From contig DAIDMQ010000016.1 of the NCBI GenBank assembly GCA_027448945.1, positions 62,001-126,000 of the forward strand: a stretch of DNA of 64,000 nucleotides. Direction: 5' to 3'. The notes under the pieces were generated by a model, which saw only the letters and a list, made by a program, of their open reading frames with translations, had not been told where the DNA came from and did not search any database. The first letter of the stretch is position 1; each line of letters opens with the position of its first letter. Origin of the DNA: Gallionellaceae bacterium (GTDB lineage Bacteria; Pseudomonadota; Gammaproteobacteria; Burkholderiales; Gallionellaceae). Made by a program: the position numbers and the translations under genes. Positions 1 to 64,000 of this stretch are shown one piece after another.

Positions 1-28
1 CATGCAGCAACTGTTGCCACACCGATCC

Positions 29-496
29 CTAGCAACTAATCCCTTTGAAGTCGCATTGTCGCCATGCTTCGTAAACGCTGACCGCGACCGTATTCGAAAG
101 ATTAAGGCTGCGATTTTCAGGCAGCATGGGTAAGCGTACGCGCTGTGCGGCGGGAAAGTCTGCAAGAACTTCCGCGGGTAAGCCGCGACTTTCAGGGCCG
201 TACAAAAATGTGTCCCCGCCTTGGTAGGACAGGCTATGGAAAGCTTGCGAACCTTTGGTGCTTAGCGCAAACACTCTGCCGGGATCGAAATCTGCTAGGC
301 AGCTTGCCAGATCATCATGCACTTTGAGTGTGGCGAATTCGTGGTAATCCAAGCCGGCCCGTACTAGCTGTTTATCCTCCAGAGTGAAGCCCAGCGGCTT
401 GATCAGATGTAGTTTGCAGCCAGTGTTGGCGCAGAGTCTGATGATATTTCCCGTGTTGGGTGGGATCTCTGGTTGAAAAAGTATGATATTGAACAT
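29..496 (-). CDS. trmL: tRNA (cytidine(34)-2'-O)-methyltransferase, SPOUT family
   Basis: MFNIILFQPEIPPNTGNIIRLCANTG...LYGPESRGLP...LPMLPENRSLNLSNTVAVSVYEAWRQ, typical TrmL/SpoU motifs. Confidence 0.92.
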   Translation of the reverse strand: MFNIILFQPEIPPNTGNIIRLCANTGCKLHLIKPLGFTLEDKQLVRAGLDYHEFATLKVHDDLASCLADFDPGRVFALSTKGSQAFHSLSYQGGDTFLYGPESRGLPAEVLADFPAAQRVRLPMLPENRSLNLSNTVAVSVYEAWRQCDFKGISC

Positions 497-514
497 GGAA
501 AGTTGCTGAGTAAT

Positions 515-547
515 TTCTTGTCAGGAAGGGTAAAAGCGATTAACTTC
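515..547 (+). promoter_or_regulatory. Promoter-like block upstream of the degenerate mshE paralogue (TTGTCA-N17-TAACTT), shared with 2380-2409
   Basis: TTGTCAGgAaGGgTAAAAgCGATTAACTTC ends 43 nt before the ATG; the same block sits at the same distance upstream of mshE. Confidence 0.45.
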
Positions 548-589
548 GCGGTCAATCAGCTGAAGCACAATTTAGAGCGAGGGGGAATT

Positions 590-2284
590 ATGGGGCGTCC
601 GGAGAAAGTCCGCTTAGGTGATTTGCTGGTGAATGCGAATCTGATCTCGCAACAGCAGTTGGATCAAGCCCTTATGCAGCAGCAGAGCAGTGGGCGGAGG
701 TTGGGGCGCTTACTGGTTGAAAATGGATTTGTCAACGAGGAGCAGATATCAGAAACCCTGGCCAAGCTTTTCAATATTCCCTATATCAACCTAAAGCGCT
801 TCAATTTGAATCCGGAGTTGCTCAAGCGTATCCCCGAGGAGCAGGCGCGTCGATATCGTGCCATCGTGTTGGATGCGGTTGAAGATAGGCTGCGTGTCGG
901 TATGGCTGATCCAACTGATGCTGCGGGCTTTGAAGAAATCAAACGCATATTGAAGTGCGAAGTGGATTTGGTAGTAGTCACTGAAGGTCAGGTACTGGAA
1001 AGCATCGATCGCGGCTACAGGCACACCAACGAGATCGGTGGGCAAATGTATACGCGTGTGAATAGCGGACTGCAGGCTGGACATGTGGTTGCTTCGGGTG
1101 AGGCCGCTGCTCCAGAGGTTTCCGTCACCAAGCAGATACAGGCACTGTTTAATACCGCCATGCAAGTGCGCGCCTCGGACATCCATATCGAATTGACAAA
1201 AGAGGCGGTGGTCTGCCGACTTAGGATAGACGGTATGTTGCATGCGCATATCGATCTGGGTTACCCGCCGACGGAGGCAGTGGTGTTGCGGCTCAAGTTG
1301 ATGGCAGAGTTGGATATCGCTGAAAAATATCTGCCACAGTCAGGCAGTTTCAGGACGCACGTTGATGATCAGGGACTTTTGGTGAATCTGGTGTCCTGCC
1401 CGGTCAAGAAGGGCGAGTCGATCGTGATGCACCTAACTTACCAGAACCGGCAAAGAGCGACTCTGGATAGTCTGGGTATGCCCGAAAATATGCTGATCAG
1501 GCTGCGCGAAATCATAGAGTATGGAAAGGGAATGGTGTTGTTTGTTGCGCCGCCAGATGCGGGCATAACGACGACGATGTATGCGGTTCTCACCGAGGTC
1601 GACAAGGTCAGTAAAAAAATATTCAGCGTGGAAGATCTGGTCGAGCATCAAATTACAGGGGTGAATCAGATTCAGGTCGATAGAGATGCGGGATTTGACT
1701 ATTTGTCCGCATTGCAGGCCGCTGCGGTTCAGGATCCGGATGTGCTGATGTTGAGCAGTATCCACGACAAGCAAGTTGCACGCTTGACGATCAAGACGGC
1801 GATGGAACAGCGCGTGGTGCTTGCAAGCTTGAGTAGCAACGACGCGGCTACCGCCTTGTTTCATTTTTCCGAATTGGGTGTGCCGGCATTTATGGTCGCA
1901 TCCTCGGTGCAGGTTGTGATTGCGCAAAGACTGTTGAGGCGTATCTGTCCTCATTGCAGCGAACCCTACGTGGCGAATAGTCAAGAAAGTGCCTGGTTGA
2001 AATCAGAAATGATCTCGTCCGGACAGATTGTTGCCGGGCTGCGTCGCGGACACGGTTGTGGAAAATGTCAGAGTAGCGGATACCTGGGCCGTATCGCTGT
2101 ATTCGAGATGCTGGAAATGAAAGCCACGTTGGTCGAGGCCGCCGCCCACGATGCACCAGGACCTTTCTTGAAAGAGGCAGCGCAGCAAATGCATGGTCAC
2201 AAAATGCTGGATCAGGCGCTCGACTTGCTTAAGAGGGGGCAGACCACAGTGAATGAAGTGATGCACATGAGCATCCGTCATTGA
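590..2284 (+). CDS. MshE/GspE-family paralogue with degenerate ATPase motifs, MshEN domain retained
   Basis: Full-length alignment by eye to the next ORF. ATG at 590 preceded by GAGGGGG. Walker A region reads FVAPPDAGITTT instead of VTGPTGSGKTTT. The provided ORF start (473) is probably too long. Confidence 0.85.
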   Translation: MGRPEKVRLGDLLVNANLISQQQLDQALMQQQSSGRRLGRLLVENGFVNEEQISETLAKLFNIPYINLKRFNLNPELLKRIPEEQARRYRAIVLDAVEDRLRVGMADPTDAAGFEEIKRILKCEVDLVVVTEGQVLESIDRGYRHTNEIGGQMYTRVNSGLQAGHVVASGEAAAPEVSVTKQIQALFNTAMQVRASDIHIELTKEAVVCRLRIDGMLHAHIDLGYPPTEAVVLRLKLMAELDIAEKYLPQSGSFRTHVDDQGLLVNLVSCPVKKGESIVMHLTYQNRQRATLDSLGMPENMLIRLREIIEYGKGMVLFVAPPDAGITTTMYAVLTEVDKVSKKIFSVEDLVEHQITGVNQIQVDRDAGFDYLSALQAAAVQDPDVLMLSSIHDKQVARLTIKTAMEQRVVLASLSSNDAATALFHFSELGVPAFMVASSVQVVIAQRLLRRICPHCSEPYVANSQESAWLKSEMISSGQIVAGLRRGHGCGKCQSSGYLGRIAVFEMLEMKATLVEAAAHDAPGPFLKEAAQQMHGHKMLDQALDLLKRGQTTVNEVMHMSIRH

Positions 2285-2379
2285 CCGCCGTAATTTCTTA
2301 CCATCCCTGTTCATAGGCAACTGCATTCCAATTGTCACTTGCCCCGAATGTTGCTATCCGATGCCGATGGCGGAAAGTG

Positions 2380-2409
2380 TTGTCAGCACGGATAAAAACG
2401 ATTAACTTC
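2380..2409 (+). promoter_or_regulatory. Promoter-like block upstream of mshE, near-copy of 515-547
   Basis: TTGTCAGcAcGGaTAAAAaCGATTAACTTC, 43 nt before the mshE ATG. Confidence 0.45.
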
Positions 2410-2451
2410 CTGCACCACTGTACAAATACAACAAGTAAACGAGGTTGAGAT

Positions 2452-4155
2452 ATGGCGCGTCCGGAAAAAATACGCTTGGGAGATTTGCTGGTAGTCCAGA
2501 AGTTGCTTACACAAGAGCAACTGATGTTTGCGCTCGATCAGCAGAAGCGTAGCGGTCGCCGCCTGGGGCGCGTGTTAGTCGATAACGGTTTTGTAACCGA
2601 GGATCAAATTTCTGAAGCCTTGGCCAAACAACTCAACATCCCATATGTGAATCTCAAGTATTACAACATCAATATCGAGCATGCGCGCTTGTTGTCAGAA
2701 AATCTGGCGCGGCGATTCAGGGCGCTGGTGTTGGAACCTCGCGGTAAACAGTTGCTGGTTGGGATGGCTGATCCCACCGATTTGTTTGCGTTTGATGAGA
2801 TCTCCCGGTATCTGAAGCGTGACATCGATATCGCGGTGGTCAATGAAGGCCAATTGCTGGAAAGCATAGATAGGGCTTATAGGCGTACCGAAGAGATCAC
2901 CGGTCTGGCGACACAGTTGAGTGCTGAGCTGGGAGATTCGTATATAGATTTTGGTGCGCTCAGTGATGGTGTGGGCTCTGAAGAAGTTCCGGTCGTGAAG
3001 TTGCTGCAAACCATGTTCGATGATGCGACCCAGATACGCGCATCCGATATCCATATAGAGCCGCAAGAAGGGCGGTTGGTGGTGCGTTTTCGTATAGATG
3101 GCGTATTGCACCTGCAGATGGAGGCTGATAACAAGATAGGACCCGCACTGGTGTTAAGGCTCAAGTTGATGTCCGGCTTGGATATCTCGGAAAAGCGCCT
3201 CCCGCAAGATGGTCGATTTCATGTGCGCGTTCGTGAGCAAGGCGTAGATGTGCGTATTGCAACTTGTCCCACTCAACATGGTGAAACCGTGGTGATGCGT
3301 CTATTGCGTCAGGATGGGGGCATGGTCTCTTTGTCCGAATTGGGTATGCCAGAAGCGATGCTGAAACGTTTTCGCGAAATCATACGGCGTAGCAATGGCA
3401 TGGTGTTGGTGACCGGGCCGACGGGTAGCGGAAAAACCACGACGCTCTATGCCGCACTGGCTGAAATCAATTCGATCGATCAAAAAATCATCACGGTAGA
3501 AGACCCGGTCGAATATCGCTTGTCGGGTATCAACCAAGTGCAGGTCAATGAAAAGATAGATCTGACTTTTGCGCGTGTACTGCGCTCGGCCCTGCGTCAA
3601 GATCCCGATGTGATTCTGGTTGGTGAGATGCGTGACGCAGAGACGGCGCAGATCGGTCTGCGTGCGGCGATGACGGGTCACTTGGTGTTTTCCACACTGC
3701 ATACACGTGATGCGGCTGGTACCTTGTTCAGATTGGTCGATATGGGGACGCCACGGTTCATGGTCGCTTCTTCTGTGCAGGCCATCATTGCGCAAAGGTT
3801 GTTGCGTCGCGTATGCCAAAGCTGCAGTGTGCAACATGAGCCCACCCCGCAGGAAGCCGAATGGCTGAAGGCCGAGGGCGTGACAGAAACTCGCATGGCC
3901 GGCTTGTTGCATGGCAGAGGATGCTCGCACTGCAATAGCACCGGTTACCACGGTCGTATGGGCGTATATGAAATGCTGGAAATGGGACGTGAGATGGTGG
4001 AAGCTGCCGCCCATGATAGTTCGAGTCACTTCATGCAAGTGGCGGCCGACCATATGCATGGACAGACCTTGCTCGCACATGGGATAGAGCTGGCGCTGCA
4101 AGGGCGAACCACTGTGAGCGAAGTGATGCGTATCGGTAACCAGATAGAGGATTAG
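2452..4155 (+). CDS. mshE: MSHA biogenesis ATPase MshE (GspE/PilB family)
   Basis: MshEN motifs RLGDLLVVQKLLTQEQL / RLGRVLVDNGFVTEDQI; Walker A GPTGSGKTTT; Walker B DPDVILVGEMRD; CxxC pairs. Confidence 0.9.
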   Translation: MARPEKIRLGDLLVVQKLLTQEQLMFALDQQKRSGRRLGRVLVDNGFVTEDQISEALAKQLNIPYVNLKYYNINIEHARLLSENLARRFRALVLEPRGKQLLVGMADPTDLFAFDEISRYLKRDIDIAVVNEGQLLESIDRAYRRTEEITGLATQLSAELGDSYIDFGALSDGVGSEEVPVVKLLQTMFDDATQIRASDIHIEPQEGRLVVRFRIDGVLHLQMEADNKIGPALVLRLKLMSGLDISEKRLPQDGRFHVRVREQGVDVRIATCPTQHGETVVMRLLRQDGGMVSLSELGMPEAMLKRFREIIRRSNGMVLVTGPTGSGKTTTLYAALAEINSIDQKIITVEDPVEYRLSGINQVQVNEKIDLTFARVLRSALRQDPDVILVGEMRDAETAQIGLRAAMTGHLVFSTLHTRDAAGTLFRLVDMGTPRFMVASSVQAIIAQRLLRRVCQSCSVQHEPTPQEAEWLKAEGVTETRMAGLLHGRGCSHCNSTGYHGRMGVYEMLEMGREMVEAAAHDSSSHFMQVAADHMHGQTLLAHGIELALQGRTTVSEVMRIGNQIED

Positions 4156-4156
4156 G

Positions 4157-5388
4157 ATGGCGGTCTACAGTTACAAAGGGCGCAACCACAGAGGCGATCT
4201 GGTGACGGGTTTGCTGGACGGAAGTGACAGTAGTGTGATTGCTGATCAACTGCTAAATACAGGCATCACGCCAGTAGAGATTGAGTTGTCGAGCAGTGGG
4301 CGAAGCAACGGAACCCGCACAGTATGGCTGCAAAAAATACGTGAAAAGCCCATCACCTCGCTGGACCTGATGTTGTTCAGTCGCCAGATGTACACGCTGC
4401 TGAAAGCCGGCGTGCCTATATTGCGTGCCCTTTCAGGTTTGCAGGAGTCAACACCCAACCCCAAGTTCGCGGCATTGCTGCAAGACATACGCGAAAGTTT
4501 GGATAGCGGGCGCGAACTCAGTGCGGCATTTCGACGGCACCCGGAAGTGTTTTCTCCTTTCTATGTCAGCATGGTGCAAGTCGGGGAAATGACGGGCATG
4601 TTGGATGAAACTTTCATCCGGCTCTATGACTATCTGGATTTCGAGCGCGACATGCGCGACCGTATACGCAGTGCGATGCGCTATCCCAGCTTCGTCGTGA
4701 TGGCGATGGCAATTGCATTGTCATTATTAATCTGTTCGTCATTCCCACCTTTGCCAAAGTCTATGCGGGCTTCCATGCAGAGCTACCCATGGTCACCAAA
4801 TTGCTGATCGGATTTTCCAATTTCATGGTGAATTATTGGTTGCTGATGGTTGCGATTGTGGTTGCTGTGGCGGTGGGGTTTCGCTATTACATCCGCACCG
4901 CGAATGGTCAATTCCAGTGGGATAAATACAAGCTACGACTGCCCGTGGTCGGCAGCATCATCATGAAAGCGACTTTGGCACGCTTCTCGCGCAGCATGGC
5001 TTTGGCATTCAAGAGTGGTATGCCTATTTTGCAGGGGATGAATGTCGTTGGTATGGTGGTGGATAACGAATTCATGCGCAGCCGTATCGAGCAGATGCGT
5101 GACGGTATAGAGCGCGGTGAAAGTATCTTGCGTACCGCGGTCGCATCGCAGGTATTCAATTCGGTGGTGCTGCAAATGATCTCTGTAGGTGAAGAGACGG
5201 GCGACATGGATGGCCTGATGTTCGAAGTGGCGGATATGTATGAGCGTGAAGTGAAGTATGAAGTGGAGGGATTAAGTGCCAAGATAGAGCCTATCCTCAT
5301 CGTTGCTTTGGGTTGCCTGGTGCTAGTGCTCGCATTGGGTGTGTTCCTGCCAATGTGGGATTTGGGCAAAGCGGCAATGCACTCATGA
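4157..5388 (+). pseudogene. mshG: Type II secretion/pilus inner-membrane protein MshG (GspF/PilC family), split by a 1-nt frameshift near 4720
   Basis: ORFs 4157-4807 and 4789-5388 are consecutive parts of one GspF-like protein. Out-of-frame codons 4722-4789 read IINLFVIPTFAKVYAGFHAELP, the expected continuation. Confidence 0.82.
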
Positions 5389-5924
5389 TGGGGGCTAGCT
5401 ACAGGCCGGTTTGTCAGTCACGCGGTTTCACTTTGTTCGAGTTGATACTGGTCATTTCGATTGTGTCGGTCTTGGTCGGGGTGTTTTTAAACCGCTTTAT
5501 CAGCTATCAAGAATTGGCCGAACGGACAGCTATGGAGCAAGTGGTTGCTACGGTGCAAAGTGCTTTGGTTCTGCAATTTGCACAAATACAAACCAGGGGG
5601 CAGGAATCTGACCTGGCAGCGATGGCAATCGACAATCCTATGCGCTATTTGCAAAAGCAGCCGCGTAATTATGCGGGCGAGTTTTACGATGCCACACCCA
5701 TCAGCGCCGAGTCCGGCAACTGGATATTCGATTTGAAATCCCGTGAAATGGTTTATTTGGTGCGGCACAAGGAAAATTTTCGGCCCGGCAAAGATGGCAA
5801 TAACTGGATACGTTTTCGCGTGACCATGAAGTATGAAAAGCCGTTATTTAGCAATCAACAAGATGGCAAGCGTGAATTGGTCGGAATTTTGTTTGAACCT
5901 GTTCAGGCATATCACTGGCGGTAA
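5385..5924 (+). CDS. Type IV pilin-like MshB/MshF-type protein
   Basis: Prepilin-like RGFTLFELILVISIVSVLVGVFLNRF; position between mshG and mshA. Confidence 0.6.
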   Translation: MMGASYRPVCQSRGFTLFELILVISIVSVLVGVFLNRFISYQELAERTAMEQVVATVQSALVLQFAQIQTRGQESDLAAMAIDNPMRYLQKQPRNYAGEFYDATPISAESGNWIFDLKSREMVYLVRHKENFRPGKDGNNWIRFRVTMKYEKPLFSNQQDGKRELVGILFEPVQAYHWR

Positions 5925-6041
5925 ACCGCACAATGACTTCGAGTGTTTTCTTCGGTTTGAGAATGAATACATTGAATTTTTGCTAGAAAATGTACATTTG
6001 TCGTGTTAGTCTCACCGTTCGTCAGACGTTTTTTCTGTTGC

Positions 6042-6070
6042 TTGTAGATGTTAAGCCCAGCCACTATAGT
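6042..6070 (+). promoter_or_regulatory. Candidate sigma70 promoter for mshA (TTGTAG-N17-TATAGT)
   Basis: Good -10 with 17-nt spacer in the 234-nt gap before the pilin gene. Confidence 0.35.
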
Positions 6071-6158
6071 CGTGCACGCTGGGTGGGTAAAAATTTAAGA
6101 AAACGGCAATATTTTAAATGTAAGCGGGTGTGACCCGAATAATTCAAAGGAGAGAAGT

Positions 6159-6524
6159 ATGAAAAAGCAAGCTGGTTTTACATTGATTGAATTGGTAATG
6201 GTGATTGTTATTTTGGGTATCTTGGCTGCAACGGCCCTGCCTAAGTTTGTTGATCTTTCCACAGATGCGAAAATGGCTGCGGTTAAGGGTGTGGCTGGTG
6301 CATTGTCATCAGGAGGTACTGTGAACTATGCAGAGCGTTCGGTGAAAGGCACTACCTTTGGTATCGCTACTTCTGGTGTTGCGTGTACCACGATTGCGGC
6401 AGGCGTATTGGATGGCGGCGCACCTGCTGGATATAACTTTACGGGAAATGGTCCAACTTGCACTGTGACTGATAATACTCTTGCTTCGGCGTCAGCTGTT
6501 GCGACTGTTCCTGCCATTAACTAG
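6159..6524 (+). CDS. mshA: Major MSHA-type pilin
   Basis: MKKQAGFTLIELVMVIVILGILAATALPKFVDLSTDAK; strong RBS (aaaggagagaagt). Confidence 0.85.
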   Translation: MKKQAGFTLIELVMVIVILGILAATALPKFVDLSTDAKMAAVKGVAGALSSGGTVNYAERSVKGTTFGIATSGVACTTIAAGVLDGGAPAGYNFTGNGPTCTVTDNTLASASAVATVPAIN

Positions 6525-6625
6525 ACAACGCGGCTTGTAGATGGTGAGTGTGTCATAACAAATGTCTTGGCTGTGGCTTTTGGTTGGCTTTGTCGGATAG
6601 CTATGCAAAGTTACCATCACGGTAA

Positions 6626-6656
6626 ATAAAGGGGGGGGTAATCTCCCCCTCTTTGT
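6626..6656 (+). terminator. Hairpin terminator/attenuator between mshA and the minor pilin genes
   Basis: AATAAAGGGGGGGGTAATCTCCCCCTCTTTGTTT: G/C stem followed by T-rich sequence. Confidence 0.6.
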
Positions 6657-6688
6657 TTGGATTTTGTAAATGGATTCCTCCAGAAGAT

Positions 6689-7129
6689 ATGTTGAAACGA
6701 ATGGTGGGTTTTACCTTGGTCGAACTGGTTATGACGATGGTTATCATCGGCATCCTGGGGGCCGTTGCCGTGCCGCGTTTGTTTGATAATACGATCTTCC
6801 AATCACGTGGATTTTCCGATCAGGTAAAGGCGAGTGTGCGTTTTGCGCAGAAGGTTGCCATCGCACAGCATCGTTTTGTGTGTTTGAATTTCACCGCTAC
6901 GGGGTTAACTTTGAGTCTGGGTACGACCAATGCCTGTGGAACGCCTGTTTCAATGTCTGATGGCAGCGCGAGTTTGAATGCACCGTCAGGGGTGGGATTT
7001 GTTTCCACCCCGGCAAATTTTAATTTCGATGTGTTGGGTCGCCCTTCTTTTGCTACCGCGCAGAGTGTATCCATCACAGGCTCAAATGCGGCTATCACGA
7101 TAGAGGCGGAGACGGGCTATGTGCATTGA
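6689..7129 (+). CDS. mshC: MSHA minor pilin MshC-like
   Basis: MLKRMVGFTLVELVMTMVIIGILGAVAVPRLFD; order after mshA. Confidence 0.7.
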   Translation: MLKRMVGFTLVELVMTMVIIGILGAVAVPRLFDNTIFQSRGFSDQVKASVRFAQKVAIAQHRFVCLNFTATGLTLSLGTTNACGTPVSMSDGSASLNAPSGVGFVSTPANFNFDVLGRPSFATAQSVSITGSNAAITIEAETGYVH

Positions 7130-7622
7130 GACGCCTTCTGCGCTAAACAGGCAGTGCAGATCGCACTACATGCTTGGTGCAAGCCTGATCGAATTAATCA
7201 TGTTCATCGTGATCGTGGGTGTGGCACTCGCCGGGATTACTTTGGTTTTGAACACTACCAACAAGAGCAGCGCAGACCCATTGTTGCGTAAGCAGGCGAT
7301 GGCGGCAGCGTCTTCTATGCTGGAAGAGATTGAGTTGCAGGATTTCATCTCCGCGTCCGGCGCGACTGCTGTCGTGACGACAGCTAATCGTGCCACTTCA
7401 TACCACATCGTCAATGACTACGGAACATATGCAACAACCGGGATATACCCATTTGGTGGAATGGCGCCATCACCGGGGCTACAGAACTACAACGTCAGTG
7501 TGGCAATCACACCGACAGCATTGGGTGATATCGCTGCAGCGAGTGCGGTGATGATTGATGTCACGGTGACAACGCCTGGCGGAGAGGCGATTACTGCCTC
7601 GGGATATAGGGCGGCATACTGA
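7119..7622 (+). CDS. mshD: MSHA minor pilin MshD-like
   Basis: GASLIELIMFIVIVGVALAGITLVLNTTNKSSADPLLRKQAMAAASSMLEEI. Confidence 0.75.
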   Translation: MCIETPSALNRQCRSHYMLGASLIELIMFIVIVGVALAGITLVLNTTNKSSADPLLRKQAMAAASSMLEEIELQDFISASGATAVVTTANRATSYHIVNDYGTYATTGIYPFGGMAPSPGLQNYNVSVAITPTALGDIAAASAVMIDVTVTTPGGEAITASGYRAAY

Positions 7623-8527
7623 TGAGCTACCCTGAGAGAATATTTGCAAAGGTATCTGTGCGCTCCACACAGTCGGGATTCTCGCTGGTCGAACTGATCA
7701 TGGTCATCGTGATTACCGGCATATTGGGCGGTATCGTGGCGGTGTTCCTTAAAGCACCTATACAGCAATATACGGATGTCGCGCGGCGTGCCGAACTGAC
7801 TGATATTGCTGATGCGGCTTTGTATCGTTTGGCGAGTGACATCAGCACTGCTGTACCAAATAGTCTGCGCACCTTGGGCTGCAGCCCCAATTGCGTGGAA
7901 TTCTTGCCCACTACGAACGGTGGTCGTTACCGTGTGGATGCCATGGGTGGTACAGGCGGATGTGGTTTGGCTGGCGATGATTTGGACTTCACGGTTGCGG
8001 ACAGTTGTTTTGAGATCATCGGTCCTCCGCTTACTTTTGCCGCCGGTGATCAGATCGTGCTGGGGAGCGTGCAATCCGATGGTAATCCACCTTATGACAC
8101 AGGCGCAGCCTCGGGTGTGCTGCGCGCCTATGCTGGTACGGCGGGGGTTCAAACGATAGTGCAGATCACGGCGACACAGTTTCCATTTTTTGCCAGCTTA
8201 CCGTCGCGCCGATTCGATGTGGTCGATGGCGCGCAGCAGGCCATCACCTATGCTTGTGAGGGCGTGGGTACAGATGCTGGCGGGACGGGGACAGGGCAAC
8301 TCAAGCGTTATTGGAAGTATGGTTTTGTCGCAAACGCGCAACCTGTGCCCCCTATAGCGCTGGCGGGGGTGCAGAGCGCGATCCTTGCAGACAAGGTTAG
8401 TGCGTGCAATATCAGTTATGGCGCAAACAATCAGCGTTTGGGTTTGTTGACGGTACAACTGACGCTAAGCGTGAGTGGTGAGAGTGTCAGTCTTTACCAT
8501 GAGATACATGTGAATAACATACCATGA
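7622..8527 (+). CDS. mshO: MSHA minor pilin MshO-like
   Basis: SGFSLVELIMVIVITGILGGIVAVFLKAPIQQYTDVARRAELTDIADAALYRLASDI. Confidence 0.8.
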   Translation: MSYPERIFAKVSVRSTQSGFSLVELIMVIVITGILGGIVAVFLKAPIQQYTDVARRAELTDIADAALYRLASDISTAVPNSLRTLGCSPNCVEFLPTTNGGRYRVDAMGGTGGCGLAGDDLDFTVADSCFEIIGPPLTFAAGDQIVLGSVQSDGNPPYDTGAASGVLRAYAGTAGVQTIVQITATQFPFFASLPSRRFDVVDGAQQAITYACEGVGTDAGGTGTGQLKRYWKYGFVANAQPVPPIALAGVQSAILADKVSACNISYGANNQRLGLLTVQLTLSVSGESVSLYHEIHVNNIP

Positions 8528-8955
8528 GGACATTGATGCAACGCGGATTCAGCCTGATTTCAGCCATCTTTTTGTTGGTGGTGGTTGCTGCCTTGGGCAC
8601 TTTTGCCGTGACGCTTTCTACATCGCAAAATCAGTCCCAAACTATGGATATCGTTGGGGCGAGGGCTTATCAGGCGGCATTGGCGGGAATCGAGTGGGCC
8701 GCATTTCATGTTGCGCAAACGGCTGCCAGTGCGCCGGCCGCGTGGGGTGGATGTGTGGCAGGTGCGAATGTGGCAGTCGCCGGGAATCTTGCGGTATTTT
8801 CCCCTGTGACGGTTAATTGCAACGCCACCCTGAGTAATGAAGCCGGCGTAACCATTTGGGTCTACGACGTATCGGCAGTTGCTGCAACAACAGGTGCATT
8901 GCCCGGTAGCGCCAACTATGTGGAGCAGGTGGCAACGGCCAAAATGGCAAGATGA
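8524..8955 (+). CDS. mshP: MSHA biogenesis protein MshP-like
   Basis: MQRGFSLISAIFLLVVVAALGTFAVTLSTSQNQSQTMDIVGARAYQAALAGIEWAAF. Confidence 0.75.
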   Translation: MRTLMQRGFSLISAIFLLVVVAALGTFAVTLSTSQNQSQTMDIVGARAYQAALAGIEWAAFHVAQTAASAPAAWGGCVAGANVAVAGNLAVFSPVTVNCNATLSNEAGVTIWVYDVSAVAATTGALPGSANYVEQVATAKMAR

Positions 8956-9067
8956 AGTAAGATTGTGGCTATAGCCCGTTCTTGAAGTATGGGTAATTAA
9001 GTTCGTAGGATAAAATGCGCGCCATTAATTAAAAATAATCTGGCGCTTGTCGTGCAAGGGGATAGAT

Positions 9068-11977
9068 ATGAAGAACATCGTCAAATTCATTTTTTTATTG
9101 TCGTTGATATTCGCAGCCGATGCGATGGCGGTGACGTGTACCAGTATTGCCAACAAAGACTGGAATAGTAGCCGTGCCTGGATGGGTTGCAATAATGGTC
9201 AGCCGCCAACGGGCAGCTCGGTCATCATTGCCAGCGGTACTGTGATCAAGGCAGATTCAAATACGAATACGGTCGCTAATATCACCATCAATGCGGGCGG
9301 TACGTTGCAGGGTAAAAACGGCAATACAATTTCCTTCTCCGGCAACTTCATCAACAATGGCACATTCACTGCTGGCGGCGGCAAAGTGGCGCTGACTGGC
9401 ACGAATCAGACTATCGGCGGCACCAGCACCACTACATTTTTTAACCTGTCCGTAGGCGCGCAGACTGTAGTCACGCTGACTGGCAACATCGTTGTGACTG
9501 GTACGACTAATCTAACGGCAGCCAAGATCGCTTCGACATGCCCGACAAATTTCACTATTACAACTGCAGCAGGTGTGTTGAATAGTTGCACGACGACTCC
9601 CCCGCCGACAGGAAATGTTACGGTGACGATGAATCCCGGTAGCTGCGTGAACACTGTGTGGACAGGTATAGGAAAATCTTCATGGGCGCCCACACCGACC
9701 ACTAATGTCAACTTGAATGACACCTTGTATGCGACGACCACGCTAACTGGCACGAGTAACTATTTGCAATGCTCGGCCTATGGCTTCACCATTCCTGCGA
9801 ATGCAACCATCGTGGGTGTGGTGGTGAATGTGCAGCGCAAGTCTTCCCGCACCAGTCGTACTACGGATGGTGCGATGCGCTTGGTAAAAGCCGGTGTGAT
9901 TGGGACTGTGGATCGTTCGACTGCCACCACTTACACAACCGTCGATGTGGCAGAGCCGCATGGTACGGCAACGGATTTGTGGGGGACTACTTGGACGCCG
10001 GCAGACATCAATGCCGCTAACTTTGGCGCGGCATTTGCAACAAAGGCTACGAAAAAACGAACTGTGTCGGTGAATCACATGCCGATTTCGGTGACTTATA
10101 GCGTTCCATCAAACGTCCCTCACCATATTCAAATTGAGCATGACGGCTCCGGCCTGACCTGTGCCGCAGAGCAAGTCACGATACGCGCGTGTGCCGACGC
10201 TGCATGCACCAAAAACCTCACTGGCGCCGCTGTAACGGGCAACCTGCTTTGGACAGGCGGTGGCAGTACCTCATTTACCATTCAGAGCGGCGGTACAGGA
10301 CAGGTGGTGGTCGCGGTACCGGTATCGACTGCGCAAACTGTCACCCTTAGCATCAACAGTGTTACCCCAACGCCGGTTGCGGCCAGTTCATGCTTGAATA
10401 CGGCAGGGGGGACATCTTGCAGTTTGACCTTCGCCCAATCTTCTGTGTGTATCGATGCGGTGGAGCAAGGGGGTACCCTGATTACGGGTATCTATACCAA
10501 GCTCTCGGGCGTGCCTTTCTCGTTGGATCTACTAACGACTTCGGGTGCGAATTACAACAATGCAAATGTTACGGTGGAGCTGGTTGATGCGCTGGCCGGT
10601 ACAAGCTGCGCAACACGAACTTCATTATCTGCTCAAAATGTCAACTTTCCGAATGTGAATCGCAAGACCGTCAATTTCACCTATGCCGGCGCAGTCAAAC
10701 AGGCGAAAGTCCGTGTAACGGGGTTGGGCGCGCCGAGCTGCTCGGCAGATAAATTCGCTATCCGCCCTTCCGGTTTTACGGTGACTTCCAATCTGAATGC
10801 TGATGCCACGGGAACGAATCCGAATGCCACGCCGGTATTGGCAGCGGGTGCCAATTTCACGTTGACTGCAACCGCAGTGTCCGGATATGACGGTACCCCC
10901 GCCATCAATATCGCCAAAGTTAGTGCACATACAGGAGCTGTGGCAAACGGACAGTTAACGGGCGTTTTCTCGCCAGCCAATCCGGCAACAGGTGTGGCGA
11001 GTGGCAGTACGTTCGCTTATAACGAAGTCGGGTATTTCAAATTGGCTGCGGATGGTGTCTTGGATACGACATTTGCAAATATCGATACCCTGGATGGTGA
11101 CTGCACGCTGGATGCTTCCAATAGCCTGGTTGGCGGAAAATACGGGTGTTATATCGGACATGCTGCAACCCCCTATTTTGGCCGTTTCGTGCCTGATCAC
11201 TTTGATACGGTTGCGACGAATAAGTGCGATATTTTCACCTACTCTGGACAACCCTTTCTGGTCGAAGTGCAGGCCAAGGATGCTGCGGGTACGACGATAT
11301 TGCAAAATTATGAACCCCCTTACTCCAAGGCGGTGATGCTCAGTGACTCACAAAATGCTGCCAGTGTAGGGGCGTTAGCGCCGACTATAGTGTCGAATTT
11401 TAGTCTGGGTACGAGCGCTAGTAATCCGGCCTACAGCTTCGCAGTTTTGAGGACGGCACCTACGACGGTAACAGTCGCCGCAACCGAGGTGGCAGGTGGC
11501 GACGGCGTGAGTTCGACTTCGTCCAAAAGCATACCTGTGGCGAGCTTTATCGCAACCGAGGGGAGTGTGGATATCCGTTCTGGACGGTTGTGGTTGGGAA
11601 ATGCTTATGGTTCTGAGCTACTAGATCTACCTGCGCCCCTGTTTGCGCAGTATTGGGATGGCAGCACTTATTTGACTAACGTGGATGACGATGTCGCTGC
11701 AACTTGTACTGCTGTTTCTACGCCTACGTTGGTATTGCAGCCAGGTGGAACTGCAGTCACTGCGACCATGAATAACATGCTCATCGCAGGCGATGGCGGC
11801 TTGGTGTTAATGCGCCCCAACGTTTCCGGATACGTCGATGTGACCGTCGCTGCGCCTACATGGTTGCGCTATGACTGGGCCGGTACCGGTGTGCAGAGTG
11901 ATCCAACTGCACGTGCGACATTTGGTGTTTATAAAGGAAAAGATGTTTACATCTATCGCGGGCGACGCGGGCGATAG
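9068..11977 (+). CDS. mshQ: MSHA-associated large secreted protein MshQ-like (DUF6701-type C-terminal region)
   Basis: Signal peptide (MKNIVKFIFLLSLIFAADAMA); beta-rich Thr/Ala/Gly repeats; C-terminus NVSGYVDVTVAAPTWLRYDWAGTG...ATFGVYKGKDVYIYRGRRGR; follows mshP. Confidence 0.72.
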   Translation: MKNIVKFIFLLSLIFAADAMAVTCTSIANKDWNSSRAWMGCNNGQPPTGSSVIIASGTVIKADSNTNTVANITINAGGTLQGKNGNTISFSGNFINNGTFTAGGGKVALTGTNQTIGGTSTTTFFNLSVGAQTVVTLTGNIVVTGTTNLTAAKIASTCPTNFTITTAAGVLNSCTTTPPPTGNVTVTMNPGSCVNTVWTGIGKSSWAPTPTTNVNLNDTLYATTTLTGTSNYLQCSAYGFTIPANATIVGVVVNVQRKSSRTSRTTDGAMRLVKAGVIGTVDRSTATTYTTVDVAEPHGTATDLWGTTWTPADINAANFGAAFATKATKKRTVSVNHMPISVTYSVPSNVPHHIQIEHDGSGLTCAAEQVTIRACADAACTKNLTGAAVTGNLLWTGGGSTSFTIQSGGTGQVVVAVPVSTAQTVTLSINSVTPTPVAASSCLNTAGGTSCSLTFAQSSVCIDAVEQGGTLITGIYTKLSGVPFSLDLLTTSGANYNNANVTVELVDALAGTSCATRTSLSAQNVNFPNVNRKTVNFTYAGAVKQAKVRVTGLGAPSCSADKFAIRPSGFTVTSNLNADATGTNPNATPVLAAGANFTLTATAVSGYDGTPAINIAKVSAHTGAVANGQLTGVFSPANPATGVASGSTFAYNEVGYFKLAADGVLDTTFANIDTLDGDCTLDASNSLVGGKYGCYIGHAATPYFGRFVPDHFDTVATNKCDIFTYSGQPFLVEVQAKDAAGTTILQNYEPPYSKAVMLSDSQNAASVGALAPTIVSNFSLGTSASNPAYSFAVLRTAPTTVTVAATEVAGGDGVSSTSSKSIPVASFIATEGSVDIRSGRLWLGNAYGSELLDLPAPLFAQYWDGSTYLTNVDDDVAATCTAVSTPTLVLQPGGTAVTATMNNMLIAGDGGLVLMRPNVSGYVDVTVAAPTWLRYDWAGTGVQSDPTARATFGVYKGKDVYIYRGRRGR

Positions 11978-12034
11978 CAATAAACATATTCAAATCAATT
12001 GACAGTAAATGATTGTTAAAGTAAGTTCCTGAAT

Positions 12035-12988
12035 ATGATGAAATTACCATCCATTTCCAGACTGTTGGGCACAAAAGCTCAGGACGATGGATGGTTTGCG
12101 TGCGATTTCGTGGCGAATGGAGCGTATACCGCACAAGTCGATTTTTCGGGCGCTAGACCAAAAGTGACGCGCTGCTCATTCCATCTTGCAGATGCGATGA
12201 GTGGTGAAGTGTTGGAGCGTTTGTCGCGCGATGCTGATTTCCCCAAGAAACAAATTACAACGCTGTTGAGTTTCGGTGAATATCAAATGCTGATGGTGGA
12301 GGCCCCTGTGGTGCCTGCTGATGAGCTCAAGACGGCAATACGATGGAAGATCAAAGATGCACTGAGTTTCCATGTGGAAGATGCCACGATAGATGTCTTG
12401 CAGATCCCCAAGCAGGGAGCTGAAAGGATGACGTATCTTTTTGCCATCGCAGCCGAGAATAGCGTCATACAGCAGAAGATCGCGATGTTTGAACGCGCCA
12501 AGCTCGATTTGAATGTCATCGATATACGTGAAACCGCGCAGCGTAATATCGCCACGCTCTATGAGCAAAATGAGCGCGCAGTCGTTTTGTTGGTATTCGA
12601 TGAAAAGGGCGGTCTGATGACCTTCTCGTCAGGTGGGGAGCTGTATATGTCTCGCCGTATAGAGATAGGAGTCGACCAATTATGCGAAGTCGACGAAGAG
12701 TTGTTGTCGCAGGCCATGAATCGTATCGAACTGGAACTGCAGCGCTCGCTGGATTATTTTGATCGCCAATATAACCATATACCCATTAGCCGGCTCTTGG
12801 TGAGTGCGCCGTCAGCTTCGGGCCTCATCAGCTTCTTGAGCGGGACGATGGATATAAAGGTCGAACAACTTGACCTGTCACAAGTCATGGATACAAGTGC
12901 GGTAGCGGAGTTAAGCAATCAGGACTTCCTGATGAATGCGATACCGGTGATAGGTGCCGCATTGAGACAGGAAAGACGCGCGCTATGA
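12035..12988 (+). CDS. mshI: MSHA biogenesis protein MshI (PilM-like)
   Basis: Actin-like PilM-type fold; position in locus. Confidence 0.75.
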   Translation: MMKLPSISRLLGTKAQDDGWFACDFVANGAYTAQVDFSGARPKVTRCSFHLADAMSGEVLERLSRDADFPKKQITTLLSFGEYQMLMVEAPVVPADELKTAIRWKIKDALSFHVEDATIDVLQIPKQGAERMTYLFAIAAENSVIQQKIAMFERAKLDLNVIDIRETAQRNIATLYEQNERAVVLLVFDEKGGLMTFSSGGELYMSRRIEIGVDQLCEVDEELLSQAMNRIELELQRSLDYFDRQYNHIPISRLLVSAPSASGLISFLSGTMDIKVEQLDLSQVMDTSAVAELSNQDFLMNAIPVIGAALRQERRAL

Positions 12989-13626
12989 GTCAGCAAGTCA
13001 ATCTGTTTAACCCAATCTTTATGAAGCAAAGAAAGTATTTTTCTTTGCTTACCATGTTGCAATCCTTGGCGCTGATCATCTTGGGTTCCTTGCTGTTCTA
13101 TGGTTATGCGCGTTATCAAGTAAGTACCTTAGAGCGGCAAGCGATCAAAAACAATGAGCGTTATATGGCTGACAGGGTGCGTGTGGAGAAATTCCGCAGT
13201 GAGTTTTCTCCGGAGCAAACCAACCGTGCATTACAGGATGAGATTCAACTGCTGGAAAAAAAATTTACCGAGCAGAGCGTCTTGGTCAGCACATTACAGA
13301 CCGGTGTAATTGGCAACACCCTGGGCTATTCTCAATATATGAAAGCTTTTTCTAGGCAGGTCGTGCCCGGCTTGTGGTTAACAGGCTTCAAGCTGACGGG
13401 TGATGGCGCACAGATTAATCTGCAAGGCGCGGTCGTCGATGGGAAGCTGTTGCCTAACTTCATCAATCGATTGAGTCATGAGAAAAGCATGCAGGGTAAA
13501 ACTTTTGCGACTTTGGAAATGGAGCAAGTCAAGAGTTTAGCAAGCAAAGATGGCAAGATACCGCCTGTGCCCCGTTATGTGTCGTTCAGTTTGCAGTCCG
13601 GCAAAGCAGGCGAGGTAACGAAATGA
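12985..13626 (+). CDS. PilN-like MSHA biogenesis protein
   Basis: SQQVNLFNPIFMKQRKYFSLLTMLQSLALIILGSLLFYGYARYQVSTLE: one N-terminal TM plus coiled coil. Confidence 0.7.
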   Translation: MSQQVNLFNPIFMKQRKYFSLLTMLQSLALIILGSLLFYGYARYQVSTLERQAIKNNERYMADRVRVEKFRSEFSPEQTNRALQDEIQLLEKKFTEQSVLVSTLQTGVIGNTLGYSQYMKAFSRQVVPGLWLTGFKLTGDGAQINLQGAVVDGKLLPNFINRLSHEKSMQGKTFATLEMEQVKSLASKDGKIPPVPRYVSFSLQSGKAGEVTK

Positions 13627-14300
13627 AGTCCTACTGGAAACTGTTCGGCGGTAAAGTGGATGACTTATCGTTACGCGAGCGGGTCATGATGTTCGCCGCT
13701 GCGGGGTTTGTTGTAATTTCTGTCATCAACTCGCTGTTGCTCGATCCACTGACCATTCGTCAAAAGTCCTTGTCCTTGCAAATTGAGCAACAGCAAGAAA
13801 AAAATAAAGAACTGCAGGCTGAGCTACAAGCTTTGCTGCTTGCAAAGCAAAATGATGCGACTTCACCTCTTAGGTTACGCATTGCCGAACTGAAAATTTT
13901 GCTGGGAAATCAGGAAGACTATCTCAAAGGTCGTCGCGACCGCTTGGTAGAACCAGAGAAAATGGCTCATCTATTGGAGCAGGTGCTGAGTAAGAACTCA
14001 CATCTGCAGCTGGTTTCGTTGAAGACATTGCCCGTGAGTCTGTTGATAGATAAGCCCGGCACCAAGGAGGGCGTCCAAGAGAGTGCAGATGCACAAGTCA
14101 AACAGATATACAAACATGGTGTACAGATCAGTGTGCGCGGTACATATTTGGATCTGTTGAACTATGTTTCTGCGTTGGAACGTATGCCTACCCAGATGTT
14201 CTGGGCAGAAGCGGATTTGGTCGTGGAGCAACATCCGGATGCAGTGTTGACATTGGTACTTTATACCTTGAGTTTAGATAAGACATGGTTGACCGTATGA
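13623..14300 (+). CDS. mshJ: MSHA biogenesis protein MshJ (PilO-like)
   Basis: N-terminal TM and coiled coil; ATGA overlap with neighbours. Confidence 0.68.
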   Translation: MKSYWKLFGGKVDDLSLRERVMMFAAAGFVVISVINSLLLDPLTIRQKSLSLQIEQQQEKNKELQAELQALLLAKQNDATSPLRLRIAELKILLGNQEDYLKGRRDRLVEPEKMAHLLEQVLSKNSHLQLVSLKTLPVSLLIDKPGTKEGVQESADAQVKQIYKHGVQISVRGTYLDLLNYVSALERMPTQMFWAEADLVVEQHPDAVLTLVLYTLSLDKTWLTV

Positions 14301-14707
14301 TCAAATTCGCAGGTTTACTGCTGTTGTTAGTTGTGCAGCCACTTTCTGCGGAGATGTTGAGCGACCCGACTCGCCCTGCGGCTACGCTGGAGGTAGGTGA
14401 AGCTGTCGGGAGCGCCACACTGGATGATGTCAGCCAGACTCAGGGTTTGCATCTCATCATCATCAAGAAGAACAGACGAGCGGCAATCATAGATGGTCAA
14501 ACTGTGGAGCTGGGAGGCAAAGTCGGCGATGCCCGCTTGGTCGAGGTTCACGAGGATCGCGTGGTGCTGCTGGGCTCAGGTGGTCGCAGGGAAATGAAGC
14601 TCTACCCCAGGGTGTCGATCAGGCGGGCTGACAAGGTAATAACATCGAGAGACGGGCAGGCGCCCGCAAGCGCACAGTCCGTAATCACGAACAAGGAGAA
14701 AAAATGA
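14297..14707 (+). CDS. mshK: MSHA biogenesis protein MshK (PilP-like)
   Basis: Signal peptide; LSDPTRPA...LHLIIIKKNRRAAIIDGQTVELGGKVGDARLVEVHEDRVVL. Confidence 0.75.
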   Translation: MIKFAGLLLLLVVQPLSAEMLSDPTRPAATLEVGEAVGSATLDDVSQTQGLHLIIIKKNRRAAIIDGQTVELGGKVGDARLVEVHEDRVVLLGSGGRREMKLYPRVSIRRADKVITSRDGQAPASAQSVITNKEKK

Positions 14708-16485
14708 GACACTCGTTATGGCTGATCGCCATACTGACACTGCTTTCGGGCTGTGCGACACCCGCACAACGCAATGTTGCGGGTGAATCGATAGAAAACA
14801 CGATGAATCAGGCGGTAGCGCAAAGCGACCAACCTGGTAAATCGGATGCAGTCAGTGCCGCACTACTACCGTCCATTTCCATGGATATGCCCAAAGTAGA
14901 TAGCAAGTCTTTGGAAAACCGTTTCGATCTGTCTGTCGTCAACACACCAGCCGCTCAAGTTTTCATGGCCATCGTATCGGGTACTCGTTACAGTATGCTG
15001 TTGCACCCGGATGTAAGTGGCAGTATCACGCTCAATCTGAAGGATGTCACAGTCTTTGAGGCGCTGGAAGCGGTGCGTGAACTCTATGGCTATAACTACA
15101 AGGTCGATGGCAGTCGCATCTATATCCAGTCTGCGGATCTACAGACGCGGATATTTCAAGTCAATTATCTGACCGGCTTGCGTGCGGGTACTTCATCTTT
15201 GCGTGTGACCTCCGGCTCGGTGTCGGATACGGCCACAGGCAGTAGCACCACTGGACAGTTGCCAACTTCTGTTAATCGCATCGAATTCGCCAAGAATAAA
15301 TCGTCGGGGCAGGTCACTTCAGCCAGTATCAATAATGAAAGCGGCAAAGATGGCAGCAAAGTCATGACGGTGACCAGCACAGATTTCTGGGGCGAGTTGG
15401 ATACCGCGCTTCGTACCATCGTAGGTGAAGAGAAAGGTCGCAGTGTGGTCATCAGTCCGACTTCCGGAGTGATTGTGATACGTGCGATGCCCGATGAGCT
15501 GAATAGCGTGGCGGCCTATCTCAAGGCGGCGCAGATATCTGTGGAGCGTCAAGTGATACTTGAAGCCAAGATTGTAGAGGTGCAGTTAAGCGATGGTTAC
15601 CAATCGGGTGTGAACTGGGGTGTGTTCAAGTCAGGTCAGAACAGTGGCTTGAGTGCCGGACAACTGGCAGCCACAGGCAACGCAGGTGGCGTGCTTGCGC
15701 CGGGCGTGGCGGGTGCGGCAGGTGCCAAAATGACACCTAACTTGCTGGGTGCAGGCGGGGCGTTCTCATCTATACCAGGTGCGGATCTGGCCAATACTGC
15801 GGTTCCAGGACAGGTGCCGGGCTCCTTGTTTGGCCTGGCTTTTCAGACCAGTAATTTTGCAGCCTTGTTGAGCTTCTTGGAATCGCAGGGCAATGTGCAT
15901 GTGCTGTCCAGTCCCCGTATCGCAACTTTGAACAACCAGAAAGCCGTCCTCAAAGTCGGCACGGACGAGTTTTTCGTGACCGAGATTTCAGGTGGCACGC
16001 AGGGAACCGCTAACGTGGCGGGCACCGCACCCACGGTCAAGGTGCAGCCATTCTTCTCGGGTATCGCACTGGATGTTACGCCGCGTATCGATCAAAACGG
16101 CGAAATCATCTTGCATGTACATCCCTCTGTGAGCACTGTTACGACGGTCAATAAGTCACTGAATCTTGGTACGGCCAACGGCACATACAATCTGCCGCTG
16201 GCTTCCAGTTCTATCTCGGAGACAGACAGCATTGTACGTTCGCGCGATGGCCAGATCGTGGCAATAGGCGGTTTGATGCGCCAAGCGACTTACGACGACA
16301 ACTCCGGTTTGCCCGGCCTGCCCAAGAGCGTGTTTGGTCAGACCAACCAACGTACCGAAAAACGTGAATTGGTGATCTTGCTCAAGACTACTATCGTTGA
16401 TAGCGACAAGGATTGGTCTGAAGATATCGCACGCAGTCGTGATCGCTTACATGACCTCGACTCATCGCAGCACAAGCAACAATAG
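14704..16485 (+). CDS. mshL: MSHA outer-membrane secretin MshL
   Basis: Lipobox-like LTLLSGCATP; secretin signature VHVLSSPRIATLNNQKAVLKVG...IVAIGGLMRQ. Confidence 0.9.
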   Translation: MRHSLWLIAILTLLSGCATPAQRNVAGESIENTMNQAVAQSDQPGKSDAVSAALLPSISMDMPKVDSKSLENRFDLSVVNTPAAQVFMAIVSGTRYSMLLHPDVSGSITLNLKDVTVFEALEAVRELYGYNYKVDGSRIYIQSADLQTRIFQVNYLTGLRAGTSSLRVTSGSVSDTATGSSTTGQLPTSVNRIEFAKNKSSGQVTSASINNESGKDGSKVMTVTSTDFWGELDTALRTIVGEEKGRSVVISPTSGVIVIRAMPDELNSVAAYLKAAQISVERQVILEAKIVEVQLSDGYQSGVNWGVFKSGQNSGLSAGQLAATGNAGGVLAPGVAGAAGAKMTPNLLGAGGAFSSIPGADLANTAVPGQVPGSLFGLAFQTSNFAALLSFLESQGNVHVLSSPRIATLNNQKAVLKVGTDEFFVTEISGGTQGTANVAGTAPTVKVQPFFSGIALDVTPRIDQNGEIILHVHPSVSTVTTVNKSLNLGTANGTYNLPLASSSISETDSIVRSRDGQIVAIGGLMRQATYDDNSGLPGLPKSVFGQTNQRTEKRELVILLKTTIVDSDKDWSEDIARSRDRLHDLDSSQHKQQ

Positions 16486-16486
16486 T

Positions 16487-17419
16487 ATGTATCTGAAGCA
16501 TTTTGGTTTGCTCGAACAGCCCTTCGGGCTGACACCTGATACCAGTTTCTTTTACGCCTGCTCCAGTTATCAGGAAGCGCTTAATACGCTGCTGATCGCG
16601 GCGCGTAACGGCGAGGGTTTTATCAAAATTACGGGCGAGGTGGGCAACGGGAAGACACTGTTGTGTCGCAAGTTTCTCGCAGCGTTGAATCCGGCACGCA
16701 CGCCGGTTACGCAAGGCACGGAAAATGCCGTAGCCAAATCAGATCCGCGTTTCATGATCGCGTATATCCCAAATCCCTATTTAGAACCACGTAGTTTGCT
16801 GATGGCGATGGCCGAACAGTTCGGTGTCGATGTCACCAACCTAAGCGATCAGCACCAGTTGCTCAAGGCGCTCACCCTCAGCTTGCTGGAATGCGCACGC
16901 AAAGGACAGCGCGCGATTGTGTGTTTGGATGAAGCGCAAGCCATGCCGCTCGCGAGTTTGGAGGTGCTGAGGCTGTTGACGAATTTGGAGACTGAGAAGC
17001 GCAAATTGCTACAAGTGGTTTTATTCGGTCAGCCCGAGTTGGATGAACACCTGCGCCAGCATGCGATACGTCAGTTGCGCCAACGCATCACTTTCCAGCA
17101 TCAGTTGATGGGCTTGCAGCAAGATGAGTTGGACCGCTATCTGCGCCATCGTCTGAAGGTTGCCGGATACGCAGGTGAGACATTGTTCAGCAAGGCCGCA
17201 GTATTAAAGCTGCAGCGCATCAGCAAGGGCACTCCCCGGCTCATCAATATTCTCGCCCATAAGGCGATGATGTCGGCGTATGGCGAAGGGCGCCAGCAAG
17301 TGGCTTATAAGCACATAACACTAGCCGCCAAAGATACTCCCGAAGCCGGTCGAGACTGGTTGCTTTGGGGAGCAGGAATTGCAATTGCTGTTTTGCTCGC
17401 GGGGATGGGGTTGTTATGA
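16487..17419 (+). CDS. mshM: ExeA-like AAA ATPase MshM
   Basis: MYLKHFGLLEQPFGLTPDTSFFY...ITGEVGNGKTLLCR...IVCLDEAQAMPL; the provided ORF start (16397) overlaps mshL. Confidence 0.87.
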   Translation: MYLKHFGLLEQPFGLTPDTSFFYACSSYQEALNTLLIAARNGEGFIKITGEVGNGKTLLCRKFLAALNPARTPVTQGTENAVAKSDPRFMIAYIPNPYLEPRSLLMAMAEQFGVDVTNLSDQHQLLKALTLSLLECARKGQRAIVCLDEAQAMPLASLEVLRLLTNLETEKRKLLQVVLFGQPELDEHLRQHAIRQLRQRITFQHQLMGLQQDELDRYLRHRLKVAGYAGETLFSKAAVLKLQRISKGTPRLINILAHKAMMSAYGEGRQQVAYKHITLAAKDTPEAGRDWLLWGAGIAIAVLLAGMGLL

Positions 17420-18468
17420 GCTTGATCAATCAGATGGTGAATCAGATGGAACAGCGTGGTGCGCAACTCGATACGGAAGATTATTTAGTCCGTTCGGTGC
17501 AAATCTCACGAGGCTCATCCAAACTGGTTTGGTGGCTGTTGGCGCTCGCAATAATTGCGGCGATAACGGTGTGGTCCTATGTCAGATATACCACCAAGGT
17601 GCCGGCGCTTATTTCCCGTGCCGAGACGGCAGAGATTCGGCGGCTCACTCAGCCGGTGGTGGCTGTGGCGATACCAGATGCAAGCAGTGCAGTGGTGACA
17701 GCGCCAGTCTTTCAGTTAAGTCTGGATCTCAGCGAGCCAGTATCAAAACTAGCAACAGAGATAGCTCAACCTGTAGTAGCGGAAAAGTTGCCGCAACCAA
17801 AAGTGGTGCGTGAGCATCCATCCAAAGTCGCAAAGGCGGATAAGGTGGCGCTTCCCGCGCCGTTGCCGGCAAGCGAAGGATTACCAGAAAAGAAAATCAG
17901 CACACAGCAAAGAGCTGATACAGCGTTCCGGAAGGGCATAGCCTATATGCAGCAGGGGCGTAGCTCCGAGGCTTTGCAGGAATACCAAACTGCGCTCGCA
18001 CTGGATGCGGGTCACGACAAAGCCCGGCAAGCCTTGGTATTGTTGCTGATTGAAAGCAAGCGCAACACAGAGGCCGAGCAGGTCCTATTGGAAGGCGTTA
18101 GGTTTAATCCCGAAAAATTGGGTTTTGTGATGATGGCAGCCAGACTGCAAGTCGAGCGTGGTGCGATCAATGAAGCTGTGCAGACTTTGGAGTCATCACT
18201 GTCTTACGCCACCGTGCACCCCGAGTATCAGGCCTTCCTGGCTGCGTTGATGCAACGACTACAGCGCCATCAAGAGGCAATCACGCGTTATCAGGCCGCA
18301 TTGACACTTAATCCAGGCAATGGACTTTGGTGGATGGGAGAAGCGATCTCATTGCAGGCGCTGAAACAGAATAAGGATGCCAAGTCTGCCTATCAACATG
18401 CACTTGATTTAAAGAATCTCAGCCCTGATTTGCAACAATACGTGCAGCAAAGACTCAAAGAGCTGTAA
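17416..18468 (+). CDS. mshN: TPR protein MshN
   Basis: MSLINQMVNQMEQRGAQ; one TM; TPR repeats. Confidence 0.8.
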   Translation: MSLINQMVNQMEQRGAQLDTEDYLVRSVQISRGSSKLVWWLLALAIIAAITVWSYVRYTTKVPALISRAETAEIRRLTQPVVAVAIPDASSAVVTAPVFQLSLDLSEPVSKLATEIAQPVVAEKLPQPKVVREHPSKVAKADKVALPAPLPASEGLPEKKISTQQRADTAFRKGIAYMQQGRSSEALQEYQTALALDAGHDKARQALVLLLIESKRNTEAEQVLLEGVRFNPEKLGFVMMAARLQVERGAINEAVQTLESSLSYATVHPEYQAFLAALMQRLQRHQEAITRYQAALTLNPGNGLWWMGEAISLQALKQNKDAKSAYQHALDLKNLSPDLQQYVQQRLKEL

Positions 18469-18485
18469 CGATTAATGGTCTAGAT

Positions 18486-19202
18486 TCAACCGTGCCGTAT
18501 CGTTCTGGCAACCACCCAAGTCTCTATATGGTTTGCGCCCTGATTGGCGGCAGCCTTGGCGAGTGCGTTCAGGCTGGCTCCGCTGGTATATACATCGTCC
18601 ACCAATACAACCTTGCGACCCATTAGTGAGACATCGCAGGCAAAAGCCTCGCGCATATTTTTACCGCGCGCTTTGTAGGGCAGCGAGGATTGCGAGGCGG
18701 TATCACGTACGCGTTTACATACATCTGAAAGCAACGCAATATCCAATCGTTTGGACAAACTGCGCGCCAATAGTAATGTTTGGTTATAGCCGCGCTGCCT
18801 AAGCTTATTGGGATGCAAAGGCATAGGAATGATGCAATCGGGTAATTCGTCTGTGGGAATGCGTAGTGCTAGGCGAGTGGCAAAGGCATCTGCCAAAGCT
18901 AGTTGGTCTCCATACTTGAGCTGCTGTATCAGTTTGTTGACGGGGAAGGTGTAAGCGTAAAGCGCTGTGCTGCGGTCGAACCTGGGCGGGTTGCTCAGAC
19001 AGTGGCCGCAGATCTCGCCGCTGGTCAAAGGCAGCGCGCAATGCCTGCAGGACGGGCCGCGCAAATATGGGAGCGAGCGCTCGCAGTCCTCGCACCACAA
19101 GCCCGCATCGCTCATGACTCCGCATAAGAGGCAGGGCTGCACAGGGATGGCTTGCTTAAATAATAGGCCGGCGTTCAGTTTAATCGACGCTAAAATTGAC
19201 AA
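18486..19202 (-). CDS. comF: ComF family phosphoribosyltransferase-like protein
   Basis: CxxC clusters; [39 protein letters not shown]. Confidence 0.9.
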
Positions 19203-19261
19203 GGTCTTGTCCTTTCAAGGATGATGCCGCGCTGTTTCAATCATATCGGGTAGCCAACTTC

Positions 19262-20257
19262 ATGAACACTCAAACTATAGAATTCATACGTCCTGTCAAA
19301 CGCGACACTGCGCCTAAGCGCTGGCCGGTAGAGGACGTTGAAGCCCTGTTCAGTCTGCCCTTCGCGGATCTGATGTTTCGCGCCCAACAAGTGCATAGAG
19401 AACACTTCGATGCAAATGCAGTGCAATTATCTACCTTGTTGTCTATCAAAACGGGTGGTTGTTCGGAGGATTGTGGCTATTGCCCGCAATCGGCCTTCCA
19501 TGATACCGGCGTAGAGAATCGCAAGATGCTGGAAGTGGAAGAAGTGGTGCGCGCGGCTAAAGCTGCACAGGATCAAGGTGCGAACCGATTCTGTATGGGG
19601 GCAGCATGGCGCGAACCTGGCGAAGGAGATATGGAAGCTGTGGTCGAGATGGTCAAGGCAGTACGCGGTCTGGGCATGGAGACATGCGCGACACTGGGCA
19701 TGTTGAATGACCAGCAGACCGAACAATTGCGTGTGGCAGGTCTGGATTACTACAACCACAATATCGATACTGCGCCTGAATTCTATGGCGACATCATCAG
19801 CACCCGCGATTATCAAGATCGCCTGGATACGCTGGATCGCGTTCGTAAGGCGGGTATGCATGTATGCAGCGGCGGTATCGTCGGTATGGGCGAAAACCTC
19901 ACGCAACGCGCGGGGCTGGTCGCACAACTGGCGAACATGGAACCCTATCCCGAGAGTGTGCCGATCAACAATCTCGTCAAGGTGGAGGGTACGCCGCTCG
20001 CCGGTCAACCCGACCTCGATCCTCTGGATTTCGTGCGCACCATCGCGGTAGCGCGCATCACTATGCCGACTGCGCGTGTGCGTCTCTCGGCGGGTCGTCA
20101 GCAGATGTCGGATGCCGTGCAAACTTTGTGTTTTCTCGCTGGTGCGAACTCTATCTTTTACGGTGAGCAACTGCTGACGACAGGAAATCCTGAAGCAGAA
20201 CGCGATCGTGCATTGCTTGATAAACTGGGCATGTACCCCTTTGCGGACAAACATTAG
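19262..20257 (+). CDS. bioB: Biotin synthase
   Basis: [15 protein letters not shown] radical SAM motif; conserved C-terminus [16 protein letters not shown]. Confidence 0.96.
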
Positions 20258-21411
20258 TGGTCTTTGCAGCACTGCAAACTGAGCTGGATGAACGCGCAAC
20301 CGCAGGTTTGTTGCGCACTCGGCGGACGCTAGAAAGCCCCCAGTCGCCCCGCATCATCGTCGACGGCAAGCCATATCTGGCTTTCTGTAGCAATGATTAC
20401 CTGGGGCTGGCCAACGAGGATGGCATCGCGGGTGCGCTACAAAAAGGCGCCGAGCAGTGGGGCGTAGGCGCCGGAGCGGCACATTTGGTGAGCGGGCATT
20501 TCGCTGCGCACGAGCAATTGGAATGGGAGCTTGCGAAATTCGTGCACAAGCCCGCCGCACTGTTGTTCTCCACTGGTTACATGGCAAATTTGGGCGTGGT
20601 CCAGGCCCTAGTCGGACGTGGTGATACGGTGTTCGCCGACAAGCTTAACCATGCCTCATTGAACGATGCGATGCTGTTGTCGCGTGCCGATGTGCAACGT
20701 TATCGCCATAACGACATGGCGCAGTTGGAATCGCAAATGCAGTGCGCCACCAGCGGTAGAAAACTCATCATCACCGACGCGGTGTTCAGCATGGATGGTG
20801 ATATTGCAGCCCTACCAGAACTGCTTGCGCTTTGTGAAAGTTATGACGCATGGCTGCTGGTCGATGACGCGCATGGTTTTGGCGTGTTGGGCGAGCAAGG
20901 CAGCGGTTCGCTTGCGCATTCCGATCTCGACTCACCCCGGATCATCTATATGGCGACCTTGGGCAAAGCCGCCGGCGTATTTGGCGCGTTTGTTGCTGCC
21001 GAGCAAGTCGTCATAGACACGCTGGTGAATCATGCGCGCAGCTATGTCTATACCACCGCCACGCCGCCTGCTTTGTCGGTGGCACTCTCGGAAAGTCTGC
21101 GATTGATAAAAGCGGGCGATGACAGACGCGCACATTTGCAAGCACTCATCGCGCAACTGCGTAGCGGGCTATCCGATTTGCCGTGGTCGCTGATGCCTTC
21201 TGCGACGGCAATACAGCCTTTGCTGATAGGCGATAACAAGCAGGCATTGGCATTGAGCGAGGGATTGCGTGCGAGGGGCATCTGGGTCGCGGCGATACGC
21301 CCCCCTACAGTACCTGAAGGCACGGCAAGATTACGCATCACCTTGTCTGCTGCGCATACTGCGGCAGATGTATCGGCCCTGATTGGAGCGCTGCATGAGC
21401 TTGCACGTTGA
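20257..21411 (+). CDS. bioF: 8-amino-7-oxononanoate synthase
   Basis: YLAFCSNDYLGLA; LVDDAHGFGVLGEQGSG; GTG start overlapping the bioB stop. Confidence 0.94.
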   Translation: MVFAALQTELDERATAGLLRTRRTLESPQSPRIIVDGKPYLAFCSNDYLGLANEDGIAGALQKGAEQWGVGAGAAHLVSGHFAAHEQLEWELAKFVHKPAALLFSTGYMANLGVVQALVGRGDTVFADKLNHASLNDAMLLSRADVQRYRHNDMAQLESQMQCATSGRKLIITDAVFSMDGDIAALPELLALCESYDAWLLVDDAHGFGVLGEQGSGSLAHSDLDSPRIIYMATLGKAAGVFGAFVAAEQVVIDTLVNHARSYVYTTATPPALSVALSESLRLIKAGDDRRAHLQALIAQLRSGLSDLPWSLMPSATAIQPLLIGDNKQALALSEGLRARGIWVAAIRPPTVPEGTARLRITLSAAHTAADVSALIGALHELAR

Positions 21412-22258
21412 GGTCTATGGGCAGGGCGAACCTTTGGTCATGTTGCATGGCTGGGGTATGCATGGTGGCATGTGGGGCAGGGGCGTAGCCAAGCTTGCGG
21501 AAACAAATAGCGTGCATGTGGTCGACTTGCCGGGGCACGGGTTTAATGCAGGAAAGAGTGCAGGGTCAAAGGAGGATGGGCAAAACGAGAAGAGCGAAGA
21601 AGGAGGGGGAAAGGGAACCCCACCCGAGTCGCAGTTACCCCTCTCACTTCTTCATTCCCCCTTTTCTTTAGACGCAATCACGGAAGCGTTATGCGCGGAG
21701 TTTAGCGATCCCGTCAAGCTCTGCGGTTGGTCGTTGGGCGGGCAGATCGCACTGCATTGGGCGAGGCGTGAACCGCAAAAAATCCAGCGTTTGATCCTGG
21801 TCTCAAGCACACCATGTTTTGTACGCCAAGGTGATTGGGATTGCGCGATGGAAGCCGAGATATTGGCCGGATTCGCTGCCGCGCTTACTGAGAATTACGC
21901 GATGACACTGCGCCGCTTCTTGGCACTGCAAGTGCGCGGGAGCGAAGGTGAGCGTGAGTTGCTGGCGAGTCTGCGTGCGGCATTGTTCAGTCGCGGCGAA
22001 CCTGATTTTGCAGCCCTGCAAGCCGGCTTGGATATTCTGCGTGACAGTGATCAGCGCAAGGAATTGGCCGGTATTGAACAGGCCACATTAATCATCGCGG
22101 GGGAGCGTGATACCCTCACCCCGTTAGCCGCCTCGGCTTACATGGCGAACAAGATGCCGAATGCACGTTTGGCCGAAATCAAGGGCGCAGCACACGCGCC
22201 ATTTTTGTCGCATCCCGAGATCGTTGTTCAACACATAAAAGACTTCATGTATGGATGA
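21395..22258 (+). CDS. bioH: Pimeloyl-ACP methyl ester esterase, with an internal low-complexity insertion
   Basis: VMLHGWGMHGGMWG; GWSLGGQIALHWA; AAHAPFLSHPE; bio operon context. Confidence 0.85.
   Translation: MSLHVEVYGQGEPLVMLHGWGMHGGMWGRGVAKLAETNSVHVVDLPGHGFNAGKSAGSKEDGQNEKSEEGGGKGTPPESQLPLSLLHSPFSLDAITEALCAEFSDPVKLCGWSLGGQIALHWARREPQKIQRLILVSSTPCFVRQGDWDCAMEAEILAGFAAALTENYAMTLRRFLALQVRGSEGERELLASLRAALFSRGEPDFAALQAGLDILRDSDQRKELAGIEQATLIIAGERDTLTPLAASAYMANKMPNARLAEIKGAAHAPFLSHPEIVVQHIKDFMYG
21550..21672 (+). repeat. Purine-rich/pyrimidine-rich inverted-repeat element inserted in frame in bioH
   Basis: GAAGAAGGAGGGGG (21596-21609) versus CCCCTCTCACTTCTTC (21638-21653); encodes KSAGSKEDGQNEKSEEGGGKGTPPESQLPLSLLHSP. 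Confidence 0.6.
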
Positions 22259-23120
22259 ATTTGAAATTGATAAACGTGCCATGCGCAACGCATTCAGCAA
22301 AGCGGCGCACACCTACGATGAGGCGGCAGTGCTGCAACGCGAGGTATGCAGCCGCATGTTGGAGCGATTGGAGTACATCAAGCTGCAACCGCAACGTATC
22401 CTTGACGCGGGCAGCGGCACGGGCTGGGGAACCCGGCAACTGATGGCTAAATATCCGGGTGCACAAATGATTTCTTTGGACATCGCCATCGGCATGTTGC
22501 AGGCCGCACGCGGACAGACGGGATGGTGGCAGAAAATATTCAGCAGCCAGCAGGCGGCGATGCTGTGTGCCGACGTCGAAGCACTGCCCATCGCATCCAA
22601 TAGTTTGGAACTGGTCTGGTCGAATCTGGCGGTGCAGTGGTGTAACGACCTGCCCGCGACCATCGTCGGTCTGCACCGTGTGTTGAAGGTCGATGGCTTG
22701 CTGATGTTCAGTACCTTTGGCCCCGATACGCTCAAAGAACTACGCCAGGCCTTTCATGGCGTGGATACACACAACCATCTGAATCGTTTCGCCGACATGC
22801 ACGACATAGGCGACATGTTGTCCCACGGTGGTTTTGCCGAGCCCGTGATGGACATGGAATATCTGACGCTTACCTATGAGGATGTGCGCTCGGTGTTGCA
22901 TGATTTGAAAGCCATAGGCGCGAACAATGCCACGGCAGGGCGGAGTCAGGGCTTGATGGGCAAGCAGGCTTGGAAGTCACTGGTGGAGAATTACGAAGCC
23001 CTGCGCAAGGACGGCAAGTTGCCCGCCACGTATGAAGTCATCTACGGACATGCTTGGAAACCCCAGGCAAAAAAACTGGCGGATGGGCGCGCCATTATCA
23101 AAACGGATTTCAAATTGTGA
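22251..23120 (+). CDS. bioC: Malonyl-ACP O-methyltransferase
   Basis: FSKAAHTYDEAAVLQREV; ILDAGSGTGWGT; bio operon context. Confidence 0.92.
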   Translation: MDEFEIDKRAMRNAFSKAAHTYDEAAVLQREVCSRMLERLEYIKLQPQRILDAGSGTGWGTRQLMAKYPGAQMISLDIAIGMLQAARGQTGWWQKIFSSQQAAMLCADVEALPIASNSLELVWSNLAVQWCNDLPATIVGLHRVLKVDGLLMFSTFGPDTLKELRQAFHGVDTHNHLNRFADMHDIGDMLSHGGFAEPVMDMEYLTLTYEDVRSVLHDLKAIGANNATAGRSQGLMGKQAWKSLVENYEALRKDGKLPATYEVIYGHAWKPQAKKLADGRAIIKTDFKL

Positions 23121-23157
23121 GTAGCGGCTACTACGACAATAAGTACAAAGCAAAGAT

Positions 23158-23226
23158 GGCACGCGGAGGGCGCGGAGTGAGGGGATTTATTCAGCGTGAG
23201 CAAATCTCGGCGTCCTCCGCGCGAAC
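23158..23226. repeat. Palindromic intergenic element between bioC and bioD
   Basis: GCACGCGGAGGGCGCGG ... CGGCGTCCTCCGCGCG inverted repeat. Confidence 0.55.
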
Positions 23227-23245
23227 TGTTTTTTAGGGTGGCGAT

Positions 23246-23923
23246 ATGAGTTACTTCATCACCGGCACCGACACGGGCGTGGGCAAAACGCTGATTAGCT
23301 GCGCGCTGCTGCAAGCCTTTGCGGATAAGGGTTTACGCACGGTGGGCATGAAGCCCGTGGCAGCCGGGGTGGATGCCGATGGCGTGAATGAAGATGTGAA
23401 GCTGCTTGCATCTGCGAGTTCGGTACACTCAGATTTGGCTTTGACCAATCCTTACTCCTTTACCGCTGCCATTGCACCGCACATCGCTGCCACACGTGAA
23501 AATAGAAGCATCTCCATTGCGCACATCATCGACTGTTATCAACAACTGGCTCTGGTGGCGGATGTGGTTATCATCGAAGGTGTAGGCGGCTACTGCGTGC
23601 CTTTGAACGACAGCGAAGATACGGCGATGCTGGCAACCCAACTGGGCTTGCCTGTGATCCTGGTGGTTGGCATGCGTTTGGGATGTCTCAATCATGCGCT
23701 GTTGACACTGCGCGAGATCGAGCGCAGTGGCTTAGAATGCAGGGCTTGGGTGGCGAATGTGGTCGATGCGGACATGGGTGCATTGGCGGAAAACATTGCC
23801 TCGCTAAAAGAGCGTATCGCTGCACCTATGCTGGGCGTGGTGCAGTTTCAAGCCGAGGTCGATGTGCAGCGTGTAGTCGCATCTTTGGATATAAGTTTGT
23901 TGGGCGTGGCGTTAAGAGGGTAG
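23246..23923 (+). CDS. bioD: Dethiobiotin synthase
   Basis: MSYFITGTDTGVGKTLISCALLQAF; IIEGVGGYCVPL. Confidence 0.95.
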   Translation: MSYFITGTDTGVGKTLISCALLQAFADKGLRTVGMKPVAAGVDADGVNEDVKLLASASSVHSDLALTNPYSFTAAIAPHIAATRENRSISIAHIIDCYQQLALVADVVIIEGVGGYCVPLNDSEDTAMLATQLGLPVILVVGMRLGCLNHALLTLREIERSGLECRAWVANVVDADMGALAENIASLKERIAAPMLGVVQFQAEVDVQRVVASLDISLLGVALRG

Positions 23924-24634
23924 ATGAGCGATTTCAGTCTATATGCGGTGTTTGTGGTTGGCCTGCTCGGTGGCGTGCATTGCCTCGGTATGTGCGGCAG
24001 TATCGTGGGTATGTTCACAACCCAGTTGCCTGCAAACAAGACGCGCTGGCCCTTCCATCTTGCATACAGCACTGGGCGGATCACTAGCTATGCGATCGCG
24101 GGGGGATTAGTGGGTGCGATAGGCCAAGCGGGAATGCTGATGCGTGATCAAGTGCCCGTGCAACATTTGTTGTTTGCGCTGTCCAGTTTGATGCTGATTG
24201 TGTTGGGGCTGTATCTGGCGGGCATATGGAGCGCAGTGCGGCGCATAGAGGGAATGGGACGTGGCTTATGGCAACGCATACAGCCCTATACCCGACGACT
24301 ATTGCCCGTCACCACATTGCCGCGCGCCTTGGCTCTGGGCGCGTTGTGGGGTTGGTTGCCATGCGGTTTGGTATATAGCGTGCTGGTGACCGGACTTGCG
24401 TCAGGCAGCGCCCAACAAGGCGCGCTGATCATGGCGGCCTTTGGATTGGGCACCCTGCCCAATCTTCTGCTGATCGGCATGTTCTGGGAGCGTATCCGCC
24501 ATCTGGTGCAAGCGCCGCGTGTACGCATGACGGCAGGATTGATCGTTGCTGGTTTCGGCATTTATGGTCTAATCAAAGTCGGCTACACCTTCTACATCAA
24601 TGGTTGGGCAGGTGCTTGTCATGTGGCGGCATAA
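23924..24634 (+). CDS. Sulfite exporter TauE/SafE family membrane protein
   Basis: GLLGGVHCLGMCGSIVGMFT; ALGALWGWLPCGLVYSVL; multiple TM segments. Confidence 0.8.
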   Translation: MSDFSLYAVFVVGLLGGVHCLGMCGSIVGMFTTQLPANKTRWPFHLAYSTGRITSYAIAGGLVGAIGQAGMLMRDQVPVQHLLFALSSLMLIVLGLYLAGIWSAVRRIEGMGRGLWQRIQPYTRRLLPVTTLPRALALGALWGWLPCGLVYSVLVTGLASGSAQQGALIMAAFGLGTLPNLLLIGMFWERIRHLVQAPRVRMTAGLIVAGFGIYGLIKVGYTFYINGWAGACHVAA

Positions 24635-24702
24635 ACCGCTGCGAGATGATTTTCTTTGCGCGCCCAGTCTGGCTTGCCAGTATTGATTTTAGGAGAAGTG
24701 AA

Positions 24703-25281
24703 TTGCGTCACATCATCGTTTTGATCCTCATGTTTTTTTTGGTCGCTTGCGAAGAGCCCAAGTTGCCTTCCCCATTCCACGCCAGTGAAGTGAGCGGCAA
24801 GCTGACGCAGGCGGATTTTCATCTCAACGATCCGCAAAATCAGTCGCGTAGTCTGGCTGATTATCGCGGCAAGATCGTTTTGCTGTTTTTCGGTTACATC
24901 CACTGTCCTGATGTATGTCCGACCACTTTGGCAGACATGGCGCAAGCGATGAGTATGCTGGGTAAGGATGCCGACAAGGTGCAGGTGTTGTTCGTTACGG
25001 TCGATCCCGAGCGCGACACGCGTGAGTTGCTGGCCAAATACGTACCCGCATTCGACTCGCGTTTCATCGGTCTGTCTGGTGATATGCAAGCCACGGCACA
25101 AGCAGCGCAAGCCTTTGGGGTGAGCTATGCCAAACAGCCGAGCAAGACCGGTTACAACATCGATCACAGCGCGGGTACTTACATTATTGACGGCAACGGC
25201 AAGGTGAGATTGTTGGCACCTTACGGGCAGCGATCAGAATGGTTAGCGCAAGACATACGGCTGCTGCTTGCATTGCATTGA
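24703..25281 (+). CDS. SCO1/SenC family copper-binding lipoprotein
   Basis: Lipobox FFLVACEE; FFGYIHCPDVCPTTLADM; DPERDT; IDHSAGTYIID. Probable TTG start. Confidence 0.88.
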   Translation: MRHIIVLILMFFLVACEEPKLPSPFHASEVSGKLTQADFHLNDPQNQSRSLADYRGKIVLLFFGYIHCPDVCPTTLADMAQAMSMLGKDADKVQVLFVTVDPERDTRELLAKYVPAFDSRFIGLSGDMQATAQAAQAFGVSYAKQPSKTGYNIDHSAGTYIIDGNGKVRLLAPYGQRSEWLAQDIRLLLALH

Positions 25282-25332
25282 ACTGATGTCGCACTGGAGC
25301 GAACTGGCTAGTAAGCCTAAGGGGGTGGGGCG

Positions 25333-26751
25333 ATGCATGGACAATTGAGATCGCAGCTTTATTTTGATATCACCGAAGAGAACTTGCCCATACGGGCTGA
25401 GCAGATACGCACGCGATTGCGCACCTATCCGCTGATGATCATCGTGCGCATCATCGTGGTGCTATTTCTGATTGGTTTGATGTGGGAGAAGGTGGCACAA
25501 GAAGTGCTCCTGACTTGGGCTGCCTGCCTGCTCATCCTGCATGGCATAGAGTCGTGGTATGTGTATCGATACAAATCTCAGACACGAACCGTGCGGGAGT
25601 GTGAGGTATGGCGTAGACGGTTGTTAATTTTCGTGCTGTTGGTCGGTGGCATGTGGGGGGCTGGCGGATTGTTATTGTTCGTGCCAGGCGACCTGGCCTA
25701 TCAATCGATGCTGATCTGTGTGGTGGTTGGTGTTGCAGCCGGTGCGGTCACGACCAACCCGGTCTTTCCGCCGGCCCTGTATATTTTTGAAGTTTTATTG
25801 ATAGTACCGTTAACGCTTTCAAATTCCATGGTCTGGGATGCGGCACACATCATGTTGGCACTGATGCTGATGGTGTACTTGGTATATGTCCTGAATGCAG
25901 GAAAAGCCTTGGCTGATATTTTTGAAATTTCGTTGCGACGCACCCTGGAAAAAGAGGAGCTGGTGCAGCGTTTGCGAACCGAGAATCAGCGGGTTGAATC
26001 TGCACAACTGCGTGCCGAGCAGGCCAATCTTTCCAAATCCAAGTTCCTCGCTGCGGCCAGTCATGATCTACGCCAGCCTATGCATGCGCTGACCCTATTT
26101 GTGGAAGCGCTCAAGCCGCATGTGGCGGGCGTGCACGGAGGCCGCTTGATGGCGCAAGTATCAAATTCAGTAGAGGTGTTGGGTGATATGTTTGACGCCT
26201 TGCTGGATATCTCTAGGCTGGATGCGGGCGTGGTTCTGCCTAAATACCAGCACTTCCCGCTACGCCAGGTATTTGACCGCATTGAGTCGGAGTTCTTTTG
26301 GACCGCACGAGACAAAGAACTGACATTGACAGTGCAGCGTTGCGAAGGCCGGATATATAGCGATCCGTTACTCGTAGAACGAATCTTGCGCAATCTGATT
26401 TTCAATGCGATTCGTTATACGGAGATGGGTACGATAGAGGTGCGCTGTCGTGCTGTTGAATCAGGCCTATTGGTCGAGGTGTGTGATAGCGGGATGGGTA
26501 TCGCACCCCAACATCTGCCGCATATATTCGAAGAGTATTACCAAATCGGCAACACCCAGCGTGATCGTAACAATGGATTGGGGTTGGGATTGGCTATCGT
26601 TCATCGTTTGGCTTTATTGCTGGATGCGCAGGTAAGTGTCACGTCCACTTTGGGCGTGGGGAGTTGTTTCGGTTTGGTCATTCCGCAGCAGGATGCGGAT
26701 GTTATGATGCACGTGCAAAGACGCGTCGAGAGTAAGGGGAGTGAGTCATGA
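25333..26751 (+). CDS. Membrane sensor histidine kinase
   Basis: About 5-6 N-terminal TM helices; SHDLRQPMHALTLF H-box; HATPase N and G boxes. Confidence 0.87.
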   Translation: MHGQLRSQLYFDITEENLPIRAEQIRTRLRTYPLMIIVRIIVVLFLIGLMWEKVAQEVLLTWAACLLILHGIESWYVYRYKSQTRTVRECEVWRRRLLIFVLLVGGMWGAGGLLLFVPGDLAYQSMLICVVVGVAAGAVTTNPVFPPALYIFEVLLIVPLTLSNSMVWDAAHIMLALMLMVYLVYVLNAGKALADIFEISLRRTLEKEELVQRLRTENQRVESAQLRAEQANLSKSKFLAAASHDLRQPMHALTLFVEALKPHVAGVHGGRLMAQVSNSVEVLGDMFDALLDISRLDAGVVLPKYQHFPLRQVFDRIESEFFWTARDKELTLTVQRCEGRIYSDPLLVERILRNLIFNAIRYTEMGTIEVRCRAVESGLLVEVCDSGMGIAPQHLPHIFEEYYQIGNTQRDRNNGLGLGLAIVHRLALLLDAQVSVTSTLGVGSCFGLVIPQQDADVMMHVQRRVESKGSES

Positions 26752-27413
26752 AGATACTACTGGTGGATGATCACAGTCTGTTCCGTGAGGGCATGTGCTA
26801 TGTGTTGCAACAACTGCAAGAACAGGTAGAAATTTTCGAAGCGAGCAACTTTCCTGACGCGCTGAAACAAGCAGAACTCAACTCCGATCTGGATCTTGCG
26901 CTGGTGGATTTAAATATGCCTGGCAGTGAAGGTGCGATTTCGATCAAATTTTTCCATCAACGCTTCCCGCATATTCCCGTAGTGGTCGTCTCGGGTGAGG
27001 ACGGCAGAGACAAGATGGAGAAGGTGATGAGCTACGGGGCGATGGGCTTTGTGTGCAAAAGCGCTACCGCGCCTGTCATGTTGAGTGCCCTGAATCTGGT
27101 CTTGGCCGGCGGGGTGTATGTGCCACCGCAGATGCTACAGCAACGTCATCATGTCATGCTGGAAGCACGCGAACCGGATTGTTTGGACAAGCGCAGCCTG
27201 CATACCAACGAATACGGTCTGACTGCGCGCCAAATGCAAGTGCTGGGCCATCTGGCAGAGGGTTTGAGCAACAAGCAGATTGCCAAGGCCGTAGATCTGG
27301 CCGAAGGTACCGTCAAGATCCACGTCGCTGCGGTCTATCAGGTTTTGCGTGTGAATAGCCGCATGGAAGCTGTCCGTGTCGCCGAACAGCTAGGCTTACT
27401 TGGGGCGGCGTAA
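26748..27413 (+). CDS. LuxR/NarL-family response regulator
   Basis: [66 protein letters not shown] overlap with the kinase. Confidence 0.92.
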
Positions 27414-29680
27414 TGGCGGCAGTCGGTAGAGAGCAAAACGGCAATCGCCTGCTGACACTACTGCGTGAGTCACGCTGGTTGTTGTTTGTCACCTGTGCTA
27501 TTTACCTCGCCGTCGTATTGTTCGGCTATCACCGTGCTGATCCGGCTTGGACTCACACCGGTACTGGCGAGCTAACGCTTAATCCAGGCGGGGTGTTGGG
27601 GGCCTATCTTTCCGACTTGTTGTTCTACTTGTTCGGCGTGTCTGCCTGGTGGTGGGTGGGGTTGATGTTGCAGCGCGTTTGGGCGGGTTATCAAAACCTA
27701 CGCACAGACAGTGTGTTTGATAAACGAACCCTCTGGGCAAGCAGCATAGGTTTCTTGCTGTTGATATTGTCGAGTAGTGCGCTGGAAGCGATACGTTTAT
27801 ACACACTGAAAGCATCACTGCCACTGGCACCCGGAGGCGTGTTCGGCAAACTGTTGGGTGATGCATTGACGCATCTGCTCGGTTTTACGGGTGCGACACT
27901 GTTGTTGATCGCCCTGCTTGTTACCAGCTTCAGCGTGTTCAGCGGTTTGTCCTGGTTGCGTTTTGTCGATGCGTTGGGCGCAAGTCTGGAAACGATTTTT
28001 ATCTGGTTGCGTAGAACGTGGCAGACGCGTCAAGACAAACGTATAGGCGCGCAGTCCATGCAGGCACGTAGCGCAGTAGTGCAGGAAGAAAAGAAACGCG
28101 TGGAAGAGCATCAGCCCATCCATATCGAGATGGCCGTGGTGGACGTGCCCAAGTCGGAGAGAGTGCGGCAGGAGAGTCAGAAACCACTGTTCGCCGAGAT
28201 ACCGGATTCACCGTTACCGCCGCTGCATCTCTTGGATAGCGCGGGCAAGCCAGTCGAGGTTGTGTCCTCCGATGCGCTGGAGTTCACCTCACGTTTGATA
28301 GAACGCAAGCTCAAGGATTTTGGTGTGGAAGTCAAAGTGGTTGGTGCTTACCCCGGCCCAGTCATCACGCGCTATGAAATCGATCCTGCGGTGGGCGTGA
28401 AAGGCAGTCAGATTACCAATCTGGTCAAAGACTTGGCACGTGCGCTTTCGGTGGTGAGTATACGTGTGGTCGAGACCATACCGGGCAAAGCCTTTATGGC
28501 GCTGGAGTTGCCTAACGCCAAACGTCAGATGGTGCAACTCTCCGAAATACTGAGTTCCCAAGTCTATGCCGATATGGGCTCCATGCTCACTATCGCCATG
28601 GGCAAAGATATTTCAGGCAAACCGGTGGTCGCCGATTTGGCCAAGATGCCTCACGTGTTGGTAGCGGGTACGACTGGGTCGGGTAAGTCGGTCGCGATCA
28701 ATGCGATGATTTTGTCGTTGTTGTACAAAGCGACGCCGCAACAAGTACGACTGCTGTTGATAGATCCCAAAATGCTGGAGTTGTCGGTCTACGAAGGCAT
28801 ACCCCATCTCATCGCGCCGGTAGTCACCGATATGCGTCAAGCCGCAGCGGGTTTAAATTGGTGCGTGCAGGATATGGATAAACGCTATCGATTGATGTCG
28901 GCACTCGGTGTACGCAATATTGCTGGCTACAACCAGAAGGTGCGTGATGGCATCAAAGAAGGCAAGCCACTGACCAATCCATTTACGCTCACGCCCGAGA
29001 ATCCGGAAGCACTGGAAGAATTGCCGCTATTGGTGGTGTTCATAGATGAGCTGGCTGATTTGATGATGGTGGTCGGCAAGAAGGTTGAAGAACTGATTGC
29101 TCGTTTGGCGCAGAAGGCACGCGCTTGCGGTATCCATCTGGTGCTCGCCACACAGCGCCCCTCGGTGGATGTTATCACCGGATTGATCAAGGCCAACGTC
29201 CCGACGCGTGTGTCCTTCCAAGTGTCAAGCAAAATTGATTCCCGAACCATACTCGATCAGATGGGCGCGGAAGCATTGCTGGGACAAGGTGATATGCTCT
29301 ATCTGCCGCCCGGTAGCGGTTATCCACAGCGTCTGCATGGCGCATTCGTATCTGATCAGGAAGTTCATCGCGTCATCGAGTATCTCAAGTCGCAGGGGGA
29401 GCCGCAGTACATCGATGGTGTGTTGAACTCGACGGATGAAAATGCCGAAGGGGGTGAGGGTGGAGCATCGCTGGATGCCGAAACCGATCCGCTCTACGAT
29501 CAAGCGGTCGAAATTGTGCTCAAATCCAAGCGCGCTTCTATCTCGCTGGTACAGCGTAATCTGCGTATAGGTTATAACCGTGCCGCGCGCTTGGTTGAGC
29601 AGATGGAAGCAGCCGGCTTGGTGTCGGCGATGCAAAGCAACGGTAATCGCGAAGTTATTGCTCCCAATCGAGCCGAATAA
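27413..29680 (+). CDS. ftsK: DNA translocase FtsK
   Basis: 4 N-terminal TM segments; [27 protein letters not shown]; gamma domain at the C-terminus. Confidence 0.95.
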
Positions 29681-29685
29681 AAAGT

Positions 29686-29760
29686 GGGATACAGGATGCG
29701 TGATGCAGGACTCGGTTAAGAGTGGTGTATTGGTTTTTCTGAATCCTGAATCCTGAATTT
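29686..29760. repeat. Degenerate palindromic intergenic element (ATCCTGAATCCTGAAT type)
   Basis: GGGATACAGGATGCGTGATGCAGGA ... TGAATCCTGAATCCTGAATTT imperfect inverted repeat. Confidence 0.4.
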
Positions 29761-29777
29761 AAAAGTAAGCCATCAAA

Positions 29778-30395
29778 ATGAAAAAACTCCTATGCATTTT
29801 ATTGTTCCTCTGTCTCCCCTTCGCCGTTCACGCTGCAGCCATAGGCAAGCTCAAGGCATTCGTCTCCGCCACGCATGCTGCACAGGCGAACTTCACACAG
29901 GAAGTGCGCGACCAGAACGGTAAACGGGTACAGAGCGCCTCTGGTGTGATGCAGTTTCAGCGCCCGGGTAAATTTCGTTGGACTTACAAGAAGCCTTACG
30001 AACAACTGATTGTTGGCGATGGAAAAAAATTCTGGATGTACGATGCGGATCTAAACCAAGTCACAGTGAAGAAGTTGGATGCGGCGCTGGGCAGTAGTCC
30101 GGCAGCCTTGCTATCGGGTGATAACGAGATCGAGCGCAGTTTTGATCTGCTGGAAATAGTCGGCCGGGATGGTACGTATGACTGGTTACAAGCGACACCC
30201 AAGTCAAAAGACAGTGGTTTCGATAAAGTATTGATGGGCTTCGATGCCAAGGGGGACCTTGCGGCGATGGAGCTAAACGATGCATTTGGGCATACCACGG
30301 TGCTGCGCTTCAGCGAGATGAAGCACAACCCCAAATTCTCTGCGCAACAATTCCACTTCACCCCGCCTGCGGGCGCGGATGTGTTGGGTGATTGA
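29778..30395 (+). CDS. lolA: Outer membrane lipoprotein carrier protein LolA
   Basis: Signal peptide; AQANFTQEVRDQNGKRVQSASGVMQFQRPGKFRWTY. Confidence 0.92.
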   Translation: MKKLLCILLFLCLPFAVHAAAIGKLKAFVSATHAAQANFTQEVRDQNGKRVQSASGVMQFQRPGKFRWTYKKPYEQLIVGDGKKFWMYDADLNQVTVKKLDAALGSSPAALLSGDNEIERSFDLLEIVGRDGTYDWLQATPKSKDSGFDKVLMGFDAKGDLAAMELNDAFGHTTVLRFSEMKHNPKFSAQQFHFTPPAGADVLGD

Positions 30396-33202
<2,807 letters not shown>

Positions 33203-33305
33203 TTTTCGACCTGAAATCATACTGGCGTATGTGCTAATTCCCAATTAAAACCAAGGAAGATGGTTGGCTAGGTAGTGTTCTTTACAGTATGCAGATGACA
33301 TAAAG

Positions 33306-33743
33306 TCACGATTTGCGACCCGTATTATTTCCGCTGGACATGCGATGTAAAGCATCCTTGAGGGGTGAGTCAGGCAGACTCGCTTCGAGTTGTTTGATGT
33401 CTTCTTTTGCGGTGTGACTTAGCTGCCGAGCTTTATTCTTACTGGCAGGTAGAGGGTATGAGACTTGCACCTTGACGCGTATTCCGTTAACCTCGGCCCC
33501 CATTTTATTAAATTTGTCAATGAGTTCGGGTGTGTTCTGACGAATTTTTGCGGCGACGGTGGCATTGCTGGCAGCGATGGTCAGTGTGCCAAACTCCATA
33601 CCCAGAACTTGAAAATATGGGGCGAGATTGGGAGGTAGTAGAGGTATAAGTTGTTGTTGCAAGGCGTGCAGAGCATGTGCTTTGCCAAGGATGGTACGGA
33701 ATTCCGTACTGTCGCTCAGGAGGTCTTTGAGGGCGAGTGTCAC
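33306..33743 (-). CDS. DUF721 (DciA-like) family protein
   Basis: Small protein upstream of M23-secA with AHALHALQQQLIPLLPPNLAPYFQVLGMEFGTLTIAASNATVAAKIRQNTPELI. Confidence 0.7.
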   Translation of the reverse strand: MTLALKDLLSDSTEFRTILGKAHALHALQQQLIPLLPPNLAPYFQVLGMEFGTLTIAASNATVAAKIRQNTPELIDKFNKMGAEVNGIRVKVQVSYPLPASKNKARQLSHTAKEDIKQLEASLPDSPLKDALHRMSSGNNTGRKS

Positions 33744-33774
33744 GGCGATTTACGCGCAAATAAGGGAGGTGAAC

Positions 33775-34695
33775 ATGAATATCATTATAGTTTCAAATGG
33801 TAGGGCTAAGACACGAAGTATCACTTTGGGTGGCAAGCAAATTGCGTTGGCCCTATTTGTACTGATGGTCGTGACGATGCTGTTCGCCAGTGCGTTGCAG
33901 AACGTATTGTTACGCTTTGCCCCTGAAAGCCTGGGGGATACCGCACGCGCCATCTTGCTCAGTGGTCGCGAAGCCGAGCAGCAAAGGCAGTTGGCTTATG
34001 TGCAAGCCGGCTTGCAAGGAATGGCGGCCAAGGTTGGTCAGATGCAATCACAGATGCAGCGTCTGGACGCTTTGGGCGGGCGTTTAGCCAAGATTTCCGG
34101 GATGAAACCAGAAGAGTTCTCGTTTGATAAACCTAGTCCGCAAGGCGGACCCTTGGTTACCTCGGCCAGTGCAGAGATTAATGTCGACGATTTGTCGCGC
34201 GAAGTGCAGAACCTGACATTGGTTTTAATCGACCGCAGTGACAAGATGTCTGCTTTGCAGACTATGTTGATGCAAAATCAATTGAGTAAAAAATTGCTAC
34301 CTTCAGTAGCGCCAGTGCGTGATGGCTGGTATTCGTCCAATTTCGGCTGGCGTGTCGATCCCTTTAATGGTCTGAGTGCGATGCATGAGGGCGTGGATTA
34401 TGTGGTGCCTGAAGGTACGCCAATCTATGCATCTGCAGGTGGCGTAGTCTCATACGCCGATATCAACCCTAGCTATGGTAATATGGTCGAGATTGATCAC
34501 GGTAATGAGATTATTACCCGATATGCCCATGCTTCGAAGTTGTTGGTGAAGGTGGGGCAAGTAGTAAGACGTGGCGAGAAAATCGCCGAAGTCGGCAGTA
34601 CCGGACGCTCTACGGGCAACCATCTGCATTTTGAAATTCGTTATAGAGGTATCGCCCAAAATCCCGTGCGCTTCTTGAAGAACGCATCGAGTTGA
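33775..34695 (+). CDS. M23 family metallopeptidase (membrane-anchored)
   Basis: N-terminal TM; GWYSSNFGWRVDPFNG; HEGVDYVVPEGTPIYA; GNHLHFEIR. Confidence 0.92.
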   Translation: MNIIIVSNGRAKTRSITLGGKQIALALFVLMVVTMLFASALQNVLLRFAPESLGDTARAILLSGREAEQQRQLAYVQAGLQGMAAKVGQMQSQMQRLDALGGRLAKISGMKPEEFSFDKPSPQGGPLVTSASAEINVDDLSREVQNLTLVLIDRSDKMSALQTMLMQNQLSKKLLPSVAPVRDGWYSSNFGWRVDPFNGLSAMHEGVDYVVPEGTPIYASAGGVVSYADINPSYGNMVEIDHGNEIITRYAHASKLLVKVGQVVRRGEKIAEVGSTGRSTGNHLHFEIRYRGIAQNPVRFLKNASS

Positions 34696-34715
34696 AGCTA
34701 TATGACTTTATTTTG

Positions 34716-34746
34716 GGGCGAGGTGAATTCATACCTCGCCTTTTTT
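34716..34746 (+). terminator. Rho-independent terminator
   Basis: GGCGAGGTGAATTCATACCTCGCCTTTTTT. Confidence 0.85.
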
Positions 34747-34769
34747 AATTGTGGCCAAGAAAACGAAAT

Positions 34770-37478
34770 ATGATTTCCAAAGTATTAAAAAACATCTTCG
34801 GTAGCCGTAACGACAGATTGCTCAAGCAATATCGCGCTACCGTCATCTCCATCAATAAGCTCGAAGCAACATTCAACAAACTCAGCGATGATGAATTGCG
34901 CGAGAAGACGGAGAACTTCAAACAGCGATTCCAGCAGGGCGAAACACTCGATCAGTTATTGCCGGAAGCCTTTGCCGTAGTGCGCGAGGCCAGTCTGCGA
35001 TCGCTGGGCATGCGCCACTATGATGTGCAGTTGATAGGCGGCATGGTGTTGCACTTCGGCAAGATTGCCGAGATGCGTACTGGTGAAGGCAAGACGCTGA
35101 TGTCGACGCTGCCATGTTATCTGAATGCAATTTCCGGACGTGGTGTGCATGTGGTGACTGTGAACGATTACCTTGCCAGTCGTGACGCGGCTTGGATGGG
35201 CAAGTTGTACCGTTTTCTGGGACTGTCGGTAGGCGTTGTTTTGTCGCAAATGGATGCGCGCGATAAGCAAGCTGCATACGCGGCGGATATCACTTACGGT
35301 ACCAATAACGAATTTGGTTTCGATTATCTGCGTGACAACATGGCGACGCAGCGTGAAGAGCGCTTTCAACGCGGTCTCAATTTTGCGGTAGTCGATGAAG
35401 TCGACTCCATCCTGATCGACGAAGCACGCACCCCGTTGATCATTTCTGGACAGGCAGAAGATGATGTAGAGATCTATGCGCTAATGAATCAACTCGCGCC
35501 GCAATTGCATCGCCAGGCCGATGAGGAAAGTCCCGGCGATTTCAGCGTGGATGAAAAGAGTCAGCAGATATTGCTCAGTGAAACAGGTCACGAACATGCG
35601 GAGCAGCTGCTTAGCCGGGCGGGGCTGCTGCCTGAGGGTGGGAGTTTGTACGATCCAGCCAACATCTCGTTGATACACCACCTGTATGCCGCGTTGCGTG
35701 CTCACAACCTCTATTTGCGTGACCAGCACTATGTGGTGCAGAACAACGAAGTCATCATCGTTGACGAGTTTACCGGACGACTGATGTCGGGTCGTCGTTG
35801 GTCGGATGGTTTGCATCAGGCAGTTGAAGCCAAAGAAGGGGTTGTCGTTCAGAAAGAGAATCAGACGCTGGCGTCCATCACTTTCCAGAACTACTTCCGC
35901 ATGTACGAGAAATTGGGCGGTATGACGGGTACGGCCGATACCGAGGCGTATGAGTTCCAGCAGATATATGATTTGGAAACAGTCATTATCCCGCCGCATC
36001 GTCCTACCATCCGCAAAGATCAGATGGATAAGGTTTACCTTACTACCAAAGAAAAATACCTGGCTGTAATCGGGGATATCAAAGAGTGCTATGAGCGTGG
36101 TCAGCCGGTGTTGGTGGGAACGACCTCAATCGAGAATTCGGAACTCCTGTCAGACTATTTGAAGCGCATCGACATGCCGCATCAGGTGTTGAACGCCAAG
36201 CAGCATGAACGCGAGGCGGAGATCATCGCCCAAGCAGGACGCCCCAAGATGGTGACTATCGCCACCAATATGGCGGGTCGTGGTACCGATATCGTATTGG
36301 GCGGCAGTATAGAGAAGCAGCTAGAGCAAGTGCGTGAAGATGCAAACTTGGATGAGGCGCAGAAATTGCAACGCATCGCCGACATGAAGAACGAATGGTT
36401 GCCTATACACGAGCAAGTGCTGGCCAGTGGCGGTTTGCACATCATCGGTACTGAGCGCCACGAATCACGTCGTGTGGACAATCAGTTACGCGGTCGTGCC
36501 GGTCGTCAGGGTGATCCTGGCTCTAGCCGTTTCTTCCTGTCCTTGGAAGATCCATTGCTGCGCATCTTTGCTTCCGACCGTGTTGCTGCGATCATGAATA
36601 AGTTCAAGTTGCCTGAAGGTGAGGCCATAGAGCATAGCTGGGTGACACGCGCAATCGAGAATGCCCAGCGCAAGGTCGAGGCGCGCAACTACGATATGCG
36701 CAAGCAGATTCTGGAATACGACGACGTTGCCAACGAGCAGCGTAAGGTGATCTACCAACAACGTACAGAGTTGCTGGAGAGTGGCGACATCAGTGAGACC
36801 ATCGCCGCGATGCGCGACGGTGTGCTGCAGAATACCGTGGATATTCATTTGCCTCCCGGTAGCATGGAAGAGCAATGGGATGCACCCGCGCTAGAAAAGA
36901 CATTGGCAGCCGATTTCGCACTAGAGCAGGCCGTTGCGCAATGGCTGGAAACCGAGAAAACGCTGGATCTTGCAGGTGTTGCTGAACGTATTCGGGAACA
37001 TGCTCGTGCAACCTATCAGGCGAAAGTCGATTTGGTCGGTCAAGAGAACATCCATCACTACGAACGCGCCATCATGCTGCAGAGTCTTGACCAACACTGG
37101 CGTGAGCATCTTTCGGCATTGGATCACTTGCGTCAGGGCATACATCTGCGCGGTTATGCGCAGAAGAACCCCAAACAAGAATACAAGCGCGAAGCCTTCG
37201 AACTGTTTGCATCCATGTTGGAAGCAATCAAGTTCGAAGTGACTCAAGTATTAATGCGCGTGCAAGTGCGCAGCGAAGAAGATGTATCACAAGTAGAAGC
37301 CGCCCCCGCGCCTGAAAATGTACAGTATCATCACGCCGACTATGACGAAGCGCTGGCTCAGACAGCGGAAAGCGAGGCGGCACCGTTTGTCAGAGCAGGA
37401 GAAAAAATCGGCCGCAATGATCCATGCCCATGCGGTTCGGGGAAAAAGTATAAGCAGTGTCATGGCAAATTAAGTTAA
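34770..37478 (+). CDS. secA: Preprotein translocase ATPase SecA
   Basis: [30 protein letters not shown]-terminal [17 protein letters not shown]. Confidence 0.97.
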
Positions 37479-37496
37479 TTGATAAGGGAGATTGTG

Positions 37497-37982
37497 ATGT
37501 CATTAGTGATTGATACGCTGCGCACTTCAACGATTACGGAAGAATTGAGCGACGCAGAAGTGCAGATTTTGGCGAGTCTGTTTGAGGTGAAGTCATACAG
37601 CGCTGGTGAGCAGATCACCAAGCCCGGCGATGAAGGTCACGACAATCTGTTTATCTTGGCAAAGGGTGAGATCGAGGTAAAGATCCAGAACAGTGGAGAA
37701 ACCTCGAACATCCATGTGCTGCGTCCGGGCGATCTTGCCGGCATCATCACTTTTGCGGGCGGTGCAGCATCACAAATCAGTGCGACATTGTTTGCAATGG
37801 GTGAGACTCAAGTGCTGAGCCTAGAGCGCAAGCGCTTCGAATCTCTGATTAACAGTCACCCTATGATCATGTATCGCGTAATGCGCGGCGTGGTACGCAA
37901 TGTGCACGGCATTGTTCGTCGCATGAATATGCAGGCTGTGGAAATGAGTAACTACATCTTTGGTTCCAAAGGTCGTTACTAG
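37497..37982 (+). CDS. Stand-alone cyclic nucleotide-binding domain protein
   Basis: Cupin-like cNMP fold (LFILAKGEIEVKIQN...LRPGDLAGIITFAGG); no C-terminal HTH. Confidence 0.75.
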   Translation: MSLVIDTLRTSTITEELSDAEVQILASLFEVKSYSAGEQITKPGDEGHDNLFILAKGEIEVKIQNSGETSNIHVLRPGDLAGIITFAGGAASQISATLFAMGETQVLSLERKRFESLINSHPMIMYRVMRGVVRNVHGIVRRMNMQAVEMSNYIFGSKGRY

Positions 37983-38004
37983 GCAATAACGCATTAGCCA
38001 TACT

Positions 38005-38033
38005 CTCGCGTCCCGGGCTGGTCTCGGGACGTA
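38005..38033 (+). terminator. Hairpin between the cNMP gene and argJ
   Basis: CGTCCCGGGCTGGTCTCGGGACG stem, weak T tract. Confidence 0.35.
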
Positions 38034-38057
38034 CACATTTAGTCTAGGAAAAACCAC

Positions 38058-39287
38058 ATGCCTGTGAATCTGACATCGCCCGTTGCGGCACAACTGTTGC
38101 CCGTTGCGGGCGTTTCCTTGGGTGTTGCCTGCGCAGGTATCAAGCGCGCCGAACGTAAAGACCTGCTGGTGATGCAACTCAGCGCAGGTACGCGCGTTGC
38201 GGGTGTATTTACCACCAATCGTTTCTGTGCCGCACCGGTCACGGTTGCCAAAGAGCATCTTGCCAGTTCATCTGGAATACGTGCTTTGGTGATCAATACT
38301 GGCAATGCAAACGCAGGAACGGGCGAGTTAGGCATGGCCGATGCGCGTGCTACTTGCGCCGCACTGGCGGGTGTAATGGGCTGCAAGCCGGAACAGATCC
38401 TTCCTTATTCCACCGGTGTGATCATGGAGCCACTGCCTCTAGCAAAGATTGCGGCGGGTCTGCCAGCGGCAGTGGCGAACGCCAAGGAAAACAATTGGTA
38501 CGACGCCGCACATGCCATTATGACGACTGATATCGTGGCCAAGGCGATCTCTAAACAAATCCTTATAGACGGTGTGCAGGTCACAATCACAGGCATCGCC
38601 AAGGGTTCCGGCATGATTCATCCCAATATGGCTACCATGCTGGGTTATATCGCGACAGATGCAGCCATTAGTCAGCCGTTATTGCAGCAGATGGTCAGCA
38701 GTGCATGTAACCGTTCTTTCAACTGCATCACGGTCGATGGCGACACCTCGACCAACGATGCGCTGATGTTGATTGCCACCGGCAAGTCGGGCATGGTCGA
38801 GATCACCAGGGCTGAAAGTAGTGCATATGAGACTTTGTTGGGTGCGGTGAGCGAGGTCGCTTTGTTTCTCGCGCAAGCTATCGTGCGTGATGGTGAAGGT
38901 GCGACCAAGTTCATCACGATTAATTTGGAAGGTGGCGAAGACGAAGCTGAATGCAAAAAAATAGGTTATGCCATCGCACACTCACCGCTGGTCAAAACTG
39001 CGTTCTTTGCCTCAGATCCAAATCTGGGCCGCATTTTGGCGGCAATCGGTTATGCGGGTGTGAGCGATTTGGATGTGTCCAAATTGGAACTTTATCTGGA
39101 TGATGTGCTGGTGGCAGAACACGGTGGACGTGCAGCTAGTTATCAGGAAGAAGATGGTCAACGCGTGATGCAGCAGAGTGATATCACCATACGCGTGGTA
39201 CTGAATCGCGGTAGCGTAGATACGACGCTGTGGACTTGCGACTTTTCATATGATTATGTGAAGATCAATGCGAGCTACAGGAGCTAG
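38058..39287 (+). CDS. argJ: Glutamate N-acetyltransferase / amino-acid acetyltransferase ArgJ
   Basis: [36 protein letters not shown]-terminal [13 protein letters not shown]. Confidence 0.95.
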
Positions 39288-39328
39288 TCGTTAGTTGGCG
39301 ATGTCGCTGCGCGGGTTTCAAGTTACAC

Positions 39329-39370
39329 AAAGAAACGGGTTCGATAAGTCATCGAACCCGTTTCTTTTTG
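39329..39370. terminator. Bidirectional terminator between convergent argJ and ppc
   Basis: AAAGAAACGGGTTCGAT-AAGTC-ATCGAACCCGTTTCTTTTT, 17-bp perfect stem. Confidence 0.92.
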
Positions 39371-39421
39371 CAGCCTGTGTTTTGTACCCAACAACTTACG
39401 TCTGCCGACTGCTATCCGGTC

Positions 39422-42187
39422 TTAACCGCTATTTCTCAAGCCGGTTGCAATACCGTTGATGGTCAGATGTATAGCACGTTTGACTTTTTCGTCGTTGTCG
39501 CCGGCACGATGACGCAGCAACAGAGCAACTTGCAAGTGATTGAGTGGGTCTATGTAGGGCATACGTGTCGTTAAGCTGCGGGCGAACGCGGGGTTGTCTT
39601 GCAGTAGTGCCTTTTTGCCAGTGACTGCGAACATCATCTCAATGGTTTCTTCCCATGCGGAATTAATCGCACCAAAAATACGTTCACGCAATTCAACGTC
39701 TTCAACCAACTCCGAGTAACTTTCTGCGATACCCATGTCGGTCTTGGATAGCACCATGTCCATGTTGGACATCAGGCCACGGAAGAAAGGCCAGTTTTTA
39801 TACATAGCTTGCAACTGCGCCAGACCCGCATCGCCTTCCTTGGCGATGAATTGCTTCACCGCGCTACCAAAACCCATCCAGCCCGGCAGCAAAGTTCGGG
39901 TCAGTCCCCAGCTAAATACCCAAGGGATGGCACGCAGGTCCTCGATACGATTGGAGGCCTTGCGCGCAGAAGGGCGGCTACCGATATTCAATTCTGCAAT
40001 CTCGCGTATTGGCGTCGCATTGAAGAAATACTCGGTGAAGCCGGGTGTCTCATAGACCAGCTTGCGGTAAGCCGCAAAAGCACTCTGGCTGAGTTCCTCC
40101 ATGATGCGGTGATACTCGGGCATCGCACTGTCTGCACCGTGGTGATGCAGCAGCGTCGCTTCCATGGTGGCCGCAATCATGGTTTCAAGATTGCGTCTGC
40201 CGATTTCGGGATTTGAATATTTGCTGGAGATCACCTCACCTTGCTCGGTGATGCGGATCTGGCCATTCACGCTGCCTGGTGGCTGCGCAAGAATAGCGTC
40301 GTAGCTAGGACCGCCACCGCGACCCACTGTGCCGCCACGGCCATGGAAGAGGCGCAACTCTATGCCGTGTTTTGCGAACACATCCACCAGCACCAGCTCT
40401 GCCTTGTACAGTTCCCAGTTGGCAGTGAGGTAGCCGCCATCCTTGTTGCTATCAGAGTATCCCAGCATCACCTCTTGGGTGTTGTTACGGCTCTTGAGTA
40501 GATCGCGGTAATAAGGGATGGAGAACAACTCGTCCATGATAGGGCCGCAACTGCGCAAGTCCTCTATGGTCTCAAATAGCGGAATGATGTTGATATGCAG
40601 TGTGGGCTTCACGCCGTGTTCCAGCAGCGCGACTTGTTGCATCATCAGTGCCAGTTCGAGCATATCGCTGACTGCATCAGTTTTGGAGATGATGTGGTTA
40701 GGCAGCGCGTTGCGGCCATAACACTGATGAATCTTGGCTGCAGTTTGCATGATGCGCAATTCGCTTTGGGCGACGTCACTGTAGCTATCTAATTCACCCA
40801 ATAGCGTCTTGCCTGACTTCAGCGCATCTAGGAGTACGGTACGCTTCGATGTTTCAGAGAGTGCGCTGTAAGCCTCACCCTGGCCCAGCAGCTCGCTAAC
40901 TGTCTGCTCTATGATGGCGCTGTGTTGGCGCATATCCAGTGGTGCCAGATGGAAACCAAATACTTCAACTGCGCGACGCAGGTTCGCCAGTCTGCCGCGA
41001 GCCAGATAGACCGCGCCATGGCTGAATAAAGAGTCGATCAGGACATTCAGATCGGCGATGAATTCTTCCGGTGATGCGTAGGGCTGTGCATCGTTATCCA
41101 TTGGTTCGCGCTGGGTGATCTCATTACCCAACATTTTGCTGGATGCGTATAAGCGGGAGTAAATCAAGATCAGCGCGCGACGATAGGGCTCGTCCATGCG
41201 GTGAGTCGCCTTGTCGGGCGACCCATCCGCGAGTGCAGACAGCGCTGGGCTAATATCGGTCAGGCGTGCGGTCAGGCTCAAGCGCGTACCCAGAGTATGT
41301 ACTTCACTCAAATAATGATCGAGGGCTAAAGAGGATTGCTGCTTCAGCGCGTCTTCCATTACTTCATGAGTGACAAAGGGATTGCCGTCACGGTCGCCAC
41401 CGATCCAGCTGCCCACGCGCAATAACGGCGGCACTTTGATATCTTTGTCGAAGCGAGCTTCAAGTTGCTTCTCTAAGCTGGCGTAGATCTTTGGGATCTC
41501 GTTGAGGAAGGTATAACGATAGAATTCCAGACCATTTTTGATCTCATCGTTCACGGTCAATTTGGCGGTGCGCAACATGCGGGTCTGCCACAAGATGAGG
41601 ATGAAACGACGTAGTGCGTCTTCGTTCTCTGCAAACTCATCCGGCGTCATGTCGACGCGGTCGCGCTGCGACAGAAGGCTGGCGATAATCAGTTGGCAAT
41701 CAAGGATACTCTTGCGCTGTACTTCAGTCGGATGAGCTGTGAGTACCGGTGAGATAATCGCGCTGTCCAAGAAGGACTGTAGTGACTTTTTGCTAGTTTG
41801 ATGTGCTTCCATACGGTCAAGCGCAAGCAGCAGGCTGCCGTCCTTGGGAGTGGACTCGGCTTTTAAATGTGCGCGGTGACGACGATTGTGATGCAAGTCT
41901 TCCGCAATGTTAGATAATTGGGAAAAATAACTGAAGGCACGGACGACGACCAGCGTATCGCTAGGAGACAAAGCGTCCAAGGTCTTTTCCAATTGCACAC
42001 GGTCGCGGTCATCCTGTGTCTTGCGGAAGCGCACAGCCGCACGACGTACATTCTCGATGAGATCATATGAGGCCGACCCTTCCTGTTCAAGCAAAGTGTC
42101 GCCCAGGATGCGACCCAGCAAGCGCACGTCTTCACGCAGTGGTTGGTCTTTAGAGGAAATGTCGGTAGTGGTGGAAATCAAGTTCAT
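39422..42187 (-). CDS. ppc: Phosphoenolpyruvate carboxylase
   Basis: VLTAHPTEVQRKSIL; MLGYSDSNKDGGYLTANWELYKAE; LFHGRGGTVGRGGGPSYDAI; C-terminal ATGLRNSG. Confidence 0.97.
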   Translation of the reverse strand: MNLISTTTDISSKDQPLREDVRLLGRILGDTLLEQEGSASYDLIENVRRAAVRFRKTQDDRDRVQLEKTLDALSPSDTLVVVRAFSYFSQLSNIAEDLHHNRRHRAHLKAESTPKDGSLLLALDRMEAHQTSKKSLQSFLDSAIISPVLTAHPTEVQRKSILDCQLIIASLLSQRDRVDMTPDEFAENEDALRRFILILWQTRMLRTAKLTVNDEIKNGLEFYRYTFLNEIPKIYASLEKQLEARFDKDIKVPPLLRVGSWIGGDRDGNPFVTHEVMEDALKQQSSLALDHYLSEVHTLGTRLSLTARLTDISPALSALADGSPDKATHRMDEPYRRALILIYSRLYASSKMLGNEITQREPMDNDAQPYASPEEFIADLNVLIDSLFSHGAVYLARGRLANLRRAVEVFGFHLAPLDMRQHSAIIEQTVSELLGQGEAYSALSETSKRTVLLDALKSGKTLLGELDSYSDVAQSELRIMQTAAKIHQCYGRNALPNHIISKTDAVSDMLELALMMQQVALLEHGVKPTLHINIIPLFETIEDLRSCGPIMDELFSIPYYRDLLKSRNNTQEVMLGYSDSNKDGGYLTANWELYKAELVLVDVFAKHGIELRLFHGRGGTVGRGGGPSYDAILAQPPGSVNGQIRITEQGEVISSKYSNPEIGRRNLETMIAATMEATLLHHHGADSAMPEYHRIMEELSQSAFAAYRKLVYETPGFTEYFFNATPIREIAELNIGSRPSARKASNRIEDLRAIPWVFSWGLTRTLLPGWMGFGSAVKQFIAKEGDAGLAQLQAMYKNWPFFRGLMSNMDMVLSKTDMGIAESYSELVEDVELRERIFGAINSAWEETIEMMFAVTGKKALLQDNPAFARSLTTRMPYIDPLNHLQVALLLRHRAGDNDEKVKRAIHLTINGIATGLRNSG

Positions 42188-42259
42188 CACGTTCTCGGGG
42201 CAAAAGCGCGTCACACCCTATGCTAGAATGCGGCGCAAATTAATAATTCAGGAAGTGTT

Positions 42260-43204
42260 ATGAGTCAGGTCTTTACAACCCCCCCGTCCCGATTGGTCAT
42301 CGCTTCACGCGAAAGCGCTTTAGCTATGTGGCAAGCACAATATATTCGAGACAGGCTGCGTGCATTATATCCACAAACAGAGGTCAGCATCCTCGGCATG
42401 ACCACACAAGGCGATCAGATTCTTGATGTCACGCTATCTAAGATAGGTGGAAAAGGCTTGTTCGTTAAGGAGCTGGAGACCGCTTTAGAAGACGGCAGAG
42501 CTGATTTGGCGGTGCATTCTTTGAAAGATGTCCCAATGAATCTGCCCGACGGATTCGTGCTTGCGGCAATTGGCGAACGTGAAGACCCGCTCGATGCTTT
42601 TGTCTCCAACGACTACGAGAATCTGGCAGCATTGCCCGCCGGTAGCGTGGTAGGGACCTCCAGCCTGCGTCGCGAAAGTCAGTTGCGCGCACGTTTTCCG
42701 CATCTGGATATTCAACCTTTGCGCGGCAACGTGCAAACGCGTTTGCGTAAGCTGGACGAAGGCCAATATGCTGCCATCATTCTGGCGGCCGCCGGTCTGA
42801 AGCGCCTCGGTCTGGCTGCGCGTATCCGCAATGTCATCAGCAGTGAAGACAGCCTTCCCGCAGTAGGTCAGGGAGCATTGGGTATCGAATGTCGTGCCGA
42901 CCGTGCCGATGTCATCGCCTGTTTGCAAGCACTGCATCACAGTGATACTGCCGCCAGCGTGCTGGCGGAGCGTGCCATGAGCCGTGCCTTGGCAGGTAGT
43001 TGTCAAGTGCCGCTGGGTGGTTTCGCGGAGGTGCAGAACGGCAAGCTGCGGATGCGCGGTTTCGTTGCCAGTCCTGATGGCAAGAAGATGCTGCGTGCCG
43101 AAGCGACAGGCTCATTGGCGCAGCCTGAAGTTTTGGGTAACCAGATTGCTGCCGATTTGTTGGCTCAGGGTGCAGGCGAGATTTTGGCTGCACTCGCCCT
43201 CTAA
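42260..43204 (+). CDS. hemC: Hydroxymethylbilane synthase
   Basis: [49 protein letters not shown]. Confidence 0.96.
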
Positions 43205-43234
43205 TTCTTTTTCCCAGATAAGCCGCGCAAGATC

Positions 43235-43990
43235 ATGGATGCCTTGCAGCTAGCAGGTTTGAAAGTGTTGGTCACGCGGCCTCGCGATCAAGCGGGTTCG
43301 CTGGCCCTCGCCATACAGCAAGCTGGCGGCAAGGCCATCCTGTTCCCTTTGCTGGATATCGCGCCCGTTGCGGACGTCACACATTTGCATCAACAATTGG
43401 CGCAGCGATTCGATTTGGCCATCTTTATCAGTCCCAATGCAGTGCAATATGGTATGGCTGCAATCACTGCAGTGCATGCTGACTTGCCACCCTTGGTCGC
43501 GACCATCGGACAGGGCAGTGCCAGAGCGTTGCGTGAGGCGGGTGTCACTTCTGTCATCGCGCCCGCTGAACGTTACGATAGCGAGGGTTTGTTGGCGCTG
43601 CCGGAGCTGGCTGACATGACGGGCAAACGAGTGTTGATATTAAGGGGTGACGGCGGTCGTGAGTTACTCGGAGATACCCTCAAGGCGCGTGGTGCCAGTG
43701 TCGAGTATGCGACCTGCTATCAGCGCAGCAAACCCACTAATAGTCTGTCGGATTTGGAACAGTGCAACCCCGATGTCATCACCGTAACCAGTAGCGAAGC
43801 CTTGGCGCATCTGGGCGACATGATAGGGAATGCAGTGGTCTGGAAGTCCCTGCCATTGTTCGTGCCGCATGCGCGTATTGCAGCAAACGCCAGCCAGTTG
43901 GGATGGCAAGACATCGTACATACAGCGGCGGGTGACGATGGCTTACTGGCAAGTCTGATAGCATGGCGCAACATGAGAGGTGCAACATGA
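43235..43990 (+). CDS. hemD: Uroporphyrinogen-III synthase
   Basis: KVLVTRPRDQAGSLA; IFISPNAVQYGM; context. Confidence 0.9.
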   Translation: MDALQLAGLKVLVTRPRDQAGSLALAIQQAGGKAILFPLLDIAPVADVTHLHQQLAQRFDLAIFISPNAVQYGMAAITAVHADLPPLVATIGQGSARALREAGVTSVIAPAERYDSEGLLALPELADMTGKRVLILRGDGGRELLGDTLKARGASVEYATCYQRSKPTNSLSDLEQCNPDVITVTSSEALAHLGDMIGNAVVWKSLPLFVPHARIAANASQLGWQDIVHTAAGDDGLLASLIAWRNMRGAT

Positions 43991-44005
43991 GAGGTGCAAC
44001 ATGAG
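43969..44005 (+). repeat. 14-bp tandem duplication at the hemD/hemX junction
   Basis: AACATGAGAGGTGC x2 then AACATGAG. Confidence 0.85.
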
Positions 44006-45068
44006 TGAATCACAGACAGAAGCTTTACCCGTCAAATCCAGTATAGGCAACAAATTGGCTCAACTCAGCCTGACCCAGCTGACACTGGCTGTCTTGGTGG
44101 CTGTATTCGTGTGGCAGTGGCTGGCAGCGCATCACGATATAAACGTGATGCAAGAACAGCTCGCCAAAAAAATCGCCGAAATGGATGGAAGCAACAAAGC
44201 CAATAGCTTGATGCTCTCCAAAGCTCAGGAAGATTCGCGCGAACTCGCCGCCAAGTTGACGTTGCTGGAAACTCGCTATGCCGAGACACAAGCGCAGCGT
44301 AGCGCATTGGAGGATTTGTATAACGATCTTTCCAGCAGCCGTGATGAGATGGTGCTGGCAGAGATCGAACAACTGTTGCTCGTCGCAAGTCAGCAATTAC
44401 AGCTGTCCGCCAATGTAAAGGCAGCCTTGATTGCCATGCAGACTGCTGATGCACGCTTGCAACGTTTGAACCGCCCTGCTTTGAATGGTGTGCGCAAGGC
44501 GATAGCGCAGGATATGGATAAGTTGCGCGCTTTACCTAATGTGGATGTCGCCAGTCTAAGTTTTCAACTCGATACGCTGATCTCTGCCGCTGCGGAGCTG
44601 CCACTGATTTATCAACAACGCGATGCTAAAGAGGTCGCGCCGGAAGCTGTCGCAGATGAACCCAATCGTTGGCAAAGACTGTGGCGCGAGATATGGCAAG
44701 AAGTGAAACAGCTAGTGCGTATTCAGAATACCGGCAAAACCGAGCTCCCCTTGCTTCCACCCGAGCAGGAATTTTTCCTGCGTGAGAACCTCAAGCTGCG
44801 CTTGTTGTTGGCGCGTGTTGATCTGATCTCGCGTGACGAAGTTGCCTTCAAAGCAGAGATCCTCACGGTGCAGGAATGGTTGCGTCACTATTTCGACGTG
44901 AAGAACGGCAACGGTCAGCACATGATGGATAGTCTCAAGAAGCTAGGTGCGGCGAGTATCAATATCGAATTGCCCGATATCAATCCCAGTCTTGCGCAAG
45001 TCCGTAACTATCGTATGAGCCGTGAAGCCGCGGCTGAGAACAGCACTAGGGGTAAGGTGGCAAGATGA
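44001..45068 (+). CDS. hemX: HemX-family uroporphyrinogen-III C-methyltransferase-like membrane protein
   Basis: N-terminal TM, long coiled coil, WQRLWREIWQEVKQLVRI; position between hemD and hemY. Confidence 0.85.
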   Translation: MSESQTEALPVKSSIGNKLAQLSLTQLTLAVLVAVFVWQWLAAHHDINVMQEQLAKKIAEMDGSNKANSLMLSKAQEDSRELAAKLTLLETRYAETQAQRSALEDLYNDLSSSRDEMVLAEIEQLLLVASQQLQLSANVKAALIAMQTADARLQRLNRPALNGVRKAIAQDMDKLRALPNVDVASLSFQLDTLISAAAELPLIYQQRDAKEVAPEAVADEPNRWQRLWREIWQEVKQLVRIQNTGKTELPLLPPEQEFFLRENLKLRLLLARVDLISRDEVAFKAEILTVQEWLRHYFDVKNGNGQHMMDSLKKLGAASINIELPDINPSLAQVRNYRMSREAAAENSTRGKVAR

Positions 45069-46233
45069 GGTATTTATTCTGGCTGCTGCTGTTGTTTGCC
45101 GCCGCCGTGGTCGTGACGATAGGCGCGCACAGCCCAGCTTATGTGATGTTTGTTTACCCACCGTATCGTGTCGATATGTCGCTCACGCTATTCATATGCA
45201 TGATGCTGCTGGCGATGTTTGTGGGATATGGCGTATCCGCATCCTGATGGTGGCTGCGACCTTGCCCGAGCGTGCGCGACGCTATCGTGAACATCGCGAT
45301 CATGAGAAGAGCCAAGCACTGTTGAACGATGCGCTCAATGCTTATTTCGAAGGCCGCTATGCGGCTGCCGAGCGTGCGGCTGTACATGCCATGGAGTTAG
45401 GCGAGAAATCTTCCCTGCACCCTATTTTGGCGGCGAGTTCGGCGCATGAGTTGCGTGAGTTCGACAAGCGTGACGAATATCTGGCGATGGCTGAGCACAA
45501 AGATATGGGGGACGCCACCATGCGTCTGATGGCAACCACCAAGTTCATGCTGGATCAACGTGATCCAGAAGCGGCCTTGGACGCGCTTGAGAAGCTCCGT
45601 GCCACTGGGGTGCGCAGTCATCTTGGCGCACTGTCGTTGGAGCTTAAAGCTCAGCAGCAAGCCGGACATTGGGACAGGGTGCTGGATATCGTGCGGGAAC
45701 TGGAAAGACGGGATGCCATTGATGTTACCGTTGCAGCGCAATTGCGCCAACAAGCTTATCTGGAAGAGTTGCGCAGCGCGCAGGATGCAAAAGGGGTGAA
45801 TAAACTTCTTCGGAGCATCCCTGAGGAATTCAAGCGTAGAAGCAAAATTGCCGCGACCGCTGCACGTGCCTTGATTACGCATGGCGATTGCGCGGAGGCG
45901 CAGCGTTTGCTTACAGACAGCCTAAATGTTCAATGGGATAGCGAGCTGGTCACGCTGTACGGCGACTGTCAGGGCGGCGAGGTAATCGCCCAAATAGAAC
46001 AGGCTGAAAAATGGCTGCTCCAACACAGGGAAGATGCGGGCTTGCTGCTCGCACTGGGCAAGCTTTGTTTGCATCAAAAGTTGTGGGGAAAGGCGCAGAA
46101 TTATCTGGATGCCAGTATCAGCGTGATGCCCAGTCATGCGGCGTACATTGCACTTGCCACGCTGGCGGAGCGCTTGGGAAAATCAGAAGAGACCTATCGC
46201 TACCATCAACAAGCGATGCAATTGAAGAAGTAA
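45065..46233 (+). pseudogene. hemY: HemY (TPR heme biosynthesis-associated protein), split by a frameshift near 45230
   Basis: ORF 45065-45247 carries the N-terminus MRYLFWLLLLFAAAVVVTIGAHSPAYVMFVYPPYRVDMSL...VGYG; IRILMVAATLPERARRYREHRDHEKSQALLNDALNAYFEGRY continues in another frame. Confidence 0.82.
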
Positions 46234-46255
46234 TGAGTTCATTGCAGGAGTCGAG

Positions 46256-46816
46256 ATGAAAAAGTTAGTGAGTGTCTTGGCGCTCCTGTTGGCGTCCACT
46301 CCAGTTTGTGCCGAGGTGGTACACAAATGCAAAGATGTGCAAGGCAGAACCCTGTACCAGTCTGCGCCATGTGCGCAGGGTGATGTGCCAGTGTCTGTTT
46401 GGGCGACTTCAGCGCAACTCACAGTGGATCCAGAGGAGGCTGGCAAACCGGTGGAACAACGTATGTTGGTCCTGCGTCAGCAAAGCAATGGGCACTATTT
46501 TGTGGAGGGTCTAATCAACGGCAAGTCGCTTAACTTTATCGTAGATACCGGGGCATCGGTCGTTGCATTGCCTCGTAATTTTGCGTATTCCGCGAACATG
46601 TCCTGTCAGGAGCAAGTCAGCACGATGACCGCTAACGGTACAGGCAATGCGTGTGCCAGTATCATTAACCGACTGAAGGTCGGCCCTTTCCTGCTTAAGG
46701 GTGTGCCGGCCATGATTGTTCCGAATTTGAGCCAACCCTTGTTGGGAATGAACGTATTGCAGCAGTTCCGCATCGAGCAGGACAACGGCGAGATGCGTCT
46801 TATACCTAAAAAATAG
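46256..46816 (+). CDS. Secreted retropepsin-like aspartic protease with N-terminal DUF4124-like region
   Basis: Signal peptide; VVHKCKDVQGRTLYQSAPC; FIVDTGASVVALPRN; QPLLGMNVLQQFRI. Confidence 0.82.
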   Translation: MKKLVSVLALLLASTPVCAEVVHKCKDVQGRTLYQSAPCAQGDVPVSVWATSAQLTVDPEEAGKPVEQRMLVLRQQSNGHYFVEGLINGKSLNFIVDTGASVVALPRNFAYSANMSCQEQVSTMTANGTGNACASIINRLKVGPFLLKGVPAMIVPNLSQPLLGMNVLQQFRIEQDNGEMRLIPKK

Positions 46817-46834
46817 GCGCTATCTTCTAGTCTC

Positions 46835-47161
46835 ATGGCGCGTCGCAATCATCACAATGTCTATGTCATCGAGCTTTCCAAAGAGGTCTTGAAGGAAGCC
46901 AAGTTCATGCGCTGTAATCCGGGCTACATCTCCGGCAAACCATGCGTATATGTGGGTATGACGGGGTTGGATCCCGACCTGCGTTTCGATAAACACAAGG
47001 CTGGTATACAGTCCAACAGCTATGTGTTCAAGTACGGTCTGCGTTTATTGCCCGATCTGTATGAGGCCTTCAATCCCATGTTCTACGGCGAGGCATGCGA
47101 TACCGAGATTGAGATCGGTATAGATTTGCGCAGTGCGGGTTTTGGCGTGTGGCAGGCCTGA
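46835..47161 (+). CDS. Small conserved hypothetical protein with GIY-YIG-like core (VYVI...VYVGMTG)
   Basis: HNVYVIELSKEVL...CVYVGMTGLDPDLRFDKHKAGIQSNSYVFKYGLRLLPDLYE. Confidence 0.5.
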   Translation: MARRNHHNVYVIELSKEVLKEAKFMRCNPGYISGKPCVYVGMTGLDPDLRFDKHKAGIQSNSYVFKYGLRLLPDLYEAFNPMFYGEACDTEIEIGIDLRSAGFGVWQA

Positions 47162-47170
47162 GTGCAGCGT

Positions 47171-48004
47171 TTAAGTCAGTATGCGTCTCAACCGGAAGCT
47201 CATCGCATCCACCGCCGCTATCATCAACAATATCGCAATGATGACACTCGCTGCCTGTTGCATATGGAATAGCGACAGATGATATTTGAGTAGTTGACCC
47301 AAACCACCCGCACCGACAACGCCCAAGATCGCAGCGGCGCGAATATTGTTCTCCCAGCGGTAAAGTGTGTAGGACATCAATTGCGGCAACACTTGTGGCA
47401 AGGCCGCATAGCAAAACGCGCTCATGGGACTGGCACCATTGGTACGTAAAGCCGCTTCGGCCTCAGGTGATTGGTTCTCTAGCGCATCCGCGAATAAGCG
47501 CCCCAGCACTCCGGTTGTGTGCAACGCCAGTGCAATCGTACCGGCGAAAGGACCCAGTCCGGCGGCGATCAACATAATTACCGCCCACACTAATTCGGGG
47601 ATGGAACGCATTACATTCAATACTAAGCGCAAGCTGCTACGTGCCATACCGCCGAAGCGGCCACTCGCGGGCAGCGCGAGCGCAAGCCCGAAGATGAACG
47701 CGATACCCGTGCCCAGCGCAGACATGGATAGGGTCTCCAACGTACCCTGCGCGATTTTGCCTAGGAATTTTCCGGACAGGTCAGGTGGTGCAAATCCTGC
47801 CATGAACTCGGCGCTGGAACGTATTGCATCTGAACCGAATAACGCGGCCCATTGCATGTTTAAACTACAGAAACTCGCCACGATCAATAGTAGTAAGCCT
47901 GCCACCAGGGCTGCGGTGGCAGGGCGTATCAAGGGGGGCGGAGTGGGGAGTTGTCGCATATCAGCCGAGGCTTTTGCGCAAGAAACCACTGACCATGTCC
48001 GCAC
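47171..48004 (-). CDS. phnE: PhnE-like ABC transporter permease (copy 1)
   Basis: SIPELVWAVIMLIAAGLGPFAGTIALALHTTGVLGRLFADALE; GVVGAGGLGQLL. Confidence 0.83.
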   Translation of the reverse strand: MRTWSVVSCAKASADMRQLPTPPPLIRPATAALVAGLLLLIVASFCSLNMQWAALFGSDAIRSSAEFMAGFAPPDLSGKFLGKIAQGTLETLSMSALGTGIAFIFGLALALPASGRFGGMARSSLRLVLNVMRSIPELVWAVIMLIAAGLGPFAGTIALALHTTGVLGRLFADALENQSPEAEAALRTNGASPMSAFCYAALPQVLPQLMSYTLYRWENNIRAAAILGVVGAGGLGQLLKYHLSLFHMQQAASVIIAILLMIAAVDAMSFRLRRILT

Positions 48005-48896
48005 AGGCGACCAACAGCACGAAGATGATGAGCATCGTAGAGACTTCGTCGCCAGCCAGCATTTTCATCGACTCATCCATGCGTTGACCTATGCCGCCTG
48101 CACCGACGAAGCCCATCACCACCGAGCCGCGTATCGCGCATTCCCAACGGTAGGTAGTGTAGGAGATCAGTTCGGATGCAGATTCGGGTAGGGCGCCATA
48201 AAATAATGCGGCCAGTCGGCTACTGCCATTCCTGAGCAAGACCTGAGTAGTATAAGACTCCGAAGATTCAAGAATCTCGGCGTAGACCTTGCCCAACATG
48301 CCGCTATAGGTCATCGCGATAGCGAGTACCCCGGCGGTGGGGCCCAGCCCCACGATGCGCACCAACAATAGAGCCCAAACCAATTCGGGCACACTGCGCA
48401 ATGCGACCAAAATCCAGCGTGCAATTTGCCTGATGATGGCACTTGCAGTTCGCAACTTTCCGGATTCCATGCGTGAGACCGAGAATCTGGTGCATGCCAG
48501 TAATGACAAGGGAGTCGCAGCTAACAATGCCAGTGCCAGCCCGGCAGTTGCAATCGCGACAGTCTGCCAAGTTGCCCCCAACATCAACATCAGAAATTCA
48601 CGGGAGTGTGCAGGGGGCACGAAGGAAGAGAGGAAGTTCCAGGTCGCATGCAGGCTTTGCGCGTCGAGTAATATCCACGGTTGGAACTCGCTGGCAAGCA
48701 ACATGGGATACAGCAACAGCACTGTCACGATGCCGGCGGTGAGGCGACCGCGCCAGGCCGGGTCGGGTTGATAGCCTTCCGTCAAGCGCGTATCAATACT
48801 GGTTTTCGAGGTGTACATGCGGCGCGATGATGGGTGGAATTTCCTTGCACTCGGTGCTGTGGCTGTCCAAACTTCTGGCGTTCCTATACAGCGCAT
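47961..48896 (-). CDS. phnE: PhnE-like ABC transporter permease (copy 2)
   Basis: RSVPELVWALLLVRIVGLGPTAGVLAIAMTYSGMLGKVYAEILE; GFVGAGGIGQRM. True start probably about 48815. Confidence 0.83.
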   Translation of the reverse strand: MRCIGTPEVWTATAPSARKFHPSSRRMYTSKTSIDTRLTEGYQPDPAWRGRLTAGIVTVLLLYPMLLASEFQPWILLDAQSLHATWNFLSSFVPPAHSREFLMLMLGATWQTVAIATAGLALALLAATPLSLLACTRFSVSRMESGKLRTASAIIRQIARWILVALRSVPELVWALLLVRIVGLGPTAGVLAIAMTYSGMLGKVYAEILESSESYTTQVLLRNGSSRLAALFYGALPESASELISYTTYRWECAIRGSVVMGFVGAGGIGQRMDESMKMLAGDEVSTMLIIFVLLVACADMVSGFLRKSLG

Positions 48897-49629
48897 TCAA
48901 CATTTCCTGCGTCACATCGGCACGAGCGGCATCGAACACGATGCGTCCGTCACGCAGGCCGATGATGCGAGGGAAATGCTCAAGTGCGAGTTCGACTTGG
49001 TGCAGGCTGCAGATGAGGGTCGCGTTTCGTGTAGTCGCCTCATCTTGCAGTGTCTTCAATGTTTGCAAAGCCAATGTGGGATCGAGTGCGGAAAGCGGCT
49101 CATCTACCAAAAAGGCTCTGGCATCGGATACCAGCAGACGTGCCATGCCGCAACGTTGGCGTTCACCGCCGGATAATCTATCCACTCGGCTATACAACTT
49201 ATCCTGCAGGTCGAATCGCGTTAAGGCGAGATAGGCCGCTTCCGCCTCTCGCGGTCTAAGTAATGAGGCGATTGCTTGCCAGATAGTCCAGCGGGGTAAA
49301 CGTCCCGCCAGCACCGCAGTCACCACACGCTGGCGCGGGGGCATGGGCGGGGTCTGCGGTGCGAGGAAAGAGTGCGCGCGCAAGGCATGGCGTTGCGCGT
49401 GCGTGATTGCCCAAGGCGAGACACCGAACAGGCTGAACTCGCCGAACAAAGGCGGATGTGCGCAAGCCAGGGTATGTAGCAGCGTCGTCTTGCCCGCGCC
49501 GGAAGGCCCGATTAAGGCGATCTGCTCACCCTGTGCTACGGTCAAGTCAATGTCGTTGAGCGCATGACTCAGATTGCTGCGCTCGGCTGCGGCATGACGG
49601 ACACTGACGTTTTTTAGTACATAGGTCAT
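48793..49629 (-). CDS. phnC: PhnC-like ABC transporter ATP-binding protein
   Basis: IGPSGAGKTTLLHTLA; LSGGERQRCGMARLL; FLVDEPLSALDP. Confidence 0.88.
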   Translation of the reverse strand: MTYVLKNVSVRHAAAERSNLSHALNDIDLTVAQGEQIALIGPSGAGKTTLLHTLACAHPPLFGEFSLFGVSPWAITHAQRHALRAHSFLAPQTPPMPPRQRVVTAVLAGRLPRWTIWQAIASLLRPREAEAAYLALTRFDLQDKLYSRVDRLSGGERQRCGMARLLVSDARAFLVDEPLSALDPTLALQTLKTLQDEATTRNATLICSLHQVELALEHFPRIIGLRDGRIVFDAARADVTQEMLNALYRNARSLDSHSTECKEIPPIIAPHVHLENQY

Positions 49630-49631
49630 GC

Positions 49632-50510
49632 CTACTTCAGCAGGCCCGCGCTGTGTGCAGCTTTTTCGATGGCGTTGTAGTTCTCCGCCTTGGTGCGGAT
49701 GAAGCGAGAGGCGCGCTGAAGATCGAGGATTTCTTTGTCATGCGCGTTGTTCTTATCCAGAGACAGGAAGGCATTGGCGATCTTTTCACGCAAAGCCGGA
49801 TCCATGTCTGCACGCACTGACCAGTTGTAATCGTAGTAGCCGGGGGTGGTGTAGAACACGTGTACCAGATTCGTGTTTATCTTGCCTTCAGCCAGCAGTT
49901 TGTTCCAAACAGAGATGTTCAGTGCCCCTGCATCCACCTTGCCACCCGCAACTGCTGCGACGGTCGCATCATGTGCGCCAGAGAAGGCGATACGCTTCAG
50001 GTCAGTTTCCGGGTCGATATTGGCCAGCAACAGATAAGAGCGTGGCATCAAGTGGCCGGATGTTGAAGACTCGGAACCGAAGGAGAAGGTCTTGCCCTTC
50101 AGATCCTGCAGCTTGGTGATGTCGCTGTGAGTGGTGATGAATACGGACTTAAACTTTTCATCTTCTTCACGCTGTACCAAAGGAATCACTTGGCTGTTAC
50201 TGCGCACTTTGGTTTGTACAAAAGTGAAACCACCGAACCACACCATATCCAGTTTGTTGTTGATCAGACCCTCAACAGACGCGGCGTAATCGCTGACTGG
50301 CGTAAATTCGACTTTCATACCCAGCTTTTTTTCTAGATACTCGCCCAGTGGTTTGAACTTGCGTTGCAACTCTGTGGGAGATTCGTCGGGTATCGCAGAT
50401 ACACGCAATACAGATTCGGCGTAAGTAGGTGCGCTGGAAAGCAGGGCAATCGTGGCAAATGCGATGCCGAAGAAAGATTTGATGGACTTCAAAGACGCGA
50501 GATGTGTCAT
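49632..50510 (-). CDS. PhnD-like periplasmic binding protein (phosphonate, phosphite or possibly selenate type)
   Basis: Signal peptide MTHLASLKSIKSFFGIAFATIALLSSAPTYA; LRVSAIPDESPTELQRKFKPLGEYLEKKLGMKVEFTPVSDYAASVEGL. The N-terminal extension in the ORF track is probably not coding. Confidence 0.82.
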   Translation of the reverse strand: MTHLASLKSIKSFFGIAFATIALLSSAPTYAESVLRVSAIPDESPTELQRKFKPLGEYLEKKLGMKVEFTPVSDYAASVEGLINNKLDMVWFGGFTFVQTKVRSNSQVIPLVQREEDEKFKSVFITTHSDITKLQDLKGKTFSFGSESSTSGHLMPRSYLLLANIDPETDLKRIAFSGAHDATVAAVAGGKVDAGALNISVWNKLLAEGKINTNLVHVFYTTPGYYDYNWSVRADMDPALREKIANAFLSLDKNNAHDKEILDLQRASRFIRTKAENYNAIEKAAHSAGLLK

Positions 50511-51038
50511 GGCTAACCCTTTATGTTGATGTGGGCGCAGACAGTGGCAGGAATGAGGAAAGTTCGCCCATGAGATGGACGAAACGACTCGCTTGCCAGG
50601 TGATGTTTGGCATGCGTGTACCTCATAGGATCTGCAGACCTGCACACTGGCAGCGCGTTGATACGGTACATTGCCCAGTCCTCGATAACTGTCTGCTACA
50701 CGCGGGCCGTCTGACCTATGCCATCCAAGATGGCGTAGCGTTACGGCGAGCCGACGAGCGACGAAGACTAAAGTGGCGCGCAGTTTAACAGAGCCGAGAT
50801 AAAATTGAGCCGTTGTCTTGAGGCGAGTTCGTCGTATGGCGCGGCTTGCTTGCAAGATGTCTTAAGGGTTTTTGCGCTTAACCGAGAATGATAGGAAGGT
50901 GCACACCGCAATATTAAGGTTCCCAAAAGGCGTTTGAGCAAGTTATCCTAACCCACCCTGCAGATACTATGTAAGCACGCCACGTTCAAGCGGGACTCAG
51001 TAAGAACTTCGTCCATCGTTCAACAACCAGGAGTTGAA

Positions 51039-51326
51039 ATGAGATTGTTATTCTTCTGCACTTTAGTCTTACTATCGGGTTGTTCGACCATGGTGACCAT
51101 TGCAGGCGGAAACTCGCCCGGCAAGTTCGAATGTCACCCTGATTACACCATCCCGCGTGTCTACTCCGGAGTGTCCAATGATTACCGCTTCATGAGTAGT
51201 AGCTCTGAAGGTAAGGGCTGGGTATTTTTAGATATGCCGCTGAGCTTCGTTGCGGATACCGTCGTGCTTCCCTATACGCTCTACAAGCAGGCTAAGCTGG
51301 GGAATCTGTGTACCAAAAATGAGTAG
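51039..51326 (+). CDS. YceK/YidQ-family lipoprotein
   Basis: Lipobox VLLSGCSTM; PRVYSGVSNDYRFM; MPLSFVADTVVLPYTLYKQ. Confidence 0.82.
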   Translation: MRLLFFCTLVLLSGCSTMVTIAGGNSPGKFECHPDYTIPRVYSGVSNDYRFMSSSSEGKGWVFLDMPLSFVADTVVLPYTLYKQAKLGNLCTKNE

Positions 51327-51351
51327 TGTGCGTCTTTCATTTGCCTGAGTG

Positions 51352-52365
51352 CTAAACCTTGGGCGCAAAAGTGAATGCGTCGGAGTAAAACCCCTCGTTG
51401 GGCAAGCGGCATTGTGCGGTGAAATCGCGGTGTGCAGCTTCGACGACGATGGGTGCGCCGCAGGCATAGACTTCGTGGCCAGAGAGGTCGGCATAGTCTT
51501 CCATGACGGCTTGATGGACGAAACCGGTGCGACCAGTCCAGTTGTCATCTGGGATGGCATCTGACAATACCGGTGTGAATTTGATACCGGCCTGCTCCCA
51601 CTCTTTGGTTACCTGCAACATGTAGAGATCGGAGCGTTTGCGTGCGCCCCAGTAGAAGTGCATGGGACGTTTGATGCCGATATAAAGCGCGTGTTCTATG
51701 ATGGCCTTGATAGGCGCGAAACCGGTGCCACTGGCGACGAAGATAATGGGCTTGTCGTTGTCTTCGCGCAGGAAGAAAGTGCCTAGCGGGCCTTTGAAGC
51801 GCAGTATGTCGCGCTCCTTCATCACTTCAAACACGTGCTTGGTGAATTCGCCGCCGACGATGTTGCGGATATGCAGTTCCAGGAATTCGTCATTATGTGG
51901 CGCATTCGCCAGCGAGAAGCTGCGCGGTTTGTGGTCCTTGAGTAGGATGTCGATGTATTGTCCGGCAAGGAATTGCAGGCGTTCGTTGGCGGGCAGTTTG
52001 AGTTGCAACACCATCACGTCATCTGCCATTTTGATTAGCTTCTGCACGCGGCAGGGCATGGTCTTAACTGGGATGTCCTTGACCGCATTTACTTCGCGAC
52101 ATTCAAGTTTTACATCCGATTCGGGTTTGGCACAGCAGAATAGGGTCATGCCGGCAGCACGCTCAGCTTCGGTCAATGCGCTGTCTTGGAACTTGCCGTG
52201 ATTCACAGTGCCTTCCAATACCTTGCCTTTACATGCGCCACACACGCCATCACGGCAACTATAGGGCAGGGTGTAGCCATGCTTGAGGGCGGCTTCCAAG
52301 ATGGTTTCATGTTCCTCGATAGGGAATTGATGACCGCTGGGGACTAAAGTGGTATTGAAGGTCAT
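51352..52365 (-). CDS. 2Fe-2S ferredoxin-NAD(P)H reductase (CDP-6-deoxy-delta-3,4-glucoseen reductase-like)
   Basis: CRDGVCGACKGKVLEG plus C for 2Fe-2S; RSFSLANAP; FVASGTGFAPIKAIIEHAL. Confidence 0.87.
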   Translation of the reverse strand: MTFNTTLVPSGHQFPIEEHETILEAALKHGYTLPYSCRDGVCGACKGKVLEGTVNHGKFQDSALTEAERAAGMTLFCCAKPESDVKLECREVNAVKDIPVKTMPCRVQKLIKMADDVMVLQLKLPANERLQFLAGQYIDILLKDHKPRSFSLANAPHNDEFLELHIRNIVGGEFTKHVFEVMKERDILRFKGPLGTFFLREDNDKPIIFVASGTGFAPIKAIIEHALYIGIKRPMHFYWGARKRSDLYMLQVTKEWEQAGIKFTPVLSDAIPDDNWTGRTGFVHQAVMEDYADLSGHEVYACGAPIVVEAAHRDFTAQCRLPNEGFYSDAFTFAPKV

Positions 52366-52445
52366 GATAGCGAATTCGGTTTGCGCAAAGACCGAGATTT
52401 TACCGCATAATCCCGCGCTCTTCTCATTTCACAATAGTTGGACAG

Positions 52446-53300
52446 ATGGAAAGAGTGTTGATAATCGGTTGTGGCGACGTGGCTTTGCGCACGATCCCTC
52501 TCCTCACGCCAACTCGGCGTGTCTATGCTTTGATACGCAATCCCGCCTATGGTGAGCGCTTGAGTGCTATGGGTGTGACACCTGTCCTTGGTGATCTGGA
52601 TAAGCGCGCCAGCTTGTCGCGTATTGGTGGACTGGCCGACACGGTGCTGCACCTCGCGCCGCCGCCGAATGCCGGGATGCGTGACACACGTACACGGCAT
52701 TTGCTTGCGGTTTTGTCGGCTGGCAGTTTGCCTAAGCGATTGGTCTATATCAGTACCAGCGGCGTTTACGGTGATAGAGCGGGTGCTTGGGTGCGAGAGA
52801 GCGATGCCCTGCAAGCAAAGAATCCTCGTGCGCTGCGCCGTGTAGATGCCGAACAACAGGTGCGGGCCTGGGCGAGCCGCAACGGGGTGTGTGCCGGCAT
52901 ACTGCGTGTGCCGGGCATCTATGCGCATGACCGTTTACCACTGGACAGATTGCGTGCGGGTTCGCCAGCCATCCTCGCGGCTGAAGACAGCTACAGCAAC
53001 CACATCCATGCTGACGATCTGGCTGCCATCATTGTTCGCGCGGCACGCTTAGGAAAACCGAATCGCGTGTATCACGCGACCGATGATGACGCGATGAAGA
53101 TGGGGGATTATTTTGATACGGTCGCGGATGTCTATAATTTGCCGCATCCACCGCGATTGCACCGTGCCGAAGTGCAGTCACTGGTTTCGACTATGATGTG
53201 GTCCTTTATGAATGAGTCGCGCCGTTTGACTAACAATAGGATGAAGCATGAGTTGCGCGTGCGGTTGCGTTACCCCACGGTGCGCGATGCATTGTCATGA
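52446..53300 (+). CDS. NAD-dependent epimerase/dehydratase (SDR) family protein
   Basis: VLIIGCGDVALRTIPLL; LVYISTSGVYGDRAG. Confidence 0.82.
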   Translation: MERVLIIGCGDVALRTIPLLTPTRRVYALIRNPAYGERLSAMGVTPVLGDLDKRASLSRIGGLADTVLHLAPPPNAGMRDTRTRHLLAVLSAGSLPKRLVYISTSGVYGDRAGAWVRESDALQAKNPRALRRVDAEQQVRAWASRNGVCAGILRVPGIYAHDRLPLDRLRAGSPAILAAEDSYSNHIHADDLAAIIVRAARLGKPNRVYHATDDDAMKMGDYFDTVADVYNLPHPPRLHRAEVQSLVSTMMWSFMNESRRLTNNRMKHELRVRLRYPTVRDALS

Positions 53301-53301
53301 T

Positions 53302-54207
53302 TCATTCCTTGTTCATATTCTGTTCCAGATGTTGCAGAAACACGCGCGTCTTGGCGGGTAGGTAGCGGCGCATCGGCATGACTGCCCAAGCCGGCACGGG
53401 CGGGAAGCGCCAGTCCGGTAGCACCCGTACCAAGCGTTTTCTTGCTAAGTCGGCACGGGCGAATCGATCTGGTAAAGCCCCTATCCCCGCACCATCGAGC
53501 ACCAGTTGTTGGATCATGTCCGGTGAATTCAGTGTCAGCCTGCCCGGCGGTACACCTTCCCATGCTGCTTTGTCATTCATCAGTTTCCAGGGTATTGCGC
53601 TGCCACGCGTGGACAACATGCGCACTGCGGTGTGGTACTGCAACTGGTCTGGGTGGTTGAGCGAGGGATGAAGGGCAAGATAGATTGGACTGGCATAGAG
53701 GCCGAAGCTTTGTTCGTCTATCTTGCGCGCGACTACCGTGGAATCATTGCTTAGTGCACCCATGCGTATCGCCAGGTCGTAGCGCTCTCCCACTAAGTCG
53801 ACACGGCGTGAGCTTAAGTCTAAGTCCAGTTGCACCTCTGGATAGGCCTCTATGAAGGTGGCGATGGCGGTGGAGAAGTTCTGTCTGGCATAGTCGCCGG
53901 GCATGGAGACGCGCAATCTGCCACGCGGGCTAGATTCTTGACTGTGCACGAAGTCGTTCACCGCACTGACCTCTTCCGCCACACGCCGACAGTGGTCCAG
54001 GAATTCCTGACCAAACTCGGTAAGTGTTAAACGCCGCGTGGTGCGTATCAGGAGTCGCTGTCCCAATGCCGCTTCCAAGTTGGCAAGGCGACGCGATACC
54101 GTGGTCTTGGGGATGGACAAAAATTCTGCAGCACGCACCAAGCTGGCCTGTTCCACGATGCTACTGAACAGGATGAGGTCGTCGGCGGAGATCTTGGTTT
54201 GTTCCAT
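53302..54207 (-). CDS. LysR-family transcriptional regulator
   Basis: N-terminal HTH (LVRAAEFLSIPKTTVSRRLANLEAALGQRLLIRTTRRLTLTEFGQEF). Confidence 0.93.
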   Translation of the reverse strand: MEQTKISADDLILFSSIVEQASLVRAAEFLSIPKTTVSRRLANLEAALGQRLLIRTTRRLTLTEFGQEFLDHCRRVAEEVSAVNDFVHSQESSPRGRLRVSMPGDYARQNFSTAIATFIEAYPEVQLDLDLSSRRVDLVGERYDLAIRMGALSNDSTVVARKIDEQSFGLYASPIYLALHPSLNHPDQLQYHTAVRMLSTRGSAIPWKLMNDKAAWEGVPPGRLTLNSPDMIQQLVLDGAGIGALPDRFARADLARKRLVRVLPDWRFPPVPAWAVMPMRRYLPAKTRVFLQHLEQNMNKE

Positions 54208-54208
54208 A

Positions 54209-54228
54209 TGTGGGATAGTCTATCCACA
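54209..54228. promoter_or_regulatory. Imperfect palindrome in the LysR/pirin divergent promoter
   Basis: TGTGGGATAGTCTATCCACA; 9-bp arms with one extra G. Confidence 0.45.
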
Positions 54229-54297
54229 ATTGCATACTTTATCTATGAAATCGGCACATATACTATGGTCGCAAGATAAGTCACAGGAGGCATAATC

Positions 54298-55152
54298 ATG
54301 AAAACTCAAATCACTCATCCACGCAGCGTGGAAAGACTGGTGACCGGTATCGCCACCTCTGACGGGGCGGGGGTGAAACTCACTCGCGTGCTGACTGGCA
54401 AGTTGCAACGCAGACTCGACCCCTACCTGATGCTAGATGCGTTTGGCAGTGATGATCCGGACGACTACATCGCGGGTTTTCCTGACCATCCGCATCGCGG
54501 CTTCGAGACCATCACCTATATGCTTGCCGGTCGTATGCGTCACAGAGACAGTGCAGGGCACGAAGGTTTGCTGCAGAACGGTGGCGTGCAATGGATGACT
54601 GCGGGACGTGGTGTAATCCATTCCGAGCTACCAGAGCAGGAAGATGGTGTAATGGAAGGCTTCCAGTTATGGCTTAACCTGCCTGCGGAACGCAAAATGA
54701 TAGCGCCTTGGTATCGCGACATCGGCACCGAACAGATTCCCGAATACACCAATGAGCAGGGCGTGACGGTACGTGTCATCGCGGGTGAAAGTAACGGCAT
54801 AACAGGTGCGGTAAATCGTGAAGTCACGGAGCCTCTTTATCTCGATATTCATCTGCCTGCAGGCGCCGAGTTGAGCACCGAGATACCGAATACGCACAAT
54901 GCCTTTATCTATGTTTATCGAGGTGCCGCTCAGGTTGAGGGAACGACGGTGGATGTACAGCGCATGGCGATTCTGGTCAACGCGGAAGCTGCAGATGGCT
55001 TGCGTGTGAGTGCAATACAGGACACTAGGCTGATCCTGGTAGCAGGCAAGCCGCTGCATGAAGAGATTGTGCAATATGGGCCGTTCGTGATGAACACCCA
55101 GCAACAGATACACGAAGCACTGAATGACTTCAGAAGTGGCAAACTGGCTTGA
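54298..55152 (+). CDS. Pirin family protein
   Basis: DPYLMLDAFGSDDPDDYIAGFPDHPHRGFETITYMLAGRMRHRDSAGHEG. Confidence 0.94.
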   Translation: MKTQITHPRSVERLVTGIATSDGAGVKLTRVLTGKLQRRLDPYLMLDAFGSDDPDDYIAGFPDHPHRGFETITYMLAGRMRHRDSAGHEGLLQNGGVQWMTAGRGVIHSELPEQEDGVMEGFQLWLNLPAERKMIAPWYRDIGTEQIPEYTNEQGVTVRVIAGESNGITGAVNREVTEPLYLDIHLPAGAELSTEIPNTHNAFIYVYRGAAQVEGTTVDVQRMAILVNAEAADGLRVSAIQDTRLILVAGKPLHEEIVQYGPFVMNTQQQIHEALNDFRSGKLA

Positions 55153-55182
55153 TCCGATAACTGTAAAACAAAGGAAAATGAA

Positions 55183-56250
55183 ATGACTGCGACACTTCAC
55201 ACCCCACACACACTGGGAAAAATACAACTCAAGAACCGCATCGTCATGGCGCCCATGACGCGATCACGTGCGACTGGCAATGTGCCTAATGCACTGTTGG
55301 AAAAATATTACGCAGACCGTGCCAATGCCGGCCTCATCATCACCGAAGGTGCTTCACCTTCACCCAATGGTCTGGGATATGCGCGCATCCCTGGCATATA
55401 CTCCGAGGCACAAGTGCAAGCTTGGAAGCGCGTGACTGATGCGGTACATGTCAAGGGCGGCAAGATATTCATACAGTTAATGCACACCGGCCGCGTATCC
55501 CATCCTGACAATATGCAGCCCGGTACGCAAATACTCGCACCGTCGGCGGTCGGGATGACGGGGGAGATGTGGACGGATGCCGGTGGGATGCAGGCTTATC
55601 CAGTGCCCAAGGCAATGAGCGAAGCGGAGATACTGTCCACCATCGCGGAATATGCGCATGCCGCTAAACAGGCGATAGCCGCGGGCTTTGATGGCGTCGA
55701 GTTGCATGCTGCGAACGGTTACATGATAGACCAGTTCCTTAACACCGCATCCAATCTGCGCACTGATGCATGGGGTGGTAATGTAGAGAATCGTATCCGT
55801 TTTGCTGTCGAAGTTACCAAGGCAACCGTAGCTGCCATCGGCGCGGATCGAGTGGGCATGCGCATCTCACCTTATGGCGCCTTCAACGATATGAAACCGG
55901 ATGCTCAGATGGATGCGATGTATGAGCGCCTGATTGCCGAGTTGAATAAGTTGGGGTTGGTGTATATCCACGTGGTCGACCACAGCTCCATGGGCGCGCC
56001 AGAAGTTAACACGACGCTGAAAGCCAAGATACGTGAGACTTTCAAGGGTGATTACATTTTGTCCGGCGGTTACGATGCGGCGCGTGCCAATGCTGATCTG
56101 GACGCCAAATTGGGTGATCTGGTGGCCTTCGGCCGTCCTTACATCGGCAATCCGAATCTGGCCGAGAAATTGCAAAGTGGCGCAGAACTGACCACCCCGG
56201 ATTTCAGTACTTTCTATACACCTGGTGAGAAGGGTTACACTGATTACTGA
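55183..56250 (+). CDS. Old yellow enzyme family alkene reductase
   Basis: LKNRIVMAPMTRSRA; GFDGVELHAANGYMIDQFLNTASNLRTDAWGGNVENR. Confidence 0.94.
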   Translation: MTATLHTPHTLGKIQLKNRIVMAPMTRSRATGNVPNALLEKYYADRANAGLIITEGASPSPNGLGYARIPGIYSEAQVQAWKRVTDAVHVKGGKIFIQLMHTGRVSHPDNMQPGTQILAPSAVGMTGEMWTDAGGMQAYPVPKAMSEAEILSTIAEYAHAAKQAIAAGFDGVELHAANGYMIDQFLNTASNLRTDAWGGNVENRIRFAVEVTKATVAAIGADRVGMRISPYGAFNDMKPDAQMDAMYERLIAELNKLGLVYIHVVDHSSMGAPEVNTTLKAKIRETFKGDYILSGGYDAARANADLDAKLGDLVAFGRPYIGNPNLAEKLQSGAELTTPDFSTFYTPGEKGYTDY

Positions 56251-56257
56251 TGGTTTG

Positions 56258-56280
56258 GTAGGTCTGGTTCCAACCCGATT
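56258..56280. repeat. Degenerate single arm resembling the rarA double-palindrome element
   Basis: GTAGGTCTGGTTCCAACCCGA. Confidence 0.4.
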
Positions 56281-56297
56281 TTATTCCCAAGCGAATG

Positions 56298-56326
56298 AAA
56301 AAAGCCCCGACTAGTTCGGGGCTTTT
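56298..56326. terminator. Bidirectional terminator between convergent genes
   Basis: AAAAGCCCCGACTAGTTCGGGGCTTTT. Confidence 0.9.
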
Positions 56327-56346
56327 GCTTGGTCAGACCGTATTGT

Positions 56347-57663
56347 TTAAGCGTGCAGCTTGTTGAGCTGCTTGGCGATGACATCGTGGTTCAACCACAA
56401 CACCGGCCCGGCAGGTGCTGAAGTCTCGTGGAACATCAAAGGGCCTGTGCCTTCAAGTACCAGCGCACTCAAGATGTCGGTGACCAGCGCATCGCGGCTG
56501 GTATGCATCTTGGTGATCTCTTCCGAGGTGCCTATCATGATGTCGGCCAGTTCGGCAGTGTTAGACATAGGCCATGCCGCGAAATTGCGGAAGTCATGCA
56601 TCACGCCGCTTTCGTTGTAGTTGTCGATTTTGCCCAGCAGTTCTTCCAGAGAGTGACCTTCTTGCAGGGTTTCACGACAAGCTTGCCATTGTGATTCTGC
56701 CCATCTGCCACCGTTCTCTTTGCGCAGAGCATTGAGCAGTGGAAATAGGGACAACTCCACACCAACAAAGATGTCGGAAGAGTTGGTGCGTATTTCGGGG
56801 CAGTTGTAGACCGTAGCCTTGATGCCATTCTTCCAGGCATCTTCTGCGATTTGTTCCAAGCGCATCTTGGCCTTGCCTTGTGTGTAGCTGGTGTAAGTCT
56901 GCCATTGGTATTTGCCGTCGATGAGAATCTCCGTGCCGTGATAACCGTAAGCCGAGTAGCGCACCTGGCCGCCGGTCTTTTCCAATCGTGCGCGTATCGA
57001 TGCGCTACCTTCAATCAGGTGCAGGAAGGTGTTGGCGGTTACTTCGTCGAAGTTCATCAGAATCAGTTTGCCCAGATCGCTGTCGAGCAAAGCACTGGAA
57101 GACAGGAAACGCTCACCGCGGCCTTTGTACACACGGTTGGCGATGGCTAGGAATACTTTGACCTTGGGAATGCCGCCCGCCATGGTGTGTGCGAAGAATG
57201 CATTGCTACCGTCGGGGATCATGCCGTCCAACTGACTCATTACTTGTGCAACGGAGTCCTTGAAACGCTTAACGCCGGCGGCACGACACTTCTCGATGTG
57301 CGCCCAGTCCAACTTGTCTTGCTGCCAGCTCTTCAGCGTGAAGTTGGCAATCATGTCAGTCGGAGTCGGTTCGCCTGCAGGGGCATCCAGATCGAAACCG
57401 GCCATCAGGGGGATGTTGATGATGCGACCACCCAGATTCGCTTCTGCTGCAGCATGCTCTTCTGCGGTCAACGCACGCAGGGCATTGTTCTCGTCACGAC
57501 GGCCTACTGTCACACCGATGACGGTCATGCCTGCCTTGCGCGCCTCGTTGATCAGGCCATTGGCGTAACCGCGACCAAACAGTTCTCCGAAAAGTACAAA
57601 GACATCGCCTTTGCGGAAGATGTTGGTTTGCGGGACTTCGCGTAATGGAATGGGTGCGAGCAT
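56347..57663 (-). CDS. Conserved protein, tentatively an enoyl-ACP reductase FabMG-type family member
   Basis: FVLFGELFGRGYANGLINEARKAGMTVIGVTVGRRDENNALRALT; family name recalled rather than searched. Confidence 0.4.
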   Translation of the reverse strand: MLAPIPLREVPQTNIFRKGDVFVLFGELFGRGYANGLINEARKAGMTVIGVTVGRRDENNALRALTAEEHAAAEANLGGRIINIPLMAGFDLDAPAGEPTPTDMIANFTLKSWQQDKLDWAHIEKCRAAGVKRFKDSVAQVMSQLDGMIPDGSNAFFAHTMAGGIPKVKVFLAIANRVYKGRGERFLSSSALLDSDLGKLILMNFDEVTANTFLHLIEGSASIRARLEKTGGQVRYSAYGYHGTEILIDGKYQWQTYTSYTQGKAKMRLEQIAEDAWKNGIKATVYNCPEIRTNSSDIFVGVELSLFPLLNALRKENGGRWAESQWQACRETLQEGHSLEELLGKIDNYNESGVMHDFRNFAAWPMSNTAELADIMIGTSEEITKMHTSRDALVTDILSALVLEGTGPLMFHETSAPAGPVLWLNHDVIAKQLNKLHA

Positions 57664-57809
57664 ATGTTTCTCCGGTCGTTGTGGTGCATTTGGTAGGCGG
57701 CAATTTTAACAGTTCCCGATTATGTGTGAGATTTTTTACGAGTTGATACAGATACGGGCTCCGAGCTACTGCTCGCGTGTAGATTTAAACAATCGGTTAC
57801 AGCTTGATA

Positions 57810-57840
57810 TTGACTTATACGCTAGCCGAGCCCGTATAAT
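57810..57840 (+). promoter_or_regulatory. Candidate promoter of the SlyA-like gene, TTGACT-N19-TATAAT, -10 overlapping an inverted repeat
   Basis: Perfect -10; ATACGGGCTC (57752-57761) / GAGCCCGTAT (57828-57837) inverted repeat. Confidence 0.5.
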
Positions 57841-57854
57841 TGCCCATCTAATTA

Positions 57855-57866
57855 TTAGCAAGCTAA
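57855..57866. promoter_or_regulatory. SlyA-type operator
   Basis: TTAGCAAGCTAA, identical to the published SlyA consensus as I recall it; 8 nt before the ATG. Confidence 0.65.
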
Positions 57867-57873
57867 CTATATT

Positions 57874-58305
57874 ATGAAGTCGGTAAACGAGCAATTTGCG
57901 GAATCTATATTCTTGGTTACGCATGCATGGCGTACCGAGCTGGATAGGCGTCTGCGCCCATTGGGATTCTCGCATTCGCGCTGGCTATTGTTGTTGCATC
58001 TGTCCCGCAATGATGGTTGTCAGCAAAGCGAGTTGGCGCAGCGCATGGGCATAGAGGCCGCCACCTTGGTCAGATCGCTTGACTATATGGAACGGGAAGG
58101 ACTCGTTGAACGTCGCAGCAGCAGTGTGGATAGGCGTGTCAAGCATTTGTATTTGTCAGATGCGGGACTGAAAGTTGTGGCGGATATACGTTCCTATGCG
58201 GCAGATCTGCGTAGGGAGTTGTTGTCCGATCTGACGAGCAAGGAGATCCAATCAACATTGGATGTCATTAATGGGATCAGTAGCAAACTTGGAGCACTTT
58301 CATGA
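57874..58305 (+). CDS. MarR-family regulator, SlyA-like
   Basis: WRTELDRRLRPLGFSHSRWLLLLHLS...QSELAQRMGIEAATLVRSLDYMEREGLVERRSSSVDRRVKHLYLSDAG. Confidence 0.9.
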   Translation: MKSVNEQFAESIFLVTHAWRTELDRRLRPLGFSHSRWLLLLHLSRNDGCQQSELAQRMGIEAATLVRSLDYMEREGLVERRSSSVDRRVKHLYLSDAGLKVVADIRSYAADLRRELLSDLTSKEIQSTLDVINGISSKLGALS

Positions 58306-59199
58306 AGCTGATCGCGAAGAACAAGAAGGTTTTGATTGCACTGTTGTCGCTGTTTATCGCACTGGGCGTATATGCATACCAAAAGTATTATGTACACACA
58401 CGCAGCACAGAAAATGCCTATATCAATGCAGATGTGGTGAATGTGGCCGCATTGGTAAAGGGGCAGGTTCTGGCGGTCTACATCACAGAGAATCAACATA
58501 TACACAAGGGCGACAAGCTATTCGAAATAGACCCCCGCCCTTATGCGATTGCTTTGGAGCACGCACAGGCCGATCTTGCCAGTGCCAGACAATCGGCGCG
58601 ATCAAGATTTGTTGAAGCGACATTTCATTTCGCAGCAGAAATTGGATGATGCGCATACACATGTGGCGGATTTGGAAGCCACGCTGCAACAGGCGAACGC
58701 AAGACTGAACAAGGCGCAGGCCGTGCCAGAAAAACTCAACGAACGGGGCGATGTGATGCGGGCGCAAGCAGCCATAGACCAGGCCAAACTCGACCTTCAG
58801 TACACCCGGGTCTATGCCAGCCAAGACGGACAAATCAGCAATCTGTCGCTAACGGCCGGATCTATGGCGGGAATAGGTAATCCGCTATTTGCGATTATTG
58901 CCGACAATAGTTTTCATATCGATGCGAATTTCAAAGAGACTGAACTGGTTGGCATCCATGCAGGTCAGCCTGTGGATATCCAGATTGATATGTATCCCAC
59001 GCAACATTTCCTGGGGGTTGTGGAAAGTCTGAGCGGTGGAACCGGCACGGCGTTCTCGCTGTTGCCTCCGCAGAATGCGACTGGGAATTGGGTGAAGATT
59101 GCACAGCGCGTACCTGTGCGTATCAAATTCGCGCAGATGGATGCCGATCATCCCTTGCGTATCGGCGCAACCGCGACGGTGACCGTAGGGCTGAGATAA
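58302..59199 (+). pseudogene. emrA: EmrA/HlyD membrane fusion protein, frameshifted and probably internally deleted near 58590-58615
   Basis: ORF 58302-58649 (TM, first lipoyl half, LEHAQADLASARQSA) and frame of 58543-59199 (DLLKRHFISQQKLDDAHTHV... to C-terminus) are parts of one EmrA. Confidence 0.78.
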
Positions 59200-59201
59200 G
59201 C

Positions 59202-60716
59202 GTGAATAGCAATCGCATCTTGATTAGTGTCGCTGTGATGACTGCAACCATCATGCAAGTGCTGGACACTACTATCGTCAATGTGGCGTTGCCTAGTATG
59301 GCGGGTCAACTGGATGCGACCCCGGATAACATTAGTTGGGTGCTGACGTCCTATCTCATCGCATCTGCCATCTTCATGCCGCTGACCGGCTTTTTCACCG
59401 ACAGGCTGGGACAAAAGCGTTTCCTGTTAATCAGTATCGCCGGATTTGTGGTCGCCTCTGCAATGTGTGGCATGGCGACCAGTCTGTCTCAAATGGTGAT
59501 GTTTCGCTTCCTGCAGGGGGTGTTTGGGGCATCGCTAGTGCCCTTGTCACAGTCCATCATGTTGCAAAATTTTCCCGGTGAACAACGCGGGAAGGCGATG
59601 GCGATCTGGAGCATGGGGGTGATGGTCGCACCCATACTTGGGCCGACGCTGGGTGGCTATCTCACCGAGGTCATCAGTTGGCGCTGGACCTTCTACATAA
59701 ATTTACCAGTGGGAATCCTGTCATTACTACTGACTATGCGTTATGTGCCGGACACGGCGGTGCGAGCGCGGCGTATGGATTGGTTGGGATTCGCCTCGCT
59801 GGCGGTGGGCATTGCGGCTTTGCAACTGGTGTTGGACAGGGGGAATCAGGATGATTGGTTCAGCTCCGGAATGCTGGTGTTTGCCGGCATAATCGCAGTG
59901 CTGTCTGTCGTATTCTTCTTCGTTTATACAATCACGGGCAAGCATCATCCCTTGTTCGATCTGCGCATTTTCCATGACCGCAACTTTTTGGTTGCCAGCC
60001 TGATCATGACCGCCATAGGCATAGGTTTCTTTGGCGGCATGTTGTTGCAATCGTTGTTCTTGCAGAATTTCCTCGGTTATCCAACATTCGAGGCGGGATT
60101 GTATATGGCGCCGCGTGGCTTGGCATCTTTGCTGGTGATGATCTTCGTAGGGAGATTCGTCGGCAGGATCGCACCGCGTAACTTCATTTTTGTCGGCATA
60201 TTGGCCAGTGTCCTGGGCAATTATCTGATGACCCGCTACACCGGTGATATAACGCCTGGCGAATTGATATTGCCGATGATGTTGCAAGGCGTGGGCATGG
60301 GGTTGATCTTTGTGCCCATCTCTACGCTGGCGTTCACCACCCTGCCCAGAGAGACCGCAGCAGAGGCTGCGGGTATTTACAGCCTGATACGCTCGGTGGG
60401 TTCGGCGCTGGGCATATCCATTTTGGCGACATATTTTTCGCGCAGTACACAACAGAATTGGGCCAGTCTGCGCGGAGACATCACGCCATATAGCGAGGCG
60501 CTGCGCAGTTATCTAGCACCGCTACATATGAGTGCCGGCGATACACATGGAATTGCGATAGTGGCTAAAGCGGTGTTACATCAGGCGCAGAACGCTGCTT
60601 ACATAGATAGCTTCTGGTTCGCTACGACTAATTTTGTACTGATGTTGCCCTTGCTATTGTTGGTGCGCGCACCCAAGAAGACAGAATCTGCCAGTCCCGT
60701 GGTGGTGGCAGATTAG
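59202..60716 (+). CDS. emrB: DHA2-family MFS multidrug transporter EmrB
   Basis: [47 protein letters not shown]; 14-TM-type profile; GTG start. Confidence 0.92.
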
Positions 60717-61738
60717 CCACGGGCCCTATTGCTGGCCGAAATAAGTTGATTGAGTTTTTCTCCGGCAGCACCACTGTCTATCATCTCAGCTGCTTTCTTT
60801 ACACCGTCCTCCAGTGTGTCGCTCAGGCCCGCAACATAGATAGTCGCTCCCGCGTTCATTAACACGATGTCGCGTGCCGCACCGGGTTTTCCTTCCAATA
60901 CTGAGAGCAGCATTGAACGAGATTCGCCGACATTGGCAACGTTGATGTCTGATAGGGGCGCAGTGCTTAATCCGAATTGGGCCGGATTAACGGTGTATTC
61001 GCGCACCTCACCATCTTTGAGTTCTGCAACGGAGGTATCGCCGGTAACGGTGATTTCATCCATACCGTCCGCGCCGTGCACAATCATTACGCGCCGGCTG
61101 CCGAGGCGTTGCAACACGCGGGCCTGGATGCCGACGAGGTCGGGGTGGAATACGCCCATCACTTGTTGTTTTGCACCGGCAGGATTGGTGAGCGGGCCGA
61201 GAATGTTGAAAAGTGTGCGTATGCCCATCTCTTTGCGCACCGAGGCGGCATGCTTCATCGCGCTGTGATAATTGGGTGCGAACATGAAACCGAAACCGAC
61301 TTGTTCGATGATGGCCGCAGTTTGCTCCGGCGTGAGGTTGATGTTCACCCCCAGTGCCTCCAGTACGTCCGCGCTACCAGATTGTGAGGACACAGAACGA
61401 CCACCATGCTTGGCGATCTTTGCACCCGCTGCAGCCGCGACGAAGGCTGCTGCAGTGGAGATGTTGAAGGTGTGTGCTCCGTCACCACCCGTACCGCAGG
61501 TATCGACCAAGCGCCCGTCATCTTTGATCTGCACCTGTGCGGAGAGCTCGCGCATCACCAGCGCGGCAGCAGCGATTTCGCCTATGGTTTCTTTTTTAAC
61601 GCGCAGGCCCGTGATGATGGCTGCAATCATCACGTCAGACACCTCGCCACTCATAATCTGGCGCATCAGCGAGATCATCTCATCGTGGAAAATCTCGCGA
61701 TGATCGATGATGCGTTTGAGTGCGTCTTGCGGTTTCAT
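60713..61738 (-). CDS. trpD: Anthranilate phosphoribosyltransferase
   Basis: [48 protein letters not shown]. Confidence 0.96.
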
Positions 61739-62304
61739 GGCCTGCCTTCCAAAAAATTCTTCAGCATGTCGTGACCATGCTCGGTGAGTATGGACTCGGG
61801 GTGGAACTGCACACCATGCACATTCAGCGTCTTGTGGCGCACGCCCATGATCTCACCGTCGTCTGTCCATGCGGTGACTTCCAGGCAATCAGGCATGGTT
61901 TCGCGCTCGATCACCAGCGAGTGGTAACGCGTGGCGGTGAAAGGATTGGGTAGGCCGGTGAACACGCTGTTGCTGTGATGATGGATGAGCGAAGTCTTGC
62001 CGTGCATCAGGGTTTTGGCATGGATGATCTTGCCGCCGAAGGCCTGGCCTATGCTCTGGTGACCGAGGCAGACGCCGAGCAAAGGTATCTTGCCGGCGAA
62101 CTTTTTGATGGCGGCGACCGAGATGCCGGCCTCGTTCGGCGTGCAAGGACCGGGTGAGATGACCAAGTGCCCGGGGTTCAACTTGCTTATCTCATCCACA
62201 CCGATCTCGTCATTGCGTTTCACCACCACATCCGCACCCAACTCGGCAAAATATTGCACTAGGTTGTAGGTGAAGGAGTCATAGTTATCGATCATTAGCA
62301 GCAA
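61735..62304 (-). CDS. trpG: Anthranilate synthase glutamine amidotransferase component
   Basis: [41 protein letters not shown]; probable TTG start. Confidence 0.94.
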
Positions 62305-62349
62305 AATATATCCAACCTTATACGTGATTTTGGGCTTGCCCATACGCGC

Positions 62350-62371
62350 GGCGGCCCTTAATGAAGGGCCG
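62350..62371. terminator. Perfect 9-bp hairpin between the EAL gene and trpG
   Basis: GCGGCCCTT-AATG-AAGGGCCGC; no clear T tract on either strand. Confidence 0.45.
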
Positions 62372-62422
62372 CATTATCTCATTCATTGCAAAGTGCTGGA
62401 AGGCAGGATAAGTAGCAAGGTG

Positions 62423-63913
62423 TTACTCAAAGAAGGCCTGCGGATGTGAGATGCCGAATCCTTGCGCAAAGTCTATGCCGATATCGCGTAACTGTATGAT
62501 GGCATCCTCACTTTCGACCATTTCAGCTACCGTTCTTACCCCTACGCTTCTGGCAACTTTGTTGATTGCGACCACTTTGGCCTGTGAGACCTCGTCTCTG
62601 GACATCGCCAAAATTAGGCTGCCATCGATTTTGATGAACTCGATATTGAAGTCGCGTATCAATTTGAAGGACACGTTGTCGCGACCGAAATTACTTAGGG
62701 CTACCAGGCAACCCAGCGCTTTGACCTTGCCCACGAATTGCGCAACTGCGCTGTTCTGCAAGGTTTCCTCCGAATCGCATACCTCAAAGCACAGATTGCC
62801 GGCAGATATCCCCGATTCCTCAAGCATCAGCGCCAATGACTTGGGAAACTCGGCGTCATGTATGGTTGCACGGGCGACGTTGATGAAGAAGATGGTGTTG
62901 GATTTGAGCCTGCCCTGTTGGTATTGGATCGCCGCACGTTGCAAGACATGCTGCACCACCCAGCGATCCAGAAAGGGCATCAGGCCGTGCTGTTCGGCAA
63001 TAGGAAAGAAGGCGCCGGGTGGCATCATGTTCTCGGGGTCTTCACGCAATCGGATCAAGATCTCGTAGTGTTCGGACTCCATGGAGTCGATGGCCAAAGG
63101 CGTAATCAATTGGCAGAATAAATTGAAATCGCTGTGTTCTATCGCGGCAAATATCTCGCGTCCTGCATCTTCGCGCCCGGTGATCTGACGTGACATGGAG
63201 TCGACGAACATGTTGTTGTCGTTCAAATACTGGGGGGCGGGTCGATTAGCACTCGCACTTGCACTCACGTCATCGGGTTGTGTTACATCAGTTGCCAGCA
63301 AATAGAAACCGGTGACTTTGCCTGCGTCATCGAATTGCGGCAGGTGTTCGACCTCCAATTTATATACCGCACCACTGGTCATGGTGAGTGTTCGGACATA
63401 ACTGGCAGGCTGTCCATCGAGTGATTGACGTATCAAAGTCGCCAATTCGGAATGGACCTTGTTGCCTAATATCTGCCGAATATGTCTGTCATCTATGTTC
63501 TTGGTATCGAGGTTCAGCCATTCGCGGAAAGATTTATTGTGGTAGCGGCAGCGGCCATCGATGTCTATGAAGGCGATGATGGTGTCTAAGGACTCGTCCA
63601 TCAAGCGTAGGCGTGACTGACTGATTTCCTGACCGGATTCATATTGTGTGTTCTTGCGCATGGCCTGGTCCAGCTTGTCTTTCATTGCCGCGAGCTGAGC
63701 GGTACGACGTGTCAAGCGCCACTCTGAATGCGACATGCGCGACGCTTCCGCCAAGATGGCTGCGACCAGCAATCCGGTTAGGAAGGTGGTCCATTGCAGG
63801 CCCAAATCGGTGAAGTAAATGGTGAAGACGAGTGCCGCAGAAGTGACGACCACGGCAAATGCGGTGAAATATGGTTGAACGACGCGATAAAACTTCTTGT
63901 TTAGGATTAACAA
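62423..63913 (-). CDS. Membrane-anchored PAS-EAL domain protein, EAL motifs degenerate
   Basis: Two N-terminal TM helices; PAS (RLMDESLDTIIAFIDIDGRCRYHNKSFREWL); EAL fold with FIKIDGSL and TVAEMVES but SNFG for DDFG. Confidence 0.85.
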   Translation of the reverse strand: MLILNKKFYRVVQPYFTAFAVVVTSAALVFTIYFTDLGLQWTTFLTGLLVAAILAEASRMSHSEWRLTRRTAQLAAMKDKLDQAMRKNTQYESGQEISQSRLRLMDESLDTIIAFIDIDGRCRYHNKSFREWLNLDTKNIDDRHIRQILGNKVHSELATLIRQSLDGQPASYVRTLTMTSGAVYKLEVEHLPQFDDAGKVTGFYLLATDVTQPDDVSASASANRPAPQYLNDNNMFVDSMSRQITGREDAGREIFAAIEHSDFNLFCQLITPLAIDSMESEHYEILIRLREDPENMMPPGAFFPIAEQHGLMPFLDRWVVQHVLQRAAIQYQQGRLKSNTIFFINVARATIHDAEFPKSLALMLEESGISAGNLCFEVCDSEETLQNSAVAQFVGKVKALGCLVALSNFGRDNVSFKLIRDFNIEFIKIDGSLILAMSRDEVSQAKVVAINKVARSVGVRTVAEMVESEDAIIQLRDIGIDFAQGFGISHPQAFFE

Positions 63914-64000
63914 GGCGCGATCCTTAGGGTGGTTGCTACGTCTGCTTGCGTAGTTTGGATACTATACTCGTTGCCACTGCCTCGGCGACTTCAATTCCGT

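Follow-up and report, generated by a model that had tools for sequence, protein, structure and literature searches.

We have found that the gene lying directly upstream of mshE in the window (the whole stretch of 64,000 nucleotides analysed here) encodes a degenerate paralogue of the MshE pilus motor, and its description as a pilus-motor pseudoenzyme under selection is well supported. As to its role, we give about even chances to a protein that works free of nucleotide and without MshE, as a scaffold or signalling protein that responds to c-di-GMP; that it has a ligand, a partner and an output is what we infer.

The window corresponds to positions 62001-126000 of a 273 kb contig (C16) in a 2.45 Mb genome of 42 contigs (G000), which belongs to a relative of iron-oxidising bacteria. 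The gene order is trmL (reverse strand), the paralogue, mshE, mshG, the pilin genes and, further on, mshL, mshM and mshN (ending at 18468), followed by comF (reverse strand), bioB and bioF (Table 1); the genes were named by similarity and after the known make-up of the MSHA operon. The frame of the paralogue runs from the ATG at 590 to the stop at 2284 and encodes 564 amino acids with no internal stops, so the open frame described in an earlier note on this DNA was confirmed. An assembly artefact or chimera was ruled out, as the flanks are conserved inside the 273 kb contig and the counterpart found in another genome (G089) lies inside a contig of 435 kb. As a separate observation, mshG (4157-5388) is split in the window into two overlapping ORFs (4157-4807 and 4789-5388), apparently with one base missing near 4713; in relatives it is a single frame of 411-416 codons, and the split could have arisen either by true mutation or in the assembly.

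Table 1. Location of the paralogue, its sequence elements and the neighbouring genes in the window.
Feature	Coordinates	Strand	Remarks
trmL	29..496	-	Left flank of the paralogue site, conserved
Promoter-like element of the paralogue, TTGTCA-N17-TAACTT	518..546	+	43 bases before the ATG; identical in mshE
Ribosome-binding site of the paralogue, AGGGGG (AGGGGGAATTATG before the ATG at 590)	581..586	+	Context as in mshE of G019
Degenerate MshE paralogue, catalytically dead	590..2284	+	Frame, profile matches, alignment to MshE
Domains of the paralogue: MshEN (residues ~1-145), linker, N2D (~170-300), CTD (~301-450), zinc/C-terminal part (~451-564)			
Tandem c-di-GMP motif of the paralogue, residues 8-60	611..769	+	First half complete; second half without its last Gln (Leu60)
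Walker A of the paralogue, destroyed: APPDAGITTT (MshE GPTGSGKTTT)	1547..1576	+	
Promoter-like element of mshE, TTGTCA-N17-TAACTT	2380..2408	+	43 bases before the ATG
Intact MshE	2452..4155	+	567 amino acids, catalytic motifs all present
mshE to mshN block, MSHA pilus genes	2452..18468	+	Block absent from G089

Each of the two neighbouring genes has its own copy of a putative promoter. The element listed in Table 1, or a close variant of it, precedes 40 starts of mshE or of the paralogue in and near the Gallionellaceae (some genes enter this count more than once), with a spacer that is invariably of 17 bases, and both window genes match it letter-perfect. It was seen by comparison only, and a plain sigma-70 scan gives no site at this place. 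The presence of the same element before both genes implies that the duplication included it, and the paralogue has kept it. In the bases of the A-rich spacer, the two genes of a single genome seem to resemble each other more closely than orthologues, or copies of the paralogue, do, a hint of gene conversion or co-evolution.

By descent, the protein is a member of the MshE/PilB/GspE family, with full-length profile matches (Pfam T2SSE, 1.7e-73, and MshEN, 1.1e-17), the tetra-cysteine zinc site and the family fold; it is 48% identical to the adjoining MshE over 563 aligned columns and scores below every NCBIfam equivalog cut-off. Judged from its sequence, it falls outside the active ATPases, as four defining catalytic features were looked for and are absent. 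The four altered motif strings quoted in the earlier note are all present in that form: the Walker A pattern GxxxxGK[ST] is missing (K329I in MshE numbering), the catalytic Glu that follows the atypical Walker B, GE[IM]RD, is gone in SSIHD (E393S, same numbering), the His box reads ASLSSNDA (ASLSS against STLHT), and the Arg of LRQDPD is lost in AAVQDPD. The Arg after Walker B has also disappeared in the alignment with 80 active MshE proteins. Moreover, both arginine fingers, located by their 15-residue spacing and with roles taken from PMC5424180, are gone (VDVR to LVNL, R269N, and VVMR to IVMH, R284H, MshE numbering), so the loss of catalysis proposed in that note extends further than it had described. 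In PilB, magnesium is held by the Glu of the Asp box, the His box makes contact with the gamma phosphate, and two arginines reach into the ATP site of the neighbouring subunit (PMC5424180). With these motifs and both arginine fingers lost, the paralogue is predicted to be unable to bind or hydrolyse ATP by the known mechanism, or to complete the site of a neighbour.

The losses are unevenly distributed along the protein. Among 189 columns that are at least 97% invariant across the 80 active MshE proteins, the paralogue keeps 26 of 31 in MshEN, 36 of 55 in N2D and 24 of 25 in the C-terminal zinc part; in the ATPase core it keeps 29 of 55 non-catalytic columns and 7 of 21 catalytic ones (catalytic columns against all others, Fisher p 0.003), and by this test of aligned sequences the motif losses are beyond chance. 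The acidic pair of the Asp box (VED) and both CxxC pairs, that is, the four zinc cysteines, are retained in the alignment to MshE, as had been noted. An AlphaFold2 model built from 34 sequences (pLDDT 81) contains MshEN, N2D, CTD and the C-terminal elements, and a Foldseek search with it matched PilB and GspE structures. A control model of MshE reached the same overall confidence (pLDDT 82.7), and only residues ~320-370 of the paralogue, around the ATP site, were clearly less confident (blocks of 59-79 versus 74-89 in MshE). An intact fold is thus predicted, and the drop in confidence relative to the control is confined to the surroundings of the ATP site.

The c-di-GMP domain is retained as a domain, since it reaches 70.7 bits with the NCBIfam model NF053729 (cut-off 38), whereas its motif is not fully kept. 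With the motif defined as two RLGxx(L)(V/I)xxGxxxxxxLxxxLxxQ half-motifs (PMC5013675), the Gln lost from the second half in the window copy is a c-di-GMP-contacting residue, which counts against a protein that responds to this nucleotide. However, changes of Arg9, Asp12 or Gln32 in Vibrio cholerae MshE shift the affinity by about fivefold at most (PMC5013675), an effect small enough to make c-di-GMP binding by the paralogue plausible. The model of another protein with this domain, NfrB (NF008411), matches residues 7-182.

We have also found the paralogue in relatives. An MshE-family match occurs in 102 of 159 Gallionellaceae genomes, and degenerate copies next to trmL were found in four of the 159, namely the window genome, G007, G032 and G089, all four with an intact reading frame; most of the genomes that bear MshE have no such copy. 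In G007 and G032 the gene lies between trmL and mshE, as in the window. The recurrence upstream of mshE that the earlier note proposed to look for is thus real, but these two copies keep the Walker A Lys, catalytic Glu and arginine fingers and are without the LRQDPD Arg and His box. These last two features are missing in all four copies; only the window copy lacks the Walker A Lys and catalytic Glu as well. The G089 site reads gpsA, trmL (reverse strand), the paralogue, comF (reverse strand), bioB and bioF; the mshE-mshN block is cleanly gone (L097:7855-10844) with its flanks in order, and a search of this genome, which is 99% complete, gave no orthologue of MshE, MshG or MshL. In G019, the nearest relative that could be examined, trmL directly precedes mshE and the paralogue is absent, and in G088 and G004 trmL adjoins comF, with both the paralogue and the msh block gone. 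This patchy distribution, together with the absence from G019, indicates that the function of the gene is dispensable. The trmL upstream of mshE in G019 (L048 1-290, G019:C27) appears broken, with homology stopping inside the contig end; trmL was not found elsewhere in G019, nor in G073.

Nearly all other MshE-family copies were read, and their catalytic motifs are intact where readable, with a few contig-end fragments stopping short; the same holds for additional MshE-like matches (G072, G002, G475, G507, G508 and others). A single-protein scan of the named genomes found no further dead copies, and a diagnostic alignment for them gave two of the known copies of the paralogue and ordinary MshE among the matches listed. 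The matches G002:C1, G475:C40, G507:C206 and G508:C119 are unlinked MshE-like motors, ~50% identical to MshE, with intact motifs.

The G089 locus bears directly on the proposal of the earlier note that the protein is a non-hydrolysing subunit of a mixed hexamer with MshE. A more general form of this idea places the paralogue in MshE complexes as a subunit or partner, where it would enter or cap the rings and tune pilus extension either by c-di-GMP or by poisoning neighbouring sites. It adjoins mshE and has the same promoter-like element, its MshEN and C-terminal parts are well kept, and PilT and PilU provide a known case of a dead motor acting jointly with a live one (PMC6762196), an arrangement also discussed for PilB and TfpB (PMC11656802). 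However, the gene persists in G089 without mshE, mshG and mshL, and therefore a mixed hexamer cannot be its general role. Furthermore, the loss of the arginine fingers, the Walker Lys and the Glu would leave every interface of the paralogue inactive, including any contribution to the ATP site of a neighbouring MshE, and most genomes with MshE lack it. We consider this explanation unlikely as a general one, and a role inside MshE complexes in the window organism is possible.

A second explanation, rather unlikely in our judgement and in fact a particular case of the c-di-GMP-responsive scaffold, is that the protein serves another type IV filament system of the cell as a c-di-GMP-dependent adaptor or decoy, either docking on its platform (PilC of the type IVa pilus or GspF of type II secretion) or competing with its motor. 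Both the window genome and G089 encode PilB-like and GspE-like motors, and G089, in which the gene has persisted without MSHA, has platform proteins ~30% identical to MshG. Nevertheless, extension motors are as a rule dedicated to the platform of their own system (PMC11656802), and the pore-facing residues of the paralogue are partly lost.

The codon comparisons indicate that the paralogue is under purifying selection, in agreement with the earlier claim that selection keeps it. The window and G089 copies differ by 37, 25 and 65% at codon positions 1, 2 and 3, respectively, and omega=1 is rejected for this pair (2dlnL 272). In branch codon models omega was 0.08 for the window branch (omega=1 rejected, 2dlnL 34-36, under three topologies) and 0.06 for the G089 branch (2dlnL 23), and it was not clearly below 1 for their shared stem, although all these values are rough because silent sites are near saturation. 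Equality to 1 was also rejected separately for MshEN, N2D, CTD and the C-terminal part, and the ATP-site segment was the least constrained (omega 0.30, with omega=1 weakly rejected, 2dlnL 3.4). When neutral drift was simulated at 0.22 substitutions per site, a 567-codon frame stayed open in none of 2000 runs. A pseudogene was ruled out by the intact frame, the rejection of omega=1 and the retained promoter-like element, and the selection on the window copy can be dated only inexactly relative to the loss of its last catalytic residues. A decaying relic that has recently lost its function, with stops still to come, would fit the patchy distribution, the faster protein change (branch dN of 0.20 versus 0.07 for mshE), the relaxed ATP-site segment and the frameshift in mshG of the same operon, but it is improbable given the selection over the gene and in those four parts, the four intact frames in four genomes, the retained promoter-like element and ribosome site, and the loss from the window copy of six of the 13 catalytic residues that G089 or the sister lineage of the window has retained, which would have left time enough for stops in a neutral gene.

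Regarding its origin, the window and G089 copies are sisters in the tree (100/100) and are joined by the G007 and G032 copies (94/97). A private duplication of the window's own mshE alone was rejected (AU test, p=0.0009), and a duplication within the G000/G019/G092 lineage was not (p=0.29). In the codon model, a single origin lies 8 lnL units above two separate duplications, and separate origins would imply that the same Arg and His box were lost twice. A single ancestral duplication is thus favoured by the sequence comparisons over two separate tandem duplications, although the promoter spacers look more similar within each genome than from one copy of the paralogue to another.

Returning to the nucleotide-free scaffold or signal protein, it is the best explanation because the gene persists in G089 and because there is a precedent in PilB. 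In Myxococcus xanthus, a Walker A Lys mutant of PilB has no ATPase activity and does not assemble pili, but it turns exopolysaccharide on and is dominant, and nucleotide-free PilB has been proposed as the signalling state (PMC5544727); by its sequence, the paralogue would be permanently in this state. In our reading, a tandem duplication of mshE, including the promoter-like element, gave rise to the gene, and its catalytic site was then dismantled in steps: the LRQDPD Arg and His box are gone from every copy, and the Walker A Lys and catalytic Glu from the window copy alone, which has also lost both arginine fingers, while selection has kept the rest of the protein. The paralogue would most likely work without nucleotide and without needing MshE, with c-di-GMP bound by MshEN changing the docking of the motor-like body on a partner in the absence of ATP turnover. 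The inner-membrane pilus platform or a biofilm or exopolysaccharide pathway would be candidate partners.

Several known systems are similar to the paralogue in part. It has the MshEN-N2D-CTD order, the tetra-cysteine zinc site and most of the c-di-GMP motif of MshE, the MSHA extension ATPase and c-di-GMP receptor of V. cholerae, but most of its catalytic motifs are lost and it occurs in G089 without MSHA genes. It resembles the M. xanthus PilB K327A protein (PMC5544727) in that the ATP site of an extension motor has ceased to function while a c-di-GMP motif, short of one Gln in the paralogue, is present; the output of that mutant is independent of pili. However, PilB K327A was engineered by changing a single residue of an active motor, whereas the paralogue is a natural, separate gene whose ATP site is mostly destroyed. 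The PilU/PilT and TfpB/PilB pairs are also paralogous motors of one family, and they act together (PMC6762196, PMC11656802); a PilT whose ATP site is dead still functions with PilU (PMC6762196). In their natural form, however, the motors of these pairs retain the catalytic motifs, and the paralogue, which does not, persists without a partner motor. MshEN also serves to receive c-di-GMP in proteins that are not motors, NfrB among them. NfrB couples the domain to a glycosyltransferase, in contrast to the paralogue, which retains a full, degenerate motor body. In the literature searched, which left most subscription papers out of reach, we found engineered dead motors and pairs of active motors, but no report of a natural, selected MshE/PilB paralogue with a dead ATP site.

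Most work to date on whether pilus motors signal independently of ATP turnover has relied on engineered mutants. The genomes described in this work offer a natural series that goes from active MshE, through the partly degenerate copies of G007 and G032 and the copy that G089 carries without MSHA, to the window copy with its dead ATP site, and such a series would separate the function of the motor body as a scaffold or c-di-GMP receptor from its role as an engine. Tentatively, and at somewhat less than even chances, a pilus extension motor may have become a free-standing c-di-GMP effector that needs neither motor nor pilus and has outlived MSHA in at least one lineage. The paralogue would also show a route from a pilus ATPase to a regulatory pseudoenzyme.
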